Shown here in pieces: positions 1-64,000 of a DNA stretch of 64,000 nt; positions within the stretch are counted from its first letter, which is position 1, and every line of letters begins with the position of its first letter. Made by a program: the position numbers and the translations under genes. The DNA is from Ruminococcaceae bacterium BL-4 (GTDB taxonomy: Bacteria; Bacillota; Clostridia; Oscillospirales; Acutalibacteraceae), in the NCBI GenBank assembly GCA_902809935.1, contig LR778134.1:1798001-1862000 (forward strand), given 5' to 3'. Below the pieces are notes generated by a model. The model was not told where the DNA came from. It saw nothing but the letters and a program-made list of their open reading frames with translations, and ran no database searches.

Positions 1-2
1 AG

Positions 3-2792
3 CAGAAACAGCAGGCCATCAAGGATGCTTTCCGCGACTGGATCTGGAAAGACCCGGAGCGGCGTCAGACCCTGACAAAAAAATATAACGAGCTGTTCAA
101 TTCCAGCCGCCCTCGTGAATACGACGGTCGGCATCTTGTATTCCCCGGCATGAACCCCGAAATCAAGCTGCGGGAGCATCAATTAAACGCCGTGGCGCAC
201 CAGCTTTACGGCGGGAACACGCTGCTGGCGCATGTGGTAGGCGCGGGCAAAACCTACGAAATGATCGCCGCCGCAATGGAGGGCAAGCGGCTGGGACTGT
301 GCCAAAAATCCCTGTTTGCCGTCCCGAACCACCTGACGGAGCAGTGGGCCTCCGAGTTTCTGCGGCTGTATCCCTCGGCCAATATCCTCGTCACCACCAA
401 AAAAGATTTTGAAAAACGCAACCGCAAGAAATTTTGTGCACGAATCGCCACCGGCGATTACGATGCGATCATCATGGGACACAGCCAGTTTGAAAAAATC
501 CCCGTCTCTCTGGAACGCCAAAAGCGGCTCATTCAGGAGCAGATTTGGGAGATTGAAAACGGGCTGGAAGAACTCAAAGACAGCGGCGCGGAGCAGTTTA
601 CCATCAAGCAGTTGGAGCGTACGAAAAAGGGGCTTGAGGCCCGGTTGAAACGCCTCAACGACAACTCCCGCAAGGATGATGTCGTGACCTTTGAGCAGTT
701 AGGCGTAGACCGTCTGTTCGTGGATGAGGCGCACAACTACAAAAACCTGTTTCTCTACACCAAAATGCGCAATGTGGCGGGCCTTTCCACCACCGACGCG
801 CAGAAGTCCAGCGACATGTTCCTGAAATGCCGGTATCTCGACGAGATCACGCACAGCCGGGGCGTCGTGTTCGCCACCGGGACGCCGGTCAGCAATTCAA
901 TGACGGAATTGTATACGATGATGCGCTACCTCCAATATGAAACCCTGAAAGAGCGGAACCTCGTCCATTTTGACTGCTGGGCCAGCACGTTCGGGGAAAC
1001 CGTGACGGCCATCGAGCTGGCCCCGGAAGGGACCGGCTACCGGGCGCGGACGCGCTTTGCCCGGTTCTACAATCTGCCGGAGCTGATGCTGCTATTCAAG
1101 GAGGCGGCGGACATCAAGACCGCCGATCAACTCAACCTTCCCACGCCGACGCCGGTGTACCACAACGAAGTCGCGCAGCCCTCGGAAATCCAGAAAGAAA
1201 TGGTGAAAAAGCTCTCGGAGCGCGCCGCCGCCGTTCACTCCGGTAACATCGACCCGCATTTGGACAACATGCTCAAGATTACGTCGGACGGACGCAAGCT
1301 CGGCCTCGATCAGCGCGTTATCAATCCCATGCTCCCCGACAATCCCAACAGCAAGGTCAATCTGTGCGTCAACAACGTTTTCCGATTCTGGCACGACGGG
1401 CTGGATAAAAAGCTGACCCAGCTTGTTTTCTGCGACATTTCCACGCCCAAGGGCCGCGCCGCCGCCAAGGAAAACCGGGCGGTCCGGGCGGGGGGAAAAC
1501 TCGCGGGCGGCACGGAGCTTCACGCCTTGCAGGACGCTACGCCGGATGCCGACGCCCCGGAAGCGTTCAGCGTTTACTCGGACATCCGCGACAAGCTCAT
1601 CGCACGGGGCGTCCCCGCCGGTGAAATTGCGTTCATCCACGACGCCGATACCGAAGTCAAGAAAAAGGAGCTGTTCGCAAAGGTGCGCGCCGGACAGGTG
1701 CGCGTCCTGATGGGCAGTACTGCCAAGATGGGGGCCGGGATGAATGTGCAGGACCTCCTGATTGCTTCCCACGATCTGGACTGTCCGTGGCGTCCCGGCG
1801 ATTTGGAACAGCGATCCGGTCGCATCATCCGGCAGTACAACATCAACCCCGAAGGACACATTTTCCGTTACGTCACCGAAGGGACATTCGATTCGTACCT
1901 CTGGCAAACTGTGGAAAATAAGCAGAAATTTATCTCGCAGATCATGACCAGCAAAAGTCCTGTCCGCTCCTGCGAGGATATTGACGAGACGGCGCTTTCC
2001 TACGCCGAAATCAAGGCCCTGTGCGCCGGGGACGAGCGAATCAAGGAAAAGATGGACCTCGATATGGACGTGGCCAAGCTGAAACTCATGAAAGCCAACC
2101 ATCAGAGCCAGCAGTTCCGGCTGGAGGATAATCTGCTCAAATATTTCCCGGAGGAAATTGAGCGCAACAAAGGTTTCATCAAAGGTTTGGAAACGGATAT
2201 GGCGACGCTGGAGGCGCACCCGCACCCAAAGGACGGTTTTGCCGGTATGGTGGTGCGGGGCGATTCCCTCACCGACAAGGATAATGCCGGTGCCGCCATT
2301 CTGGAAGCCTGCAAGGAGGTCAAAGGGCTTGACCCTATGGAGATCGGCAGCTACCGGGGTTTTACCATGTCGCTGTCCGTGGAGGGGTTCGGACAAGATT
2401 TTATCCTTACCCTCAAAGGGCAGATGACCCACCGCGTCACGCTGGGCAAGGACGCGCGCGGCAATCTCATCCGTATCGACAACGCACTTGCCGATATGCC
2501 CAAACGGTTGCAAAATGTTCACTCCCAGCTTGATAATCTTCATTCGCAGATGGCGGCGGCAAAGGCCGAGATCGGCAAGCCATTCCCGCAGGAAGCGGAG
2601 CTTGCGCAAAAGAGCGCCCGCCTCGCGGAGCTGAACGCGCTGCTGGACATTGACAGCCGTGCTCCCGCCCAGCGGCAGGCGTCGGAAGTTCTGGAGAAAA
2701 GCGAAAGGCCCTCCGTGCTGGAGAGCTTGAAAAAGCCGTGTGTTCACGGTCTATTGGAGAAATCCCACAAACAAGAAATGGAGGCAAGATAA
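3..2792 (+). CDS. SNF2-family helicase of an integrative element (5' end outside window)
   Basis: The reading frame is open from the first bases of the window, so the Met at 150 is internal and the gene begins upstream. The visible 929 residues form a superfamily 2 helicase: a GAGKT Walker A (about 31-35 counted from the Met at 150), a VDEAH motif II near residue 191, an ATGTPVSNS motif III, and a C-terminal helicase half with MGAGMN and QRSGRIIRQ motifs. The tail is coiled-coil-like. Proteins of this kind are usually the C-terminal half of very large methylase/helicase proteins in Clostridia conjugative elements; whether a methylase domain precedes it cannot be seen. The next gene starts 1 nt after the stop, which suggests co-transcription with mobilization genes. 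Confidence 0.85.
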   Translation, partial: QKQQAIKDAFRDWIWKDPERRQTLTKKYNELFNSSRPREYDGRHLVFPGMNPEIKLREHQLNAVAHQLYGGNTLLAHVVGAGKTYEMIAAAMEGKRLGLCQKSLFAVPNHLTEQWASEFLRLYPSANILVTTKKDFEKRNRKKFCARIATGDYDAIIMGHSQFEKIPVSLERQKRLIQEQIWEIENGLEELKDSGAEQFTIKQLERTKKGLEARLKRLNDNSRKDDVVTFEQLGVDRLFVDEAHNYKNLFLYTKMRNVAGLSTTDAQKSSDMFLKCRYLDEITHSRGVVFATGTPVSNSMTELYTMMRYLQYETLKERNLVHFDCWASTFGETVTAIELAPEGTGYRARTRFARFYNLPELMLLFKEAADIKTADQLNLPTPTPVYHNEVAQPSEIQKEMVKKLSERAAAVHSGNIDPHLDNMLKITSDGRKLGLDQRVINPMLPDNPNSKVNLCVNNVFRFWHDGLDKKLTQLVFCDISTPKGRAAAKENRAVRAGGKLAGGTELHALQDATPDADAPEAFSVYSDIRDKLIARGVPAGEIAFIHDADTEVKKKELFAKVRAGQVRVLMGSTAKMGAGMNVQDLLIASHDLDCPWRPGDLEQRSGRIIRQYNINPEGHIFRYVTEGTFDSYLWQTVENKQKFISQIMTSKSPVRSCEDIDETALSYAEIKALCAGDERIKEKMDLDMDVAKLKLMKANHQSQQFRLEDNLLKYFPEEIERNKGFIKGLETDMATLEAHPHPKDGFAGMVVRGDSLTDKDNAGAAILEACKEVKGLDPMEIGSYRGFTMSLSVEGFGQDFILTLKGQMTHRVTLGKDARGNLIRIDNALADMPKRLQNVHSQLDNLHSQMAAAKAEIGKPFPQEAELAQKSARLAELNALLDIDSRAPAQRQASEVLEKSERPSVLESLKKPCVHGLLEKSHKQEMEAR

Positions 2793-2793
2793 T

Positions 2794-3867
2794 ATGACAA
2801 GTGAAGAACTGAATACCGCGCTGTACGAAAAAATGTTTGCGGAGCAGGACGACTTCCGGAAAAAGCTGCTTACGCAGGCACCGGAGGAAATTCTGAAACA
2901 AGTCTATGAATACACTGTGCGGGAGGATATCCTGATGTCCCTTGAAAGCAACGATCTGACTGATGAACAGGCGTCCGCGCTTCTGAAATCTCCCAGCCCC
3001 CTTGGAGATATTTTTTCGGAGTTTGAAAGCCGGGAAACCGGATATATGGAGACGGTTTTGGACTGCATCACGGATAAAGCCAATGCCGTGTTACAGATGG
3101 AGGCGGCGCAGCGTCAGACACTTTTAAACACTCCCGTCTACAAATATCCGGCGACTTACGCCCGTGAGCATAATGAACTGGAGATTTACCGTGCGTCCCA
3201 CAAGGCAAACATTGCCTGCCGGGATGCCATCGATGACGCCATCCGGGACAACTACCGCAATAATTGTCTCGGCAGCGACACCACAAAACAGGTCATTGCC
3301 GAGTTTGGATTTGACCGCACTCTCTATGTGCTTGCGAACACTGTCCGCGAGAAAGATTGGGATGGGCGCATTGACCGCAGAAATAAGGATTGGGCGCGGA
3401 CGATTCCTGTCTTTGGGGATAATCGAAACCGGGAATTTATCGTAGATAGAGCGCATCCCGGTCTGGTAGACCTTTTCATCAATCAGGCGCGGCGGGACTA
3501 TCTGCTGACCCAGCCTCTGACCAAAGAGGACATTCAGTCGGAGGCCGCGCGGCTGCTCCGGCGTCTGCAATCCGAGCGTGAACCGAACAGCCCCAGCGGT
3601 ACGCATTTCATGGCGCAGATTTCGCCGGATTTTCTGATCCGTGCTTCCACCAAAGACCAGGACCGGCTGTTCACGCTGCTGCCGTTCAAATCTCTGTCCT
3701 TTTCCGCACTCAAGGATCGGAAAGGAATTTTCGCGTTCATCCAAAAGGATGAAAACCGCGACCAGCCTCTTCGCCAGCGCAAGCCGTCCGTGCGAAAAAA
3801 GCTGCAAAAAGCACAGGCCGAGCCAAAGCCGCCTGCCTCATCCAAGGGCAAAGAAATGGAGCTGTGA
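2794..3867 (+). CDS. DUF3848/DUF3849 domain protein of the mobile element
   Basis: A 357-residue protein of unknown function. The N-terminal ~100 residues resemble DUF3848 and the central part (about 105-210, with YRAS, VLANTV and KDWDGR blocks) resembles DUF3849; both are typical cargo-backbone proteins of Firmicutes integrative elements. I place the start at the ATG at 2794 rather than the upstream in-frame start at 2740, because a GGAGG-type ribosome site sits 8-13 nt before it and the upstream version overlaps the helicase gene. The MobC gene starts 1 nt after its stop. No catalytic motif is evident, and the function is unknown. Confidence 0.8.
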   Translation: MTSEELNTALYEKMFAEQDDFRKKLLTQAPEEILKQVYEYTVREDILMSLESNDLTDEQASALLKSPSPLGDIFSEFESRETGYMETVLDCITDKANAVLQMEAAQRQTLLNTPVYKYPATYAREHNELEIYRASHKANIACRDAIDDAIRDNYRNNCLGSDTTKQVIAEFGFDRTLYVLANTVREKDWDGRIDRRNKDWARTIPVFGDNRNREFIVDRAHPGLVDLFINQARRDYLLTQPLTKEDIQSEAARLLRRLQSEREPNSPSGTHFMAQISPDFLIRASTKDQDRLFTLLPFKSLSFSALKDRKGIFAFIQKDENRDQPLRQRKPSVRKKLQKAQAEPKPPASSKGKEMEL

Positions 3868-3868
3868 C

Positions 3869-4207
3869 ATGGCTAACCGCAACCGGCAAATTCAGCTCAA
3901 GTTTCGTGTTACCCCGCAGGAGCGTGAAATGATCGAACAGAAGATGGCGCAGCTTGGCACGAAAAATATGGCGGCGTATCTCCGCAAAATCTCCATCGAC
4001 GGCTATGTCATCAGGCTGGAACTGCCGGAGTTGAAGGAGATGGTTTCCCTCCTGCGCCGGTCCAGCAACAACTTAAACCAGCTCACAAAACGGGTGCATG
4101 AAACAGGGCGCGTTTACGACGCGGATTTGGAGGATATCGTCCAAAATCAGGAACGGTTATGGCGGGCGACTACTGATATCCTCGTCGCGCTTGCAAAATT
4201 AAAATAG
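3869..4207 (+). CDS. mobC: MobC-type mobilization protein (relaxosome accessory)
   Basis: The 112-residue basic protein has the MobC pattern: an N-terminal ribbon-helix-helix-like segment (FRVTPQEREMIEQKM), a central NMAAYLRK block, and the LLRRSSNNLNQLTKRVHETG helix typical of the family. MobC proteins bind next to the nick site at oriT and help the relaxase open the DNA. The start at 3869 is inferred from the spacing to the previous stop; the longer open frame upstream overlaps the DUF3849 gene and is unlikely to be used. The relaxase lies 2.5 kb downstream, separated by inserted regulatory genes. Confidence 0.85.
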   Translation: MANRNRQIQLKFRVTPQEREMIEQKMAQLGTKNMAAYLRKISIDGYVIRLELPELKEMVSLLRRSSNNLNQLTKRVHETGRVYDADLEDIVQNQERLWRATTDILVALAKLK

Positions 4208-4224
4208 GGGCGTATACCCCGGAA

Positions 4225-4265
4225 AATGGGGCGGTTTACGGCATGTAAGCCGCCCCATTATTTTT
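4225..4265 (+). terminator. Intrinsic terminator after mobC
   Basis: A 10-bp perfect G+C-rich stem (AATGGGGCGG / CCGCCCCATT) with further pairing inside is followed by a run of T. It closes the helicase-DUF3849-mobC transcript. Confidence 0.8.
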
Positions 4266-4334
4266 CTGCCGCATCCTTGCAAAAAATTATTCGGAGCAGT
4301 ATGGTAGTATCAGAAAATAAAAAAGGAGGCCGAT

Positions 4335-4628
4335 ATGATGAGGCTGATATTGAAAATACTCGCCGTTCCCATCGTCGTGGTGCTTACGCTGCTCGTCTGG
4401 ATTTGCTCTGGTCTGCTATACTGTTCCGCTTTCATACTCGGCCTTGCCGGAACGATTCTCGGCATCCTCGGTGTGTTGGTTCTGATTACCGGAGCGATTA
4501 CGAATGGAATTATAGTGCTGGTAATGGCATTTCTCATCAGTCCATATGGAATCCCGATAGCGGCAGCGTGGCTGATTGGGAAACTGCAAGACGCAAACTA
4601 CGCGCTTCGAGATTTTATCACAGGTTAG
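4335..4628 (+). CDS. CD1845-like small membrane protein of the element
   Basis: A 97-residue hydrophobic protein with about three membrane segments and a conserved ending (AAWLIGKLQDANYALRDFITG), resembling the CD1845 family found in Clostridia conjugative elements. An AAAAAGGAGG ribosome site lies directly upstream of the double ATG at 4335/4338. Its role in transfer is not established. It is monocistronic: a terminator precedes it and a bidirectional hairpin follows it. Confidence 0.75.
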   Translation: MMRLILKILAVPIVVVLTLLVWICSGLLYCSAFILGLAGTILGILGVLVLITGAITNGIIVLVMAFLISPYGIPIAAAWLIGKLQDANYALRDFITG

Positions 4629-4663
4629 AAAAGGCGGCCTGCGTATTACGCAGGCCGCCTTTT
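4629..4663. terminator. Bidirectional terminator between convergent genes
   Basis: A 15-bp perfect inverted repeat (AAAAGGCGGCCTGCG and its complement) with a 5-nt loop has A and T tracts on both sides. It lies between the membrane protein gene and the convergent XRE gene and can serve both strands. Confidence 0.9.
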
Positions 4664-4667
4664 CTTG

Positions 4668-5012
4668 TTATTTACCTGAGATTGCAAATGCTTCAAAGAG
4701 CTTGTTCAAAATCTCTTTGGTGATTTCAAACTGTTCCGAAGATAATCGCGTAAGGCGCGTGGTTAACATCTGCGCATCATTCTCTGCTATATCATTGTCG
4801 AACAGAATATCATCGCTGGAGATGGACAATACCTGGCAAATACGCTGTAGAGTGGAAAGAGATATTCCCACCGTTCCCCGCTCCAGAGCAGAAACACTTT
4901 TTGGCCCCATTCCGATCAATTCAGAAAACCGATCCTGTGTTAATCCTGCTTTTTCCCTTGCGCACTTGATACGAGTGCCAACCTCAATGTTAATTTGCTT
5001 TTTGTCCTTCAA
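4668..5012 (-). CDS. XRE-family transcriptional regulator
   Basis: A 114-residue protein with an N-terminal helix-turn-helix of the Cro/C1 type (about residues 11-66: VGTRIKCAREKAGLTQDRFSELIGM...SVSALERGT) and a short C-terminal helical tail. It is divergent from the diguanylate cyclase gene at 5165, with a 150-bp shared promoter region, so it probably controls itself and perhaps the cyclase. Such regulators commonly repress element functions; the target is inferred only from position. Confidence 0.85.
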   Translation of the reverse strand: MKDKKQINIEVGTRIKCAREKAGLTQDRFSELIGMGPKSVSALERGTVGISLSTLQRICQVLSISSDDILFDNDIAENDAQMLTTRLTRLSSEQFEITKEILNKLFEAFAISGK

Positions 5013-5053
5013 GCTAACACCACCTCATAATATTAGTTTATGTAATGGTGAGA

Positions 5054-5083
5054 TTGACTTAAACACATTGTTGGAGTTATAAT
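5054..5083 (+). promoter_or_regulatory. Sigma-A type promoter for the diguanylate cyclase gene
   Basis: TTGACT at 5054-5059 and TATAAT at 5078-5083 are separated by 18 bp and point toward the GGDEF gene. Confidence 0.6.
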
Positions 5084-5164
5084 TTATCGTATTGGTAATG
5101 CGAATATGGTGAAGGAGAAAAACCAAGCGAGAATATTGGCATCTTTGAAATGGAGTATATCGTG

Positions 5165-6178
5165 ATGGATAAGAAAAATTATGTTGAGCAACAAATTAGA
5201 GATAAGGTAAAGGGTTACAACCGTCGGAGAATCGGTATCGCTATTCCTATCGTCATAATGACGGCATTTCTGCTAATAGTTCCGTCGCTTGGAAATGAGG
5301 CTCTATCTATCCGCTTTTCTGTGCTTTGCTCCGTCCTACTTCTTTTTTCCTTTTTGCTGTTCGTGTTTTCCGATAGGAACGCAACTCTGATATTCCTTGC
5401 TGCAACAATCATTGTGGCCGTGCTACTCGTTTATAAACAAATACATCCGGAATCGTTTTTTATTCTTGTCTTGATAAATGTTGGTGCGTTTTTGCTTTCC
5501 AGAAAGAATGCCCATGATTTTATTCAGGCGGCCACGAATGAAATTGAGACTCTAAATCATTTGAAGATTGAAGCTACTACAGACAGCTTAACGCAGCTTC
5601 TTAATCGAAACGGTCTGGAACAAGCCGTTTCCACAGCTTGGGCGTTCTGCAAACGCGAAAAAAAGAATGTTGGCTTGCTTTTGATAGATGTTGACTATTT
5701 TAAAAGTTACAACGATACATTGGGTCATTTGAAAGGTGACGATATTCTAAAACAAGTAGCGCATAACATAAAAACTTGTTTCAAAAGAGAAACCGATATT
5801 ATAGGCCGGATTGGTGGAGATGAGTTTTTAATTTTCCTATCGGATACAGGTAACGATCATATTGTAAAAATGGCACAGCTTCTTCTTTCAACTCTCACAG
5901 GTTTGAAAATCAAGGCATGTACAGGCTCTTTCCATTACTTATCTATAAGCATTGGCATGAAAACGGGTATACCGCAGGCAGACGATTCGTTTATTGACTT
6001 TTGTAACCGTGTGGACCGGGCTTTATACCACGCTAAAAAAAGCGGAAGGAATTGTATTTCTTATAACAGGGTTATTATCAGGAATCATACTGAGCAATCA
6101 CGGGGCAATGTCGTGGATGGCGTAATTGCCACAGGCAATTTAAGGACAGGCTCTGCCTGCGAGGATAGCAAGAACTGA
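5165..6178 (+). CDS. Membrane diguanylate cyclase (GGDEF) with I-site
   Basis: The 337-residue protein has four to five N-terminal membrane segments (roughly residues 22-112) and a C-terminal GGDEF domain that makes c-di-GMP from two GTP. The catalytic loop reads exactly GGDEF (217-221), a metal-binding Asp lies in LLIDVDYF (about 175), and RETD sits five residues before GGDEF, matching the RxxD product-inhibition site. It therefore looks catalytically intact and feedback-controlled. I prefer the ATG at 5165 over 5150 because GGAG lies 9 nt upstream of it. A c-di-GMP-I riboswitch in the same element (about 17.5 kb) makes a local signalling circuit plausible. Confidence 0.88.
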   Translation: MDKKNYVEQQIRDKVKGYNRRRIGIAIPIVIMTAFLLIVPSLGNEALSIRFSVLCSVLLLFSFLLFVFSDRNATLIFLAATIIVAVLLVYKQIHPESFFILVLINVGAFLLSRKNAHDFIQAATNEIETLNHLKIEATTDSLTQLLNRNGLEQAVSTAWAFCKREKKNVGLLLIDVDYFKSYNDTLGHLKGDDILKQVAHNIKTCFKRETDIIGRIGGDEFLIFLSDTGNDHIVKMAQLLLSTLTGLKIKACTGSFHYLSISIGMKTGIPQADDSFIDFCNRVDRALYHAKKSGRNCISYNRVIIRNHTEQSRGNVVDGVIATGNLRTGSACEDSKN

Positions 6179-6236
6179 AATGCGATACGCTGTATCCTTC
6201 CTTGCTTTTTATCTGCGCTGCATCCATGTGTTGTAC

Positions 6237-6276
6237 GTATTGCCCGCCATTTTCCGATAACGGGCAATACATTTTT
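6237..6276 (+). terminator. Intrinsic terminator after the GGDEF gene
   Basis: A 10-bp perfect stem (GTATTGCCCG / CGGGCAATAC) with a 14-nt loop is followed by ATTTTT. Confidence 0.8.
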
Positions 6277-6374
6277 CTATGCTTGAGGGAACAGGAAGAA
6301 ATAAAGAAACGGCATAATTTTTACTATGTTATTCTGATAAACACAAAAAAATTATTCTGGCGAGGAGCGATAAC

Positions 6375-6605
6375 TTGAATAAAAAGAAACAGATAATAGC
6401 GGAAAATGCCATCAGAACAATTGCAGAACGGGAAGGGGTAACAATCGAGTATGTAAGAAAGCAGATGCAGATTGCAATGATAAACGGTCTGTGCAGTACG
6501 GACCCTAAGATCAAAGCGTTTTGGAACAGTATTCCAAGGGAAATGGATATTCCCACACCAGAGGAATTGATTATGTACGTTTCCGGGATGATAAAAAAGA
6601 AATAA
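6375..6605 (+). CDS. Spo0A C-terminal-like small DNA-binding protein
   Basis: A 76-residue protein resembling the effector domain of Spo0A as found in Clostridia mobile elements (AIRTIAEREGVTIEYVRKQMQIAM...STDPKIKAFWNSIP). There is no receiver domain. Spo0A-like folds bind DNA, so a regulatory or oriT-binding role is possible but unproven. It begins about 200 nt after the GGDEF gene's stop and is separated from the relaxase gene by a hairpin. Confidence 0.65.
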   Translation: MNKKKQIIAENAIRTIAEREGVTIEYVRKQMQIAMINGLCSTDPKIKAFWNSIPREMDIPTPEELIMYVSGMIKKK

Positions 6606-6618
6606 CCATTATAACGAC

Positions 6619-6658
6619 AATAATCGGCGCAGGGATTAAAACTCCTGCGCCAATTATT
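6619..6658 (+). terminator. Hairpin between the Spo0A-like gene and the relaxase gene
   Basis: A long stem (AATAAT-GGCGCAGG / CCTGCGCC-ATTATT with one mismatch) and a 10-nt loop end shortly before the relaxase ribosome site. There is no strong T tract, so it may be an attenuator rather than a full terminator. Confidence 0.55.
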
Positions 6659-6681
6659 AGTTCAGGAAGGAGGTTTTGTTC

Positions 6682-8088
6682 ATGGCAACAACGCGGCTGA
6701 TGCCACTGCATACCGGCAAGGGCCGGGATGTCGGCACGGCAATCAGCGATATTATTGATTACGCGGAAAATCCGGAGAAAACGGATTACGGCAGACTCAT
6801 CACCGGCTATGAATGCGACAGCCGGACAGCCGACGCCGAGTTCCTTTTCTCCAAGCGGCAGTATGCCGCGCTCACCGGCAGGACGCGCGGCGCGGATGAT
6901 GTGATTGCCTATCATCTCCGGCAGTCCTTTGTCCCCGGCGAGGTCACGTCGGAGGAAGCAAACCGAATCGGTTGTGAGCTTGCCAGACGCTTTACGAACG
7001 GGAAACATGCTTTCATCGTCTGCACCCACATTGACAAACACCACATTCACAATCATATCATCTGGAATTCCACGTCCCTCGACTGCACACGGAAGTTCCG
7101 AAACTTTTGGGGAAGCACCAGAGCCGTGCGGCGGCTGAATGATACGCTGTGCATCGAGAACTGTCTGTCCATTGTGGAGAATCCGAAGCGGCACGGCAAG
7201 AGCTATAACAAGTGGCTGGGCGATCAGGCAAAGCCCTCCAACCGGGAGCTTTTGCGTATGGCAATAGACACGGCTTTAGATCAAAAGCCCGCCGATTTTG
7301 ACGCGCTCCTGAAGCTCTTGCGGGAAGCCAGATATGAAATCAAACCGGGAAAAACGCTCGCCCTGCGCGGCAAAAATCAGAAGCGGTTTATCCGGCTGGA
7401 TACGCTGGGCAGCGGCTACAGTGAAGCAGAGCTTCGGGCCGTCCTCTCCGGCGAAAAAGCACACACACCGCGCAAAAAAATCATCCGGCCCACGTCGGAA
7501 AAACAAGTCAATCTGCTGGTGGATATTCAGGCCAAGCTCCGCGCAGGGAAAGGCATCGGTTATGAACGCTGGGCCAAGGTGTTCAACCTCAAGCAGATGG
7601 CGCAAACATTGAACTATCTGACCGAGCACAATCTGCTGGAGTACGATGCGTTGGCCGCTAAAACGGCTTTGGCAACCGCCCGGTACAATGAGCTTTCCGC
7701 ACAAATCAAGGCGGCTGAAAAACGGCTGGCCGAGATTGCCGTTTTGAAAGCACAGATCGTCAATTACGCCAAGACCCGCGACACCTATGTTACCTATCGC
7801 AAGGCGGGGTATTCAAAAAAGTTTCTTTCGGAGCATGAGAGCGATATCCTTTTGCACAAGGCGGCGAAGAAAGCGTTTGATGAGCTGGAAGTGAAAAAGA
7901 TCCCCACCGTCAAGAGCTTACAGGCCGAATACGCGGCGCTTCTGACAGAGAAAAAGGCGGCTTATGCCGACTACCGTAATGATCGTGACGAGATGAAAGA
8001 ATTGCTTACCGTCAAGGCCAATGTGGATCGTTTACTCGGCACCGACAGGCGCGAAGCGGAGAAAGAAAAAGAACATGGGCAGCGTTGA
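6682..8088 (+). CDS. Relaxase/mobilization nuclease (MobA/VirD2-like)
   Basis: This 468-residue protein nicks oriT and carries the strand to the recipient. The N-terminal ~210 residues are the relaxase domain, with the three-histidine metal motif in HIDKHHIHNHIIWN (about 114-127) and an early Tyr-containing segment (IIDYAENPEKTDYG) where the nucleophile is expected. The C-terminal half is largely coiled coil. The start is the ATG at 6682, preceded by AGGAAGGAGG; an alternative TTG lies at 6676. It is an intact gene, about the usual length for this family. A set of inverted repeats follows it (8108-8252). Confidence 0.9.
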   Translation: MATTRLMPLHTGKGRDVGTAISDIIDYAENPEKTDYGRLITGYECDSRTADAEFLFSKRQYAALTGRTRGADDVIAYHLRQSFVPGEVTSEEANRIGCELARRFTNGKHAFIVCTHIDKHHIHNHIIWNSTSLDCTRKFRNFWGSTRAVRRLNDTLCIENCLSIVENPKRHGKSYNKWLGDQAKPSNRELLRMAIDTALDQKPADFDALLKLLREARYEIKPGKTLALRGKNQKRFIRLDTLGSGYSEAELRAVLSGEKAHTPRKKIIRPTSEKQVNLLVDIQAKLRAGKGIGYERWAKVFNLKQMAQTLNYLTEHNLLEYDALAAKTALATARYNELSAQIKAAEKRLAEIAVLKAQIVNYAKTRDTYVTYRKAGYSKKFLSEHESDILLHKAAKKAFDELEVKKIPTVKSLQAEYAALLTEKKAAYADYRNDRDEMKELLTVKANVDRLLGTDRREAEKEKEHGQR

Positions 8089-8107
8089 GCTGTCCATGCT
8101 CCCGGAA

Positions 8108-8252
8108 GCGTCCGCAGGACGCGCAGCCGCACAATTTATTGTGCGATCAGAGGGGATTGGGGGCCTGCCACCAACAAGCAATTTCCCGGTTTTCGCGCAA
8201 GCGAAAAATTGGGAAATGGGCATCGTGGGTCCCACGATGCATTGCTTGCTGG
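8108..8252. other. Cluster of inverted repeats after the relaxase gene (possible oriT or structured RNA)
   Basis: Four hairpins lie in 145 bp without a supported gene: GCGTCC/GGACGC (8108-8122), GCACAAT/ATTGTGC (8129-8144), TTTTCGC/GCGAAAA flanked by ATTTCCC/GGGAAAT, and GCATCGTGGG/CCCACGATGC (8220-8240). The last two are enclosed by CAAGCAAT/ATTGCTTG, forming a nested cruciform. Position directly after a relaxase gene suggests a transfer origin or single-strand initiation site, but no nick sequence was recognised. Confidence 0.5.
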
Positions 8253-8293
8253 TTTTGTTCCGAATCTATTTCTTTAATAGCTGGCAGTTTAAT

Positions 8294-8338
8294 AAAAGCG
8301 CCCATCTGAATGATTTAAATCTTTCAAATGGGCGCTTA
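8294..8338. terminator. Terminator between relaxase region and hcp operon
   Basis: A 10-bp stem (AAGCGCCCAT / ATGGGCGCTT) with additional inner pairing lies between convergent transcription units and has A/T-rich flanks on both sides. It would end the minus-strand hcp operon. Confidence 0.75.
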
Positions 8339-8345
8339 TTTATGG

Positions 8346-8534
8346 TTATTCTACTGTGATAACAGAGACGGGACAGTTATCCCGCGCTTCTGCTACTGAG
8401 TCTTCCGAAGATTCAGGAACAGGGTCCGCGCAAACCTCCGCATGCCCGTCATCAGCCATCCGAAATACCTCCGGACAGGTGGATGCACATAGCCCGCAGG
8501 AAATGCAGTTTTCTCTGTCAATTATCGCTTTCAT
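8346..8534 (-). CDS. Single-cluster [4Fe-4S] ferredoxin
   Basis: A 62-residue ferredoxin with a CISCGLCASTCP cysteine block near the N-terminus and a distal Cys in DNCPVSVI, the pattern of one [4Fe-4S] cluster plus an extra Cys near the first group. The acidic composition fits a soluble electron carrier. It is the last gene of the minus-strand hcp operon, 21 nt after hcp, and is the obvious candidate electron donor for that enzyme or for the neighbouring activase system. Confidence 0.9.
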   Translation of the reverse strand: MKAIIDRENCISCGLCASTCPEVFRMADDGHAEVCADPVPESSEDSVAEARDNCPVSVITVE

Positions 8535-8555
8535 ATACTGATATTCCTTTCTGAA

Positions 8556-10187
8556 TCAGGCATTCATGAACAGTTTGATGTCATCATCAACTGTTCCGAC
8601 ACCCGCGATACCGAATTTTTCAACCAATACCTTGGCCACATTGGGAGACAGAAAGCCCGGCAGCGTGGGGCCGAGGTGGATGTTCTTCACGCCCAAGTAC
8701 AGCAAAGCCAAGAGAACGATGACGGCCTTCTGTTCGTACCAGGCGATATTGAAAGCAATCGGCAGCTTGTTAATATCGTCGAGTCCAAACACCTCTTTGA
8801 GTTTCAGGGCGATGACCGCCAGAGAATAGGAGTCGTTGCACTGTCCGGCGTCCAGAACTCTCGGAATACCGCCGATATCGCCCAGCTTCAGTTTATTATA
8901 GCGATACTTCGCACAGCCCGCCGTAAGAATTACCGTGTCCTTCGGGAGCTTCTCCGCAAACTCGGTGTAGTATTCCCTGGACTTCATACGTCCGTCACAG
9001 CCGGCCATAACCAAGAACTTTTTGATCGCACCGGATTTGACGGCATCGACGATCTTGTCTGCCAGAGCCATCACCTGATTATGGGCAAAGCCGCCGACAA
9101 TGCTGCCAGTCTCAATCTCATCGGGCGCGGGAAGAGTCTTGGCAAGCGCGATGATCTCGGAAAAGTCCTTTTTGCCGTTCTCATCGGCTTCAATATGCTT
9201 GCAGCCGGGATAGCCGGTGGAACCCGTGGTAAAGATTCTGCCCCGGACCTCCTCACTTCTTGGCGGGACGATGCAGTTGGTAGTAAAGAGGATGGGGCCA
9301 TGGAAGGAGACAAATTCCTCAAGCTGCTTCCACCATGCATTGCCGTAGTTTCCGGCAAAGTTGTCGTATTTTTTGAAAGCCGGGTAATAATGGGCAGGCA
9401 GCATCTCGCTGTGGGTATACACATCCACGCCAGTACCTTTGGTTTGCTCCAGAAGCTGCTCCAGATCGGTCAGGTCGTGACCGGAAATCAGGATCGCAGG
9501 ATTTTTTCTGACGCCGATATTGACCTCGGTGATTTCAGGATTGCCGAACCGTGACGTGTTGGCCTCGTCCAGTAGCGCCATAACTTTGACACCGTATTCG
9601 CCGGTTTTCAGCGTCAGCGCGACAAGATCGTCGGCGGAGAGGGAGTCGTCCAGTGTTGCCGCCAGTGCCTCATAGATGAAGGCGTTGATGGTCAAATCTT
9701 CTTTTCCGATGTTTTTCGCGTGCTCGGCGTAAGCAGCCATACCCTTAAGGCCGTATGTGATCATCTCGCGGAGAGAACGCACGTCCTCGTTTTCGGTTGA
9801 CAGCACGCCGACGGTAGCGGCCTTTTCCAGCATGGACGCTCTGGAACTTACCGTAAACGTGGCCGCATCGTGTAAACCCGCAGAAGCAACGGAATTTCTG
9901 AGCTTGTCTCTTACGGCAATCATTTTCATGATCTGTTTTTCAATCGAGCCGTCGTCGAAATTCGCGTTGGTGATGGTCATGAACAGGCTGCTGAGAACTT
10001 CATAATTTGTCTCGCCGAGGGTTTTGACGTCCAGCTTTCCTTTGACTACAATTTCTGAAATGCCCTTGAGCGTGTAAATCAGAAGATCCTGAAGCTTTGC
10101 CACTTCTTCGGTTTTTCCGCAGACGCCGCGCACCGCGCAGCCCTTTCCTCCGGCAGTTTCCTGACACTGATAACAAAACATACTCAT
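8556..10187 (-). CDS. hcp: Hybrid cluster protein / hydroxylamine reductase
   Basis: The 543-residue protein reduces hydroxylamine and, in other bacteria, NO. The N-terminal cysteines have the spacing C-x2-C-x7-C-x5-C ([20 protein letters not shown]), the arrangement of class I enzymes from strict anaerobes with a [4Fe-4S] cluster. Hybrid-cluster ligands are visible as SGHDL, TNCIVPP, YPGCKHI (persulfide Cys), AGCAKYRYN and [10 protein letters not shown]. Length and motifs are complete. It is the fourth gene in an operon with a dicluster Fe-S protein, a cupin, rubredoxin and ferredoxin, and lies opposite a Crp/Fnr regulator, the usual setting for HcpR control under nitrosative stress. Confidence 0.97.
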
Positions 10188-10208
10188 TTTTGCTTCCTCC
10201 TTTAAAAT

Positions 10209-10373
10209 TCAGTCTTCAACAGGTTCAAATTCATCTTTACCGACAAAACAAATGGGGCACTGCCAATCATCGGGTAAATCTTCAAATGCCGTACCGGGCG
10301 CGATGCCGCTGTCGGGATCACCAAGCGCGGGATCATAGATATACCCGCAGGGAATACACCTGTACTTTTTCAT
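10209..10373 (-). CDS. Rubredoxin
   Basis: A 54-residue rubredoxin. The four iron ligands are Cys6/Cys9 (CIPCG) and Cys39/Cys42 (CPIC), with the family's [10 protein letters not shown] and [11 protein letters not shown] segments. The usual Gly after the second pair is Phe ([11 protein letters not shown]). The start ATG at 10373 follows a good ribosome site (GGAGG). It lies between the cupin and hcp genes and likely passes single electrons to Hcp or to an NO/O2-detoxifying partner. Confidence 0.93.
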
Positions 10374-10394
10374 CCGGATTCCTCCTTCGCTTTC

Positions 10395-10709
10395 TCAGCT
10401 TTTCGGAGCAGGCGCCTTTACGACAATCAGCTCCAGCGTTTCGTCATGCACATTTCTGACATTCATTTTGGTTTGAAACGGAATTTTCAGCAGCGTTCCG
10501 GCCTCGTACTCATGGATTTCCTGATCATCAAGGCCGATGGAAAGCTGTCCTCGAATGACGGTCATATACACGTTTGAATTGGATAAGTGTTCCGGCAGCC
10601 CCTCGCCCTTGTTGAACACCATGTGGAGGTAATGCAGGTTTTCGTCAAATAAGATTTTTTCTATCGCTTTTTCATTGGAAGTGGACAGCTTATACTCTTT
10701 TTCTACCAT
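10395..10709 (-). CDS. Cupin-fold small protein
   Basis: A 104-residue single-domain cupin with a typical beta-strand rhythm (LHYLHMVFNKGEGLPEHLSNSNVYMTVIRGQLSIGL...YEAGTLLKIPFQT). Only part of the usual His/Glu metal set is present (E and H in LPEHLSNS), so metal binding is uncertain. It is placed inside the hcp operon, 15 nt downstream of the dicluster Fe-S gene, and may sense or bind a small ligand; no specific function can be assigned. Confidence 0.8.
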   Translation of the reverse strand: MVEKEYKLSTSNEKAIEKILFDENLHYLHMVFNKGEGLPEHLSNSNVYMTVIRGQLSIGLDDQEIHEYEAGTLLKIPFQTKMNVRNVHDETLELIVVKAPAPKS

Positions 10710-10724
10710 AATAATAGACTCCTG

Positions 10725-11429
10725 TCAATCAAGAATTTTCCCGTCGGTTGAAATCGTGACAACCTGCCAGGGAATCATTTTGCCGCTGTTTTGAAGCGCT
10801 CTTTTTACTGCGTTTTCAATCCCGCCGCAGCAGGGAACTTCCATTCTGACGACCGTAACGCTTTTTATATTGTTGTTTCGAATGATCTCTGTGAGTTTGT
10901 CGCTGTAATCTCCTTCGTCCAGCTTGGGGCAGCCGATCAGGGTCACTTTGTTTCGGATAAACCTGTTGTGAAAATCTCCGTAAGCATAGGCCGTACAGTC
11001 GGCGGCGATCAGGAGGTTGGCGTCCGCGAAATAAGGAGCGTTGACCGGCGCAAGTTTGATTTGGACGGGCCACTGTGACAACTGGCTTTTGTTTTCGCTG
11101 ATATTGGGATGGACGGCCTCACACTTATTTTCCCGATGGATGGTTTTAGACTGCGTACCGGGGCAGCCGCAGGCCAGCGTTTCTCCCTGTTTGCTCAGCA
11201 TGTTTTTCTTCACGGCGGCTTCATCATATTCTTTTGCATCGCGTTCCTCGAAACTAATAGCCCCTGTCGGGCAGGCCGGCAAACAGTCGCCGAGGCCGTC
11301 GCAGTAATCGTCGCGGAGAAGCTTGGCCTTTCCGTTTATCATTCCGATTGCCCCTTCGTGACAGGCTTTTGCGCACAGTCCGCAGCCGTTGCATTTCTCT
11401 TCATCAATTCTGATAATTTTTCGAATCAT
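10725..11429 (-). CDS. Dicluster [4Fe-4S] protein of the hcp operon
   Basis: A 234-residue protein. The N-terminal 60 residues hold two ferredoxin motifs (CNGCGLCAKACHEGAI and CDGLGDCLPACPTGAI). A linker with ACGCPG follows, then a C-terminal domain with a conserved CPKLDE segment and a CCGGIENAV motif. Proteins of this architecture commonly sit beside hcp in Clostridia and are thought to feed it electrons; that role is inferred. It is the first gene of the minus-strand operon, and its promoter region contains a palindromic regulator site. Confidence 0.88.
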   Translation of the reverse strand: MIRKIIRIDEEKCNGCGLCAKACHEGAIGMINGKAKLLRDDYCDGLGDCLPACPTGAISFEERDAKEYDEAAVKKNMLSKQGETLACGCPGTQSKTIHRENKCEAVHPNISENKSQLSQWPVQIKLAPVNAPYFADANLLIAADCTAYAYGDFHNRFIRNKVTLIGCPKLDEGDYSDKLTEIIRNNNIKSVTVVRMEVPCCGGIENAVKRALQNSGKMIPWQVVTISTDGKILD

Positions 11430-11472
11430 GTTCCGTCCCCCACTTTCAAGTTGTTGTTGACTTTATGATTTG

Positions 11473-11514
11473 AGTTTACTATTCTTAAATTAATAAGTCG
11501 GTTGGAATTCCAAC
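11473..11514 (-). promoter_or_regulatory. Predicted class-II Crp/Fnr activator site and promoter of the hcp operon
   Basis: The perfect 14-bp palindrome GTTGGAATTCCAAC lies at 11501-11514 between the divergent hcp operon and its regulator. A -10-like TAAACT on the minus strand at 11473-11478 would place the start near 11466, so the palindrome centre is at -41.5, the standard class II activation distance. It also lies 15-28 bp before the regulator's ATG, so it could repress that gene. The assignment is by position and symmetry only. Confidence 0.6.
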
Positions 11515-11528
11515 GAAGAGAGGATTTT

Positions 11529-12269
11529 ATGAAAGATTATTTGGATGTGCTGAAGACAGTACGATTATTCAAAGGCATTGAAGAATCAGATTTACTGTCG
11601 CTTTTGTCTTGCCTTACCGCAAAATCGGTTCATTACGAAAAAGGGCAAACGGTATTTTCCCGCGGCGAAAGCATTGAAAAATTCGGCATCGTTTTATCGG
11701 GGCAGGTTCAGGTCGTGCAGGACGACTATTACGGGAACAGAAGCATTCTTGGAAAAATTGACATTGGAAATTTGTTTGGGGAATCCTTTGCCTGTGCGGA
11801 AATAAAAACGCTTCCGGTCAGTGTAATCACAACGACCGAAAGCGATCTTCTCTTTATCGACTGTCACAGACTTGCCGTTCCGTGCGCCAAGGCGTGCGGA
11901 TTTCACAGCAGGCTCATTCAGAATATGTTGAATATCGTATCCATGAAAAATATAGCGCTGACGCAGAAAATTGAATTTACGTCAAAGCGTACCACTCGCG
12001 AAAAGCTCCTTGCCTATCTCTCGGCCGAAGCGAAGAAAGCAGAAAACACCCGTTTCAGTATTCCTTTTAACCGGCAGGAACTCGCGGACTACCTTTCCGT
12101 CGAGCGCAGCGCCATGTCAGCCGAGCTTTCAAAGCTCAGGGACGACGGCGTTCTAAGGTTTCACAAAAATCAGTTCGAGCTGTTACAAACGACCGGTGCA
12201 GTCGTCAGTCTCAATGATACCTCTGACCTTAATGATAAAATGAACTGTATTTTTCTTCGCAATGAATGA
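11529..12269 (+). CDS. Crp/Fnr-family regulator, HcpR-like
   Basis: A 246-residue protein with an N-terminal cyclic-nucleotide-binding-type beta barrel (about residues 10-125) and a C-terminal winged helix (NRQELADYLSVERSAMSAELSKLRDDGVL). No N-terminal cysteine cluster like that of FNR is present, so it is not an FNR-type [4Fe-4S] sensor; HcpR regulators act through heme or another N-oxide sensing mode. It is divergent from the hcp operon and is therefore its probable activator. I use the ATG at 11529, preceded by AGAGGA, rather than 11502, which falls inside the palindromic operator. Confidence 0.88.
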   Translation: MKDYLDVLKTVRLFKGIEESDLLSLLSCLTAKSVHYEKGQTVFSRGESIEKFGIVLSGQVQVVQDDYYGNRSILGKIDIGNLFGESFACAEIKTLPVSVITTTESDLLFIDCHRLAVPCAKACGFHSRLIQNMLNIVSMKNIALTQKIEFTSKRTTREKLLAYLSAEAKKAENTRFSIPFNRQELADYLSVERSAMSAELSKLRDDGVLRFHKNQFELLQTTGAVVSLNDTSDLNDKMNCIFLRNE

Positions 12270-12309
12270 ACATGATTATGGTACTGTTTGTTTCAAGATA
12301 ATAATATTT

Positions 12310-12993
12310 TCAGGAGTCTATATGCAGTTTGTTCAGCAAATCGACATCCATGATTGTGATCTGTTTTGGATCATAGGTGATAAGGCCGTCTTTTCTCATT
12401 TTATTCAGCTCTCTTGACAGAGATGGCCTTTGGACCCCTATTTTTTCAGCCAGTTCTTTTTTGGTCATATTCAATTTAATAGTATTTGATTTTTGTATGT
12501 GGCATTCATAAAGCAAAAACTCAATGATACATTGTCTGATTGTCTTTAACGTTAATATTTTAATCTTGCCTGTTAAAATAAGCGTTTTATCGGATACAGA
12601 CTGGAGAAAGCCCTTCAGAAATTTACTGTTATCTTGGCACAGCTTCAAAATCAATTCTTTCTTGATCTGGAGAATTTTCGCATCACACTTTGCGGTGATT
12701 GTCATGGGATAAAAGTTTCTGTGTGAAAACAGGAGATTTTCTCCCATAACCTCACCGGCCGAAAAACTGCAAATCGTGAGCAGATCCCCATCCGAATCAA
12801 TTTTTTGTACTAAGACAGTCCCGCTCAAAATGATGTCAAGGCTTTCACATTTTTCGTTCTGAAGATGTACTATGGAATCTTTGAAGTAAGTGCTGGTACG
12901 GTAAAGATTATTTTGAAACAATTTATCCAGTTCATTATTCGAGAAGCACTTAAACAGATTTACCGTTTCTAGAAAAGAAATAAAATTATCCAA
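12310..12993 (-). CDS. Second Crp/Fnr-family regulator, divergent from the DCCP-like operon
   Basis: A 227-residue protein with a Crp-type sensor domain (IILSGTVLVQKIDSDGDLLTICSFSAGEVMGENLLF) and a C-terminal helix-turn-helix (TKKELAEKIGVQRPSLSRELNKMRKDGLI). It is only moderately similar to the HcpR-like protein encoded at 11529 and is more A+T-rich. It faces the 2-hydroxyacyl-CoA dehydratase-like operon across a short intergenic region containing a 26-bp perfect palindrome, so it probably activates that operon and controls itself. The ligand is unknown. Confidence 0.88.
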   Translation of the reverse strand: MDNFISFLETVNLFKCFSNNELDKLFQNNLYRTSTYFKDSIVHLQNEKCESLDIILSGTVLVQKIDSDGDLLTICSFSAGEVMGENLLFSHRNFYPMTITAKCDAKILQIKKELILKLCQDNSKFLKGFLQSVSDKTLILTGKIKILTLKTIRQCIIEFLLYECHIQKSNTIKLNMTKKELAEKIGVQRPSLSRELNKMRKDGLITYDPKQITIMDVDLLNKLHIDS

Positions 12994-13011
12994 AATATCG
13001 CACCTCTCTTC

Positions 13012-13059
13012 AAAGGAGTAACCATGGTTACTCCTTTCACTTTTGTTTTTGATTATAAT
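13012..13059 (+). promoter_or_regulatory. 26-bp palindromic operator and promoter of the DCCP-like operon
   Basis: The sequence at 13012-13037 is a perfect 26-bp palindrome with half-site AAAGGAGTAACCA and its complement. A consensus TATAAT follows at 13054-13059, giving a predicted start near 13066. The palindrome centre (13024.5) is then at -41.5, as for class II Crp/Fnr activation. No good -35 box is present, which fits activator dependence. The operator also lies 19 bp before the start of the divergent regulator gene. Confidence 0.7.
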
Positions 13060-13095
13060 ACAAAAGTATCAAAGATGAAAGGGGCCTTAAATGTT

Positions 13096-14274
13096 TTGGA
13101 TAAAAAATATGAGGATCAAATCCTGAAATCGATGGATGCCGTGCGCGAAAAAGCACCAGATATCCCGCTGGATTATTTTTTCGATATCTGGAAGGGATTC
13201 TGGTTTGGGGAACAAAAGACAGAAATGCCGTCCATAGCGGTATTGGGAACCGGTATTCCTGAATTATATATTCGGGCTGCTGGTGCGAAACCGCTATTTT
13301 TGCTGGGAGGCAATTACTTTACGGATCAATACGCAGAACAGGTGTTTCCGCAGATTTCGGACCCTGTGCTCAAATCCGCAAGCAGCATTCTCTTTTCCGA
13401 ACAGCTCTCCTGCATGAGGGATATCATCGGGATGGTTGTGTCGGTGAGCAACGCAGATACGCGTAAAGTTGTGTCTTATTTAAAAGACCTGGGGCATCCG
13501 GTGATTGTGATGGAGGAGGAGCCGTTTATGGATTCAAAAGCCACATCACGGTTTCGGTCGTCACAGATGGATTTAGTTATGGAGCTGCAAAAGCTCACAC
13601 ACCGACCGATCACCGCCAAGAGCATCCGAACTGCCGCGAAGCAAATCACCAGCGCACATGATGCCATCCGGCACCTTAAAACTATGGATATTCCGCAAAT
13701 CGCAAAGGATTTTATCAAGCAGACCTATTATCTTGCTCCTGACATTCAGGACTGGACCGACCGCGTGAATGGATTCGCCGAGGAAAACCTGAAGCCGATG
13801 CCCGAAAACCGGTCCCATCTGCTGCTGATCGGGTCACCGATCTTTTTCCCGAATGTCAAAATCCCGACTGTATTACATAATGTCGGCATCCAAAATTATG
13901 AGAATCACTGCGGAGTCCCTGATCCGGAGGATTACACAGAGCTTATGGAGCATGATCCTTTCTCGCTGAATTCCATGTTCAGGGATCTGAATGAAATTCA
14001 TTACAGATCGGCACAAAACGATATTGCTCGCGCACTGTGTTCTGATACTTCTTTCCTGCAAAACGCCAGCGGTGTCATATACCATCTGCTCAAGGGACAA
14101 CTCATGTATGCTTATGAAGCGAATCGGATTGAAAAGGCCGCCATCAGGGCGGGGATTCCGTTCGTCTGCATTGAAACAGATTATACGAATGCCGATACCG
14201 AACAGATCAGAATCCGCCTGGAAGCATTTTCAGAACTGCTGACGCAGACCGGAAAACTGCCTGCGGCAGTATAA
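13096..14274 (+). CDS. Cysteine-depleted paralogue of the 2-hydroxyacyl-CoA dehydratase / double-cubane protein family
   Basis: About 392 residues, related along its whole length to the protein encoded at 15431: both share PVLK, IAGSP/LIGSP-ITFPN/IFFPN, VIYHLL/IL-G and the ending ETD-EQ-IRLEAF. Aligning the two shows that cysteines at family positions are replaced here: ACPVLK becomes SDPVLK, TCDGKRK becomes NADTRK, RGC becomes KGQ, and CACTC is absent. Only the Cys in NHCG is kept. It probably cannot hold the usual cluster and may be a structural or regulatory partner. The open frame reaches an ATG at 13024, but that codon lies inside the operator; I choose TTG 13096 after GAAAGGGG, with ATG 13075 as alternative. 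Confidence 0.8.
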   Translation: MDKKYEDQILKSMDAVREKAPDIPLDYFFDIWKGFWFGEQKTEMPSIAVLGTGIPELYIRAAGAKPLFLLGGNYFTDQYAEQVFPQISDPVLKSASSILFSEQLSCMRDIIGMVVSVSNADTRKVVSYLKDLGHPVIVMEEEPFMDSKATSRFRSSQMDLVMELQKLTHRPITAKSIRTAAKQITSAHDAIRHLKTMDIPQIAKDFIKQTYYLAPDIQDWTDRVNGFAEENLKPMPENRSHLLLIGSPIFFPNVKIPTVLHNVGIQNYENHCGVPDPEDYTELMEHDPFSLNSMFRDLNEIHYRSAQNDIARALCSDTSFLQNASGVIYHLLKGQLMYAYEANRIEKAAIRAGIPFVCIETDYTNADTEQIRIRLEAFSELLTQTGKLPAAV

Positions 14275-14322
14275 AAATAAATATTTATCAGCTTAAAACT
14301 CAAAGCGATTAAGGAGGAACTT

Positions 14323-14721
14323 ATGCCATTCAGCTTTCTTTTACAAGAACTGCATCAAAAGGCTGCGGAAAAGATAAAAGCGGCAAAAGCGCATCGTAGG
14401 ATTATTGCCGTCGTGATTGTAGCTGCTCTTGTCACGATCGCCTTTTTCACCATCAAAACGAATCTTGCGCGGAGCTCAGAGGTTGGGAACTCAGCACCCG
14501 CAAGCAATATAATGCAAAGCGCAGGGAACGCAGCCCAGCCAAACGGTGGCAATCAAACCGAAACCGCTATGCAGGCCAAAACACTTAAGCGCATTGAAAA
14601 TGTTGCCTCTATTTTAGGTATTGCCGTATTGACATCGGGAGGCATGATAATCTATTACCAAAAAAAGAAAAAACGCGTTGCACCGCTTCCGGTACTGCGG
14701 AGTGAGGAGGAGACACATTGA
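14323..14721 (+). CDS. Small two-TM membrane protein of the DCCP-like operon
   Basis: A 132-residue protein of unknown family. It has an N-terminal cytosolic basic helix, one membrane segment (about 27-46), an Asn/Gln/Ala-rich extracytoplasmic stretch with little predicted structure (about 50-85), a second membrane segment (about 94-112) and a basic tail. There are no cysteines or metal motifs. AAGGAGG precedes the ATG. Its stop overlaps the TTG start of the membrane ferredoxin gene, so the two proteins are probably made together and may form one membrane complex. Confidence 0.75.
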   Translation: MPFSFLLQELHQKAAEKIKAAKAHRRIIAVVIVAALVTIAFFTIKTNLARSSEVGNSAPASNIMQSAGNAAQPNGGNQTETAMQAKTLKRIENVASILGIAVLTSGGMIIYYQKKKKRVAPLPVLRSEEETH

Positions 14722-15431
14722 AGCAGCGTAAAATTACGGCTTTCCGTATCATGTGTCTACTGATTGCCGTTGCTGTACTCGTTTTTCTGGGAAGCGGATA
14801 CCGGATTATTATTTTGTTGCTCAGCATCTTCAGCGCTCTGGTTTTTGGGCGCCTCTGGTGCGGCTATGTCTGCCCACTGGGCTTTTATCAGGAACTGCTT
14901 TCAATGCTTCGGAAAAAACTGCATATTCCGACGTTCCACGTGTCATTAAAGGTGAAATCCTATTTGCGTCCGCTGAAATGGATCATACTTGTATATTTTC
15001 TGGCCAGCGTTTTGTTTTTTGGGTTGCGCCCAGTTATGTATATACGGCCCGACCTTTCCTTCAGCAGCGCAGATATGAGTATCTATAAAATCATTATTGT
15101 CGGTATTGTAACGGGAATTTGTTTTCTGAAAGAAAGGGCGTTCTGTAAATACTGCCCGCTAGGGACACTCCGGGGCTTTGTCAATAAAATTAGCTTCGGA
15201 AAAATTAAAAAGGACGGCACCGCGTGTACACACTGCCGCGCTTGTCTTGAATGTTGTCCAATGGATATCCGCTCCATTTATGAAGAACGCAACAAATCCG
15301 ATATCACTCACTCGGATTGTATCTACTGTATGAAATGCATTGAGGCATGCCCGGAGCAGGATGTGCTTTCTTTTACCCTGTTTGGAAAAAAGGTATTGTC
15401 CTCCAAACGTAATAGTAAGCAGGTGAAATAA
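14718..15431 (+). CDS. NapH/NosR-like polyferredoxin membrane protein
   Basis: A 237-residue membrane protein with about four membrane helices and two pairs of Fe-S motifs. CGYVCP and FCKYCP are the cytosolic C-x2/3-CP motifs of the NapH/NosR/CcoG group; CTHCRACLECCP and CIYCMKCIEACP near the C-terminus each bind a [4Fe-4S] cluster. Such proteins move electrons between the membrane and soluble redox enzymes. The start is TTG 14718 after GAGGAGGAGA, overlapping the upstream stop, and its own stop overlaps the next ATG. Placement between the two paralogous enzymes suggests that it supplies electrons to their activase, an inference. Confidence 0.88.
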   Translation: MKQRKITAFRIMCLLIAVAVLVFLGSGYRIIILLLSIFSALVFGRLWCGYVCPLGFYQELLSMLRKKLHIPTFHVSLKVKSYLRPLKWIILVYFLASVLFFGLRPVMYIRPDLSFSSADMSIYKIIIVGIVTGICFLKERAFCKYCPLGTLRGFVNKISFGKIKKDGTACTHCRACLECCPMDIRSIYEERNKSDITHSDCIYCMKCIEACPEQDVLSFTLFGKKVLSSKRNSKQVK

Positions 15432-16663
15432 TGGAAGAGCGTACATTAGAACGTTATAAGCGAAATATTTCGCGTGTTTCGGCTGGTTCACTGAAACAGT
15501 TGACATCTACGGGAAATGTTCCCAAGGAGCTTGAATATTTTACGAATGTTCTTAAAAGAACATTCGTCGATTTTGAAAAAGATGACAACGAGTACATAGG
15601 TAGCTACTGCGTGATGGTGCCGGATGAAATGATATACGCATTTGGCTACAGGCCGCTGCGCTTATGCGCTGGGCACAGCGTTGCGGCGATGATCGGGGAT
15701 GAGATTGTCCCGCGTGATGCATGCCCAGTCCTGAAGGCAACTGCCGGTTTTCACGCAATGCGCGTCATGCCAATCTATCAGCAGTGCAGGCTGGCAGTGC
15801 TGCCGATGACCTGCGATGGCAAGCGAAAAAGCGCTGCGCTTTTGTCGCAGTACCTTCCGGTTATTCCCTTGCCGATTGAAATGGATAAGTCGGAGGAACG
15901 CTTTGCGCAGAACCTGCAAAACATGCATGCTCTCATGAAAAGTATTTCCAAAGAAACGGGCCGCAGGTTCTCCAACCGGAAACTGATTGAATCCTGCAAA
16001 AGCATTAATGTGGCACAGCAGGAAGCATATAAACTATACGGCTTGCTCTCATCCGACAATCCGCCTGTCACGGGTTCGCAGGTTATGGCAGTGCTGAACA
16101 GCTACTGTTACGATACGCCGGAAAGTTGGGCGCAGCACGCGAAAATATTGAATGCCGGACTTTCCCAAAAAGCAGCTGCCATGCAGCCTTTGAAAAGGGA
16201 AAAGCCGCGTATCTTTATTGCAGGCTCTCCCATTACATTTCCAAACTATAAACTGCCGTTTTTGATGGAAGGTCTGGGGGCACAGATTGTCGGAGACGAG
16301 ACGTGTATGGCGGGGAGGCTTTTATACGACCCCGTTGTTCCTGATGAGTACAGTACAGACGGCATCTTACGTGCGCTTACGGCGCGATATGTTTGCGCAT
16401 GTACGTGTCCGGTATTCGAGCAGACGGACGATCGCCTCAGCAGTCTCACAGAAAAACTGCGTCAGACGAAAGCGGAGGGCGTTATTTATCATATCCTGCG
16501 CGGCTGCACGCCTTACGACTTCGAATTGTCCATGGTGGAACAGCTGGCAGATAAGCTTGATATTCCGGTTCTGCGTGTGGAAACAGATTTCTCCGCCGAG
16601 GATGCAGAACAGGTAAAAATCCGCCTGGAAGCGTTTGTTGAATTGATAGAACAAAGGAGATAA
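15431..16663 (+). CDS. Double-cubane-cluster-like reductase subunit (2-hydroxyacyl-CoA dehydratase D-component family)
   Basis: A 410-residue protein with the full cysteine set of the HgdB/DCCP family: Cys60 (SYCVMVP), Cys79 (RLCAGHS), Cys98 (ACPVLK), Cys128 (TCDGKRK), Cys292 (ETCMAGR), Cys322/324/326 (CACTCP) and Cys359 (RGC). Family members are either 2-hydroxyacyl-CoA or benzoyl-CoA type enzymes or homodimeric double-cubane proteins that reduce small molecules such as acetylene or hydrazine in vitro. No acyl-CoA transferase, CoA ligase or other fermentation gene is nearby, which favours the second group. The ATG shares a base with the upstream TAA, and the activase gene follows after 4 nt. 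Confidence 0.87.
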   Translation: MEERTLERYKRNISRVSAGSLKQLTSTGNVPKELEYFTNVLKRTFVDFEKDDNEYIGSYCVMVPDEMIYAFGYRPLRLCAGHSVAAMIGDEIVPRDACPVLKATAGFHAMRVMPIYQQCRLAVLPMTCDGKRKSAALLSQYLPVIPLPIEMDKSEERFAQNLQNMHALMKSISKETGRRFSNRKLIESCKSINVAQQEAYKLYGLLSSDNPPVTGSQVMAVLNSYCYDTPESWAQHAKILNAGLSQKAAAMQPLKREKPRIFIAGSPITFPNYKLPFLMEGLGAQIVGDETCMAGRLLYDPVVPDEYSTDGILRALTARYVCACTCPVFEQTDDRLSSLTEKLRQTKAEGVIYHILRGCTPYDFELSMVEQLADKLDIPVLRVETDFSAEDAEQVKIRLEAFVELIEQRR

Positions 16664-16667
16664 ATAC

Positions 16668-17477
16668 ATGGGAAACTATTACGTGGGACTGGATGCCGGT
16701 TCGACATACCTGAAAGCGGCATTGATAAAGGATAACTGTGTTTTAGGCGCTGAACTTCTTCCAACAGGCATCGACTGTGAGGAAACTGCGACCAAATTGC
16801 TGGAAAAGATCTATGCGAGCCAAAGTATCACACGCAATGATATCGCCGTAATCACCGCAACCGGATACAGCAGGCGCAGTATCGGCCTCGCAGATGCCAC
16901 AATTTCAGAAATCACCGCTCATGCCTGCGGTGTACAATTGACAGCCCCTGAAAACGTGCATCCGCGCTTGATCATTGATATCGGAGGCCAAGACAGCAAG
17001 ATCATCAGCCTTGGCCCCGATGGACATATCGTTAATTTTACAATGAATGATAAATGCGCCGCTGGAACAGGAAAGTTCTTGGAGGTCGTGGCTGATCTTC
17101 TGGAAACTACCATTGATCAGATTGCTTCGCTTGCGAAAGAGAGTACAGACCCCTGTCAAATCAACAGCACCTGCGCCGTTTTCGCCCAGACGGAAGTGAT
17201 CTCTCTTCTTGCTCAAAAGAAAAGCCGAAGTGATATCCTTGCAGGTATGCATATAGCCATGGCAAACCGTATCGCCAAAATGGCGCGTAAATATAAGTCG
17301 GATGGCGATGTGATGATGACCGGAGGCGGCGCTAACAATGATGCTCTTCGATCTGCGTTGGAAGATGAACTGATGTGCGATATTTACAAAGCAAACTATC
17401 CGCAGTTCAACGGCGCAATCGGAGCTGCTTTAATTGGCATGCATAATACTGAAAAAATGCAGGTCCAAATTTCTTAA
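16668..17477 (+). CDS. ATP-dependent activase/reductase of the HgdC/DCCP-R type
   Basis: A 269-residue ASKHA-fold ATPase. Phosphate-binding segments GLDAGSTYLKA (N-terminus), DIGGQDSK and MTGGGANND are present, and the two cysteines that hold one [4Fe-4S] cluster between two subunits are in DKCAAGTGKF and NSTCAVFAQ. Such activases use ATP hydrolysis to drive low-potential electron injection into their partner enzyme. One activase gene serves two dehydratase-like genes here, and it is adjacent to the cysteine-complete one. The length is normal and no key residue is missing. Confidence 0.95.
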   Translation: MGNYYVGLDAGSTYLKAALIKDNCVLGAELLPTGIDCEETATKLLEKIYASQSITRNDIAVITATGYSRRSIGLADATISEITAHACGVQLTAPENVHPRLIIDIGGQDSKIISLGPDGHIVNFTMNDKCAAGTGKFLEVVADLLETTIDQIASLAKESTDPCQINSTCAVFAQTEVISLLAQKKSRSDILAGMHIAMANRIAKMARKYKSDGDVMMTGGGANNDALRSALEDELMCDIYKANYPQFNGAIGAALIGMHNTEKMQVQIS

Positions 17478-17496
17478 TTTAGCACATAAAATTAAA

Positions 17497-17581
17497 TATC
17501 AGAAAAGGCAAACTGACCGAAAGGCAGGGGCATAAAGCCAAGAGTCTAAGGTAAATAAGCGTACTATGATAGTCTGGTTGC
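17497..17581 (+). ncRNA. c-di-GMP-I (GEMM) riboswitch
   Basis: The core matches the GEMM consensus: AAAGGCAAAC, a small GAAA-capped stem (CTGACCGAAAGGCAG), GGGGCATAAAGCC, GAGTCTAAGG, then GATAGTCTGGTTGC. ATCAG (17498-17502) pairs with CTGGT (17574-17578) to close P1. The base before GC in GGCAAAC, equivalent to G20, is G, as expected for c-di-GMP binding. A large hairpin follows within 3 nt. The nearest downstream gene is the Cys-rich KTR protein; the RNA also lies only 20 nt after the activase stop, so it may act in the 3' region of that operon. Confidence 0.82.
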
Positions 17582-17583
17582 AA

Positions 17584-17631
17584 AAAACATATCTTGACTC
17601 TGCTACTCCGGATAGAGTCAAGATATGTTTT
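17584..17631 (+). terminator. Large hairpin following the c-di-GMP riboswitch
   Basis: An 18-bp perfect inverted repeat (starting AAAACATATCTTGACTCT) with a 12-nt loop ends in TTTT. It is the likely expression platform of the riboswitch and also the end of the DCCP-like operon. The T run is short, so termination strength is uncertain. Confidence 0.75.
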
Positions 17632-17664
17632 GATTATGAATGATAAAACTATGACAGGAGTGAT

Positions 17665-17856
17665 ATTACAACGGAAATCAAATGGGTATTATGCCCTGTT
17701 TGTAATAACAAGACACGTCTAAAAATCCGTGAGGATACAATCCTTAAAAACTTTCCGCTATTTTGTCCCAAGTGCAAACATGAGACACTAATAAATGTAC
17801 GACATCTGAAAATATCAGTTATCAAAGAGCCAGCCGCTGAGACGCAGAGCCGATAA
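17665..17856 (+). CDS. Cysteine-rich KTR-type protein, no standard start codon
   Basis: The frame encodes about 63 residues with two CPxC motifs (CPVCNNKTR and CPKCKHET) and the family ending VIKEPAAETQSR, matching the Cys-rich KTR family of Firmicutes elements; a zinc-ribbon fold is likely. In-frame ATG, GTG or TTG is absent at the expected site: after AGGAGTG the frame reads GAT-ATT-ACA-ACG-GAA. Either ATT at 17665 is used or the start codon has been lost and the gene is silent. It lies directly downstream of the riboswitch and hairpin. Confidence 0.6.
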   Translation: MTTEIKWVLCPVCNNKTRLKIREDTILKNFPLFCPKCKHETLINVRHLKISVIKEPAAETQSR

Positions 17857-17890
17857 CATGTGAGATTAATCACAGTTATCGGCTCTCCTT
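17846..17890 (+). terminator. Terminator hairpin at the end of the KTR gene
   Basis: A 12-bp perfect stem (AGAGCCGATAAC / GTTATCGGCTCT) overlaps the stop codon of the KTR frame, with a 17-nt loop and a weak CCTT tail. Confidence 0.6.
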
Positions 17891-17940
17891 GTACATGATC
17901 TATAAAGTTGATTGTACTTGCGGTTAAGTTAGTTCAAATA

Positions 17941-18282
17941 CTATCCCTTGTTTTCATGGCGGAGTTCTTTCCAAATACCTCTTGCTGATGCAATAGCAAT
18001 TTGCTGTTCTTGCTCGTTAGCATCCCGGAACTCCCGAATAAATTGTTCCTGCTCTGGCGTACCAGTTACATCCTCGGGACGAAAAATAAGATCAGCTGAA
18101 ATACTTAATTCTTGAATGATTTTATAAAGGACCTCAAATGTTGGATTTCGTTTTCCAGTTTCAATGGCAATGATGGTCCTTAAAGAAACTTCTATTTTGT
18201 CAGCAAGCGCTGTTTGTGTCATTCCGCGCGATATACGAGCTCTTTGAATGATAGTACCCATTCGCTTCATGTCATAGTGCAT
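17941..18282 (-). CDS. XRE-family regulator of the element
   Basis: A 113-residue protein with an N-terminal Cro/C1 helix-turn-helix (GTIIQRARISRGMTQTALADKIEVSLRTIIAIETGKRNPTF) and a C-terminal acidic/Gln-rich tail. The start at 18282 follows AGAGGTGA on the minus strand. It precedes the sigma-like, TnpW and recombinase genes on the opposite strand and could repress excision or transfer, as XRE regulators do in related elements; this is inferred from position. A 14-bp palindrome (CTTGCATATGCAAG) at 18617-18630 is a possible operator. Confidence 0.85.
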   Translation of the reverse strand: MHYDMKRMGTIIQRARISRGMTQTALADKIEVSLRTIIAIETGKRNPTFEVLYKIIQELSISADLIFRPEDVTGTPEQEQFIREFRDANEQEQQIAIASARGIWKELRHENKG

Positions 18283-18616
18283 TATGTATCACCTCTTATC
18301 TAAGTTTAGTAGAAAAAAGATGATTACATAATGTGGTTGTGCGTCATATTTACATGCAATATATTTCACAAAAAACAACAGCCGGACAAGGCAAGAAAAA
18401 AAAGACTGCTTTGGCGGGTTATATTAATGCATCCAAAATCAAATGAGTCACCTGCCAAAGCAAACTGAAAGGAGCTTTGGCAGATGTTGTTTTTACTACC
18501 AAAATACCACTTTTATAGAAAGGTGGCAGTTTAGCAGATGGCCTGAATATTCTATGGGCAACCTTCCAAGGTAATCGCTTAAAAAAAGTTATTGCTCCAT
18601 AAGGATAAATTCTAAC

Positions 18617-18630
18617 CTTGCATATGCAAG
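18617..18630. repeat. 14-bp perfect palindrome in a 556-bp gene-free stretch
   Basis: CTTGCATATGCAAG lies between the XRE gene and the sigma-like gene. The rest of 18283-18838 contains no supported gene; it holds A/T-rich sequence, this palindrome, a terminator-like hairpin and a hairpin just before the sigma-like gene. Confidence 0.4.
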
Positions 18631-18666
18631 CTATGACATAATAGTATGTAATTTGTATCAATTTCG

Positions 18667-18706
18667 ACGTACCATGCGGAGGATATTCTGCTTTGGTACG
18701 TTTTTT
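18667..18706 (+). terminator. Terminator-like hairpin
   Basis: ACGTACCA and TGGTACGT pair, with GC pairing further in (GCGGA...TCTGC), followed directly by TTTTTT. It isolates the sigma-like/TnpW/recombinase unit from upstream transcription. Confidence 0.7.
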
Positions 18707-18793
18707 ATCTTCTTTTCTCTGGATAAATATTTCTGGTACGTTATATCGACGCGGTGTGATATAAAGCCCCTCTGCCGCTCCCCTCCATCCTCT

Positions 18794-18825
18794 GTTTCGA
18801 TTTGCCCAAGCCTAAAAATCGAAAC
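18794..18825 (+). promoter_or_regulatory. Hairpin directly upstream of the sigma-like gene's ribosome site
   Basis: GTTTCGATTT (18794-18803) and AAATCGAAAC (18816-18825) are a perfect 10-bp inverted repeat ending at the base before GGAGG. It could be a protein operator or an RNA stem affecting translation. Confidence 0.5.
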
Positions 18826-18838
18826 GGAGGAAAGTCAA

Positions 18839-19264
18839 ATGACAAACATCAATCTGCGGGACTACTATCCCGATTTCTATACCACCGACTGCATTATCGA
18901 GGTGCCGGACGAGATTGCGGCACTCATGGATTCCTATGAACACGCCGAAGCCGCCTACTATCTGCGGAGATACCGCCATAAAGCGTATTACTCTCTGGAT
19001 CGCGGCGACGGCATCGAGCATGACATTCTGTTCGTGTCCCTGTCCCCCTGTGAAATCTATGAGCGCAAAGTGACGGTCGAGCAGCTTCATGCCGCCATTG
19101 CCGCTCTGCCGGACAAGCAGGCCAAACGTATCTATGCTCACTACTTCTTGGGGATGAGCAAAAGCGTCATTGCCAAGACAGAGCACGTTAATGAGTGTAC
19201 GGTTCGCGAGTCTATTACATCTGGACTGAGAAATATGGAAAAATACTTAAAGCACTTTGCCTGA
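18839..19264 (+). CDS. Sigma-70 region 4-like regulator of the element
   Basis: A 141-residue protein whose C-terminal ~65 residues match sigma factor region 4 (LHAAIAALPDKQAKRIYAHYFLGMSKSVIAKTEHVNECTVRESITSGLRNMEKYL). Its N-terminal half (LRDYYPDFYTTDCIIEVPDEIA...) is the version found in Tn916- and Tn4451-type elements rather than a full sigma factor. It probably controls excision or transfer genes. The start is the ATG at 18839 after GGAGG; upstream in-frame codons cross the terminator hairpin. Confidence 0.85.
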   Translation: MTNINLRDYYPDFYTTDCIIEVPDEIAALMDSYEHAEAAYYLRRYRHKAYYSLDRGDGIEHDILFVSLSPCEIYERKVTVEQLHAAIAALPDKQAKRIYAHYFLGMSKSVIAKTEHVNECTVRESITSGLRNMEKYLKHFA

Positions 19265-19798
19265 CCCCCGAATCAGCCCCAAAAATGAAAAGGTTTATGA
19301 GGGATATGTTTTTATTCTTCTCTGAACCTCGAAAACTGAACAAGAGACAAGCCGGATACATACCGCAAGCAGCGGCATACAGGGAGCCGGACGGCGGGTG
19401 CGCCATGATCTTTCCTTGCGCGGGAGAGGGTGATTGGATATCAGCGTAACGGAGAGGGAGCGAAAAACACCAACGCCGCAGTCAGAGCAGCGTCCAACGA
19501 ACGCAGGCGGCTCTGTGGCAAGCATCTGTATGTAATGAAACTTCCGTTCAGTCACAGTCCGAGCGTGATAAAACCGTCGCAGGCAATGAGAACGGCCCGC
19601 CATCAGAATGGGGGGAGGTGCAATTCCTATGGTAACAGGCACGCCGCCTGTTCGTCCGGAATGTCTGTAAACATAAAAAGCAAATCGAAACAAAGGGACA
19701 GCCGCGCCGAAACGCGCCAGCCGTATGGCTGCTTTAACCTGAAATCGGCGTGGCTGTCATTTTTATATGGGTATGGTTTGGAATGGAGGTGTCTCTTT
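19265..19798 (+). other. Gene-free 534-bp stretch before tnpW
   Basis: No reading frame here has a recognisable protein or a good ribosome site. The only clear structure is a 14-bp imperfect stem at 19697-19710 with 19745-19758 (GACAGCC-CGCCGA / TCGGCG-GGCTGTC), followed by ATTTTTAT. The stretch is as G+C-rich as the element backbone and is probably untranslated leader or decayed sequence. Confidence 0.5.
19697..19765 (+). terminator. Long hairpin upstream of tnpW
   Basis: The 14-bp stem encloses 34 nt that contain a smaller hairpin (CAGCC/GGCTG). A T-rich stretch follows. It could be an attenuator for tnpW and the recombinases. Confidence 0.5.
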
Positions 19799-19984
19799 AT
19801 GGAGCAAGCCACACCATGCGGAAAAGCAAATACCTCCTATAAGGAGATCAAGATCGGTAATACGCTGTATCGCGTGACCAGCGTATTTTCCGGTGAAAAG
19901 GACTTGGGGCATACGTTGGAACAGCTCGCCGTTCGGCGCGCCATGACAGAGCTTACACCGCCCCGCGTCCCTTCTGCTTCTTAA
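19799..19984 (+). CDS. tnpW: TnpW-like transposon-encoded protein
   Basis: A 61-residue protein with the TnpW-type core (SYKEIKIGNTLYRVTSVFSGEKDLGHTLEQLAVRRAM). In Tn4451-type elements TnpW is encoded near the large resolvase; its exact role is not known. The ATG at 19799 is preceded by AATGGAGG. It is followed after 125 nt by the two serine recombinase genes. Longer in-frame versions upstream cross the hairpin and lack a ribosome site. Confidence 0.75.
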   Translation: MEQATPCGKANTSYKEIKIGNTLYRVTSVFSGEKDLGHTLEQLAVRRAMTELTPPRVPSAS

Positions 19985-20109
19985 CGATAAAAGCCTCTCG
20001 GTCAGCCGCATCCTTGCGCGGCGAAAGCTCCCGCGTTATTCTAATGATGTCCGAGAGCCATAAAACCGCACGGGGTATGATGCTGAGATGATCGGGAGGT
20101 AAAACATAG

Positions 20110-21774
20110 ATGATCGAAAAAACATACAACGTGGGCATCTACTGCCGACTGTCCAACGACGATGAGCGCGACGGCGAATCCGCCAGCATTGAAAATCAAA
20201 AGCTGCTTCTCCAACGGTATGTCCGTGAGCGCGGCTGGAATGAAATCGATGTATATACCGACGACGGATACTCCGGAACAAACTTCGACCGTCCCGGTGT
20301 CCAGCGATTGATTGAGGATGCCAAAGCAAAGCGCATTAACGTGATTTTAGTCAAGGACCTGTCGCGTTTCGGCAGAAACTACATTGAATTTGGGCAATAC
20401 ACGGATTACCTGTTTCCTTCCATTGGATGCCGCTTCATTGCGCTGAACAACGGCATCGACACGGAAAGCACCAACGGCAGCACCGATGTTATGTGTTTTT
20501 TGAACTTATTTAACGAGTTTTACAGCCGGGATACCAGCAAGAAGGTCAAGGCCGTAAAAAAAGCGTGTGCGGAGGACGGAAAATTCATGGGAACCTATCC
20601 CGCCTACGGCTACAAGCGCGACCCTGCGGATAAGCATCATCTTGTGATCGACGAGGAAACCGCGCTGGTTGTGCGCCGGATTTTCGCCATGCGCTGCCAG
20701 GGCATGGGGTTCCGTGCCATCGCCGTTGTGCTTAATGAAGCAGGCGTTCAGCCGCCCGGAGTGCTGTACTATCGGCGCAAAGGGCAAAGCGACCCGCGTA
20801 ATGTCAACCATCAGTGGGCCGATACCACAGTCCAGGTTATTCTCCGAAATGAGGTTTATATTGGAAATATGGTACAGGGCAAGCACGGGACGCTTTCCTA
20901 TAAATCCCGCAAGCTTGTAACCAAGCCGGAGGATGAATGGATACGGGTGGAAAAGACCCACGAAGCAATCATTCCCCGCGATGTGTGGGACACGGTTGTC
21001 AGCATTGACCAGAAGAAGGTGCGGAAGTCTCCCGCCGCCGCAGGCCGAAAAAGTATTTTCACCGGCCTTGTCTACTGCGCCGACTGCGGTTTCAAAATGC
21101 GGTCCCACAATGAAACCCGCAAGTACAGCGACGGCCATACGCAGATATTCCACTCCTTCATCTGCGGCAATTACAGCCGCAGCGGGAAAACCGCCTGCAC
21201 TATCCACATGATTTATGAGGATGTGCTGAGTAAGCTCGTATTGGCGGATATCCGGGAAAAAGCGCAGTATGCGGAGTACGACCGGGACCGGCTTGTGGCG
21301 CAGATCACCCGTCTGAAGGACAAGGAAACCCGCAGCCGCCTGTCCTCTTATGAACAAGAGCTGAAAACGGCAACCGTCCGCGTTTCGGAGCTGGAAAAGC
21401 TGATGCAGAATCTCTATGAGGACAAATGCAAAGGCGTCATTCCGCAGACCGTGTTCCAGACACTGATGCAGAAATATGAATCCGAGCGCGCGGAAAAAGC
21501 CGCCGCTCTCCCGGAACTGGAACAAAAGGTCCGGGCGCAGCGTGGAAACAGGCAGGACGCGGATCGCTGGACGGATATCATCCGGCGCTATACGGAAATC
21601 ACGGAGCTGGATGAAACCATCCTGTTTGAACTGGTGGACCGCATCGAGGTGGGCGAAACTCAAAAGCAGGGCGCCCTTCGCATCTGCGACATCAAGGTGC
21701 ATTACCGCTACGTTGGCAATGTGGACGAGGCGCTGACGCAGGAAAAGAGGGAGCGTTATGAAAAAGCTGTATAA
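20110..21774 (+). CDS. Large serine recombinase 1
   Basis: A 554-residue recombinase. The resolvase catalytic domain occupies about residues 6-150, with the nucleophile Ser in YCRLSNDD and the conserved LVKDLSRFGRNYIE block. A recombinase domain follows (to about 290), then a zinc ribbon (CADCGFKM...C) and a long coiled coil before a C-terminal strand region. It is full length for element integrases of this class, which cut with a 2-bp stagger and join attP to attB. It overlaps the second recombinase gene by 17 bp, so the two are coupled and may act as a pair. Confidence 0.93.
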   Translation: MIEKTYNVGIYCRLSNDDERDGESASIENQKLLLQRYVRERGWNEIDVYTDDGYSGTNFDRPGVQRLIEDAKAKRINVILVKDLSRFGRNYIEFGQYTDYLFPSIGCRFIALNNGIDTESTNGSTDVMCFLNLFNEFYSRDTSKKVKAVKKACAEDGKFMGTYPAYGYKRDPADKHHLVIDEETALVVRRIFAMRCQGMGFRAIAVVLNEAGVQPPGVLYYRRKGQSDPRNVNHQWADTTVQVILRNEVYIGNMVQGKHGTLSYKSRKLVTKPEDEWIRVEKTHEAIIPRDVWDTVVSIDQKKVRKSPAAAGRKSIFTGLVYCADCGFKMRSHNETRKYSDGHTQIFHSFICGNYSRSGKTACTIHMIYEDVLSKLVLADIREKAQYAEYDRDRLVAQITRLKDKETRSRLSSYEQELKTATVRVSELEKLMQNLYEDKCKGVIPQTVFQTLMQKYESERAEKAAALPELEQKVRAQRGNRQDADRWTDIIRRYTEITELDETILFELVDRIEVGETQKQGALRICDIKVHYRYVGNVDEALTQEKRERYEKAV

Positions 21775-23416
21775 GGTCGGCATCTACTGCCGCCTGAGCG
21801 TGGACGACGCCTCCAATTCCGCGAAAGCGAAAAGCTACATCCCCGCCGACGAATCCGCCAGCATCGAAAATCAACGGGAAATCCTCTCCAAATTTGTGAT
21901 GCTGAACGGCTGGACGGAGGTGAAAATCTACGCCGACGACGGGTACAGCGGCGGCAACTTTCAGCGTCCCGGTTTTCTGGAGATGCTGGAGGACGCCAGA
22001 AAAGGCATTATCAACCTAATCCTCGTCAAAGACCTGTCCCGGCTGGGACGCGACTTTGTAGAGGTGGGTCGGTACACGGACGTTGTGTTTCCCGCCCTTG
22101 GGTGCCGCTTCGTCTCCGTGTTGGACTGTCTGGACACCGAGGGCGACAATACCGATATGCTCCACTTCCGCAGTTTGATGAACGACTACCATTTGAAGGA
22201 TTTAAGCAATAAAATCAAGTCCGTGCGGTACGCTAAAATGAAAAGCGGGCAGTTCCTTTCCGCTTACGCCCCTTACGGCTATCGCAAAAGCGAGGACGAT
22301 AAACACAAGCTGGTGATCGACGAATACGCCGCAGACGTGGTTCGCAGAGCCTTTTCCATGCGGCGGGACGGCGCGGCCTATGGCAAGATTGCCGCCGCTT
22401 TCAATCAGGACGGCATCCTTCCCCCGCGCGGGTACTGGCACAGCCTGTACGGAACCGGCGAATGCCGGTATTCTCAAATTTGGACCTGCACAGCCGTAAA
22501 AAACCTTCTGAACAGCCAGGTCTACCTTGGAAACCTGCTGATGAATTATACCGGCTCCCGTTCCTATAAGGACGGCACGATGATTTATAAGCCGGAATCC
22601 GAGTGGATACGGTGCGAGGCAACCCATAAAGCAATCGTTACCCCGGAAGAATGGGAGGCCGTGCAAAAAATCAATCAGGCTGCAAAGCGCCGCGTTGAGA
22701 ATAACCGAAAGCCGACCCGAAGCCTTTTCTCCGGCAAGCTGGTCTGCGCGGACTGCAAAGGTCCGCTTGGCGCAAGCACGGAGACACAGCATCGTAAAAA
22801 CGGTACTGTAAAACGCTATGTTTCCTACTGCTGTGAGCGATATATCCAGTCGGGCCGGAGCGTTTGTTCCTGGCACCGTATTTATGAAATGACGCTGGCG
22901 CAGATCGTAATGGCTGAAATTAAATCGGACGCCGAGACCGTCACTCTGGATGAAGCCGGTGCGGTGGAAAAACTCAAGCGCCGGATGGCACAGTTTGATG
23001 AACAGCGCATGGCGAACACCCATCAGGAAATCGGAAAACTGCGCCGCCGCTTGCAGGAATTGGAGAGCATGACCGCAAAGCTCTATGAGGACAAGGTTAG
23101 CGGCGCGATCAGCGAGAGCACCTTTTCGGTGCTGATAACGAAAAACGAACAGGAGCGCCTTATCAAAGCCGAACGCTTTGACGCGCTTCTGTCCGAAGTT
23201 AAAAAATCCGACCAGGATGCCGCCGACATTCAAAATTGGGCGGCAACGATCCGCAAATATCTAAACTTACAGGAACTTGACCGGGAAACCATAGACGAGC
23301 TGATAGACCACATTGAAATTGGCGAACGCACCGTCGTTGACGGTAAGCGCAGGCAGGATGTTAACGTGTTTTATCGTTTTGTCGGGCAGGTCAACCGGGA
23401 ATATGATATGCAATGA
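21758..23416 (+). CDS. Large serine recombinase 2
   Basis: A 552-residue paralogue of the upstream recombinase with the same order: catalytic domain with YCRLSVDD and VKDLSRLGRDFVEVG, recombinase domain, zinc ribbon (CADCKGPLG...C..C), coiled coil. It starts inside the preceding gene at 21758. Elements with two tandem serine recombinases often need both for excision. Its stop at 23416 lies about 35 bp before a truncated third recombinase on the other strand, so the right end of the element is probably in this gap. Confidence 0.93.
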   Translation: MKKLYKVGIYCRLSVDDASNSAKAKSYIPADESASIENQREILSKFVMLNGWTEVKIYADDGYSGGNFQRPGFLEMLEDARKGIINLILVKDLSRLGRDFVEVGRYTDVVFPALGCRFVSVLDCLDTEGDNTDMLHFRSLMNDYHLKDLSNKIKSVRYAKMKSGQFLSAYAPYGYRKSEDDKHKLVIDEYAADVVRRAFSMRRDGAAYGKIAAAFNQDGILPPRGYWHSLYGTGECRYSQIWTCTAVKNLLNSQVYLGNLLMNYTGSRSYKDGTMIYKPESEWIRCEATHKAIVTPEEWEAVQKINQAAKRRVENNRKPTRSLFSGKLVCADCKGPLGASTETQHRKNGTVKRYVSYCCERYIQSGRSVCSWHRIYEMTLAQIVMAEIKSDAETVTLDEAGAVEKLKRRMAQFDEQRMANTHQEIGKLRRRLQELESMTAKLYEDKVSGAISESTFSVLITKNEQERLIKAERFDALLSEVKKSDQDAADIQNWAATIRKYLNLQELDRETIDELIDHIEIGERTVVDGKRRQDVNVFYRFVGQVNREYDMQ

Positions 23417-23451
23417 AAACAGGCCGACTTACAGGTTTTGAGTATTTTTTA

Positions 23452-23871
23452 TCACGACTTTCCCCAATAACGCATGTTCTTCATTATGTTCCGGAACGGA
23501 GTGAAATCATCATCGTCTCTGGCACTGTCCACACCGTCGTTGACGGCAATTAGCCGGACATTTTTTTGTCGCAAAATCTCCATAATTTGGCCGACTTTGA
23601 GATAGTCGCGCTCCAACCGGCTCATGTCTTTCACGATGACGGCCTCGACATGCCCTGCTTCGACTTCCTTCATCATAGCCGTGGACCCCGGTCGGTCGAA
23701 CCGGGTTCCGGAAATACCGTCGTCGGTGAAATGGGTCGGACGGGGAAAACCGTTTCTGCGGGCATATTCCTCCAGCATCTGCTTCTGATGAGATATGCTG
23801 TTGCTCTCACTCTGCAACTCGTCGTCGCGGGACAGACGTTCGTATAGCGGAGTTATTTTGTTCTTGACCAT
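23452..23871 (-). pseudogene. 3'-truncated serine recombinase (N-terminal fragment)
   Basis: This frame encodes about 139 residues of a resolvase catalytic domain: the start MVKNKITPLYERLSRDDE, the FTDDGISGTRFDRPG segment and VKDMSRLERDYLKVGQ are intact. It then runs FRNIM and departs into NMRYWGKS and a stop, where full-length relatives continue with an ARDTS segment and about 400 more residues. ATG 23871 has a GGAGG 9 nt upstream. It is the remnant of a different element, and the break point coincides with the inferred right edge of the incoming element. Confidence 0.8.
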
Positions 23872-24123
23872 ACCGCCAACCTCCTGTATGTAAAATGCTC
23901 TAAGCAGCTTCATTAACCATGACAAAAATCATGATAAATAAGCCTCTTAGAGCATATAACACCATAAACCTCTATATTGTATATTGTCGAAACAGTATTA
24001 AACTAAATATTAGAAAAAAATATTAGGGAAAAGTATAATATCCCAAATTAATCCAGATTAATATCATTCTACACTTTGGTGAGTATTGAGATTTCGAAAT
24101 GCGCGAAATGCACATAAAAGGTT

Positions 24124-24206
24124 AAAAAGCACACTCGGTGAAAGCCGAGGCCGCAAAACTATAGGGCCCAGCATAATTGAGAGACCAAAGGACAGCCAGT
24201 TGCCGA
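24124..24206 (+). ncRNA. GEMM-like riboswitch with A at the G20-equivalent position
   Basis: The order of elements matches GEMM-I: AAGCACA, a six-pair stem with GAAA loop (CTCGGTGAAAGCCGAG), GCCGCAAAACTATAGGGCCC, then GGACAGCCAGTTGCCG. Where c-di-GMP-I RNAs have GGC this has AGC, the change known from the GEMM-Ib (cGAMP-type) class. The P1 pairing is weak as far as I can see. The last bases, GCCAGTTGCC, form a perfect alternative hairpin with 24221-24230, a normal expression platform. The next frames are a sortase remnant and a pilus-type gene set. Confidence 0.55.
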
Positions 24207-24237
24207 TGAAAATGATCATAGGCAACTGGCAAATTTT
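24195..24237 (+). terminator. Attenuator hairpin of the second GEMM-like RNA
   Basis: GCCAGTTGCC (24195-24204) and GGCAACTGGC (24221-24230) pair perfectly with a 16-nt loop and are followed by AAATTTT. The 5' arm is shared with the 3' end of the aptamer, so aptamer and terminator are mutually exclusive. Confidence 0.7.
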
Positions 24238-24299
24238 ATGATGGTGGAAAAGTCAAATGATAAAACATGGCATAGCGTAAGCAATATTTAGGCTCAAAA

Positions 24300-24328
24300 A
24301 ATGGCTCATCAATCCGGATGAGCCATTC
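24300..24328 (+). terminator. Hairpin upstream of the sortase remnant
   Basis: ATGGCTCATC and GATGAGCCAT form a perfect 10-bp stem with a 6-nt loop. No T tract follows, so it may be a repeat remnant or weak terminator. Confidence 0.4.
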
Positions 24329-24337
24329 ATAAAATAA

Positions 24338-24709
24338 CTAAAACTGCGCCATTTTATTAATGGAACCCGATATGTTGGGTTCGCAACTCTCGAACGCTAT
24401 AAGAATGAAGAATTTTGGCACGAGCATCCAACCATTTACTTTAGCACGCTTTATGAAGAAGGGGAATATGAGGTCTTTGCAGCCATTGAAACAGACATTT
24501 ATGCTGCTCAGAATTTACGTTGTTATAGTTATATTAATAAAAGTGACCAAACAGATTTAAAAAAATATATTTTGGCCATTCAACAGGCATCACTTTACAA
24601 TACCGGTATTGATGTGAAAGATTCCGATGAACTGCTGACCCTTTCCACATGCAGTTACCATACTAACGATGGCCGCTTTGTGGTAGTGGCAAAGAAAATA
24701 ATCAGTTAA
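24338..24709 (+). pseudogene. Class B sortase remnant lacking the N-terminal half
   Basis: From 24338 an open frame without any Met encodes the C-terminal part of a class B sortase: a GTRYVGFATLERY segment, FAAIETDIYAAQN, and the catalytic-Cys motif TLSTCSYHTNDGRFVVVAKKI at the end. The catalytic His region and the membrane anchor are missing, and the frame is closed by TAA at 24335. It is therefore a decayed gene. It lies before a membrane protein and a signal peptidase I gene, the neighbours expected in a pilus/surface-protein cluster. Confidence 0.8.
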
Positions 24710-24729
24710 ATTGAAAAGGGGAGCCTTGC

Positions 24730-25533
24730 ATGAGCAAAAAATTTCATTCGGAACCCGATATCGGAGCAAATCAACCGCAGAAAGATTACTTAGACAAATT
24801 AGAGAAATTGATTGCAAGGGTTCGAACTGGTGATATGGATGCCACAGCGCAATTTATACTACGGTATAATAAAAAAATCGTTTCTATTGCATTTGATGTG
24901 CTGCAGGATGAAGAACTTGCTAAAAAATCCGCTAAGAAAACATTGGAAGGTGCTGTGGAACAATTACGGCAGAATATACGGACAGGTGCGTTTGAACCTT
25001 GGCTCATGTGGTTGACACGCAGTGATGCTTTACAATATACGCAAGTGAAGCGTTTATGTAATACACAGGTAATGCAGCAAGAAGTGTTACAATCAATGGT
25101 CACAAAAGAAGGTGATGAAGTACCAGCAAACATTCATTTTACCCAGAGAAGCCCAGACAATGCAGCATCACCTGATTCCTCTGACATTATCCATAATGGA
25201 ATTCCTGTGCCTCAAAGCGCTCCTGTTTTAAAACGCCCGCCAAACGCTTCCATTTTTCAGGAAGAGCGCGATGAATTTATTGAAAGCGATACTGAACGTC
25301 AAGGTGATAGCATTGTACCGCCAATCAATAATGAAAAACATAAAAGGGCAGGCCGAAGGTTCAAGTGCAAAAAACGGATGATGCAGCGTAAAACTATCGT
25401 CCTAAGTATAATTATATCCCTATTATGTTTGATTCTGCTATGGGCTTTATTTGGTACACTTGCAAGGAATTTTAACGTTTTCCCGGATTTGGGCTATAGC
25501 TGGTTTGATGACAACTTTTTTGAGCTCTTTTAA
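24730..25533 (+). CDS. Membrane protein with sigma-70 region 2-like N-terminal domain
   Basis: A 267-residue protein. Residues 21-105 look like an ECF sigma region 2 (LIARVRTGDMDATAQFILRYNKKIVSIAFDVLQDEELAKKSAKKTLEGAVEQLR, then FEPWLMWLTR). No region 4 helix-turn-helix follows; instead there is a low-complexity linker (about 130-205), a basic stretch, one membrane helix (222-244) and a short aromatic C-terminal tail outside the cell. Promoter recognition is therefore unlikely. It may be an anti-sigma-like or scaffold protein of the neighbouring surface-protein cluster. A GGGGAG ribosome site precedes the ATG. Confidence 0.7.
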   Translation: MSKKFHSEPDIGANQPQKDYLDKLEKLIARVRTGDMDATAQFILRYNKKIVSIAFDVLQDEELAKKSAKKTLEGAVEQLRQNIRTGAFEPWLMWLTRSDALQYTQVKRLCNTQVMQQEVLQSMVTKEGDEVPANIHFTQRSPDNAASPDSSDIIHNGIPVPQSAPVLKRPPNASIFQEERDEFIESDTERQGDSIVPPINNEKHKRAGRRFKCKKRMMQRKTIVLSIIISLLCLILLWALFGTLARNFNVFPDLGYSWFDDNFFELF

Positions 25534-25550
25534 CAGTCCTAAGGTGAAAA

Positions 25551-26100
25551 ATGAGGCTTAGACATAGGCAAGCGCGAATATGGAAAGGCACAGCTTTCCG
25601 TTATGATTTTCATAAGACTCCCATATGGAAAATTTTAAGTATTATTATGTTGGGGCTGCTATTGGCAATTGGTATGTTACGGATTCCCCAGAAGCATGTA
25701 GTGCAAGGACTCTCTATGGAACCAACTTTAAATGAAGGCGACAACTTGTATTATACAAAGTTTCACAATCCGGCATACGGCGATCTGATTATATTTCAGA
25801 CTCAGAACCCCAAATATGGCTACATGGTTAAGCGTGTAATTGGGCTTGAAGGAGACCAGATATCAGTGAACGCAGATGGCAGCGTAATTCGCAACGGAGA
25901 GCCGCTGATCGAACCATATATTGAGACGGACAAGTTAGGGAATAGCGCTATGGCAGAGGTTACAGTAGAAAAAGGCAAGCTCATTTGTTCTCGGTGACAA
26001 CCGCGCTGTTTCTGTTGACAGCCGTGACACAACAATCGGACAAATCTCTAGAGAATCAGTTTACGGTACTGTTACCCGTTCCGTTCACATATTTCGATAG
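25551..26100 (+). pseudogene. lepB: Signal peptidase I gene with a one-base frameshift
   Basis: The first frame (25551-25997, 148 aa) has a membrane anchor (about 27-43), the catalytic Ser in QGLSMEPTL and the catalytic Lys in MVKRVIG, then ends early. Removing one base (the A at 25983) joins it to FVLGDNRAVSVDSRDTTIG and a natural end at 26100, restoring the conserved GDNR-SxDSR box. The insertion could be a true mutation or a sequencing error. The uncorrected product lacks the C-terminal conserved box and is probably inactive. It follows the sigma-like membrane protein gene by 17 nt. Confidence 0.82.
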
Positions 26101-26503
26101 CTGTTGATCAAATATTATTCAAAATGTTTTTAGAAACAAAGGAATTGCCATTTTTAGAACGAAGTTATTTTAATAGTTTCAAAATAATGTCAAGCAGGTA
26201 GTTTATATCCTAGATGATATCATTTTTGAAATTGCAAAAGCACATCAAATTTCTAGCAATTTTTAAGTTTGGTGAGGCGTAATATATTTCGTTCGTACTT
26301 TCAAAAGCCATCCAAGTTTACAACTTGGATGGCTTTATTGTTTTTAAATAATTAAAAATCCATGTTTTTTCGCGGATAAACCTACTTGGCATTTTGATTT
26401 TCGTTTATCTTAAAAATGAAGATTGAGATGAAGAAATCCCAATATAGAAAGAATACTTACTGGAATTTTACCACCGGTCAGGAATCAAAAATCATCAAAG
26501 AAT
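26101..26503. other. Gene-free A/T-rich stretch between the decayed zone and tRNA-Ala
   Basis: No supported gene or RNA. It holds one strong terminator (26304-26345) and otherwise A/T-rich sequence. Confidence 0.5.
26304..26345 (+). terminator. Strong intrinsic terminator
   Basis: A 15-bp perfect stem (AAAGCCATCCAAGTT and complement) with a 3-nt loop is followed by ATTGTTTTT. It ends transcription from the sortase/lepB region. Confidence 0.88.
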
Positions 26504-26546
26504 TCAGAAAAAAAGAAAAGCCAGAAAGCCTTATTGGCTTCTGACT
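26504..26546 (-). terminator. Terminator of tRNA-Ala(CGC)
   Basis: On the minus strand, just after the tRNA, CAGAAGCC and GGCTTTCTG pair around AATAA and are followed by CTTTTCTTTTTTTC. Confidence 0.75.
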
Positions 26547-26549
26547 TTT

Positions 26550-26625
26550 TGGTGGACCTGAACGGGATCGAACCGTCGACCTCTCGGATGCGAACCGAAC
26601 GCTCTCCCAGCTGAGCTACAGGCCC
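26550..26625 (-). tRNA. tRNA-Ala (anticodon CGC)
   Basis: The minus strand folds as a cloverleaf: acceptor GGGCCTG/CAGGTCC, D arm GCTC...GAGC, anticodon stem TTCGG/CCGAG with loop TTCGCAT, T arm with GTTCGATCC-type loop, and an encoded CCA end. Loop positions 34-36 read CGC, which decodes GCG alanine codons. Total length is 76 nt including CCA. Confidence 0.95.
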
Positions 26626-26683
26626 AAATGCAACGTGAATTATTATCCCATAATTCATGTGCCTTGTCAAGATTTTTCCAGGA

Positions 26684-27211
26684 TTATTTTCGATTCAGAA
26701 CTTTCACCTGCAAACCTTCCAGAACGTTGAGCACTTCTTTGTTTTGTGCTGGATCTGCACAATCAGTACATTTTGCGTCGACGATAACTTGTGCCTGAGG
26801 AAGGGCAGCTTTCGCAAGGACGGCATTTGAAAGAACACAAATATTGCTTACAAGTCCACAAAGTTCGACTTCTTCAAAATTTTCTTTCTGAAGATATGGA
26901 ATCAGTTGTGCGCAGCCAAAGCTGTTTTTTTCGAAGCAGTTTGCGTCTTTTAAAAGATCTCTTACTTTTCCATAGAGATTCCATCCTGGAGTACCGCGAA
27001 TACAGTGTGAGACTGGTAAATGTTTTCCTTCTAAAGTGGAAAGATAATTATTTTCGTGCGTGTCCATTGTATAGAGAATGGTATCACCGCGCGTTTTTGC
27101 TTCCTGTATTTTTTTACAGATGGGGTCTTCCAGAAGAGATGCTTTTGGAAACCCTAGACTTCCGGATACAAAGTCAACTTGGTAGTCAATTACCATCAAA
27201 AGCCGTTTCAT
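26684..27211 (-). CDS. Isochorismatase/nicotinamidase-family cysteine hydrolase
   Basis: A 175-residue hydrolase with the family's catalytic triad: Asp in VIDYQVDF near residue 10, a mid-protein Lys, and the nucleophile Cys in LCGLVSNICVLSNA (about 124). Members cleave nicotinamide or isochorismate. The TMDTHENNY segment (about 48-56) resembles the metal-binding Asp-x-His region of nicotinamidases, so nicotinamide deamidation in NAD salvage is the best guess. Its start overlaps the nth stop by 4 bp, so the two are co-transcribed. Confidence 0.82.
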   Translation of the reverse strand: MKRLLMVIDYQVDFVSGSLGFPKASLLEDPICKKIQEAKTRGDTILYTMDTHENNYLSTLEGKHLPVSHCIRGTPGWNLYGKVRDLLKDANCFEKNSFGCAQLIPYLQKENFEEVELCGLVSNICVLSNAVLAKAALPQAQVIVDAKCTDCADPAQNKEVLNVLEGLQVKVLNRK

Positions 27212-27861
27212 TTTTTATCTCCCTTTTGATTCTGAAGATTTGTTTTGCAGAATTCTTTCATGCAGCATTTTTCACAAAGCGGTTTTCTTGCGCTGCAGAC
27301 AGCTCGTCCATGCAGAACAAGTCTATGGCAAAAAGCATTGCTTTCAGCCGGAGGGAGAATTGCCCGCAGTTGATTTTCAACCTTTCTTGGATCTTTTGTC
27401 CCGTCTGTAAGCCCTAGTTTTCCACAGATTCTGATACAATGTGTATCTGCTACGACGGCCGGTTTATGATAAATATCTCCAACAACTAGGTTGGCGGTCT
27501 TTCTTCCGACGCCGGGCAGCGTCGTTAAAATTTCAATCGTGTCGGGAACAACGCCGTTAAAATCAGATTTTAATTTGTTGCACATTGCAAAAATATCTCG
27601 CGCTTTTGTTTTGTATAATCCGCAGGAGTGAATATAGGTTGCAATTTCTTCTTCGGAACCTTCGCAAAAAGAATCAAGAGTTGGAAATCGTTTAAAAAGA
27701 GCAGGAGTAACCATATTGACCCGTGCATCTGTACATTGCGCAGAGAGGCGGGTAGCAATTAAAAGCTGCAGCGGGTCCTCATAAGTTAGGGAACACTGAG
27801 CATCCGGATATTCTTTTTTTAAGGCTTCTACGGCGGCGAGCGCACGTTGCTTTTTTGTCAT
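27208..27861 (-). CDS. nth: Endonuclease III
   Basis: The 217-residue DNA glycosylase/AP lyase removes oxidised pyrimidines. It has the helix-hairpin-helix LPGVGRKTANLVVG with the catalytic Lys (about 120), a conserved Asp in VVADTHCIRI, and the C-terminal [4Fe-4S] motif C-x6-C-x2-C-x5-C (CSARKPLCEKCCMKEFC). The length is normal. It is transcribed together with the downstream hydrolase gene and divergently from glyA. Confidence 0.97.
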   Translation of the reverse strand: MTKKQRALAAVEALKKEYPDAQCSLTYEDPLQLLIATRLSAQCTDARVNMVTPALFKRFPTLDSFCEGSEEEIATYIHSCGLYKTKARDIFAMCNKLKSDFNGVVPDTIEILTTLPGVGRKTANLVVGDIYHKPAVVADTHCIRICGKLGLTDGTKDPRKVENQLRAILPPAESNAFCHRLVLHGRAVCSARKPLCEKCCMKEFCKTNLQNQKGDKK

Positions 27862-27967
27862 GATGTATATTTCCTCCCAAAGTTCTAATAAAGATTGTAT
27901 CGCAAAATTAGAAAAAGAACAATTCCTATTTTTAAAGAAATTGTTTTGACGAGATGAGAGGGAAAAC

Positions 27968-27996
27968 TTGTCTTTTGCAGGATGATGGGATATAAT
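27968..27996 (+). promoter_or_regulatory. Sigma-A type promoter of glyA
   Basis: TTGTCT (27968-27973) and TATAAT (27991-27996) are separated by 17 bp, 39 bp before the start codon. Confidence 0.75.
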
Positions 27997-28034
27997 AATT
28001 CAAAACAACTTGAATCAGAAGGGATGCAGCGGAT

Positions 28035-29291
28035 ATGTATAATGATATGATGGATACCATTGATTTTGTAAAAAAAGCAGATCCGGAAGTCGGCGATGCG
28101 ATGCAGCAGGAACTTTCTCGTCAGCGCAGAAATTTGGAACTGATTGCATCGGAGAATATTGTTTCACCGGCTGTTATGGCAGCGATGGGCAGCGTGCTGA
28201 CGAATAAGTATGCAGAAGGCTACCCAGGCAAGCGGTATTACGGCGGCTGTCAGTATGTAGATATCGTGGAGAATATTGCAAGAGATCGTGCCTGCAAACT
28301 TTTTGGCGCAGAGCACGCAAATGTGCAGCCGCATTCCGGAGCACAGGCGAATCTGGCGGTTTATTTTGCATTTCTAAAGCCCGGAGACACCGTGATGGGG
28401 ATGAGCCTTTCAGAAGGCGGCCATTTGACCCATGGTTCTCCTGTTAATATGTCCGGCAGCTATTATCACTTTGTCCCGTATGGAGTTAGTCCTGAGACCG
28501 GACGAATTGATTATGATAAAGTCAAAGAACAGGCGATGGAGTGCAAGCCGAAAATGATTGTTGCGGGGGCCAGTGCATATCCTCGTATCATTGATTTTGA
28601 AAAGTTTCATGAGATTGCCGACAGCTGTGGTGCTATGCTGATGGTGGATATGGCGCATATTGCTGGCTTAGTGGCAGCGGGACTTCATCCAAATCCGGTG
28701 GAGTGGGCCGATATTGTTACGACTACAACACACAAAACACTTCGCGGCCCGCGCGGCGGCATGATCCTTTGCAAAGAAAAGTATGCAAAGGCCATTGATA
28801 AGGCGATTTTCCCGGGAACACAGGGCGGCCCTTTGATGCACATCATCGCAGGAAAAGCGGTTTGCCTCGGAGAAGCACTAAAGCCTGAATTTAAAGAGTA
28901 CGGCAAGCGGATTGTAGCAAATGCCCAGGCTTTGGCACAAGGACTTTTAAATCGTGGAGTACATTTGGTTTCGGGCGGCACGGATAACCATCTGATGATG
29001 GTCGATCTGACAGGCTTGGAGTTGACCGGAAAAGAGCTGGAACATCGTCTTGACGAAGTTCGGATTACAGCAAATAAAAACACGGTTCCAAATGAGCAGC
29101 GCAGTCCTTTTGTAACGAGTGGCTTGCGTTTGGGAACGCCGGCAGTTACAACGCGTGGATTGAAGCCGGAGGATATGGATGTAGTTGCTGAGTGCATTGC
29201 GCTTGCAATTAACGATTTTGATAACAGCAAGGAAACGATTCTCAGCAAAGTTAACGCAATTTGTGAGAAATATCCGCTTTATGAAAATTGA
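28035..29291 (+). CDS. glyA: Serine hydroxymethyltransferase
   Basis: The 418-residue PLP enzyme converts serine and tetrahydrofolate to glycine and methylene-THF. The PLP lysine lies in [15 protein letters not shown], and the N-terminal [13 protein letters not shown] and YPGKRYYGG segments are canonical. It has full length. It is single, with a promoter upstream and a hairpin downstream. Confidence 0.98.
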
Positions 29292-29319
29292 ACCGAATCT
29301 CTGACAATGAGCGTTTTTG

Positions 29320-29352
29320 GAGAGCAGGGGGAAAAGCCTTCTGCTCTCTTTT
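29320..29352 (+). terminator. Terminator after glyA
   Basis: GAGAGCAG and CTGCTCTC pair around GGGGAAAAGCCTT, followed by TTTT. Confidence 0.75.
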
Positions 29353-29372
29353 CGAAAAAGGAGTGATTGTGA

Positions 29373-30638
29373 TTGGCTTCTCCGTTAGCAGATAGACTTC
29401 GCCCTAAAACTTTAGATGAAATCGTTGGACAACGCCATCTTTTGGCACCGGGCAGACCGCTTCGGAAAATCATTGAAAGCGGAGAAATTCCCAATATGGT
29501 TTTTTATGGGCCTAGTGGGGTAGGAAAGACCACTTTGGCACGTTATATTGCGCGCCAGACCAATAAAAAATTATGCAAGCTGAATGGAACGACGGCCAGT
29601 ACTGCTGATATTCGTAAGATTGTGGAATCCATTGGAACGTTAGATGCTGTTAATGGGATCTTGCTCTATTTAGACGAGATTCAATATTTTAATAAGAAGC
29701 AGCAGCAGACACTTCTGGAATTTATTGAAAACGGAGACATCACTCTGATCGCTTCTACAACGGAAAACCCTTACTTTTATGTGTACAGTGCAATTTTAAG
29801 CCGTTCAACAGTTTTTGAATTTAAAATTGTTACGCCGGAAGAAGTAATTCCTGCGGTGAAGCGGGCATTCCGATTTCTTTCAGAAGAACGCGGAGCGGAA
29901 ATTTCTGCTTCGGAAAAAGCAATTCAGCTAATTGCGACTGCCTGCGGCGGAGATGTGCGAAAAGCAATGAATGCGGCGGAACTTTGCGCGTTATCTGCAG
30001 AAGAAAAAGACGGCACGTTGGTGGTGACCGAAGAGCTTGCGAATGAATTGACGCAGCGCAGTGCACTTCGCTATGACCGGGAAGGCGATGAGCATTATGA
30101 TATTGTATCGGCTTATCAAAAATCCATGCGCGGTTCAGACCCAAATGCCGCATTGCATTATCTCGCGCGGCTTTTAGAGGCTGGAGACTTGCCGAGTGCC
30201 TGCCGCCGGTTAATGGTTTGTGCGGCGGAAGATGTGGGGTTGGCTTATCCTCAGATTCTCTCAATTGTAAATGCGGCGGTTTCTATTGCACAGCAGGTGG
30301 GATTGCCGGAGGCGCGGATTCCGCTGGCGGATGCGGTGGTTTTGGTTTGTCAGGCTCCAAAGAGCAATTCTGCGTATCTTGGAATTAACGGGGCAATGGA
30401 AGATGTGAAAAAGGGAGAGATTGGGGCAATTCCGAGACAGCTGCAAAATCGCCATTATGATGGAGAAGATGCAGAACGAAAGGGTCAGTTTTATCAATAT
30501 CCTCATGATTTTACAAATCATTGGGTAAAACAGCAGTATTTGCCTGATATTTTGAAAAATAAGGAATATTATCTTCCAGGAGAGAATAAGATAGAACAGT
30601 CCTTTGCAGCATATTGGAAACAAATTAAGAATTTTTAA
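29373..30638 (+). CDS. rarA: Replication-associated recombination protein A (MgsA/RarA)
   Basis: A 421-residue AAA+ ATPase that acts at stalled replication forks. Walker A is GPSGVGKTTLA (about 49-59), Walker B is LLYLDEIQYF, and the sensor segment STTENPYFYV follows. The C-terminal MgsA part contains SAYQKSMRGSDPNAALHYLARLLEAGD. The start is TTG 29373; an in-frame TGA lies immediately upstream, so no earlier start is possible, and AAAAGGAG sits 10 nt before it. Confidence 0.96.
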   Translation: MASPLADRLRPKTLDEIVGQRHLLAPGRPLRKIIESGEIPNMVFYGPSGVGKTTLARYIARQTNKKLCKLNGTTASTADIRKIVESIGTLDAVNGILLYLDEIQYFNKKQQQTLLEFIENGDITLIASTTENPYFYVYSAILSRSTVFEFKIVTPEEVIPAVKRAFRFLSEERGAEISASEKAIQLIATACGGDVRKAMNAAELCALSAEEKDGTLVVTEELANELTQRSALRYDREGDEHYDIVSAYQKSMRGSDPNAALHYLARLLEAGDLPSACRRLMVCAAEDVGLAYPQILSIVNAAVSIAQQVGLPEARIPLADAVVLVCQAPKSNSAYLGINGAMEDVKKGEIGAIPRQLQNRHYDGEDAERKGQFYQYPHDFTNHWVKQQYLPDILKNKEYYLPGENKIEQSFAAYWKQIKNF

Positions 30639-30646
30639 AAGGCACT

Positions 30647-30675
30647 TGAAATAACATTTGAAAAGTGATACTATT
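30647..30675 (+). promoter_or_regulatory. Promoter of the flavin reductase-rubredoxin gene
   Basis: TTGAAA (30647-30652) and TACTAT (30670-30675) with a 17-bp spacer. Confidence 0.6.
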
Positions 30676-30724
30676 AAAACGTTTAGGGCATTTTAAGAAT
30701 TCATGAAATGGAGGCGGTAAAAAG

Positions 30725-31384
30725 ATGAAAAGAGAGATCCTTTCGAGCTTATCGTACGGGATTTATGCACTTGGCGTAACCAATGGAAAATGTGCATCGG
30801 CCTGTATTGTCAATACCGTCACCCAGGTTACGAATCAGCCTGATCGTATTCTTGTAAGTGTCAGCCATGATAATTACAGTTGCCAGTGCATTAAAGAAAC
30901 AGGTATTTTTACAGTCAGCGTATTGAGTGAAGATACTTCTGGAGCGGTAATTGGAGCTCTTGGTTTTGCATCTGGAAAAAATGGAGATAAGCTTGCAAAC
31001 ATTCGTTATAAGATGTTGCGAGAGGGCGTTCCTGTTATTAAAGAGAATATTTGTTGTTGGTTTCTTTGTCAGGTAGAAAATCAGATGGAAACTGATACAC
31101 ATACCATCTTTTTTGCAAGAGTTCTTGCAGGAAGCGAAAAGACGGAGCGAGTTCCAATGACGTATGATTATTATCGTCGTGCGATTAAAGGAACGGTTCC
31201 AAAAAATTCACCGGTTTATTTTCCAGCAAGACCGGACGATAAGGAAGAAAATGATCAGAGTTTTACTTGCCGAATTTGTAAATTTGTTTATGATGATCCG
31301 ATTGTTCCATTTGAAGAATTACCAGATGATTGGGAATGCCCAATTTGTGGTTCTCCGAAATCCGCATTTGTGCGAAACTTATAG
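30725..31384 (+). CDS. Flavin reductase-rubredoxin fusion (high-molecular-weight rubredoxin)
   Basis: A 219-residue protein with an FMN-binding flavin reductase-like domain (about 1-155) and a C-terminal rubredoxin (about 178-217; iron ligands Cys182, 185, 205, 208). This architecture is the Hrb of acetogens and clostridia, which carries electrons from NAD(P)H to flavodiiron proteins that remove O2 or NO. The first rubredoxin knuckle reads CRICK rather than CxxCG. It has its own promoter, a GGAGG ribosome site and a strong terminator. It lies in the chromosome and is independent of the element's rubredoxin. Confidence 0.92.
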
Positions 31385-31398
31385 AATTAAATGAATTT

Positions 31399-31446
31399 AG
31401 AAGCCACCCGGCACAAAGAATGTGCCGGGACGGGCTTCTTTTTTTG
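31399..31446 (+). terminator. Strong terminator after the Hrb gene
   Basis: A long stem (AGAAGCC-CCGGCACA / TGTGCCGG-GGCTTCT) with a short loop, followed by seven or more T. Confidence 0.92.
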
Positions 31447-31480
31447 CAGTCACAATTGACTTTTATGGAAAAGATCTCAA

Positions 31481-31507
31481 ACGGCCTGCATTTTTTGGAC
31501 AGGCCGT
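31481..31507 (+). promoter_or_regulatory. Leader hairpin upstream of the uracil permease gene
   Basis: ACGGCCTG and CAGGCCGT form a perfect 8-bp stem with an 11-nt loop, 36 nt before the permease start. It may be part of a pyrimidine-responsive leader, but no PyrR-binding consensus was recognised. Confidence 0.45.
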
Positions 31508-31543
31508 AGAAATAAATACTTGAGTTTTTAGGAGCGTGGAAAA

Positions 31544-32884
31544 ATGAGCAAGAAAATTATTGGAGTGAGGGAGAAGCCGCCTCTTCGGCAGGCAATCCCA
31601 CTAAGTATTCAGCACATGTTCGCGATGTTTGGGGCTTCGGTGCTGGTCCCGTCTTTGTTTCACATTAACCCTGCAATTGTGCTTTTGATGAATGGTTTGG
31701 GAACTTTGTTCTTTATCTTCGTGACAAAGGCCAAATCCCCAGCTTATCTTGGTTCCAGTTTTGCATTTATTGCTCCGGCAATTATTGTGATGACACAGCA
31801 TGGGGATCCGTTCTTTCCAAATTATCCTGCCAATCCAACAGCAGAGCAGATCGCGCAGCATATGGACGCATTTTCTTATGCACAGGGCGGATTTGTAGCA
31901 GTTGGACTTCTTGGCTGTGTGCTGGCAGCAATCGTTTATAAGTTTGGTACAGACTGGATTGATGTGATTTTACCTCCTGCGGCAATGGGACCGGTCGTTG
32001 CACTGATTGGTTTGGAACTTGCAGGCAATGCGGCTTCTACTGGAGGAATGTTACCAACAAATGGTGCTTCCGTTGATCCGAAAAATTTTGCGGTGTTTGC
32101 GATTACGCTTGGGGTCGCTGTATTTGGTTCTGTTTTGTTCCGTAAGTTTTTAAGTGTTATTCCTATTTTAATTGCAATTGTCTGCGGATATGTGGCAGCT
32201 TGTTGCTTTGGATTAGTGGATTTTACTGCAATGCAACAGGCAAGTATATTTTCACTGCCGCATTTTCAGCTCGCTAAGTTCGACATCAATGCGATCCTTA
32301 CGATGATTCCAGTACTGCTTGTGATTATGAGCGAGCATATTGGGCATCAGATTGTTACCAGCGAGATCGTTGGAAGAAATCTTCTAAAAGATCCTGGTTT
32401 ACATCGTTCCCTTCTCGGCGATAATTTTTCCACAGCTGTATCCGGTTTGATCGGTTCTGTTCCGACGACTACTTATGGCGAAAATATTGGCGTAATGGCG
32501 ATTACAAAGGTGTATAGTGTTTGGGTAATTGGCGGTGCGGCTGCACTTTCCATTGTTTGCTCATTTATCGGCAAATTTTCTGCTTTGATTTCGACAATCC
32601 CGGGTCCTGTTATTGGTGGAATTTCGTTCCTGCTTTATGGAATGATCGGTGCTTCCGGATTGCGGATTTTGGTTGACAAAAAAGTTGATTTTGGTAAAGC
32701 AAGAAATCAAGCATTAACGGCAATCGTTTTTGTGACCGGACTTTCCGGAATTTCCCTGAATATTGGAAATGTTCAGCTAAAAGGAATGGTACTTGCATGC
32801 ATCGTAGGGATGGCAATGGGAATTCTATTCTATATTTTTGATCGTATGCATTTGACAAATGATAAGGACGAAGAGTGCGAATAA
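31544..32884 (+). CDS. uraA: Uracil/xanthine permease (NCS2 family), UraA-like
   Basis: The 446-residue transporter has about 12-14 membrane segments. The UraA signatures are present: SIQHMFAMFGA in the first helices, MSEHIGHQIVTSEIVG with the conserved Glu-His, and TTTYGENIGVMAITKVYS. These favour uracil:proton symport over xanthine. GGAGCG precedes the ATG. It is expressed from its own leader with a hairpin. Confidence 0.93.
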   Translation: MSKKIIGVREKPPLRQAIPLSIQHMFAMFGASVLVPSLFHINPAIVLLMNGLGTLFFIFVTKAKSPAYLGSSFAFIAPAIIVMTQHGDPFFPNYPANPTAEQIAQHMDAFSYAQGGFVAVGLLGCVLAAIVYKFGTDWIDVILPPAAMGPVVALIGLELAGNAASTGGMLPTNGASVDPKNFAVFAITLGVAVFGSVLFRKFLSVIPILIAIVCGYVAACCFGLVDFTAMQQASIFSLPHFQLAKFDINAILTMIPVLLVIMSEHIGHQIVTSEIVGRNLLKDPGLHRSLLGDNFSTAVSGLIGSVPTTTYGENIGVMAITKVYSVWVIGGAAALSIVCSFIGKFSALISTIPGPVIGGISFLLYGMIGASGLRILVDKKVDFGKARNQALTAIVFVTGLSGISLNIGNVQLKGMVLACIVGMAMGILFYIFDRMHLTNDKDEECE

Positions 32885-32948
32885 AAACATTTGGAACTTT
32901 TAAAAACTTTTATTTAGGCAAAACTGTCTAAGGAAAAGTTGTCTTTGC

Positions 32949-32977
32949 TTGTAGAAAAAGTTGAATCATGTTATAAT
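32949..32977 (+). promoter_or_regulatory. Promoter of the transketolase operon
   Basis: TTGTAG (32949-32954) and TATAAT (32972-32977) with a 17-bp spacer. Confidence 0.7.
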
Positions 32978-33019
32978 AAGCAAACATTGATTTTTGAAAG
33001 ACCAAACAGGAGGATCAGA

Positions 33020-33865
33020 ATGAATCAGTCGGAAAAAAAGGCACTGCAGATTACAGCGTGCAAAGTACGGATGGGTGTAATTGAGGGAACTTTTCATGCA
33101 AAGTCCGGTCACCCGGGCGGATCGCTTTCGGCGGCCGACGTGTTTACCTATTTATACTTTAAAGAGATGCGCGTAGACCCGAAAAATGAGAAAGACCCCA
33201 ATCGGGATCGGTTTGTACTTTCCAAGGGACATACTTGCCCGGGACTCTATGCAGCTTTGGCACTTAAAGGATATTTCTCATGGGAAGAGCTTAAGAGTCT
33301 GCGTCATATTGGCGCTATGTTACAGGGACATCCCAATATGCTGGATACTCCCGGGATCGATATGAGTTCCGGTTCTTTAGGACAAGGTGTTTCTGCTGCA
33401 GTCGGGATGGCACTTGCAGGGAAAATGGACAAAAAAGACTACCGTGTCTATACGCTTTTAGGAGACGGCGAAATTGAAGAGGGCCAGGTTTGGGAGGCCG
33501 CAATGTTTGCTGGTCACCATGCACTCGATAATCTTTGTGTGATTGTTGATAACAACGGTCTTCAGATAGACGGATCGATCAGTGAAGTAGGCGGTCCGGC
33601 TCCTATCGATAAAAAATTTGAAGCATTCGGATTCGATGTTCAGGTAATCAATGGTCATGATTTTGATGCCTTGGAGTGCGCTTTTAATCATGCAAAAGAG
33701 ATTAAGGGAAAGCCGTCCTGCATTATTCTGAAGACAGTAAAAGGAAAGGGCGTTTCCTTTATGGAAAATCAGGTAGGCTGGCACGGAAAAGCGCCGAATG
33801 AAGAACAGTATCAAACGGCGATGAAGGAATTAAAAGAGACCTTGACCGGATTGGAGGCAGAATAA
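33020..33865 (+). CDS. Transketolase, N-terminal subunit
   Basis: The 281-residue subunit holds the thiamine-diphosphate-binding half of a split transketolase: SGHPGGSLSAADVFTYLYF, SKGHTCPGLYAAL, and the TPP/Mg motif GDGEIEEGQVWEAAMFA...NNGLQIDG. The enzyme moves two-carbon units in the non-oxidative pentose phosphate pathway. The start is the ATG at 33020 after CAGGAGG. Its stop overlaps the start of the second subunit by one base, so both are translated together. Confidence 0.96.
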   Translation: MNQSEKKALQITACKVRMGVIEGTFHAKSGHPGGSLSAADVFTYLYFKEMRVDPKNEKDPNRDRFVLSKGHTCPGLYAALALKGYFSWEELKSLRHIGAMLQGHPNMLDTPGIDMSSGSLGQGVSAAVGMALAGKMDKKDYRVYTLLGDGEIEEGQVWEAAMFAGHHALDNLCVIVDNNGLQIDGSISEVGGPAPIDKKFEAFGFDVQVINGHDFDALECAFNHAKEIKGKPSCIILKTVKGKGVSFMENQVGWHGKAPNEEQYQTAMKELKETLTGLEAE

Positions 33866-34809
33866 TGGCTGAGATGGTAAAAAAAGCAACGCGAGAAAGC
33901 TTTGGATTAGCAGTCACAGAATTAGCTGCCGAAAATCCGAATATTGTCGTATTAGATGCAGATCTTGCAGCTGCGACAAAGACTGAGATTTTCAAAAAAG
34001 CTTATGCTGATCGTTTTGTTGATGTAGGAATTGCTGAATGCAATATGATTGGAATTGCTGCAGGTCTTGCGACGACCGGAAAGATTCCATTTGCTGCAAG
34101 TTTTGCAATGTTTTCCGCAGGACGTGCATTTGAGCAGGTTCGCAACTCTGTTGGATATCCGCATTTGAATGTAAAAGTAGTTGGGTCTCATGCCGGTATT
34201 TCAGTCGGCGAAGATGGCGCAACGCATCAGTGCTGTGAAGATATTGCTTTAATGCGTACCATTCCGGGAATGGTCGTTTTAAACCCTTCTGATCATTATG
34301 AAATGAAAGCTGCAGTCAAAGCAGCCGCCGAGTATGTAGGTCCTTGCTATATTCGTCTGGGACGTTTGGCAGTAGAATCATTCCATAATAATGATGATTA
34401 CCATTTCGAAATTGGGAAGGGCATCACAGAACGAGAGGGTAACGATATTACGATCATTGCCACCGGACTGATGGTTTCGGAGGCAATCAAAGCAGCTGAT
34501 CAGCTAAAAAAAGAAGGAATCAGTGCTCGTGTGCTGAATATCCATACAATTAAACCACTGGATAAGGAACTTATCTGGAAAGCTGCCAAAGAAACCGGAA
34601 AGCTGATCACAATAGAAGAGCATAATGTGATTGGTGGATTGGGCGAAGCAGTCTGCGGGGCAGTCTGTGAAAAGTGTCCTGTCCCGGTGATTCGCATGGG
34701 TGTGCAGGATACATTCGGACATTCCGGTCCAGCGCTTGATCTTTTAGAGGAATTTGGCTTGTGTGCTTCCAACATTGTGAAGGTGACAAAAGAAGCATTA
34801 AAGAAATAA
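33865..34809 (+). CDS. Transketolase, C-terminal subunit
   Basis: The 314-residue subunit carries the pyrimidine-binding domain (with the catalytic Glu in DVGIAECNMIGIAAGLA and the SHAGISVGEDGATHQ block) and the C-terminal transketolase fold (TIEEHNVIGGLG). It completes the active site with the N-terminal subunit. Translation is coupled through a TAATG overlap. Confidence 0.96.
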   Translation: MAEMVKKATRESFGLAVTELAAENPNIVVLDADLAAATKTEIFKKAYADRFVDVGIAECNMIGIAAGLATTGKIPFAASFAMFSAGRAFEQVRNSVGYPHLNVKVVGSHAGISVGEDGATHQCCEDIALMRTIPGMVVLNPSDHYEMKAAVKAAAEYVGPCYIRLGRLAVESFHNNDDYHFEIGKGITEREGNDITIIATGLMVSEAIKAADQLKKEGISARVLNIHTIKPLDKELIWKAAKETGKLITIEEHNVIGGLGEAVCGAVCEKCPVPVIRMGVQDTFGHSGPALDLLEEFGLCASNIVKVTKEALKK

Positions 34810-34837
34810 AGTAAAATGTTATTTTAAAGTAAAACGT

Positions 34838-34877
34838 CAGGAGCACCGATTTTTAATATCGGTGCTCCTGGCTTTTA
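34838..34877. terminator. Terminator after the transketolase operon
   Basis: A 13-bp perfect stem (CAGGAGCACCGAT and complement) with a 7-nt loop, followed by GCTTTTA. It overlaps the end of the convergent small gene and may serve both strands. Confidence 0.88.
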
Positions 34878-35114
34878 TCTTTTAGATGAATTGGATTTGG
34901 CAAGGCGTTCTCTTGCACCTTGAGGTTTTGGAATAGAGAAAAGATCCGTATAGGATTCGGCTTCTGAAGCAAATTGTGGAGGAGTTGGGATTAATCCGGT
35001 GCATTCAGTGGAGGCAATGACGTCAGTTGAGGTAGCAATGTCATCGGCATTATCCCACGTATCCGACGGAAATTTTGGATTCTGTTTTTCTTCTTCTTTG
35101 AAATCCCTTTTCAT
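34875..35114 (-). CDS. Small hypothetical protein
   Basis: A 79-residue acidic protein with no recognised family, no membrane segment and one Cys. The N-terminus is charged (MKRDFKEEEKQ), the middle is Thr/Ser/Ala-rich (ADDIATSTDVIASTECTGLIPTPP), and it ends with a basic tail. An AAAGGGA ribosome-like site precedes the ATG. The coding frame shows a normal codon pattern, and it ends at the transketolase terminator. The function is unknown. Confidence 0.6.
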   Translation of the reverse strand: MKRDFKEEEKQNPKFPSDTWDNADDIATSTDVIASTECTGLIPTPPQFASEAESYTDLFSIPKPQGARERLAKSNSSKR

Positions 35115-35298
35115 GAGATCATCCCTTTCCGTTTCTATTTTTTACAGAAAATAAAAAGATATGAAAGAGAAAATTTGGAGACATTTTTTCCTTTTATTAA
35201 ACTGTTTTTTTGTAATCAGACTTGCAATTTTAAAAAATATATGATATTATTTTAAAGCTGTCGCGGTAATTAGTCTTAATTTGCGTCAGTTTAAATCT

Positions 35299-35374
35299 GG
35301 GGCATTAGCTCAGCTGGGAGAGCGCCACACTGGCAGTGTGGAGGTCAGCGGTTCGAGCCCGCTATGCTCCACCA
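35299..35374 (+). tRNA. tRNA-Ala (anticodon GGC)
   Basis: The cloverleaf is complete: acceptor GGGGCAT/ATGCTCC, D arm GCTC/GAGC, anticodon stem CCACA/TGTGG with loop CTGGCAG, T loop GTTCGAGCC, and an encoded CCA. Anticodon positions read GGC (alanine GCC/GCU codons). Its body is related to, but clearly different from, the CGC tRNA at 26.6 kb. Confidence 0.96.
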
Positions 35375-35451
35375 AAGCACGATTATCCAAACTTCATCTT
35401 TTTGGTGAACTGGTTTGCGTTAGTCGTAAAGAGATCGCAACAACAGCGATA

Positions 35452-35502
35452 AACAACAAAGTCCTCTGCAAGGTGATAAGGCTTGCGGAGGACTTTGTTG
35501 TT
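35452..35502 (+). terminator. Long hairpin downstream of tRNA-Ala(GGC)
   Basis: A 21-bp stem with one G-U pair (beginning AACAACAAAGTCCTC) and a 9-nt loop. A T-rich stretch (CTTTTCTTTT) follows after about 10 nt. It probably ends the tRNA transcript. Confidence 0.65.
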
Positions 35503-35820
35503 ATGTGTAAACTTTTCTTTTGTGTTCATTTGAAGATAACCCACACCCCATAATGTAATTCACCAATTTATTTTATAATTTGACAAATTCTTAATATTTT
35601 GAATATGTTAGCGTATAAATTTACCGACTTTGGTGGATACCTCTATCGATATGGTTTGCCCGTGGACCTTTATAAACCTCTAAGATTTTTCATTCCCTCT
35701 GAATTGGTGGGACGGAAGAATTAGTGTTCTACACCCTTGTTACCATAAATGTCTAATACTTTTCCGGGGAAATTCATTTATGTACGGCGAACAATCAAAA
35801 AACGACAATGAGTTATGTTA
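35503..35820. other. Gene-free stretch downstream of tRNA-Ala
   Basis: About 318 bp of A/T-rich sequence with no reading frame, strong hairpin or repeat that I can support. Confidence 0.5.
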
Positions 35821-36204
35821 TTATGCTCCTCGTTGTTTAATATATCCGATTACCACGCAAATAACTGCCACAATAAATGCAATCGCTAATTTCGTAAATG
35901 AACCACTATACAGTTTAGTAGGTTGGTCTATGCAGTAACATACTTGAATTTGGCTACCGACTACAGATGACATAGGTACTTGTATTCTATTGCATGATGT
36001 ATATGTTTTTCCGTCAACATTGTATCTCATGATAGCCCATTTGGAATTATTTTTACTTCCAGATACGGCAGTTTTAATATTAACGATTGTTCCAATTACT
36101 GTCGATGTTTTCCCATTCATTAGAATTAGGCTTATGCCTTCAACAAGAGCAAAAACAATGCACGCCAAAGCTATAATATATAAGAATATAACATCTTTTT
36201 TCAT
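35821..36204 (-). CDS. Small membrane protein, DUF3592-like
   Basis: A 127-residue protein with an N-terminal membrane helix (about 6-28), an extracytoplasmic beta-rich domain (TSTVIGTIVNIKTAV...YNVDGKTYTS...VGSQIQVCYCIDQPTKLYSG), and a C-terminal helix (about 103-122). The pattern resembles DUF3592 proteins. It is last in the minus-strand GntR/ABC transporter gene set and may be an accessory; the function is unknown. Confidence 0.65.
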   Translation of the reverse strand: MKKDVIFLYIIALACIVFALVEGISLILMNGKTSTVIGTIVNIKTAVSGSKNNSKWAIMRYNVDGKTYTSCNRIQVPMSSVVGSQIQVCYCIDQPTKLYSGSFTKLAIAFIVAVICVVIGYIKQRGA

Positions 36205-36225
36205 ATGATTTATCGCTGCCTTTAA

Positions 36226-36315
36226 TTATTTTTTCTTTTTTCGAGCTTTATAAATAAGATTGATAATGGGTAGGATTACAAATATGGCTACCATCCAGTC
36301 CGGGAAATATGGCAT
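36226..36315 (-). CDS. 29-residue single-helix membrane peptide
   Basis: The frame encodes MPYFPDWMVAIFVILPIINL followed by a basic tail (IYKARKKKK). It starts with ATG at 36315, 10 nt after AAAAGGAG, and one membrane helix with a positively charged cytosolic end is clear. It sits between the ABC permease gene and the DUF3592-like gene, so it may be a small subunit or stabiliser of that transporter. Confidence 0.6.
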   Translation of the reverse strand: MPYFPDWMVAIFVILPIINLIYKARKKKK

Positions 36316-36344
36316 AAAGCAAGTTCTCCTTTTAAAGCATCACA

Positions 36345-36986
36345 CTATATCAGGTCTTTTTTACTATATATCCTAATGCTGATTAATATGGATACAGCAA
36401 GAAAAGCCAAACTGACCAATGCAACTATCACACAAAAAAGTGCAACAGGAGTTGATTGGATGACAGCCAAATAGGGATTCCCGTTTATTTTTAATAGCTG
36501 TGGGAGCAGAATTGGAGAAGCCGTAAAAACAACAATAAAGAAAAATTTTGTTTTTTCATATCCAACTTTAAATTGGATCGGAAGGTAGATACTGATGAGC
36601 AGAGATATGCCAGCAAAAGCGGCGATCACCATTTCAAAATTAAAATTTCCAAGCTCCGGAAGAAGCAGCGTTTCAATCCAATAAATTACGCAGCAGGCGG
36701 CAAAGATCACCACGTAGAAGCCGTATTTTGACATAACAATCAAACTGCGCGGATAAGGGGTCGCACATAACATGACCGACGCTTTCGGGTATTGGAACTC
36801 CTTCATGGAAACATACATTAAAAGCATGAATACGGCAAATACAGCGGAGATCACAAAACTGATGGAGCCTGCCAGCTTCGGCATACGCCACAAAATAAAC
36901 GGTGGGATCAAGAGAACGACTATGAACATAAACCAAACATATTTTTTAGCGATTACAAAGTCCTTTTTTATCAGATGAAGTAACAT
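36345..36986 (-). CDS. ABC-2 type transporter permease
   Basis: A 213-residue protein with six predicted membrane helices and a short cytosolic N-terminus (MLLHLIKKDFVIAKKYVW), typical of the small ABC-2 permeases paired with YtrB/BcrA-type ATPases. It overlaps the stop of the upstream ATPase gene by one base. The substrate is unknown; these systems are often linked to envelope stress or antimicrobial peptide response. Confidence 0.85.
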   Translation of the reverse strand: MLLHLIKKDFVIAKKYVWFMFIVVLLIPPFILWRMPKLAGSISFVISAVFAVFMLLMYVSMKEFQYPKASVMLCATPYPRSLIVMSKYGFYVVIFAACCVIYWIETLLLPELGNFNFEMVIAAFAGISLLISIYLPIQFKVGYEKTKFFFIVVFTASPILLPQLLKINGNPYLAVIQSTPVALFCVIVALVSLAFLAVSILISIRIYSKKDLI

Positions 36987-37855
36987 TATTCCTTGTCCCC
37001 CTCAAGATTGCCGAGCATAATATCTTCGATTGTAGGTCTTTCAATGACAATTTCCGACAGACATTCCTGTACTTTTTTGATTTGATTGGTAACTCCTGTA
37101 AAACCAAAATTCGTCGTTTTGATACTTTGAAAAAGCTTATGATTCTCTTGGTCCAGTTCTTTTGTATCTCCTTTAACCACTCGATAGCTCTCTAAAAGAG
37201 TATCCTTTTCTTCTTGAAAAACAATCTTACCGTGGTCGATCATAATGAGCATGTCGGCGACCTTCTCAAGGTCGGATGTGATATGTGTCGAAAAGAAAAC
37301 GCCTTTGCCGCCTTCCTTCATATAGTCTGTCAGTATCGTGAGCAGTTGGCTGCGGATTAGTGGGTCAAGGCCGCTGGTGGGTTCATCCATGATCAGAAGT
37401 TCTGCTTTATGGGAAAGAGCAAGCGTAAGAGCGTATTTCATTCGCATACCTTTTGAAAGTGTGTTGATTTTTTGCTTCTGATTAAGAGAAAAACGATCCA
37501 TGTAGCCTTTATAATCCTGTTCGCTCCATGAAGAGTAGGCGGGGGCTATAACATTTTTCATTTCCGACATGGTGAGTTCATCATAGAAACCGCCATCGTC
37601 CATTACAACACCAATGCGGTTTTTCAGTTCGCGTTCATGCTTTTCCATATCTAGCCCAAAAATCTTTATGTTTCCGGACGCGTTTGTGGCCAGTCTCAAA
37701 ATAGAACGAAGCGTCGTCGTTTTTCCTGCCCCGTTTACACCAATAAATCCGGTAATGCAATCCTCCGGTAAGGAAAAAGTTACATTCGATAGCGAAAAAT
37801 CACCGTAAGACTTGTTTAAACCCGTTACTTCTAATATATTAGTCATTTCAGTCAC
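36986..37855 (-). CDS. ABC transporter ATP-binding protein (YtrB/BcrA type)
   Basis: The 289-residue ATPase has Walker A GVNGAGKTTTLRS (about 39-51), signature LSKGMRMKYALTLALSHKAELL, Walker B LLIMDEPTSGLDP, and a C-terminal extension typical of ABC-2 exporters. It overlaps the GntR gene by 8 bp and the permease gene by 1 bp. It forms an export ABC system with the permease. Confidence 0.94.
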   Translation of the reverse strand: MTEMTNILEVTGLNKSYGDFSLSNVTFSLPEDCITGFIGVNGAGKTTTLRSILRLATNASGNIKIFGLDMEKHERELKNRIGVVMDDGGFYDELTMSEMKNVIAPAYSSWSEQDYKGYMDRFSLNQKQKINTLSKGMRMKYALTLALSHKAELLIMDEPTSGLDPLIRSQLLTILTDYMKEGGKGVFFSTHITSDLEKVADMLIMIDHGKIVFQEEKDTLLESYRVVKGDTKELDQENHKLFQSIKTTNFGFTGVTNQIKKVQECLSEIVIERPTIEDIMLGNLEGDKE

Positions 37856-38222
37856 CCTCGTATAAAATGTCCATCATGGCATTCAGCTCTTCTTTTGTGA
37901 TATTCAGCGACTTTGCAGTCTGTATCATATCCTGCATTTTTTGCTCAACAATACGACGCTTTGAATCACGAAGCAAGTCAATATTGCTTGCAGTTACGAA
38001 GGTCCCGATGCCTACCTGACTTGTGACAAAACCTTCCTGCTCCAATTCCTCATAGACCCGCCTAATGGTTAAAACACTGACCTTTAAATCGTTGGCAAAA
38101 CCTCTGATAGAAGGCAGCGGATCTCCTTCAACCAAATCTCCCTTGAGAATTGCATCCTTTATCTGATCTTCAATTTGCTGATAGAGCGGACTATCAGTAG
38201 TATTTGATATAATAATCTTCAC
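37848..38222 (-). CDS. GntR-family regulator, YtrA subfamily
   Basis: A 124-residue repressor with an N-terminal winged helix (SPLYQQIEDQIKDAILKGDLVEGDPLPSIRGFANDLKVSVLTIRRVYEELEQEGFV) and only a short C-terminal dimerisation helix pair, which defines the YtrA type. It starts with GTG 38222 after AAGGAAG. It is the first gene of the ABC operon; an inverted repeat just downstream of its -10 box is the probable operator. Confidence 0.93.
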   Translation of the reverse strand: MKIIISNTTDSPLYQQIEDQIKDAILKGDLVEGDPLPSIRGFANDLKVSVLTIRRVYEELEQEGFVTSQVGIGTFVTASNIDLLRDSKRRIVEQKMQDMIQTAKSLNITKEELNAMMDILYEGD

Positions 38223-38235
38223 AAGTTCACTTCCT

Positions 38236-38291
38236 TATGTAATGTGATGCTATTACATACACACTATACACTTGCATCTCATTGTTGTCAA
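38236..38291 (-). promoter_or_regulatory. Promoter and GntR operator of the first YtrA-type ABC operon
   Basis: On the minus strand TTGACA (38286-38291) and TATAGT (38263-38268) are 17 bp apart. Just downstream, TATGTAAT and ATTACATA (38236-38259) form an 8-bp inverted repeat with an 8-nt spacer covering the start site, a good GntR repressor site. Confidence 0.8.
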
Positions 38292-38556
38292 TAAGTTTTT
38301 AGGATGCTGACTTTAGAACAGTTCTGTGGTTGGTAAAATAAGTTGCGGGAATAATTTTCTTACGGCGTAGATGGCTTTTTGATGCAGTCTGTCTCAAAGT
38401 TCTTTCTTCCTGCGCCGTAAAGCTTCCTGTTCCGATTTTTTATCTGTAAGATGATTTTCATACTTTCTCAGTTGCATTTGAAAAAAGATTCTGATAGAGT
38501 ATAAAAGTAGATGGTTATTCATAAAATCCAAATGCCTGTCAATTAGGAGTAAAAGC

Positions 38557-39828
38557 ATGGACAACGCAAGTATAGAAGAATTAGTTGGAATTATTATTTG
38601 TATTATATTTTCTGCATTTTTTTCCGGAACCGAAACGGCTTTTAGCATGGTAAACCGTACAAAGTTAAAAACAATGGCCGCAGACGGCAATCGCAGAGCA
38701 AAGTTGGCTTATTCGGTTGTAGAAGATTATGATCGACTTCTTTCTACTATTTTAGCCGGAAATAATATTGTTAATATTCTTTCCGCTTCTCTTGCTGCAG
38801 TTTTGTTTACTCGCTTTTTTTTAGATAAAGGAGTAACAATTTCAACGGTTGTTATGACGATTGTGGTGCTGGTCTTTGGTGAGATATCGCCGAAGAGTCT
38901 TGCAAAAGAAAATTCTATGCAAATCGTTTTGCAGTCGGCGCCTTTTTTAAAGTTTCTGATGGTCCTTTTTACCCCGATTAACTTTTTGTTTATGCAGTGG
39001 AAGCGGATTTTAACGCATCTTTTTAAGCATAAAGAATCCGATGTGATGACGCAGGAAGAATTGATGACGATTGTTGATGAAGCGCAGAATGATGGTGGGA
39101 TCGATGAACATAATGGAGAATTAATTCGTTCTGCGATTGAATTTAACGATTTGGATGCAGGAGATATTTTGACGCCGCGTGTTGATGTGGTCGCGGTAGA
39201 AAAGGAAACTCCTCTGGATGAAATCACCGATTTATTTATGAATCATGGCTTTTCAAGAATTCCGGTCTATGAGGAGTCAATCGATAATATTATTGGTATG
39301 ATTCATGAAAAAGATTATTTTAGAGGGCTTCATACCGGAATGACCTCGATTGAAGGCATCGTTAAAAGCGTTATTTATATTGGTTCCGGAATTCATATCA
39401 GTGACCTTTTGCGCCAGCTGCAGCAGTCAAAGACTCACATGGCTGTTGTAGTAGATGAATTTGGTGGGACAGAGGGTATCATTACGATGGAAGATATTTT
39501 GGAAGAATTGGTCGGAGATATTTGGGACGAACATGATGTTGTCGTTGAGTATTTCAAAAAAATTGGAGAGAAGCGTTATGCAGTGGACTGCAGTGCCGAT
39601 CTGGATGACTTTTTTAAATTCTTCCAGTTCCCGCTTTCTGCAGAAAACTTTGATTATGTAACGGTCAATGGCTGGGTGATGGAGCATCTTGGCAAAGTTC
39701 CCGCGATTGGGGATAGTTTTACTTATCGGGAAAATCGTATTACCGTCACAAAGACAACTTCACGCCATGCAGTACAGGTTATTTTGCAGCAGCCTGAAAA
39801 GGCAGAAGGAGGCAAGAAAAATGATTGA
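38557..39828 (+). CDS. CNNM/CBS-domain membrane protein (CorC/HlyC family)
   Basis: A 423-residue protein with a DUF21/CNNM membrane domain (about 1-170; FFSGTETAFSMVNRTKLK, ILAGNNIVNILSA), a CBS pair (about 195-325; LTPRVDVVAVEKE, GFSRIPVYE, MAVVVDEFGGTEGIIT) and a C-terminal CorC_HlyC domain. Members are implicated in Mg2+ or Na+ export. GAGT precedes the ATG. Its stop overlaps the next gene by 8 bp. Confidence 0.92.
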   Translation: MDNASIEELVGIIICIIFSAFFSGTETAFSMVNRTKLKTMAADGNRRAKLAYSVVEDYDRLLSTILAGNNIVNILSASLAAVLFTRFFLDKGVTISTVVMTIVVLVFGEISPKSLAKENSMQIVLQSAPFLKFLMVLFTPINFLFMQWKRILTHLFKHKESDVMTQEELMTIVDEAQNDGGIDEHNGELIRSAIEFNDLDAGDILTPRVDVVAVEKETPLDEITDLFMNHGFSRIPVYEESIDNIIGMIHEKDYFRGLHTGMTSIEGIVKSVIYIGSGIHISDLLRQLQQSKTHMAVVVDEFGGTEGIITMEDILEELVGDIWDEHDVVVEYFKKIGEKRYAVDCSADLDDFFKFFQFPLSAENFDYVTVNGWVMEHLGKVPAIGDSFTYRENRITVTKTTSRHAVQVILQQPEKAEGGKKND

Positions 39829-40783
39829 TGCAATGACTTCGATTGTTTTTCCTGTATTGAATCTGGAAAAGGAAATTGAAGGGATTCTGTGCAGAGAAAA
39901 AGAGCAGACAGAAAATCTGAACACAGAATTTATTATTGTAGATATGGGATCCTCAGATCGAACGATTCTGAAAGCACTGCAGCTTTTATCGGAGCTTCAT
40001 CTTCGCGGCAGTGTCGTTCAAAATGGAAAAACAACGGTTTCTTCTGCGCTGAATACTGGAATTATGAGAGCCGGCGGAACTTATATTACTTTTTTATTTG
40101 CCCGCAGACTTTATAAAAACTATCTTCCTGCATATGTTAAGGCCGCAGGAGAGGGAACAGTCGACTTGGTTTTTGGCACGATGTCACAAGTGGAAATGAA
40201 TAGGCTCCATCAAAGAAAACATCCGGAGAATCTTTTTGGGATAGAGTGTGTAAGAAAAATCTTGGAAGATCAGCTTCCGATAGATATTTCAGCGATCTTT
40301 CTAAGAAAAGCATTTCTTTTGGAACAGCAGATTTATTTAAATGATGAGTGCAGTTTTGGTTATTCAGAAGAATTTTTATTACGTTGTTTCCTTTCGGCTG
40401 GAACGATTCGGGAAGCTCCGGTACTTTTAACTCGTGATCGTGAGTGTGAACTGCACAGGGAGAAGCAGAAAAATTTTGGAGAAATGATTTTTCAGAGAAT
40501 TTCTGCTATGGAACGAATTTTAGAAATTTTGGAAACCGAACATGGCAATCAAAAAGAACTGATTGCACTGTTTCGTCAGAAAAAGCTTCCGCAGACCGTC
40601 ATTAATTGTGTTGATATATTGCTGCGCGAGAAGCTTAGTCATGGAGCAATTCTTACCTTCTTGAAGAAGAGGGGGTATTATCGCTATTTAAAGACAGGAA
40701 AATATACGCCCAAAAATCTTCAAAAACAAATTTTTATATGGAAACGCTTTCCAAAATTATATCGTCCGCAAAAGCAGAATTAA
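39821..40783 (+). CDS. GT2-like glycosyltransferase-fold protein with degenerate active site
   Basis: A 320-residue protein. The first ~130 residues have the GT-A family 2 pattern (SIVFPVLNLEKEIEGIL, FIIVDMGSSDRT, SSALNTGIMRAGGTYITFL). Where active family 2 enzymes have an Asp-x-Asp, it reads FLFARRLYKN, so the metal-binding motif is missing. The C-terminal half is helical and basic. It starts at ATG 39821 after GGAGG, inside the end of the CNNM gene. It may be a non-catalytic relative. Confidence 0.7.
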   Translation: MIDAMTSIVFPVLNLEKEIEGILCREKEQTENLNTEFIIVDMGSSDRTILKALQLLSELHLRGSVVQNGKTTVSSALNTGIMRAGGTYITFLFARRLYKNYLPAYVKAAGEGTVDLVFGTMSQVEMNRLHQRKHPENLFGIECVRKILEDQLPIDISAIFLRKAFLLEQQIYLNDECSFGYSEEFLLRCFLSAGTIREAPVLLTRDRECELHREKQKNFGEMIFQRISAMERILEILETEHGNQKELIALFRQKKLPQTVINCVDILLREKLSHGAILTFLKKRGYYRYLKTGKYTPKNLQKQIFIWKRFPKLYRPQKQN

Positions 40784-40805
40784 AAATTGTTTACGGTTTC
40801 TTTTC

Positions 40806-40834
40806 TTGCAGGATTTTGTGGATTATGGTATAAT
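40806..40834 (+). promoter_or_regulatory. Promoter of miaB
   Basis: TTGCAG (40806-40811) and TATAAT (40829-40834) with a 17-bp spacer. Confidence 0.75.
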
Positions 40835-40873
40835 CGACAAACAAGAGAATACCATATGGGGGAGACTTAAAAC

Positions 40874-42286
40874 TTGACGGAGATGGCACAGCAATTTTCT
40901 TTGCAGTATCAGAATTTATGGATTCAACAACTAAAAGAAATCATGAGAGCGCGGACTCGTAAAGAGATGCCGCTTGCCATGGTGCATACCTATGGCTGTC
41001 AGCAAAATGTTGCAGATAGCGAAAAAATAGAGGGTATGCTGCAAGAGATGGGCTTTGGTTTTACGAAAGACCCTAAGGAAGCTGACCTGATCCTTTTTAA
41101 TACTTGTGCTGTCAGAGAACATGCGGAAGACCGTGTCTTTGGAAATGTCGGAGCTTTAAAGAATATTAAGCGCCTCAATCCTCAGCTTATCATTGCACTG
41201 TGTGGTTGTATGATGGAACAAGAACATGTTGCGAAAAGAATTCGGGAAAGTTTTCCTTATGTGGATCTTGTGTTTGGAACGCATGTGATCCATCGTTTTC
41301 CGGAATTATTGTTTCATTGCCTGACTGATCATCACCGTATCTTTTCTCGTGGAGATGACAGTGAAGATCGAGAGATTATGGAAGGACTTCCTATCAGGCG
41401 GGATGGAAAAGTAAAAGCATGGCTGACAATTATGTATGGCTGTGATAATTTCTGTTCCTATTGCGTAGTCCCATATGTTCGTGGAAGAGAACGCAGCCGA
41501 ACTCCGGAAGCGGTGATAAAAGAGTTTCAGGAATTAGTCCAAAGCGGTTATAAAGATATTACGCTTTTGGGTCAGAATGTTAACTCTTATGGAAAAAATC
41601 CAGACTGCGGATTGAATTTTGCAGGCCTTTTAAAAAAGTTGGACGAGATACCGGGAGATTATCGGATTCGCTTTATGACGAGTCACCCGAAAGATTGTAC
41701 CCATGAGCTTTTGGATGTAATGGCGAACGGAACACACATTGCACATCATCTTCATCTTCCGTTTCAGTCAGGAAATGATCGCGTTTTAAAGGAAATGAAT
41801 CGTCATTATGATAGGGCACAGTATCTGGAGCTAATTCATTATGCAAAAAAAGTGATGCCGGATCTTTCCCTGACCAGTGATGTGATTGTCGGGTTTCCGG
41901 GGGAGACTTATCCGGAATTTTTGGATACGGTTTCTTTAATTGAGGAAGTCGGTTTTACCAGTCTTTTCACGTTTATCTATTCACCGAGAGTCGGTACACG
42001 GGCGGCTTCTCTTCCGGATCCAATTTCTGCAGAAGAAAAGAGCAAATGGTTCCAGGAGCTTTGTAAAAAGCAGGAAGAAATCGCTGCGGTGCACAGTGCG
42101 AAAAAAGTTGGTGCTGTGGAACGTGTTTTGGTAGAAGAAGAGGAAAAAAAGCCTGGAATGCTTTCGGGGAGAACGGGAGGAAATATCATTGTTGATTTTC
42201 CAGGAAGCCGGGAACTTTGTGGAACTTTCCAGAATGTGCGTGTAACGAAGGCGCGCAACTGGATTTTAGAAGGAGAAATTATTTAA
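40874..42286 (+). CDS. miaB: tRNA-2-methylthio-N6-dimethylallyladenosine synthase
   Basis: The 470-residue radical-SAM methylthiotransferase modifies A37 of tRNAs. The N-terminal cluster cysteines are in YGCQQN, FNTCAVRE and LCGCMMEQ; the radical-SAM motif is CDNFCSYC (CxxxCxxC) followed by VVPYVRGRE; a TRAM domain ends the protein. TTG 40874 is chosen because GGGGGAG lies 9 nt before it; ATG 40883 has no spacing for a ribosome site. It is the first gene of a miaB-ylbF-mutS-mutL-miaA block. Confidence 0.96.
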   Translation: MTEMAQQFSLQYQNLWIQQLKEIMRARTRKEMPLAMVHTYGCQQNVADSEKIEGMLQEMGFGFTKDPKEADLILFNTCAVREHAEDRVFGNVGALKNIKRLNPQLIIALCGCMMEQEHVAKRIRESFPYVDLVFGTHVIHRFPELLFHCLTDHHRIFSRGDDSEDREIMEGLPIRRDGKVKAWLTIMYGCDNFCSYCVVPYVRGRERSRTPEAVIKEFQELVQSGYKDITLLGQNVNSYGKNPDCGLNFAGLLKKLDEIPGDYRIRFMTSHPKDCTHELLDVMANGTHIAHHLHLPFQSGNDRVLKEMNRHYDRAQYLELIHYAKKVMPDLSLTSDVIVGFPGETYPEFLDTVSLIEEVGFTSLFTFIYSPRVGTRAASLPDPISAEEKSKWFQELCKKQEEIAAVHSAKKVGAVERVLVEEEEKKPGMLSGRTGGNIIVDFPGSRELCGTFQNVRVTKARNWILEGEII

Positions 42287-42354
42287 TTTATCGGTCCTTT
42301 TATTTCTTAATATACGCATAAAAAATTAAAATCCATTTTAAAAAGGAGAACATC

Positions 42355-42759
42355 ATGGAAATCATTGAACTTACAAGAGAACTTGGCCGTACTATTCAGG
42401 AAGATCCGCGCTACAAGACTTTGCGTGAAACAAGCGCTGCCTGCGATAAGGACGAGGAGCTTCAGAAGATGATTGGAGATTTCAATCTAACACGAATGAA
42501 CCTGAGCAATATGATGAATGACCCGGATCAGGATCAGAAAAAGATGCAGGAACTTAATGAGCAGCTCACCTCTGTTTATGAAAAAGTGATGCAGAATGAG
42601 CATATGGCCGCGTACAATAACGCGAACCAAGAGCTCGATCTTCTTCTAAAACGAATTAAAGCAATTCTGGATCAGTGTGCAGCTGGTGCCAATCCGGACA
42701 CTGCCGATTATGAAGAGAATTGTACTCACAACTGCTCCACCTGCGGTGGTTGTCACTAA
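42355..42759 (+). CDS. YlbF/YmcA-family protein with Cys-rich tail
   Basis: A 134-residue all-helical protein of the Com_YlbF family (LTRELGRTIQEDPRYKTLRETSAACDKDEELQKMIGDFN). In Bacillus, YlbF and YmcA form a complex with YaaT that affects RNase Y activity, competence, biofilm and sporulation. The last 16 residues carry four Cys and two His (CTHNCSTCGGCH), a possible metal or Fe-S site. It lies between miaB and mutS. Confidence 0.88.
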   Translation: MEIIELTRELGRTIQEDPRYKTLRETSAACDKDEELQKMIGDFNLTRMNLSNMMNDPDQDQKKMQELNEQLTSVYEKVMQNEHMAAYNNANQELDLLLKRIKAILDQCAAGANPDTADYEENCTHNCSTCGGCH

Positions 42760-42771
42760 TCGAATTTTTTT

Positions 42772-42807
42772 AAAAGCGGGCACATGATAAAAACGTGTCC
42801 GCTTTTT
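42772..42807 (+). terminator. Terminator between the ylbF-like gene and mutS
   Basis: AAAAGCGGGCAC and GTGTCCGCTTTTT pair (one G-U) around an 11-nt loop, ending in five T. Confidence 0.8.
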
Positions 42808-42841
42808 GTGTTTGATTATTAGAAACGGAGGAACTAAGGGA

Positions 42842-45460
42842 ATGGCCGATTTGTCGCCAATGATGCAGCAGTATTACCAGATTAAAGAACAGTATCCGGA
42901 TGCAATCCTGTTTTTTCGTCTGGGAGATTTTTATGAGATGTTCTATGATGATGCCGTTTTGGCATCAAAAGAACTGGATCTGACTTTAACTGGACGGGAC
43001 TGTGGGCAGGAAGAGCGCGCTCCGATGTGCGGAGTTCCTTTTCACAGCTATGAACCCTATCTTGCCAAATTGGTGGCAAAAGGATATAAAGTCGCAATCT
43101 GTGAGCAGATGGAAGATCCGGCATTGGCAAAAGGATTGGTTAAACGTTCCATTATTCGTGTCGTAACGCCTGGCACTGTATTAGAGAGCAGTATGTTGGA
43201 TGAGACAAAGAATAATTTTATTTCCTCTGTGTTTGTTGCGAAAGATCAAGCAGGAATCTGTTTTTCGGATGTTTCTACTGGTGAGCTTTATGCAACTCAT
43301 CTTGAAAAGCCTTTGGAGGAGTCTATTCGAGAGGAAATTTCCCGTTATAGTCCAAAAGAAGTCCTTTTAAATTCTGAAGCTGCCAAATTGAAGGGGTTAT
43401 CTTCCTTTTTAAAAGAGAGAATTTCTTCCAGCGTCGAAGTGCTGGAAGATGATCGCTATCTTCCGGATATTGTGACATCCAAAGTTCTTAGCCAGTTTCA
43501 TAAAGAAAATCTTGACGAATTAAAACTTCAGGATCAGCCGGAGATTACAGCAGCCATAGGTGCATTGCTTTCTTATTTGGAAGAGACGCAAAGAACGGGA
43601 ATTGAGCGTATCTCGCAGCCGGAGATCTACAGCGGCAGCCAATATATGAAATTGGATCTCAATTCCAGAAGAAATCTGGAACTTTTGGAAACAATGCGGA
43701 ATAAAGAAAAGCGCGGTTCTCTTTTGTGGGTGTTGGATAAGACGAAGACGGCAATGGGGAAACGTCTGATCCGCAGCTGGATCGAACAGCCTCTTTTGAG
43801 TCCTGCCAGAATCAGCCGCCGGTTAAATGCGGTTGAGGAGCTTTGTAAAGACTCCATTTTTAGGGGAACCCTTTCTGAAGAGCTAGAAGGTATTCATGAC
43901 TTGGAACGGCTCATGAGCAGAATTGTTTACGGCAGTGCAAACGGCCGAGAACTGCGTTCTTTGTCGAATGCTGCGGAAAAGCTTCCTAGAATCAAAAAGA
44001 TGCTTTCGGATGTTCATTCGGACATGCTCTGCGATATTTACCGCGAGATTGATCCGCTTGATGATATTCAGGCGCTGATCGACCGCGCAATTGTGGAAGA
44101 GCCTCCTTTTTCTATTCGGGAAGGCGGAATGATCAAACCCGGATTTAATGAAGAGCTGGACAGCCTTAAAAATGATATGACAAATGGGCATGGTGTCTTG
44201 GCTCAGATTGAGGCACAGGAGAAAGAGAAAAATAAGATTCCGAAATTAAAAGTAGGCTATAATCGGGTATTTGGTTATTATATTGAGATTCCAAATGCCT
44301 ACAAGGATATGGCGCCTGATCACTATATTCGGAAACAGACGCTGACAAACTGTGAGCGTTTTATTACACCGGAGCTAAAAGAATTAGAAGGAAGAATTCT
44401 TGGCGCTCATGATAAAAGTGTACAGCTTGAGTATCATCTGTTTGACGAGGTTCGTTCGACGGTTGCAGCGCAGATAGATCGGGTTCAGAAAACGGCGGAA
44501 GCCATCGCAAAATTGGATGTACTTAATTCCTTTGCACAGGTTAGTTGTGATCATCATTATGTTCGTCCGATCGTAAACCTTGACGGCAAGATTATTCTGA
44601 AAGAAAGTCGTCATCCGGTTGTTGAGCAGCTTTCCGATGTTCCTTTTGTTCCCAATGATGCGAATTTTGACAAAAAAGAGAATCGAGTAGCCATTATAAC
44701 GGGTCCCAATATGGCAGGAAAATCTACTTATATGCGGCAGGTGGCGCTGATCGTTTTGATGGCGCAGATCGGCTGTTTTGTGCCGGCTTCTTATGCAGAA
44801 ATCGGCATTACGGATGCAATTTATACCAGAGTCGGTGCTTCGGATGACCTCGCTGCCGGTCAATCTACCTTTATGGTAGAGATGGCCGAAGTTGCGGATA
44901 TTCTAAAGCATGCGACTTCCAACAGCCTTTTGATTTTGGATGAAATCGGAAGAGGGACTTCTACATTTGATGGAATGAGCATTGCAAGGGCGGTTTTGGA
45001 ATTTGTAGCAGATCCCAAAACACTCGGGGCAAAAGCCTTATTTGCAACGCATTATCATGAATTAACGGAATTGGAAGAACTTTTGCCGGGCGTTAAAAAT
45101 TATAATATTGCCTGCAAAAAACATGGAGACGATATTACTTTTTTGAGAAGAATTGTCCGCGGCGGTGCAGATGACAGCTATGGAATTGAAGTCGCGAAAT
45201 TAGCGGGGGTGCCCAATAAGATTGTCCGCAGAGCAAAAGAAATCCTAAAGCAAATCAATGATGGTCAAATGATCTCATTGCCGGCTTCTGAAAAGAAAAA
45301 GGTGCAGACAAAAGCGGACGATTCCATGCAGTTGTCGCTGATGCCCTCTGAAGAATCAAAAGTGATGGAGAAACTCAAAAAGCTGGATGTCAATACGCTG
45401 ACACCCATTGAGTGTATGAATGAACTTTTTGAGCTTTCAAGACTTGCAAAAGATACATAA
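42842..45460 (+). CDS. mutS: DNA mismatch repair protein MutS
   Basis: The 872-residue ATPase recognises mismatches. The N-terminal mismatch-binding motif has the Phe-x-Glu (GDFYEMF), Walker A is GPNMAGKSTYMRQ, Walker B is LLILDEIGRGTSTFDG, and the helix-turn-helix near the end (GVPNKIVRRAKEIL) is present. ATG 42842 after ACGGAGG is preferred to the longer frame that starts in the terminator region. mutL follows after a short gap. Confidence 0.97.
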   Translation: MADLSPMMQQYYQIKEQYPDAILFFRLGDFYEMFYDDAVLASKELDLTLTGRDCGQEERAPMCGVPFHSYEPYLAKLVAKGYKVAICEQMEDPALAKGLVKRSIIRVVTPGTVLESSMLDETKNNFISSVFVAKDQAGICFSDVSTGELYATHLEKPLEESIREEISRYSPKEVLLNSEAAKLKGLSSFLKERISSSVEVLEDDRYLPDIVTSKVLSQFHKENLDELKLQDQPEITAAIGALLSYLEETQRTGIERISQPEIYSGSQYMKLDLNSRRNLELLETMRNKEKRGSLLWVLDKTKTAMGKRLIRSWIEQPLLSPARISRRLNAVEELCKDSIFRGTLSEELEGIHDLERLMSRIVYGSANGRELRSLSNAAEKLPRIKKMLSDVHSDMLCDIYREIDPLDDIQALIDRAIVEEPPFSIREGGMIKPGFNEELDSLKNDMTNGHGVLAQIEAQEKEKNKIPKLKVGYNRVFGYYIEIPNAYKDMAPDHYIRKQTLTNCERFITPELKELEGRILGAHDKSVQLEYHLFDEVRSTVAAQIDRVQKTAEAIAKLDVLNSFAQVSCDHHYVRPIVNLDGKIILKESRHPVVEQLSDVPFVPNDANFDKKENRVAIITGPNMAGKSTYMRQVALIVLMAQIGCFVPASYAEIGITDAIYTRVGASDDLAAGQSTFMVEMAEVADILKHATSNSLLILDEIGRGTSTFDGMSIARAVLEFVADPKTLGAKALFATHYHELTELEELLPGVKNYNIACKKHGDDITFLRRIVRGGADDSYGIEVAKLAGVPNKIVRRAKEILKQINDGQMISLPASEKKKVQTKADDSMQLSLMPSEESKVMEKLKKLDVNTLTPIECMNELFELSRLAKDT

Positions 45461-45503
45461 AAGATGAAAGATATAAAGCCAACCAAAAGGGACGGTGAAA
45501 AGA

Positions 45504-47417
45504 TTGGCAAAAATCAATGTTTTAGATAAACATGTGGCAGAATTAATTGCTGCAGGAGAAGTTGTTGAACGCCCCAGCTCTGTCATTAAAGAGTTGGTGG
45601 AGAATGCAGTAGATGCAGGAGCTTCTGCAGTTACTGTGGAAATTAAAAACGGCGGAGTCACCTTTATGCGGGTTACGGATAACGGCTGTGGAATCGCACG
45701 GGAAGATGTTTCAAATGCTTTTTTGCGTCACGCTACCAGTAAGGTGTTTTCACAAAAGGATTTGGAACATATCGGAACATTAGGGTTTCGAGGAGAAGCA
45801 CTTGCTTCGATTTGTGCAGTTTCCCATGTAGAATTGCTGACCAGAACAAAAGAGGAATTGGCAGGGACCCGCTATGTGATTTCCGGTGGGGAAAAAGAAG
45901 CCTGCGAAGATGCCGGATGTGCTTCTGGAACGACGATTTTAGTGCGGGATCTTTTTTATAACACACCGGCCCGAATGAAATTCTTGAAAAAAGATGTGAC
46001 GGAAGGTAACGCAGTAGCTTCTATCATTGATCATGAAGCTTTATCGCGTCCGGATATCAGTTTCCGATTCTTGCGCGATGGAAAGGAAACGCTTCAGACA
46101 CCGGGGGATGGAAAACTTAAAAATTCTATTTATGCCGTTTATGGAAGAGAATTTACTTCCGGATTGATTCCGGTGGAATATACGCTTGATCGGGTTCGTG
46201 TTTGGGGATTTATCGGGAAACCGACGGCTTCCAGACCAAATCGCAGTATGCAGAATTTCTTTTTAAATGGCCGCTACGTACGATCAAAAACAGCCATGGT
46301 TTCTTTGGAGCAGGCATTTAAAGGATCTATTATGGTTGGTAAGTTTCCAACTTGTGTGCTGCATATTGAAATGGACTGTTCTGCTGTTGATGTCAATGTG
46401 CATCCTTCTAAAATGGAGGTTCGTTTTTATCAGGAAAAACCGGTTTTCGATGCGGTTTATCATGCGGTGAAATCGGCTCTGAATGTAGGTGATAAGCCAA
46501 ATGCATTAAAATTTTCACCGGTACAATCTGCAGCAAGTCAAATTGTACCGCCTTATCAACAGACTAAAACTGTTGAGCAGCTGCAGATTTCTCAAAAAGC
46601 AGCCCCGACTATCCTGCAGGACTCGAAGCAAAATTTCTTTTCTCAAGCTTTTTTAGATGACAACCGAGTTCCACTGCAAAAAGCTTCACAGGAGTCCGCC
46701 TTGCAGTCTTCTCTTCCCCCAAATGAATCTGTATCTTTTGGAAAGCCGCAGGAAGAGAAAATAAATGGAACGCATTCGGGGAATCTGGTGGAAAAAAGTC
46801 CTGCGCCACTAGTGCAAAAAGAAAAAGAGCAGCCGCAGTCTCCCCAGCAAACCTTAAAACTTGTGGGAGAAGCGTTCGGAACTTATATTATTCTCGAACG
46901 AGGGGGAGACGAGCTTTTATTAATTGATAAGCACGCGGCTCATGAGCGTATGATTTATGAAAAGCTTCGCCGAGAATCTGGAGAAATTCCGCAGCAAATG
47001 CTTTTACAGCCAATTCCCGTTGTGTTGGAAAAGAACGAATATGCGGCGGTCCTTGATCATCTGGATATGTTTGAAAAAGCCGGATTTGGGTTGGAGGACT
47101 TTGGTACCGGAACCGTTTTAATTCGAAGCGCACCGATTCTATTAATTGAAGATGCAGCCTCTGCAGTTATGGAGATGGCGGGATATCTTGCGCAAAATAA
47201 AACGGATATTTCAACCGAAAAGCAGGACTGGCTTTATCACAATGTTGCCTGTCGAGCGGCGGTCAAGGCGGGAGATGAGAGTTCGCCGATGGAACTTGCT
47301 GATTTGGCCCTGCGGCTGGAAAAGAATCCAGACATTCGCTATTGCCCGCATGGACGTCCGATTTCTATTGTTTTAAAGCGAAAAGATTTGGAACGTCAGT
47401 TTGGCAGAATCCAGTAA
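45504..47417 (+). CDS. mutL: DNA mismatch repair protein MutL
   Basis: A 637-residue GHKL ATPase with ELVENAVDAGA, TDNGCGI and GFRGEALASI motifs, a Gln/Pro-rich linker (about 335-450) and a C-terminal dimerisation domain. The C-terminal domain has the endonuclease motif D-x-H-A-x2-E-x4-E (DKHAAHERMIYEK, about 475), ACR-type VACRAAVKAG and CPHGRP, so it should nick DNA as MutL does in bacteria without MutH. TTG 45504 (MAKINVLDK) is favoured by the GGTGA site; GTG 45495 is the alternative. Confidence 0.96.
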   Translation: MAKINVLDKHVAELIAAGEVVERPSSVIKELVENAVDAGASAVTVEIKNGGVTFMRVTDNGCGIAREDVSNAFLRHATSKVFSQKDLEHIGTLGFRGEALASICAVSHVELLTRTKEELAGTRYVISGGEKEACEDAGCASGTTILVRDLFYNTPARMKFLKKDVTEGNAVASIIDHEALSRPDISFRFLRDGKETLQTPGDGKLKNSIYAVYGREFTSGLIPVEYTLDRVRVWGFIGKPTASRPNRSMQNFFLNGRYVRSKTAMVSLEQAFKGSIMVGKFPTCVLHIEMDCSAVDVNVHPSKMEVRFYQEKPVFDAVYHAVKSALNVGDKPNALKFSPVQSAASQIVPPYQQTKTVEQLQISQKAAPTILQDSKQNFFSQAFLDDNRVPLQKASQESALQSSLPPNESVSFGKPQEEKINGTHSGNLVEKSPAPLVQKEKEQPQSPQQTLKLVGEAFGTYIILERGGDELLLIDKHAAHERMIYEKLRRESGEIPQQMLLQPIPVVLEKNEYAAVLDHLDMFEKAGFGLEDFGTGTVLIRSAPILLIEDAASAVMEMAGYLAQNKTDISTEKQDWLYHNVACRAAVKAGDESSPMELADLALRLEKNPDIRYCPHGRPISIVLKRKDLERQFGRIQ

Positions 47418-47501
47418 AATTTTTTATTGCATTTTATTAAATTTCCGTTTACAATAATATGAGTTTACATAAATTTTAGGCTTGTAGAGGAGGAAAGGGG
47501 A

Positions 47502-48455
47502 TTGTCAGAGCGAATTCCAGTTGGAGCAGTTGTAGGCCCAACTGCTTCCGGAAAGAGTCGGCTGGCGGTTGCGCTTTGTAAAAGCCTTTCCGGAGAAGTG
47601 ATTTCAGCGGATTCTATGCAAATTTATCGTGGAATTCCGATTGGAACGGCACAACCTTCTCAGCGAGAAATGGGAAATATTGAGCACCATCTGATTGGAT
47701 TTTTGCCGCTTGATCAGCCTTTTAGTGTGGCAGATTATGTGAAGCTGGCGGAACGAACAGTAAATGAGGTGCGAAGTAGAGGAAAATTTCCAATGTTATG
47801 CGGTGGAACAGGTCTTTATATCCGCAGCTTTTTACATCATATTGATTTTGGGCAGGCTGTGGGAGATCACGCTTTTCGTACTGCACTTGAAGAGCGCTGG
47901 AAAAACGGAGAGGGAGATCTTCTGTATCGAGAACTGCAGACACTTGATGCAAAGGCCGCGGAGAAGATTCATCCGAATAACGAGATTCGAGTGATTCGTG
48001 CACTAGAACTTTTGAAGTCTACGGGAAAAACTGCTAAGGAGCGAGAAAAAGAGTCTCGAATGATTCCGAGCCCATATGATTGCTGCATGATAGGGCTTAA
48101 TTTTCGTAGCCGCGAGATCCTTTATCAGAGGATTAACGAGCGAGTGGACCAAATGATGAAGCAAGGACTTTTGGAAGAAGCCGAAAAAGTGTTTCGTGAG
48201 GCGAAAGGGTCTACTGCGATTCAGGCGATTGGCTATAAAGAATTAAAGCCTTATTTTGAAGGGACCTGTTCTTTGCCCGAAGCTGTGGATTGTTTAAAGC
48301 AGCATACCAGAAATTATGCGAAACGGCAGTTGACATGGTTTCGCCGCGAAGAAAAGATACATTGGCTTTTTATTGAAGACTATCCTGATTTTACGGCGCT
48401 TTGTCAAGCTGCGCTGCATATTTTCGAGACAAATTGGGGGGCTGACAAAGGATGA
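47502..48455 (+). CDS. miaA: tRNA dimethylallyltransferase
   Basis: The 317-residue enzyme adds the dimethylallyl group to A37, the substrate step for MiaB upstream. P-loop GPTASGKSRLA, SADSMQIYRG, GTAQPSQREM and MLCGGTGLYIRSFL are canonical. It begins with TTG 47502, 6 nt after a GGAGGAAAGGGG ribosome site. Its stop overlaps the next gene by 4 bp. Confidence 0.96.
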   Translation: MSERIPVGAVVGPTASGKSRLAVALCKSLSGEVISADSMQIYRGIPIGTAQPSQREMGNIEHHLIGFLPLDQPFSVADYVKLAERTVNEVRSRGKFPMLCGGTGLYIRSFLHHIDFGQAVGDHAFRTALEERWKNGEGDLLYRELQTLDAKAAEKIHPNNEIRVIRALELLKSTGKTAKEREKESRMIPSPYDCCMIGLNFRSREILYQRINERVDQMMKQGLLEEAEKVFREAKGSTAIQAIGYKELKPYFEGTCSLPEAVDCLKQHTRNYAKRQLTWFRREEKIHWLFIEDYPDFTALCQAALHIFETNWGADKG

Positions 48456-49732
48456 TAAATTCTAGGATTAGAAAGATTACTGCAACAGTTGCTGCATTGT
48501 TGATTTTTACTTTTTTGGGTTATCAAATTTATCGGGTCAATTTTGCAAAACAAGTAACTGAAGAGGCACTCTATAAGACTGTTTCTGAAAAAATACAGGC
48601 AACCGGATATGCAATTCGCAGTGAAAATGTGATTACGAATCCTTATGGCGGTGTTTTGCAGTATGCGGTTTCCGACGGTGGCCGTGTATCGAGCAATGGT
48701 ACAGTAGCAACTGCGTACAGTAGTGTAGCAACAGCTGGAACAAAAGATCAGCTGGATTCTCTTAAAAATGAGAAACAACTTTTAACCGATCTGCAAAATC
48801 CCGGTAATTCCTATGCGGACAGCTTAGAAACAGTTGGCCAGCAGATTTCAAAGCAGATGATTTCTCTTTTAAATAATTCCGAATCCGGAACCAGCATTAC
48901 GGCAGATAAACAGCAGCTTCAGTATCTGCTAAATAAACGCCAAATTATTGCAGGGAAATCTCCGGACTTCTCCAGCCGGCTTTCTGAAATTGAAACAAAG
49001 ATTACGCAGCTTAGCGGGACAAGCAATGGACAGGCTCTTGGAACGGTTACAACCGATAAAGCGGGTTTCTTTTCCAGCCATGTTGATGGATATGAAAATT
49101 TATTTCCGATTAATTCTGTTACCACATTGACGGCCGATGATCTGGAAAAAGAATATCCAAAAGGAACGGTACAGGATCATACGGTAGGGAAGGTCGTCAA
49201 TGATTTCTTTTGGTATTTTGCCTGTACGGTTCCGGCAAAAGATGCAAATCGTTTTAAATTGGAAAATACAGTAACGCTTTCTTTTCCTTTTGCGTCTGCT
49301 GATGAGATTCCGGCAACGATAGTAGCAATCAATCAGCAAGATGAAAATTCAGATGCAGCGATCATTTTAAAATGTGACAGAATGAATGCGAACCTTGTGA
49401 ATTTGAGAAAAGAAACCGCAGAGGTTACTGTTAATCAATATAGCGGCATTCAGGTCAGTCAAAAAGCAATTCACTTTGAAACTTTGACAAAGGATGTTAA
49501 GCAGGCAGATGGAACTGTTACAAAACAAACGCAAAAGGTTCCGGGTGTTTATGTAATGTATGGAACTGAAATGCGCTTCTGCCAAATCGTTCAGCTTTAT
49601 GGTGATGGGACATATGTTTACTGCGATCCTTCTCCAAGTGCAGATGCGCTGATGACGGATGATACCGTAAAACAATATGATCAAGTAATTATTGAAGGGA
49701 CCGATTTGTATGATGGAAAAGTTATCGACTGA
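48452..49732 (+). CDS. HlyD-like membrane-anchored protein of the division cluster
   Basis: A 426-residue protein with one N-terminal membrane helix (about 8-27) and a large extracytoplasmic part with a lipoyl/barrel-sandwich-like segment (IRSENVITNPYGGVLQYAVSDGGRVSSNGTVA) and a coiled-coil middle (about 95-190). This resembles HlyD-family adaptors found upstream of yggS-sepF in Clostridia. It overlaps miaA (4 bp) and the yggS-like gene (23 bp). A role in the cell envelope or division is inferred from context. Confidence 0.78.
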   Translation: MINSRIRKITATVAALLIFTFLGYQIYRVNFAKQVTEEALYKTVSEKIQATGYAIRSENVITNPYGGVLQYAVSDGGRVSSNGTVATAYSSVATAGTKDQLDSLKNEKQLLTDLQNPGNSYADSLETVGQQISKQMISLLNNSESGTSITADKQQLQYLLNKRQIIAGKSPDFSSRLSEIETKITQLSGTSNGQALGTVTTDKAGFFSSHVDGYENLFPINSVTTLTADDLEKEYPKGTVQDHTVGKVVNDFFWYFACTVPAKDANRFKLENTVTLSFPFASADEIPATIVAINQQDENSDAAIILKCDRMNANLVNLRKETAEVTVNQYSGIQVSQKAIHFETLTKDVKQADGTVTKQTQKVPGVYVMYGTEMRFCQIVQLYGDGTYVYCDPSPSADALMTDDTVKQYDQVIIEGTDLYDGKVID

Positions 49733-50459
49733 AAATTTACAGGAACGGTTTCGCGCAGTAGAAGAAAATCTGGAAGAGATTGAACGTAATGTGACGGCAG
49801 CAGCTCAAAAAGTTGGAAAAACACGAGCAGATATCACAGTGCTTGCTGCAACGAAAACAGTTCCGGTCGAAGTTATCAATCACAGCATCGAAAAGGGAAT
49901 TGCTTACATCGGCGAAAACAAAGTCCAGGAATTGATGGATAAATACGATGCTTATGAAAAAGACAAAGCGCAAGTTCATTTCATCGGGCATCTGCAGGTA
50001 AATAAGATTAAATACCTTGTCGGGCGCGTACAAATGATTCAAAGCGTCGACAGTATGAAACTCGCAAAGGAAATTTCTCGCCTTTCTCAGAAGAGAGAGG
50101 TACAAACGAAAATTTTGGTCGAAGTAAATATTGGCCGTGAAGAGAATAAATCTGGTGTATTGCCGGAAAATTTGGAATCATTGCTGAAAGAGATTTCAGA
50201 ACTCCAAAATATTTCGATTTGCGGATTGATGGCAATTCCACCCGCAAATGTTAAAAAAGAAGAAACTTTGCACTACTTTTCACAAATGTACGAATATTTT
50301 GTTGACATGAGCAGAAAAAAATTAGATAATGTCTCTATGGACTATTTATCAATGGGAATGTCTGCAGATTATGCAGATGCCATTGAATGTGGTGCTAATA
50401 TGGTGCGAATTGGCTCGGCGCTTTACGGTGCACGAGATTACAGTAAGAAAAACGTGTAG
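49710..50459 (+). CDS. YggS/YlmE-family PLP-binding protein
   Basis: A 249-residue PLP homeostasis protein (PLPBP family). The PLP Lys lies in LAATKTVPVEVI (about 42), and IGENKVQEL, HFIGHLQVNKIK and SMGMSADYADAIECGANMVRIGSALYG are characteristic. ATG 49710 (or 49713) follows GAAGGGA, within the end of the preceding gene. It is the first gene of the ylmE-sepF-ylmH-divIVA division cluster. Confidence 0.94.
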   Translation: MMEKLSTENLQERFRAVEENLEEIERNVTAAAQKVGKTRADITVLAATKTVPVEVINHSIEKGIAYIGENKVQELMDKYDAYEKDKAQVHFIGHLQVNKIKYLVGRVQMIQSVDSMKLAKEISRLSQKREVQTKILVEVNIGREENKSGVLPENLESLLKEISELQNISICGLMAIPPANVKKEETLHYFSQMYEYFVDMSRKKLDNVSMDYLSMGMSADYADAIECGANMVRIGSALYGARDYSKKNV

Positions 50460-50473
50460 GAGGTTTTTACACA

Positions 50474-50974
50474 ATGGCTGGTTTTATCCAAAAGTTTAAA
50501 GAAATGTGGAATCCGCCGGATGACGAGTATGATTATGATGATTATGATGAGCAGGAGGAACAGCAAGACAACAACGCAGCAGCTGCTCCCCGTACTCGTG
50601 AGCATCGCTCAGAGACACCCGAATATGATAAGGTGCCCCGTAATATAGATAAACGGGACGATAGCAACAAAGTGGTAAATATTCATGCAACTGCGCAGCT
50701 GCAGGTAGTGGTATTTCGTCCGGAACATTTTGGAGAAGAGACTTGTTCTGTTGCAGACGAGCTTTTAAAAATGCATACTGTTGTTTTAAATCTGGAAAAT
50801 ACACAAAAAGATGTTTCTAGAAGGATTATTGATTTTCTGAGCGGCGTTGCATATGCCAATGGTGGAAAAATTAAGCGCGTTGCGACGAATACCTTTATCA
50901 TCACCCCGTACAATGTGGACTTGATGGGAGAAGACGTAATGGACGAGCTGGAAAATACCGGCTTATATTTCTAA
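50474..50974 (+). CDS. sepF: Cell division protein SepF
   Basis: The 166-residue protein has an N-terminal amphipathic membrane-targeting helix (MAGFIQKFKEMW), an acidic Tyr/Asp/Gln-rich linker (about 15-65) and the SepF core (VVVFRPEHFGE...VVLNLENTQKDVSRRIIDFLSGVAYANGG). It links FtsZ to the membrane. GGAGG precedes the ATG. The ylmH-like gene starts 1 nt after its stop. Confidence 0.95.
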   Translation: MAGFIQKFKEMWNPPDDEYDYDDYDEQEEQQDNNAAAAPRTREHRSETPEYDKVPRNIDKRDDSNKVVNIHATAQLQVVVFRPEHFGEETCSVADELLKMHTVVLNLENTQKDVSRRIIDFLSGVAYANGGKIKRVATNTFIITPYNVDLMGEDVMDELENTGLYF

Positions 50975-50975
50975 A

Positions 50976-51746
50976 ATGTCATTTTCCCCAAAGCAGCAGA
51001 TGTCCGGTGATGCAGTCTTGCTTGCAAAAATAAAAGATGCGGTTGCTCTTTCTCAACAAAGAGGTTATGCACATTTTGTTGGCTTTTTAGATGAACGGGC
51101 AGCAGCTGTTTCAAGACAATATATGGAATCCACTTATTTTAAAAACTATATGCTGTGGGGAGGCTTCGCCGAAGCAGAGCGTGTAGTTTTTGGTGCATTT
51201 CCAGATTTTCTAGAGCCATCTCCAGAAGCTTTTCCAATTAGTGCTGTCACTGCTTCTTTTCGTCAATGTGATTCTTTGTCGCATCGTGATTTTTTGGGAG
51301 CATTTTTAGGGGCAGGTTTAAAGCGGAAATCTATTGGAGATATTTTGGTGGAACAGGGAAGAGCGATTGTTTTTTGCCGAGAAGAGTTGAAACCTTTTTT
51401 GCTTTCTCAAATTGTAAAAGTCGGCAGAGTTGGGGTCAAACTTTCAGAAGGAGCCAAGAAGCCGCTGCCGCATGCACATACTTATCAAGAACTTAACGGC
51501 GTAGTTGCTTCTGCGCGTCTTGATTGTTTGACTGCTGCTATGGTTGGAATGAGCCGTGAAAAAGCAGCGACTATGATTGCTGAGGGAGGGGTAGAAGTAA
51601 ATCATTTTGTGCAGATTTCTTCATCAAAGGAATTGCAGGAAGGTGATTTACTTTCCATTCATGGAAAAGGACGTTATCAAATTACCCGGCTAGGGCCTGT
51701 TACAAAAAAGGGACGATTAAGTTTCGCAGGGAAAAAGTATGTATAA
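50976..51746 (+). CDS. YlmH-family S4-domain RNA-binding protein
   Basis: A 256-residue protein with an N-terminal YlmH domain and a C-terminal S4 RNA-binding domain (ARLDCLTAAMVGMSREKAATMIAEGGVEVNHF, about 182-245). YlmH relatives bind the ribosome or tRNA and are encoded between sepF and divIVA across Firmicutes, as here. It is a full-length gene with spacing of 1 and 18 nt to its neighbours. Confidence 0.92.
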   Translation: MSFSPKQQMSGDAVLLAKIKDAVALSQQRGYAHFVGFLDERAAAVSRQYMESTYFKNYMLWGGFAEAERVVFGAFPDFLEPSPEAFPISAVTASFRQCDSLSHRDFLGAFLGAGLKRKSIGDILVEQGRAIVFCREELKPFLLSQIVKVGRVGVKLSEGAKKPLPHAHTYQELNGVVASARLDCLTAAMVGMSREKAATMIAEGGVEVNHFVQISSSKELQEGDLLSIHGKGRYQITRLGPVTKKGRLSFAGKKYV

Positions 51747-51764
51747 ATAATGGAGGACGATCTC

Positions 51765-52628
51765 ATGCTATCTTTAAATGATATTGTGAATGTAAGTTTT
51801 CGCAAGGCCGGCCGCGGCTACAATGCGGAAGATGTCGATAATTTTATCGATCAGATTCGGGAATCTTATGATACGCTGATGAAAAAGACAATTGAGCAGC
51901 ATGATCAGCTGGAAGCTGCCGAAAAAGAGAAAGCACAGTTTGATAAAAAACTTCAGGTTTTAGCGGATAAAATTCAAGAGTATCGGCAGGAAGAGGATGG
52001 CATAAAGTCAGCTCTCCTCAGTGCCCAAAAGTTGGGAGACGCTTCTTTGCGGGAAGCACGCCATAAATCCGAAGTGATTTTAAATGATGCAAATATGAAG
52101 GCGGAGAAGATTATTGCTGATGCCGAGAATCAGGTAAAGAATCAGCAGGAAGGCCTAGACGAAATGAAACGTCAGGTTAGTGATTTTCGCTCCAAACTTC
52201 TGGATATGTATAAACAGCATTTAACATTGATTAATTCGCTTCCGCATTCGGAAAAACCAGCTTCTAAAATGGAGAAAAATGCTGTTAAAAAAGAAGAAGC
52301 TGCCGCGTCTGAAGAGAAAGAACCAGAGGAAACTGTCAATGAAAATGTTTCTGAAGCTCAGCAGACAGCACAAGAAATAGCGGAACCAAAGGAAGAGAAA
52401 GAGCAAAACCAGCCGGAACCGGTGAGCTTTTCTCCCGTTGATGAAAATAAAAATGCGATGAATCAGGTGCCGAATGAATATATTTTGCAGCCAAATGAAG
52501 CGCCGCGTTTTGATGGCAGTGTTCCGGATGTTCAGAGAGCAAAAGACCGTCACCATGAGATTAAATTTGGGGATGGATATGATGTAGATACCGATGCAGA
52601 AGAGGATATTTTCGGAAAGAAGAACTAA
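51765..52628 (+). CDS. divIVA: DivIVA-family septum/pole protein
   Basis: The 287-residue protein has the DivIVA lipid-binding N-terminus (LSLNDIVNVSFRKAGRGYNAEDVDNFIDQI), a long coiled coil (about 30-150) and an acidic Glu/Gln/Pro-rich tail. It localises to curved membrane at septa and poles. ATG 51765 is used because GGAGG lies 8 nt upstream of it; the ATG at 51750 precedes this ribosome site. Confidence 0.94.
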   Translation: MLSLNDIVNVSFRKAGRGYNAEDVDNFIDQIRESYDTLMKKTIEQHDQLEAAEKEKAQFDKKLQVLADKIQEYRQEEDGIKSALLSAQKLGDASLREARHKSEVILNDANMKAEKIIADAENQVKNQQEGLDEMKRQVSDFRSKLLDMYKQHLTLINSLPHSEKPASKMEKNAVKKEEAAASEEKEPEETVNENVSEAQQTAQEIAEPKEEKEQNQPEPVSFSPVDENKNAMNQVPNEYILQPNEAPRFDGSVPDVQRAKDRHHEIKFGDGYDVDTDAEEDIFGKKN

Positions 52629-52694
52629 TTTTCCGAATCATGCGGTACCTTTTTCTACGCAGTGGCGAGATTTTAATTGAGGAGATAGAAACCT

Positions 52695-55484
52695 ATGGAT
52701 TATAAGAGTACCTTGAATTTGCCTAAGACCAAATTCCCTATGCAGGCTGGATTGCCCAAAAGAGAACCTACCATGCTGCAGGAGTGGAATCAGGATCATA
52801 TTTATGAGAAAGTTATGAAGAAAAATGAGGGAAAACCCGTTTTTGTTCTGCATGACGGTCCTCCGTATGCAAATGGAGATATTCATTTGGGAACGGCACT
52901 CAATAAAGTTTTAAAAGACATTATTGTGCGTTATAAGAATATGTCAGGCTTTCAGGCGCCTTATGTTCCAGGCTGGGATACGCATGGTCTTCCGACAGAG
53001 TTGAAAGCGCGTAAAAAAGCTGGGGTCGGAAATTCCACGACAATTTCGAATTTGGAACTGCGCAAACTTTGCAGAGAATTTGCGCTTGGGTATCTGAATG
53101 ATCAAAGAAAAGAATTTCGGCGTTTAGGTGGAATCGGAGATTGGGAGCACCCCTATGTAACCCTTACTCATGATTTTGAAGCAAAACAGATTGAAATCTT
53201 TTCCAATATGGCGACAAAGGGATTAATTTACCGTGGATTAAAGCCTGTCTATTGGTGCCCGGAATGTAAGACTGCTTTGGCAGAAGCAGAGATTGAATAT
53301 GCAGAAGATCCTTGCGATTCTATTTTCGTAAAATTCCGTGTAATTGATGATAAAGGTCTTTTCACGGCAAAAGGCGCGGATATTTCTCACACTTATTTTG
53401 TGATCTGGACAACGACGACTTGGACTATTCCTGCAAATGAAGCAATCTGCCTTGGCCCGGATTTTGAATATTCTCTGATTCAGTGTGGAGAAGACTATTA
53501 TGTAATGGCTTCTGCTTTGTATGAAAATGTGATGGCACAGGCAGGACTTACAGATTATAAAGTAGTTGCTACTTTTAAGGGCAGTGACTTGGAACTTATT
53601 AAGACACAGCATCCGTTCCTTGACCGGGTTTCTCCGATTATTCTGGGCAATCATGTAACGCTCGAAAGTGGTACCGGATGTGTTCATACAGCTCCTGGCC
53701 ATGGTATTGATGACTATAATGTCTGCCAGAATTATCCCGATCTGCCGATCATTGTTCCAGTAGATGCAAATGGCTATTTGACGAGTGAAGCAGGCGAGCG
53801 CTTTGCCGGGCTTTCTACAAAAGAAGCAAATAAAGCGATTGCTGATTATTTGGTGGAGATTGGGGCAATGTTTGCAACACAGAAAATTATCCATCAGTAT
53901 CCGCATTGCTGGCGCTGCAAAAAGCCGGTTTTGTTCCGTGCAACAGAACAGTGGTTCTGCTCCGTTGATGCCATTAAAGATCAGGCTGTCGAGGAAATTA
54001 ATAAAGTAAAATGGATTCCTGAATGGGGCCGCGACCGTATCACCTCTATGGTTCGAGAGAGAAATGACTGGTGTATTTCTCGTCAGCGCCGCTGGGGCGT
54101 TCCAATTCCGATTTTTTATTGCAAAGATTGCGGGGAGCCGCTGATCAGCGCAGAAGCTATGAAGCGTGTTTCTGACCTATTCCGTGAAAAAGGCAGCGAC
54201 GCGTGGTACGAACTTTCCGCTGAGGAGATTTTGCCCGAAGGTACAAAGTGCGCAAAATGCGGCTGTGGAGAGTTTACAAAAGAAAGCGACATCATGGATG
54301 TCTGGTTTGATTCCGGAGTTACGCATGCAGCAGTAGCTGATCAGCGGCCGGAACTTCATTGGCCTGCCGACCTTTATCTGGAAGGTGCCGACCAGTATCG
54401 TGGCTGGTTCCAGTCTAGCCTTCTCACCAGTGTTGCATGGAGAGGAAAAGCTCCTTATAAAGCTGTTTGCACACATGGCTGGGTGGTAGATGGTGAAGGC
54501 CGTAAAATGAGTAAATCTCTTGGAAACGGCATCAATCCACAGGAGATTGTCGATCAATACGGCGCTGATATTCTTCGCCTGTGGGTTGCATCTTCTGATT
54601 ATCATGCGGATATTCGTATTTCAAAGGAAATTCTCAAGCAGCTTTCCGATGCTTACCGTAAGATTCGTAATACGGCACGCTTTATCCTTGGTAATTTGAG
54701 CGATTTCGATCCGGACCATGATATGGTTCCGATGAATGAGCTGGAAGATCTTGACCGCTGGGCACTGATTAAATTTGATGAACTGATTAAAAAGACGGTG
54801 GAAGGCTATGAAACATTAGAGTTCCATAATGCCTACCATGCAATTCATAATTTTTGTGTTGTAGATATGAGTAACTTCTATCTAGACGTATGTAAGGATC
54901 GCCTTTATACAGAAAAAGCGGAAAGTCATACGCGCCGTGCGGCGCAGACGGTCATGTTCCTGATTCTTAGCGGAATGACACGTTTGGTATCGCCTATTTT
55001 GGCATTTACCTCTGATGAAATCTGGCACAGCATGCCGCATCTTGCAAGTGAAGACGCCGACAATGTTGTACTCAATGAGTTCCCGCAGCCTTCTGGAATT
55101 AAAGTGGATGAAACATTCCTTGCAAAATGGGATCGAATTCATGAAATTCGTGACGATGTGAAAAAAGCTCTGGAACTTGCTCGAAAAGAGAAAGTGATCG
55201 GTTCTTCTTTGGATGCGAAAGTTCAGTTATTCTGTGACGGGGATTTATATGACTTTGTAAATGAACAGAAAAAAGAGCTTTTAACAGCATTGATTGTTTC
55301 TCAGTTGGAAACCGTGAAAGGCGGTTCCGGAGAGTTTACGGAGGTAACACTTCCGGGATTGAGCATTACGGTCAAACATGCCGAAGGTCAAAAATGTGCA
55401 CGTTGCTGGGTATATAGTGATGAGGTTGGCAAAAACGCAGATCATCCTGATCTTTGTGAGCGCTGTGCCCATGTGATTGGATAA
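52695..55484 (+). CDS. ileS: Isoleucyl-tRNA synthetase
   Basis: The 929-residue class I synthetase has the HIGH-type motif PPYANGDIHLGTALNKVLKD, an editing domain with TTTWTIPANEAI, the KMSKS loop (GRKMSKSLGN) and a C-terminal zinc site (CARCW...CERC). The length and the zinc finger match the bacterial type. The 66-nt leader is too short for a T-box. Confidence 0.98.
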   Translation: MDYKSTLNLPKTKFPMQAGLPKREPTMLQEWNQDHIYEKVMKKNEGKPVFVLHDGPPYANGDIHLGTALNKVLKDIIVRYKNMSGFQAPYVPGWDTHGLPTELKARKKAGVGNSTTISNLELRKLCREFALGYLNDQRKEFRRLGGIGDWEHPYVTLTHDFEAKQIEIFSNMATKGLIYRGLKPVYWCPECKTALAEAEIEYAEDPCDSIFVKFRVIDDKGLFTAKGADISHTYFVIWTTTTWTIPANEAICLGPDFEYSLIQCGEDYYVMASALYENVMAQAGLTDYKVVATFKGSDLELIKTQHPFLDRVSPIILGNHVTLESGTGCVHTAPGHGIDDYNVCQNYPDLPIIVPVDANGYLTSEAGERFAGLSTKEANKAIADYLVEIGAMFATQKIIHQYPHCWRCKKPVLFRATEQWFCSVDAIKDQAVEEINKVKWIPEWGRDRITSMVRERNDWCISRQRRWGVPIPIFYCKDCGEPLISAEAMKRVSDLFREKGSDAWYELSAEEILPEGTKCAKCGCGEFTKESDIMDVWFDSGVTHAAVADQRPELHWPADLYLEGADQYRGWFQSSLLTSVAWRGKAPYKAVCTHGWVVDGEGRKMSKSLGNGINPQEIVDQYGADILRLWVASSDYHADIRISKEILKQLSDAYRKIRNTARFILGNLSDFDPDHDMVPMNELEDLDRWALIKFDELIKKTVEGYETLEFHNAYHAIHNFCVVDMSNFYLDVCKDRLYTEKAESHTRRAAQTVMFLILSGMTRLVSPILAFTSDEIWHSMPHLASEDADNVVLNEFPQPSGIKVDETFLAKWDRIHEIRDDVKKALELARKEKVIGSSLDAKVQLFCDGDLYDFVNEQKKELLTALIVSQLETVKGGSGEFTEVTLPGLSITVKHAEGQKCARCWVYSDEVGKNADHPDLCERCAHVIG

Positions 55485-55496
55485 AGCAAATGATTA

Positions 55497-55533
55497 AAAA
55501 AGCGGGGCAGATAATTGCTGCTCCGCTTTTATT
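55497..55533 (+). terminator. Terminator after ileS
   Basis: AAAGCGGGGCAG and CTGCTCCGCTTT pair (one G-U) around a 7-nt loop, with flanking A and T tracts. Confidence 0.85.
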
Positions 55534-55557
55534 CTATAGAGAGACGGGTGAGACAAT

Positions 55558-56049
55558 ATGAGTTCTGCTTCGAAAGCCAAAAATAAAAGACCGCTGCTTT
55601 GTTTATTTGCTTTTGTGCTTGCAGGATTAGTAGCAGGGATCGATCAGTGGGTTAAATGGATAATTGTTGAGAATGTAAAACCGATTAAAAGCATCAATGT
55701 GATTCCTCACATCTTTTCCTTGTTTTATCTTGAAAATCGAGGGGCTGCTTTCAGCATTCTTGAAAACAAGCAGTTGTTTTTGATTCTATTTACTTCACTG
55801 CTTTGTGTCGTAATTATTGGAATGATCCTTTTTTATAAGTCGCAAAATGCATGGTCATGGGTTGCCTGCGTCCTCGTTTTGGGGGGAGGAATCGGAAATC
55901 TAATTGACCGAATCCGATTAGGATATGTGGTGGATTACTTAAAATTCAGCTTTTTCCCTCCGGTGTTTAATTTTGCGGATGTTTGTGTCGTTACTGGGGT
56001 AATTCTTTTCATAATTCATGTGCTCTTAGGGGAATATGCCCATAAATAA
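55558..56049 (+). CDS. lspA: Lipoprotein signal peptidase (signal peptidase II)
   Basis: The 163-residue membrane protease has four membrane helices and the two catalytic Asp residues in GNLIDRIRLGYVVDYL and FNFADVCVV. It removes signal peptides from prolipoproteins. It is separated from ileS by a terminator and followed by the pseudouridine synthase after 17 nt. Confidence 0.96.
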   Translation: MSSASKAKNKRPLLCLFAFVLAGLVAGIDQWVKWIIVENVKPIKSINVIPHIFSLFYLENRGAAFSILENKQLFLILFTSLLCVVIIGMILFYKSQNAWSWVACVLVLGGGIGNLIDRIRLGYVVDYLKFSFFPPVFNFADVCVVTGVILFIIHVLLGEYAHK

Positions 56050-56066
56050 TTTGAGAAGGCAGAAGT

Positions 56067-56999
56067 ATGATGGGAAAGAAAATTGAATTGGTTGTTGATC
56101 ATTCCGGAATAGGGCAGAGGCTTGATAAGTATTTAGGTAAAGCTGTTGAAGGACTCACAAGATCAGCTGCGGAAAAGTTAATTTTATCGGGAAATGTGAC
56201 ATGTAAAGGAGAATCACTTTCCAAAAAAGAGCTCCTCAAAGAAGGACAAACTCTAAGCCTTTTCATTCCAGACCCGGAGCCGCTCGATGTAAAGGCCGAA
56301 AATATTCCTTTAGAAATCGTCTATGAAGATGATGATTTGTTGGTTGTTAATAAACCAAAGGGAATGGTGGTGCATCCGGCACCCGGAAATTATGATGGAA
56401 CTTTGGTGAATGCACTTTTGGCGCATTGCGGAGATAGCCTTTCCGGAATCAATGGAGTGATTCGTCCCGGAATTGTTCATCGTATTGATAAAGATACCAG
56501 TGGATTATTAATTGTTGCAAAGAATGATTATTCTCATCGAAAATTGGCAGAGCAAATTAAAGTTCATAGCTTTACACGCTTATATGAGGCGGTCGTTCAT
56601 GGAAATCTGAAAGAAGATTCTGGCACGATTGACCAGCCGATTGGACGTCATCCAATCGAGAGAAAAAAGATGGCAGTTACACAAAAAAACTCAAGACCGG
56701 CGATTACGCATTATACTGTTTTAAAACGATATTCACAGTTTACACATGTTCGTTTGAAATTGGAAACAGGAAGGACTCATCAGATTCGTGTGCATATGGC
56801 TTATCTTGGTCATCCGGTAGCAGGAGATCCGCTTTATGGCCCAAAGCATCGGGTCCCAGGGCTTAATGGGCAGTGTCTGCATGCGCGGACGATTGGATTT
56901 ATTCATCCGAGAAGTGGAAAATATATGGAGTTTACTTCAGAATTGCCTCTTTATTTTAAGGAGTTTTTAAAAAAGCTGGAGAATTTATATGGAGCATGA
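56067..56999 (+). CDS. RluD-family 23S rRNA pseudouridine synthase
   Basis: A 310-residue protein with an N-terminal S4 domain (RLDKYLGKAVEGLTRSAAEKLILSGNV) and an RluA-type catalytic domain with the nucleophile Asp in HRIDKDTSGLLIVAK and the ETGRTHQIRVHMA block. Which uridine it modifies cannot be told from sequence alone; position after lspA matches RluD/YlyB relatives. It starts at ATG 56067 or 56070. Confidence 0.94.
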   Translation: MMGKKIELVVDHSGIGQRLDKYLGKAVEGLTRSAAEKLILSGNVTCKGESLSKKELLKEGQTLSLFIPDPEPLDVKAENIPLEIVYEDDDLLVVNKPKGMVVHPAPGNYDGTLVNALLAHCGDSLSGINGVIRPGIVHRIDKDTSGLLIVAKNDYSHRKLAEQIKVHSFTRLYEAVVHGNLKEDSGTIDQPIGRHPIERKKMAVTQKNSRPAITHYTVLKRYSQFTHVRLKLETGRTHQIRVHMAYLGHPVAGDPLYGPKHRVPGLNGQCLHARTIGFIHPRSGKYMEFTSELPLYFKEFLKKLENLYGA

Positions 57000-57336
57000 A
57001 AATTGGGAGATAGAAGTGCTGGTTGGGCTGGCAGCAATTTTGGCGGCAGTCTGTATCGGATTTAATTTATTCTTTGTCCCCGATGTCAGCCCGTCTGTTG
57101 TAGAGGTTGCGACAGATGTGCAGGACGTTTCAAGTGCTTATAATGGGAAAATTCATATAAATACAGCATCGGAATCTGCATTACAGGAATTAGATGGGAT
57201 AGGCCCTGCTTTAGCGAAGAGAATTGTAGAATATCGGGAAACACATGGAAAATTCACTTCGATAGAAGATTTGAAAAATGTGAGGGGAATCGGTGATCAG
57301 CTGTTTGATCAGATTCGTAACCAGATTGATTTATAG
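56989..57336 (+). CDS. ComEA-like helix-hairpin-helix protein
   Basis: A 115-residue protein with one N-terminal membrane helix (about 10-28) and a C-terminal double helix-hairpin-helix (HINTASESALQELDGIGPALAKRIVEYRETHGKFTSIEDLKNVRGIGDQLFDQI). It looks like a short ComEA, the DNA receptor of uptake machinery, without the usual SLBB domain. It overlaps the pseudouridine synthase gene by 11 bp. Whether competence genes exist in this organism cannot be seen here. Confidence 0.85.
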   Translation: MEHENWEIEVLVGLAAILAAVCIGFNLFFVPDVSPSVVEVATDVQDVSSAYNGKIHINTASESALQELDGIGPALAKRIVEYRETHGKFTSIEDLKNVRGIGDQLFDQIRNQIDL

Positions 57337-57340
57337 TTAT

Positions 57341-57380
57341 AAAAAAGGAACCAAGCTTTTTTTACGCTGGTTCCTTTTTT
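57341..57380. terminator. Bidirectional terminator between convergent genes
   Basis: AAAAAAGGAACCA and TGGTTCCTTTTTT pair around a 14-nt loop that can fold further. It lies between the ComEA-like gene and the convergent phosphofructokinase gene. Confidence 0.88.
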
Positions 57381-57416
57381 ATTTGCAATTGTATTTTATC
57401 CCTCAAATTTGAATGG

Positions 57417-58508
57417 TTATTTTTCAGGATGATCTCCAAAAGAAATTCCAATTTCACGTGCAGTGCGAATCACTTCGCTGTCTAATGGAACACGCTTTAA
57501 TTTTCCGGCTACTTCTGATAAGGGGACAGGAATAATTGCTCCATTTTGCAGGGCCACCATATTTCCAAACTTCTTTTCTGCAATCAAATTTGCAGCTGCA
57601 GTACCAAAGCGGGTGGAAAGGACACGGTCATAAGGACATGGACTGCCGCCGCGCTGAAAATGACCCGGTACCGTTACTCGAATTTCCTGGCCGGTCTTTT
57701 GACCAAGTCTTTCAGCAATTCGATAGCTAATGGAGGGATATTGAGTTTCAAGAGCTCTTGCAGCTTTGAGCTGCTTTTTGCTTAAAGCTGACTCTTCTTT
57801 TGAAATAGCACCTTCTGCTACAGCAAGAATAGAAAAGCGCTTGCCATTTTTATTACGCCGCTGGATCGTGTCAGCAATCTCGTCGATATCGTAGGGAATC
57901 TCCGGAATCAAAATCACGTCAGCACCGCCGGCTACTCCTGTATAAAGAGTAAGCCAGCCGACTTTATGACCCATAATTTCCACGATAAATACGCGTCCAT
58001 GAGAGGTTGCGGTGGTATGGATGCAATCTACAACATTAGTAGCAATATTCATGGCACTGTAAAATCCAAAAGTTATTTCGGTTCCCCAGATATCATTATC
58101 AATCGTTTTGGGCAGGGTTACAATATTAAGTCCTTCTTGACTCAGGAGATTTGCAGTTTTATGGGTTCCATTTCCGCCTAAAATCACAAGACAGTCCAGC
58201 TTGAGCTTCTTGTAATTTTCTTTCATGTTTTTTACTTTATCGACGCTGTCATCTTCTACGACTCGCATCATTTTAAAAGGCTGACGGCTGGTCCCAAGAA
58301 TTGTACCGCCTAGGGTTAGAATCCCGGAAAAATTTTCTGGATTCATTAACCGAGCATTTCCTTCGATTAGACCACGATATCCGTCTGCGATTCCGTAGAT
58401 TTCTACATGGCTGCCGAATCGGACATAAAGTGCTTTGGCAACTCCGCGGATTGCAGAATTAAGTCCTTGACAGTCGCCGCCACTCGTTAGAATACCTACA
58501 CGCAGCAA
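57417..58508 (-). CDS. 6-phosphofructokinase with mixed ATP/PPi signatures
   Basis: The 363-residue enzyme phosphorylates fructose-6-phosphate. The N-terminal GILTSGGDCQGLNSAIRG loop and the catalytic TIDND segment are intact. The phosphate-donor motif reads GGNGTHKT: Gly at the position that favours ATP but Asn in place of the preceding Asp. The following segment reads PKTIDND, with the Lys typical of PPi-dependent enzymes. Donor choice is therefore open. The start is TTG 58508; an in-frame stop lies three codons upstream. Confidence 0.9.
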   Translation of the reverse strand: MLRVGILTSGGDCQGLNSAIRGVAKALYVRFGSHVEIYGIADGYRGLIEGNARLMNPENFSGILTLGGTILGTSRQPFKMMRVVEDDSVDKVKNMKENYKKLKLDCLVILGGNGTHKTANLLSQEGLNIVTLPKTIDNDIWGTEITFGFYSAMNIATNVVDCIHTTATSHGRVFIVEIMGHKVGWLTLYTGVAGGADVILIPEIPYDIDEIADTIQRRNKNGKRFSILAVAEGAISKEESALSKKQLKAARALETQYPSISYRIAERLGQKTGQEIRVTVPGHFQRGGSPCPYDRVLSTRFGTAAANLIAEKKFGNMVALQNGAIIPVPLSEVAGKLKRVPLDSEVIRTAREIGISFGDHPEK

Positions 58509-58546
58509 AATAAATCACATCCTTTTAATTGAAAAATCAAATCATA

Positions 58547-60649
58547 TCAACGATCGAAATCAGGACTTAAAATTGGTTTCAAAGGCTGATTCCGATCAGG
58601 AATCTCCAACTTTGCGACAGCTTCCTGTGCCAGTCTACTGAATTCACGTTGACAATTGCAGGGGACTTTCCCACGCCGGTCGATATGATGATATTCTGTT
58701 GTGCTGGCCATCATTCTGGCATTGATATTATCATTTAACATTAGGTCAAGAATTCCAAATGCACGTTGTTTTAAACCTTCATCTTCAATTGGGAAGACTA
58801 ATTCTATACGGCGGTCAAGATTTCTGCTCATCCAGTCTGCGCTTCCCATATAAATTTTTGGAGTTCCACCGTTTTCAAAACGAAAGATCCGGCTGTGCTC
58901 GAGAAGCTGCCCAATAATGCTGATAACTTCAATATGCTCGCTGACTCCGGGCAGACCGGGAATCAAACAGCAAATTCCGCGTACGATCAGGCGAATCGGA
59001 ACTCCCGCCTGTGAAGCTTTATAAAGAAGAGAAATGATTTCGGGATCAACGAGAGAATTTACCTTTGCAGTGATGCCACAAGGAAGCCCGTCTTTGGCAT
59101 TTTGAGTTTCACGCTGAATCATAGATTCAAAAAATCCGCGCAGCTTGTTTGGCGCAACCAGCATTTTATTATATTCCGGAGGACGCGAATAGCCAGTCAA
59201 TACATTAAAAAGGCTGCTGGCGTCTGTTCCAAAGGGTTCCTTACAAGTAAAAACACCGATATCGGTATAAATTTTTGCGGTGGAATCATTATAATTTCCA
59301 GTTCCCATATGAACGTAGCGACGGATGCAGTCTTCGTCTCTGCGGACAACCAACAAAATTTTACAGTGCGTTTTAAGCCCTGCTAATCCATAAATGACGT
59401 GACAGCCCGCTTCCTCCAATTTTTTTGCCCAGAGAATATTATTTTCTTCATCGAAACGTGCTTTCAGTTCTACTAGAACGGTTACTTGTTTCCCGTTTTC
59501 AGCAGCACGAATCAGCGCTGCAATGATAGGAGAATGGCCACTGACTCGATAGAGGGTTTGTTTAATAGCAAGCACATTTTCATCTTCTGCGGCTTGACGT
59601 ACAAAATCGACGACGGTTTCAAAACTCTCATAAGGGTGGTGGACCATGCGATCTTTTTCTCTGATTGCATCAAAAATACTTTTATAGTTCCAAAAATCAG
59701 CAGGAGGATAAACTGGTATGATTGGTTTGAAACAATACCTCTCGAATCCGGGCAGATCTGCAAATTTAGAGAGAAATGTTAAATCCAATGGGCCTTGAAG
59801 TTCGTAGATATTATCTTTTCGGATATGAATCATTTCGAGCAGGAACGATTTCGTTTCCGGGTCGCATTTTTGTAAAAGCTCCAAACGAACTGGATTTCCA
59901 CGTTTCCGTTTCTTAATGGATTTTTGAATTTCTGCCAACAGATCTTCGGCGCCTTCGTCAATCTCAAGATCACTATTTCTGGTCATACGAAAAGGGCAGG
60001 CAGCACGAATATCACTTGCTTCAAACAATTCTTCCAATTTGTAAATGATTAAATTTTCGAGGAGAATAAATTCTCGGCTCCCGTTACGGGAAGGCAGTTC
60101 CAAGTAGCGAGAAAGAATAGAGGGAACCTGTACAACTGCAAAATAGGGCTTTCCATTTCCTTCAAGGCGAATTGCCACATTCAGACTTTTGTTGGCCAGA
60201 AGTGGAAATGGACGGCTGGGGTCAACGGCCAGTGGAGTTAATACAGGGAAAAGAACCTTTTCAAAATAGTTAGAGAGAAACGAAAGTTGTTCTTCATTCA
60301 TTTCATCTGGTGTGACAAATGAAATATTTAGTTTTTTTAGAGCCGGAATGATGGAACGATGCAGGCAGGAATATTGTTTTTCCATAAATTGGTGAATTTT
60401 GATATTAAGCTTTTCCAAAAGTTTTTGTGGGGTTAGTCCGCTTAAATCTTCTGCATGATATTTGCTGCGGACTTGCTCCATAACCCCTGCCACACGAACC
60501 ATAAAAAATTCATCGAGATTACTGGCTGTGATCGAAAGGAAACGAATACGTTCCATAATCGGATTCTCTTTTTTAAAAGCTTCTTCCAAAACCCGATAGT
60601 TAAAATCGACCCAGCTTAGTTCACGATTATAATAAGGCATCTTTTCCAT
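58547..60649 (-). CDS. ppk1: Polyphosphate kinase 1
   Basis: The 700-residue enzyme builds polyphosphate from ATP. The N-terminal domain opens with NRELSWVDFNYRVLEEA; the catalytic phosphohistidine lies in RRYVHMGTGNYND; the C-terminal PLD-like half ends with GSADWMSRNLDRRIE. ATG 60649 follows a GGAGG 13 nt upstream; a TTG at 60673 would extend it by 8 residues into the ppx stop. It is transcribed after the ppx-like gene. Confidence 0.96.
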   Translation of the reverse strand: MEKMPYYNRELSWVDFNYRVLEEAFKKENPIMERIRFLSITASNLDEFFMVRVAGVMEQVRSKYHAEDLSGLTPQKLLEKLNIKIHQFMEKQYSCLHRSIIPALKKLNISFVTPDEMNEEQLSFLSNYFEKVLFPVLTPLAVDPSRPFPLLANKSLNVAIRLEGNGKPYFAVVQVPSILSRYLELPSRNGSREFILLENLIIYKLEELFEASDIRAACPFRMTRNSDLEIDEGAEDLLAEIQKSIKKRKRGNPVRLELLQKCDPETKSFLLEMIHIRKDNIYELQGPLDLTFLSKFADLPGFERYCFKPIIPVYPPADFWNYKSIFDAIREKDRMVHHPYESFETVVDFVRQAAEDENVLAIKQTLYRVSGHSPIIAALIRAAENGKQVTVLVELKARFDEENNILWAKKLEEAGCHVIYGLAGLKTHCKILLVVRRDEDCIRRYVHMGTGNYNDSTAKIYTDIGVFTCKEPFGTDASSLFNVLTGYSRPPEYNKMLVAPNKLRGFFESMIQRETQNAKDGLPCGITAKVNSLVDPEIISLLYKASQAGVPIRLIVRGICCLIPGLPGVSEHIEVISIIGQLLEHSRIFRFENGGTPKIYMGSADWMSRNLDRRIELVFPIEDEGLKQRAFGILDLMLNDNINARMMASTTEYHHIDRRGKVPCNCQREFSRLAQEAVAKLEIPDRNQPLKPILSPDFDR

Positions 60650-60669
60650 AAAACGACTGCAGCCTCCAT

Positions 60670-62223
60670 TCAAATAAGCGTTTCTTTTACGATAAGAACC
60701 GGTTCAATTCCAAAGACATCCTGAAAAAATGGTGCGCATTGTTCGAATGCCCATCGTTCCAGATAAAAGTTGTCATTACAGAGAGCGGTTATAGCCATCT
60801 TTTCACCATTTGTTTTTACTTTGATATCCGTTGCTTTTTGCATATGGGATTTATCCAGCGCATTTGCCAGACGAAAGATAGCCGTCAGTTTGGAAATCAC
60901 GAGTTTTGTTTCTTCAGGAAGGCCCAAAAATTCAGGCTGTGAAAAATCTGGTGTATCAAATTCGCTAAAGCCTGCAATAAAAGCGGTAATCAGACGATCT
61001 TGACGAGTAATTCCGTAAATACTCAAGTCTTGTAAAAGGTGATAGGTGGCCCGTAAAGGGTGCTTTGCTGTTACGTAATGTCCGCAGTCGTGCAGGATAG
61101 CAGCGAGGTCTAAAAGTAACTTTTTATTGTTATCTAGGCCATGAAAAGCTTTAGTTTTATCAAAAATCTTTTCCGAGCATAAGCGTACAGCTTGAGTATG
61201 CTTGGGATTATAATCGAAATTTGCAGCTAATCGTTCGGCACATGAGATTGCATTTTGACGAATGTGCTGCGCGTAAAGATTTTTCATCTTGGGATAAAGT
61301 TGATCACGGAGAAGAGAATCCCATAGTTCTACTTTTGGACAGATAATATTTAAAGCTTTTGTGGAACGAATCAGCTTCATATAAATTGCAAGGGCAGAAT
61401 AGAGCGGTTCGGCCTCTTCTTGGGTAATCTGATACTGCATTGAAATTTGATCTGAAGTTAAGGAACGAATGGATTTGTAAAGCTTTTTAAAGCTTTTTAC
61501 CGGCAGCAGATAGCGTCCGTCATGGGCTTTAACGTTGCAAAGAGACGCGATCTGTTCAATTTCATTTCCAGTTAAAATCAAGTTGGTAATTTCTTCACCA
61601 CTAAGAGGGCGGATTGCATGATCAAGAGTGCTGTCTAAATATTCTTCCAAAACGGTATGGAAATCTTCCGTAAGATTTTGAATGCTGCCCAGCATATCAT
61701 GCAGTTTTAGAGCGCCGATAGGAATACTTTCAGAAGAAATCATGATTTCTCCATCATAGAGAGCTAGTCCGATTGTTCCGGAACCAATATAGGAGATCAG
61801 AGATTTGCCGGGTAAAAGATCAGGGGAATCTTTTAATACAGTGAGAATTTCAAAATAAATACGACTTTTTTCCTGATCGCCTTCCAGTACTTTTACGGAG
61901 AGATTATTATGGATTTTTAGTTGATCTAGGATATATGCCCGGTTTTCTGAATCCCGTAGGGCAGAGGTAGCAACTGTAGTACATTGTGTAATACCATATT
62001 CTTTTAAAAGAGAAGAAAAACCATTTAAAGCAGAAGAAAGTTCTCTTAAGCTTTCAAAAGAAATTTTTCCTTCAGTAAAGACTTCATGTCCGAGGTGAAT
62101 CGGATATTCCAAACGATCGAGATCTACAATTTTTCCCTTTTGCAGCTGTGCAATCCGCATTTTAAGCATGCTGGAGCCGATGTCGATAACAGCGGCACAT
62201 TTTCCGGCTCTTTTTTTATTCAT
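60670..62223 (-). CDS. Ppx/GppA-family phosphatase with HD domain
   Basis: A 517-residue protein with an N-terminal ASKHA-fold Ppx/GppA domain (AVIDIGSSMLKMRIAQ, then ISYIGSGTIGLALYDG) and a C-terminal HD-type domain (LLDLAAILHDCGHYV...KHPL). It is likely an exopolyphosphatase or guanosine pentaphosphatase. The canonical acidic/Gly-rich motifs are somewhat divergent (SYIGSGTIGL where a GGGS motif is common). It is adjacent to ppk1, giving a synthesis/degradation pair. ATG 62223 after AGGTG is preferred to GTG 62232. Confidence 0.9.
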   Translation of the reverse strand: MNKKRAGKCAAVIDIGSSMLKMRIAQLQKGKIVDLDRLEYPIHLGHEVFTEGKISFESLRELSSALNGFSSLLKEYGITQCTTVATSALRDSENRAYILDQLKIHNNLSVKVLEGDQEKSRIYFEILTVLKDSPDLLPGKSLISYIGSGTIGLALYDGEIMISSESIPIGALKLHDMLGSIQNLTEDFHTVLEEYLDSTLDHAIRPLSGEEITNLILTGNEIEQIASLCNVKAHDGRYLLPVKSFKKLYKSIRSLTSDQISMQYQITQEEAEPLYSALAIYMKLIRSTKALNIICPKVELWDSLLRDQLYPKMKNLYAQHIRQNAISCAERLAANFDYNPKHTQAVRLCSEKIFDKTKAFHGLDNNKKLLLDLAAILHDCGHYVTAKHPLRATYHLLQDLSIYGITRQDRLITAFIAGFSEFDTPDFSQPEFLGLPEETKLVISKLTAIFRLANALDKSHMQKATDIKVKTNGEKMAITALCNDNFYLERWAFEQCAPFFQDVFGIEPVLIVKETLI

Positions 62224-62317
62224 TCGATTCACACCTGATTTCTATTTTACGATAATAATATATTATAATTATATCAGACAATTATTCTTCCTACAAGGAA
62301 AGTACTTTTATATTTAA

Positions 62318-62345
62318 AAAAGGTCTGCAGAAATGCAGACCTTTT
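62318..62345 (-). terminator. Terminator of the second GntR/ABC operon
   Basis: AAAAGGTCTGCA and TGCAGACCTTTT pair perfectly with a 4-nt loop; on the minus strand the stem is followed by TTTAAATATA. Confidence 0.88.
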
Positions 62346-62346
62346 C

Positions 62347-63003
62347 TTAAAATTCTTTTTGATTATAGATGTGAATAGAAAGCATACAAGATAAAAACAG
62401 CAGCACAATTCCGGCGGGAATGGAAAGATAGCAATAGATTGGAATCATCGATTCGATTCCACTGAATTCGAAAGAAGCAAACAAATTGTCAAGGGCACCG
62501 CTTTTTCCAAGAAAAATAAAGATCAGTACTGGAATCATAATGACTGCGATTGAAATCATGCGGGAGTGTTCCGGTCCAAAGCGATAAATAATGGGAAATA
62601 AAACAGAGTACATGAAGCACACCAGAAAAACGGTTATACAGAGAACGGGGACGAAAGGAATGTCACTTTCTGAACGAGGGACAAAAATTTTGCTGATGAG
62701 TTCTAATATGGTAACGACAAGGATTCCGCCTAGAATCGTTAGCAGAGAGGAGCAGTAGCGAGCTTCTACGATTGTTTTCTTTTTAATTGGAAGTGTCTGT
62801 GCGAAAGAATCCCATTTAGCGGCATCATCGTAATAAAAAATATTAACAGAAGAAGCCATTAAAAAAACGCAAACCATTGAAAGAGCATAAGTACTGCTTC
62901 TAAATGAAAATGTGAATAGAATTGTCATGATTAGCAAAATTGGAATTTGTGAACGCATCAGTTTTTTCAGTACCAGAAAATCTTTTGAGATAAGACCAAT
63001 CAT
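62347..63003 (-). CDS. ABC-2 type transporter permease (second system)
   Basis: A 218-residue protein with six predicted membrane helices and the N-terminus MIGLISKDFLVLKKLM, close in plan to the permease at 36.3 kb. Its start shares a base with the upstream ATPase stop. The substrate is unknown. Confidence 0.85.
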   Translation of the reverse strand: MIGLISKDFLVLKKLMRSQIPILLIMTILFTFSFRSSTYALSMVCVFLMASSVNIFYYDDAAKWDSFAQTLPIKKKTIVEARYCSSLLTILGGILVVTILELISKIFVPRSESDIPFVPVLCITVFLVCFMYSVLFPIIYRFGPEHSRMISIAVIMIPVLIFIFLGKSGALDNLFASFEFSGIESMIPIYCYLSIPAGIVLLFLSCMLSIHIYNQKEF

Positions 63004-63866
63004 TATTTTTCTCCTTTCACAAAAAAGACCATAATTTCGTCTAGGCTGACTCGATCTAAGACCATATCTGGATGATTTTTCTTTGATAAATGACGGTCCT
63101 TTACCAAAATTTCATACCCAAAACTGTTTTCACGATAGGAAATATATTCGGAAGGATCAAGCATTTCAAAGTTTTGTTTTCCACATTTCAAAAGTCCAAA
63201 GCTGTCTAGAATCTGATCTTTTGGAGAAGAAAAGAGGATTTTTCCCTGATGGATAAAGGTAATGTAATCCGCAATCTTTTCGAGATCGCTGGTGATATGG
63301 GAAGACATTAAAATGGAATGGGATTCATCTTGGATGAAATTATAAAAAATCTCCAAAATTTCGTCTCGTACAACAGGGTCCAATCCGCTGGTAGCTTCAT
63401 CTAAAATTAGAAGCTTTGGATGATGTGCAAGTGCACAGGCAATAGAGAGTTTCATTTTCATTCCACGTGAGTATTCTTTAATAGGACGCTTCGGCGGAAG
63501 CTTAAACTCCTTTAGATAAGACTGATAAAGAGAGCGATCCCAGTTTTGATGGATTTTCGAAAGAATTTTTTCTGCTTTTTCCGCAGAAAGAGTTTCGTGC
63601 AGCGGACACTCATCAAATACGACCCCAATTTTTTCTTTGACTTCAATTTCATTTTGTGCAATTTCTTTTCCAAAAATTCGAATCGTTCCGCTATCCGGGT
63701 GGAGCAGATTCAAAATACATTTAATAGTTGTCGTTTTTCCCGCTCCGTTTTGTCCGATAAATCCCATCACGCTTCCGCGCGGCAGAGTAAGGTTAATATC
63801 TTTTAAGGCAAAGCCGCTTTGAAAAGATTTATTTAGGGATCTAATTTCTAAATCATTTTCCATCAT
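63003..63866 (-). CDS. ABC transporter ATP-binding protein (second YtrB/BcrA-type system)
   Basis: The 287-residue ATPase has Walker A GQNGAGKTTTIKC, signature YSRGMKMKLSIACALAHHPKLL and Walker B LLILDEATSGLDP. It matches the ATPase at 37 kb in layout and gene context. The start ATG overlaps the stop of the GntR gene. Confidence 0.94.
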   Translation of the reverse strand: MMENDLEIRSLNKSFQSGFALKDINLTLPRGSVMGFIGQNGAGKTTTIKCILNLLHPDSGTIRIFGKEIAQNEIEVKEKIGVVFDECPLHETLSAEKAEKILSKIHQNWDRSLYQSYLKEFKLPPKRPIKEYSRGMKMKLSIACALAHHPKLLILDEATSGLDPVVRDEILEIFYNFIQDESHSILMSSHITSDLEKIADYITFIHQGKILFSSPKDQILDSFGLLKCGKQNFEMLDPSEYISYRENSFGYEILVKDRHLSKKNHPDMVLDRVSLDEIMVFFVKGEK

Positions 63867-64000
63867 TATTCTCCTTTATAAAGAATCGTAAGCATTTCCA
63901 AAAGTTCTTCATAGGAAATGTCATAATTTTTTGCAGTTTCAACCGCTTTGGCAAGTTGCTCTTGTGTAATGCGCAGCTGATTTTCATGGAGTAGCTCTGG
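63866..64000 (-). CDS. GntR-family regulator, C-terminal end (cut by window edge)
   Basis: The last 44 residues of a YtrA-type regulator are visible (ITQEQLAKAVETAKNYDISYEELLEMLTILYKGE). The ending is nearly the same as in the GntR protein at 37.8 kb (NITKEELNAMMDILYEGD). The helix-turn-helix part and the start lie beyond position 64000. Confidence 0.8.
   Translation of the reverse strand, partial: PELLHENQLRITQEQLAKAVETAKNYDISYEELLEMLTILYKGE

Follow-up and report, generated by a model that had tools for sequence, protein, structure and literature searches.

The sequence evidence strongly supports the view that a five-gene cassette of Ruminococcaceae bacterium BL-4 encodes a two-subunit double-cubane-like system, in which one subunit (A) would be cluster-free and its paralogue (B) keeps the family cysteines. 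The cassette occupies positions 13096-17477 of the window, i.e. of the whole stretch of 64,000 nucleotides that was analysed, exactly where an earlier reading made from the letters alone (the sequence-only reading) had placed it (Table 1). The gene roles proposed there agree with ours: A and B match PF06050, the third gene encodes a membrane polyferredoxin and the last one an activase. Linked to an electron carrier in the membrane, the pairing is found again in about twenty genomes of gut-type anaerobes.

Table 1. Genes of the cassette and elements of its promoter region (window positions; DCCP, double-cubane cluster protein).
Feature	Position	Strand	Remarks
A, cluster-free (predicted) DCCP paralogue	13096..14274	+	PF06050; ORF open from ATG 13024
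Small membrane protein	14323..14721	+	two hydrophobic segments, variable extracytoplasmic loop; conserved position
NapH-like membrane polyferredoxin	14718..15431	+	Fer4_5 x2 plus 2[4Fe-4S] domain
B, DCCP-like double-cubane subunit	15431..16663	+	match to PDB 7yyl/6eno (phmmer), E 3e-57
ATP-dependent activase, BadF/HgdC type	16668..17477	+	TIGR00241, 240.6 bits, over cut-off
Crp/FNR-family regulator, divergent from cassette	12310..12993	-	PF13545 and PF00027
Palindromic operator AGTAACCATGGTTACT	13017..13032		conserved between crp and A
Predicted -10 element TATAAT	13054..13059	+	consensus match, fixed distance from operator

The stop/start overlaps reported by the sequence-only reading at 14718, 15431 and neighbours were seen: the genes of the small membrane protein and the NapH-like protein overlap by 4 nt, and position 15431 is common to the NapH-like stop and the start of B. 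The spacing between B and the activase is 4 nt, and a 48-nt gap follows A. The mobile setting claimed for the cassette is real, since the window contains a relaxase (6676-8088) and two serine recombinases (20110-23416), and A copies are 95-98% identical across genomes from three families.

The divergent Crp/FNR-family regulator is probably dedicated to the cassette. Its orthologues, 47-54% identical, lie divergently beside the cassette in genomes G375, G1055 and G889. The operator forms the central part of a perfect palindrome of 26 nt (13012-13037). It is conserved in G375 and G1055 and is the sole site within two mismatches in the 2.34-Mb window genome; about 41.5 nt separate its centre from the predicted transcription start downstream. 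As start codon of A, TTG at 13096 fits better than ATG at 13024, because the latter falls within the conserved operator, the perfect TATAAT lies downstream of it, and the first 22 residues of the longer product were modelled with pLDDT under 50.

In the alignment, window A has G, L, D, N and G at the sites of B Cys60, 79, 98, 128 and 292, no residue at 324 and 326, and Q at 359. All three proximal-cubane cysteines are absent, as are nearly all other family cysteines. Of the Asp, Ala and Gln that the sequence-only reading had seen at three lost sites, the Asp (C98) and the Gln (C359) stand; the residue replacing C128 is Asn, and the Ala lies beside it. The Cys of 'NHCG', which had been taken for a retained family cysteine, falls one column away from Cys292 and is confined to the nearest relatives of A. 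The loss is fixed in the family: sites 98 and 359 are replaced in all 23 A proteins sampled, with an invariant Asp at the former and Gln at the latter in 22 (Glu once). Other sampled members of the family that are complete at sites 98, 128 and 359 all retain Cys there, HadB/HadC types included. Replacement cysteines, which the sequence-only reading had allowed for, were ruled out as new ligands, as no A column is Cys family-wide and the scattered cysteines form no cluster motif in the alignment. A thus lacks the cysteines that the [8Fe-9S] cluster of DCCP requires, and since the proximal-cubane cysteines are replaced in window A, and sites 98 and 359 in 23/23 proteins, we do not file A as a DCCP.

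Nevertheless, DCCP is the nearest family of A by both profile and fold (model TM 0.76 to 6eno/7yyl), and a HadB- or BzdO-like identity was rejected on these grounds. In the profile search A scored 112 bits and B 273 bits against PF06050. The dN/dS of A is mostly 0.16-0.2, indicating purifying selection; together with the conservation across lineages this rejects the idea that A is a decaying pseudogene.

For the downstream paralogue the sequence-only reading proved correct. All eight family cysteines (Cys60, 79, 98, 128, 292, 324, 326 and 359) are kept in 22/22 B proteins, so B has the cysteines required in DCCP, the ligands being read from the alignment and not from a structural description of DCCP. 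The B model has TM 0.91 to 6eno, and the DCCP-type HGD-D fold is found in A and B alike. The scores against NF040772 (NCBIfam double_cubane) of B (267-325 bits), A (99-186 bits) and a relative from Sulfurovum (322 bits) all lie below the cut-off of 350 bits; ordinary DCCPs score 491-550 bits. The activase on which DCCP systems depend is present, and is 60-76% identical in distant cassettes.

In 19 genomes from several Clostridia families the genes stand in the same order: A, the small membrane protein or a fused counterpart, the NapH-like protein, B and the activase. This answers the doubt, raised by the sequence-only reading itself, whether the five genes ever occur together elsewhere. Our samples comprised 23 A and 22 B proteins, and gene content was counted over 21 cassette genomes. 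A and B are always co-encoded where the contig allows it, and they co-diverge (Mantel r 0.87, p 5e-5); B, like A, evolves under purifying selection. Fixed ligand loss, co-encoding and co-divergence uphold, at the level of sequence, a two-subunit system with one predicted cluster-free member, as suggested earlier. In the tree A forms one clade (100/100) and B another (99/97), the two being sisters (96/86), and the Sulfurovum relative groups with them (98/95) as the closest outgroup. As this outgroup has a single fully cysteine-bearing protein and no A, A probably arose by duplication and subsequent loss of the cluster. The AU tests did not single out one duplication point, since they failed to reject trees with A branching outside the group of B and Sulfurovum (p 0.10), or outside every metallated DCC protein (p 0.08). 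The IMG/VR scan found no relative, the single genome_contigs scan only near copies, and the plasmid search one relative of A, the Sulfurovum protein, which is the undivided outgroup.

It is useful to compare the cassette with known systems. DCCP:DCCP-R of Carboxydothermus hydrogenoformans (6eno, 7yyl, 7yzm) resembles B in fold and aligned cysteines, and shares the activase and PF06050, but in its known form it is soluble and homodimeric, each subunit carrying a double cubane, whereas the cassette adds a membrane polyferredoxin as well as a paralogue predicted to be cluster-free. The class I benzoyl-CoA reductase BzdNO (8s02; PMC11971306) is a heterodimer built from paralogues, one of them with a double cubane, and its activation is ATP-driven; its evolution from a homodimeric DCCP-like ancestor by gene duplication, with clusters lost afterwards as we propose for A, has been suggested (PMC11971306). 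In BzdO, however, three cysteines still hold a [4Fe-4S]-OH2 active site; A retains none of them, and no CoA context was recognised for the cassette. The (R)-2-hydroxyisocaproyl-CoA dehydratase HadBC (3o3m) likewise consists of two PF06050 subunits plus activase, but both of these subunits are metallated, and A and B resemble DCCP more closely. The plasmid cassette of Sulfurovum mangrovi (NZ_CP087125, 355916-361994) encodes DsbD_2, a NapH-like protein with the same extracytoplasmic Cys loop as in cassettes that carry the DsbD-like protein, a B-like DCC protein and an activase, with TonB receptors and an RND pump as flanks; it differs in having one fully cysteine-bearing subunit and no A.

The NapH-like protein is conserved in all cassettes. 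Its identity as a quinol-driven NapH is unlikely: it scores 92 bits against TIGR02163, below the cut-off of 213, and a quinol donor is improbable where no UbiA-type prenyltransferase was found, that is in the window genome and eight further cassette genomes. Rnf was detected in 18/21 cassette genomes; the donor may vary, because at cut-off Rnf was not detected in G067, G990 and G346. The small membrane protein is weakly similar to its counterparts in G375, G1055 and G1070, and in the G277 type its place is taken by extra N-terminal sequence on the NapH-like protein. The sequence-only reading did not include the membrane coupling of the wider family, with its DsbD-like partner, extracytoplasmic cysteines and TonB/RND-linked Sulfurovum relative.

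The best explanation, to which we give somewhat better than even credence, is a membrane-tethered, ATP-driven reductase of very low potential, a single double cubane being present in each A-B heterodimer. The NapH-like polyferredoxin would take electrons from cellular ferredoxin, not from quinol, and pass them to the activase, presumably a dimer that holds one [4Fe-4S] cluster; at the expense of ATP the electrons would then move onto the [8Fe-9S] double cubane in B and, in the end, to a small, probably non-CoA substrate. Partnering of B with A would replace the DCCP homodimer, leaving one active double cubane per complex. A homodimer with both subunits metallated is argued against by the occurrence of the A-B pair on all long-enough contigs and by the missing ligands of A. 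A retains the fold and would complete the surface on which activase and membrane carrier dock. Selection would maintain the emptied pocket of A, with Asp113, Lys357 and Gln359 (numbering from 13024), perhaps for substrate access or gating.

Electrons might also flow in reverse, the double-cubane complex acting as an ATP-driven booster with the membrane polyferredoxin as acceptor, which would reduce an extracytoplasmic target with the DsbD-like carrier, the window version being trimmed. A DsbD-like thiol carrier is present in many cassette versions, and with the extracytoplasmic cysteines it may indicate outward electron flow across the membrane. DsbD_2 proteins with paired transmembrane cysteines co-occur exactly with an additional extracytoplasmic FxC...SxC loop and a CxxCP motif in the NapH-like protein, and both are jointly missing in the window, G375, G1055 and G889 types. 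Moreover, the G277 type continues with a membrane protein whose conserved tail reads RCGGCxKNCSLxxPRC, and the TonB/RND-flanked Sulfurovum relative comes with a weak DUF4198 match. We find this direction rather unlikely, as the four types named keep A, B, activase and polyferredoxin without the extracytoplasmic redox part, and known family members send electrons to a cytoplasmic substrate. The reading of A as a non-stoichiometric regulator or assembly chaperone of a DCCP-like B homodimer could account for its faster divergence (mean identity 0.30 vs 0.46 in B; dN/dS about 0.16-0.2 vs 0.07) and for the Sulfurovum relative, which suggests that B-like proteins can work alone. It is less probable still, because A has the full-length fold and the C-terminal core in common with B, is the first gene of the operon and was never seen to be lost on complete contigs, and HAD and BCR are as a rule heterodimers of paralogues of this kind.

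The nitrogenous substrate that the sequence-only reading derived from the adjacent hcp island is not supported. A reductase of hydroxylamine, NO-derived compounds, azide or hydrazine-like compounds working with hcp would fit the neighbourhood, where prismane/hcp (8556-10187), rubredoxin, cupin, ferredoxin and Crp genes adjoin the cassette; in G007 a different hcp module (46% identical) adjoins the same cassette, in G1055 homologues of the cupin, ferredoxin and Crp genes are no more than 5 kb away, and azide and hydrazine are in vitro substrates of DCCP (PMC11971306). But hcp, present in 20/21 cassette genomes, adjoins the cassette only in window-type elements, is unlinked in the G277, G1070, G1021 and G990 types, and lacks the operator, which in the window genome is unique to the cassette promoter. 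We therefore rejected hcp as functional partner and think such an enzyme quite improbable. The least credible reading, which we hold to be very improbable, is that the cassette encodes a conventional 2-hydroxyacyl-CoA dehydratase or benzoyl-CoA reductase, one subunit of which has degenerated. The common Pfam family, the activase and the paralogue heterodimer usual in those enzymes speak for it; against it, their catalytic subunit keeps the three proximal-cubane cysteines for [4Fe-4S]-OH2, all missing in A, B is closest to DCCP by sequence and structure, the window genome has two separate HAD-type gene pairs elsewhere, and no CoA-pathway genes were recognised among the cassette neighbours examined.

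Double-cubane proteins are ATP-driven, as nitrogenase is, and we know of no physiological role for them. In published schemes the family diversified through loss of sub-clusters, gaining an active site (PMC11971306); the cassette carries this series on to complete loss in one subunit. No description of such an A-B pair was found in the literature searched, the main DCCP papers and the DCC review lying outside that search. Very tentatively, since we incline against it, the cassette may represent a new class of membrane-coupled double-cubane machines, with one subunit without double cubane after duplication: an asymmetric ATP-driven complex acting on an extracytoplasmic substrate through a transmembrane relay of ferredoxin and thiols, to which it gives, or from which it takes, ultra-low-potential electrons. 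Within the literature searched, the cassette provides the first membrane link of double-cubane chemistry, and as the operon is compact, mobile and singly regulated, its role is open to genetic testing.

The sequence-only reading had described a five-gene cassette, and its gene set and order were borne out. The genes overlap or nearly touch throughout, starting at the small membrane protein, and a Crp/FNR regulator gene diverges from them. Four other PF06050 genes lie elsewhere in the genome as two pairs, thus the cassette is present over and above the ordinary dehydratases of the cell.

Cassette genes and neighbouring or related features (positions without a locus are those of the window)
Feature	Position	Strand	Remark
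A, cluster-free DCCP paralogue	13096-14274	+	first; PF06050, 112 bits
Small membrane protein, two segments		+	second; between A and NapH-like gene
NapH-like membrane polyferredoxin		+	third
B, DCCP-like subunit	15431-16663	+	fourth; PF06050, 273 bits
Activase, BadF/HgdC-type, single copy		+	fifth
GGDEF gene (diguanylate cyclase)	5150-6178		
hcp island	8556-11429		also 54-aa rubredoxin, cupin, Fer4 protein
c-di-GMP-I riboswitch	17497-17585	+	directly 3' of activase
Small cysteine-rich ORF	about 17671-17853		contains string KTR
pemK RNA family match	19532-19632	+	50.1 bits
c-di-GMP-I riboswitch	24118-24207	+	
RCGGCxKNCSLxxPRC-tail protein	L058 5355-5918; equivalent place in L059, L106, L110, L111, L113		no Pfam match
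Activase-containing fusion protein, 1411 aa	L057 381-4616		about 4 kb 5' of G375 cassette
Different hcp module (G007; one MAG)	L063 12561-18606; L056 3541-9586		
Undivided cassette, Sulfurovum mangrovi plasmid	L142 (NZ_CP087125) 351012-370157		membrane-linked double-cubane type

B matched the Carboxydothermus double-cubane cluster protein (DCCP) at 3e-57, and Cys60, 79, 98, 128, 292, 324, 326 and 359 are kept in 22 of 22 aligned B proteins. In BzdO three cysteines, Cys95, 128 and 380, hold the cluster, which takes the proximal sub-cluster's place (PMC11971306); mapped by position, these cysteines would correspond to sites 98, 128 and 359 of B, which all sampled DCCP, HadB-, HadC- and long-type rows complete at these sites retain. 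In A, site 98 is Asp (23/23), site 359 is Gln in 22 proteins and Glu in one, and site 128 is Asn, Cys, Ser or Asp. The remaining family cysteines are gone too, with two exceptions: one cysteine near site 326 in A of the G277/G346 cassette type, and one beside site 292 in window-type A. The latter, in NHCG, had been read as a kept family cysteine, but it stands next to the site. We looked for other cysteines that might replace the lost ligands, and A has no such set. That the Asp is invariant, and the Gln and Lys357 nearly so, suggests that A retained a changed pocket.

Chance likeness or a decaying gene could also be proposed for A. Both are ruled out by dN/dS among close copies, mostly 0.16-0.2 for A (about 0.07 for B), and by the modelled DCCP fold of A (pLDDT 84; best matches 7yzm/6eno, TM 0.76); the B model reached pLDDT 89 and TM 0.91. 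In the tree A (support 100/100) and B (99/97) are each monophyletic and are sister clades (96/86), and their divergence is matched across eight lineages (Mantel r 0.87, p 5e-5). AU tests still admitted alternative placements of A (p 0.08-0.10). The next outgroup is the Sulfurovum mangrovi plasmid cassette, which has a single, fully cysteine-bearing double-cubane protein together with activase, NapH-like, DsbD_2 and Fer4_5/DUF4198-like proteins. The simplest history would be duplication of an undivided membrane-linked system, after which one copy lost its entire cluster.

In 1,453 genome look-ups A turned up only in relatives of the window genome within the class Clostridia, where it is rare (6/391 in the class sample). 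The order A, polyferredoxin, B, activase, read directly, is complete in 19 genomes, so the cassette does recur elsewhere; three more cassettes are truncated where contigs end or have a split A, a further A sits on a contig of 3.5 kb, and an ORF filter masked the activase frame in G866. The fusion protein near the G375 cassette is seemingly unrelated to it. The proposed mobile setting is supported as recent transfer by A copies 95-98% identical across three families and by a relaxase and two serine recombinases on the window element. The pemK match lies upstream of the recombinase genes.

Between crp and A lies a palindrome, AGTAACCATGGTTACT, which the window, G375 and G1055 types share with at most one base of difference, and within two mismatches the window genome has one such site only, at the cassette; it was not found at hcp. 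A perfect TATAAT sets the operator centre about 41.5 nt 5' of the predicted start, the distance from which Crp/FNR proteins usually activate. This unique operator and its promoter spacing indicate that the cassette probably has its own regulator. The element carries two c-di-GMP-I riboswitches, one of them 5' of the small cysteine-rich ORF, and a diguanylate cyclase; functions of the element are possibly under c-di-GMP control.

The G277, G990, G1070 and G1021 types add a DsbD_2 protein with paired transmembrane cysteines. The NapH-like protein of exactly these types also bears a further extracytoplasmic loop with cysteines, plus a CxxCP motif; neither the DsbD_2 protein nor these NapH-like features occur in the window, G375, G1055 and G889 types. 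The RCGGCxKNCSLxxPRC tail is conserved on a membrane-anchored protein of G277-type cassettes, encoded 3' of DsbD_2. No UbiA family protein was found in the window genome or in eight more of the cassette genomes, which makes quinol an unlikely donor there. With Rnf present in 18 of the 21 cassette genomes, we take ferredoxin to be the donor, and the NapH-like protein would be the membrane relay.

The neighbouring hcp had been offered as a clue to a nitrogenous substrate. The clue is weak: 20 of 21 cassette genomes have hcp, adjoining only in window-type elements. The link gains some support from G007, where, as in one MAG, a different module (Hcp 46% identical; hemerythrin, HD-domain-like, cupin, ferredoxin and Crp genes) adjoins the same cassette, and from G1055, with related cupin, ferredoxin and Crp genes <5 kb away, but hcp itself not among them. 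The Sulfurovum cassette is flanked by TonB receptors and an RND pump; these surroundings may indicate the substrate class, and point instead to an imported compound, perhaps metal-bearing. Acetylene, hydrazine and azide all serve DCCP as in vitro substrates for reduction, an activity with no known physiological relevance (PMC11971306).

We found no earlier description of such a pair in the literature searched, whose coverage of DCCP work was incomplete, and this is not proof of novelty. Although the A-B pair works like DCCP and the 2-hydroxyacyl-CoA dehydratases/benzoyl-CoA reductases, on sequence criteria it belongs to neither as these are defined, since the score of B is under the NCBIfam DCCP cut-off and A lacks the ligands of both. 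Most probably the cassette encodes a reductase powered by ATP, in which each A-B pair would hold one double cubane.
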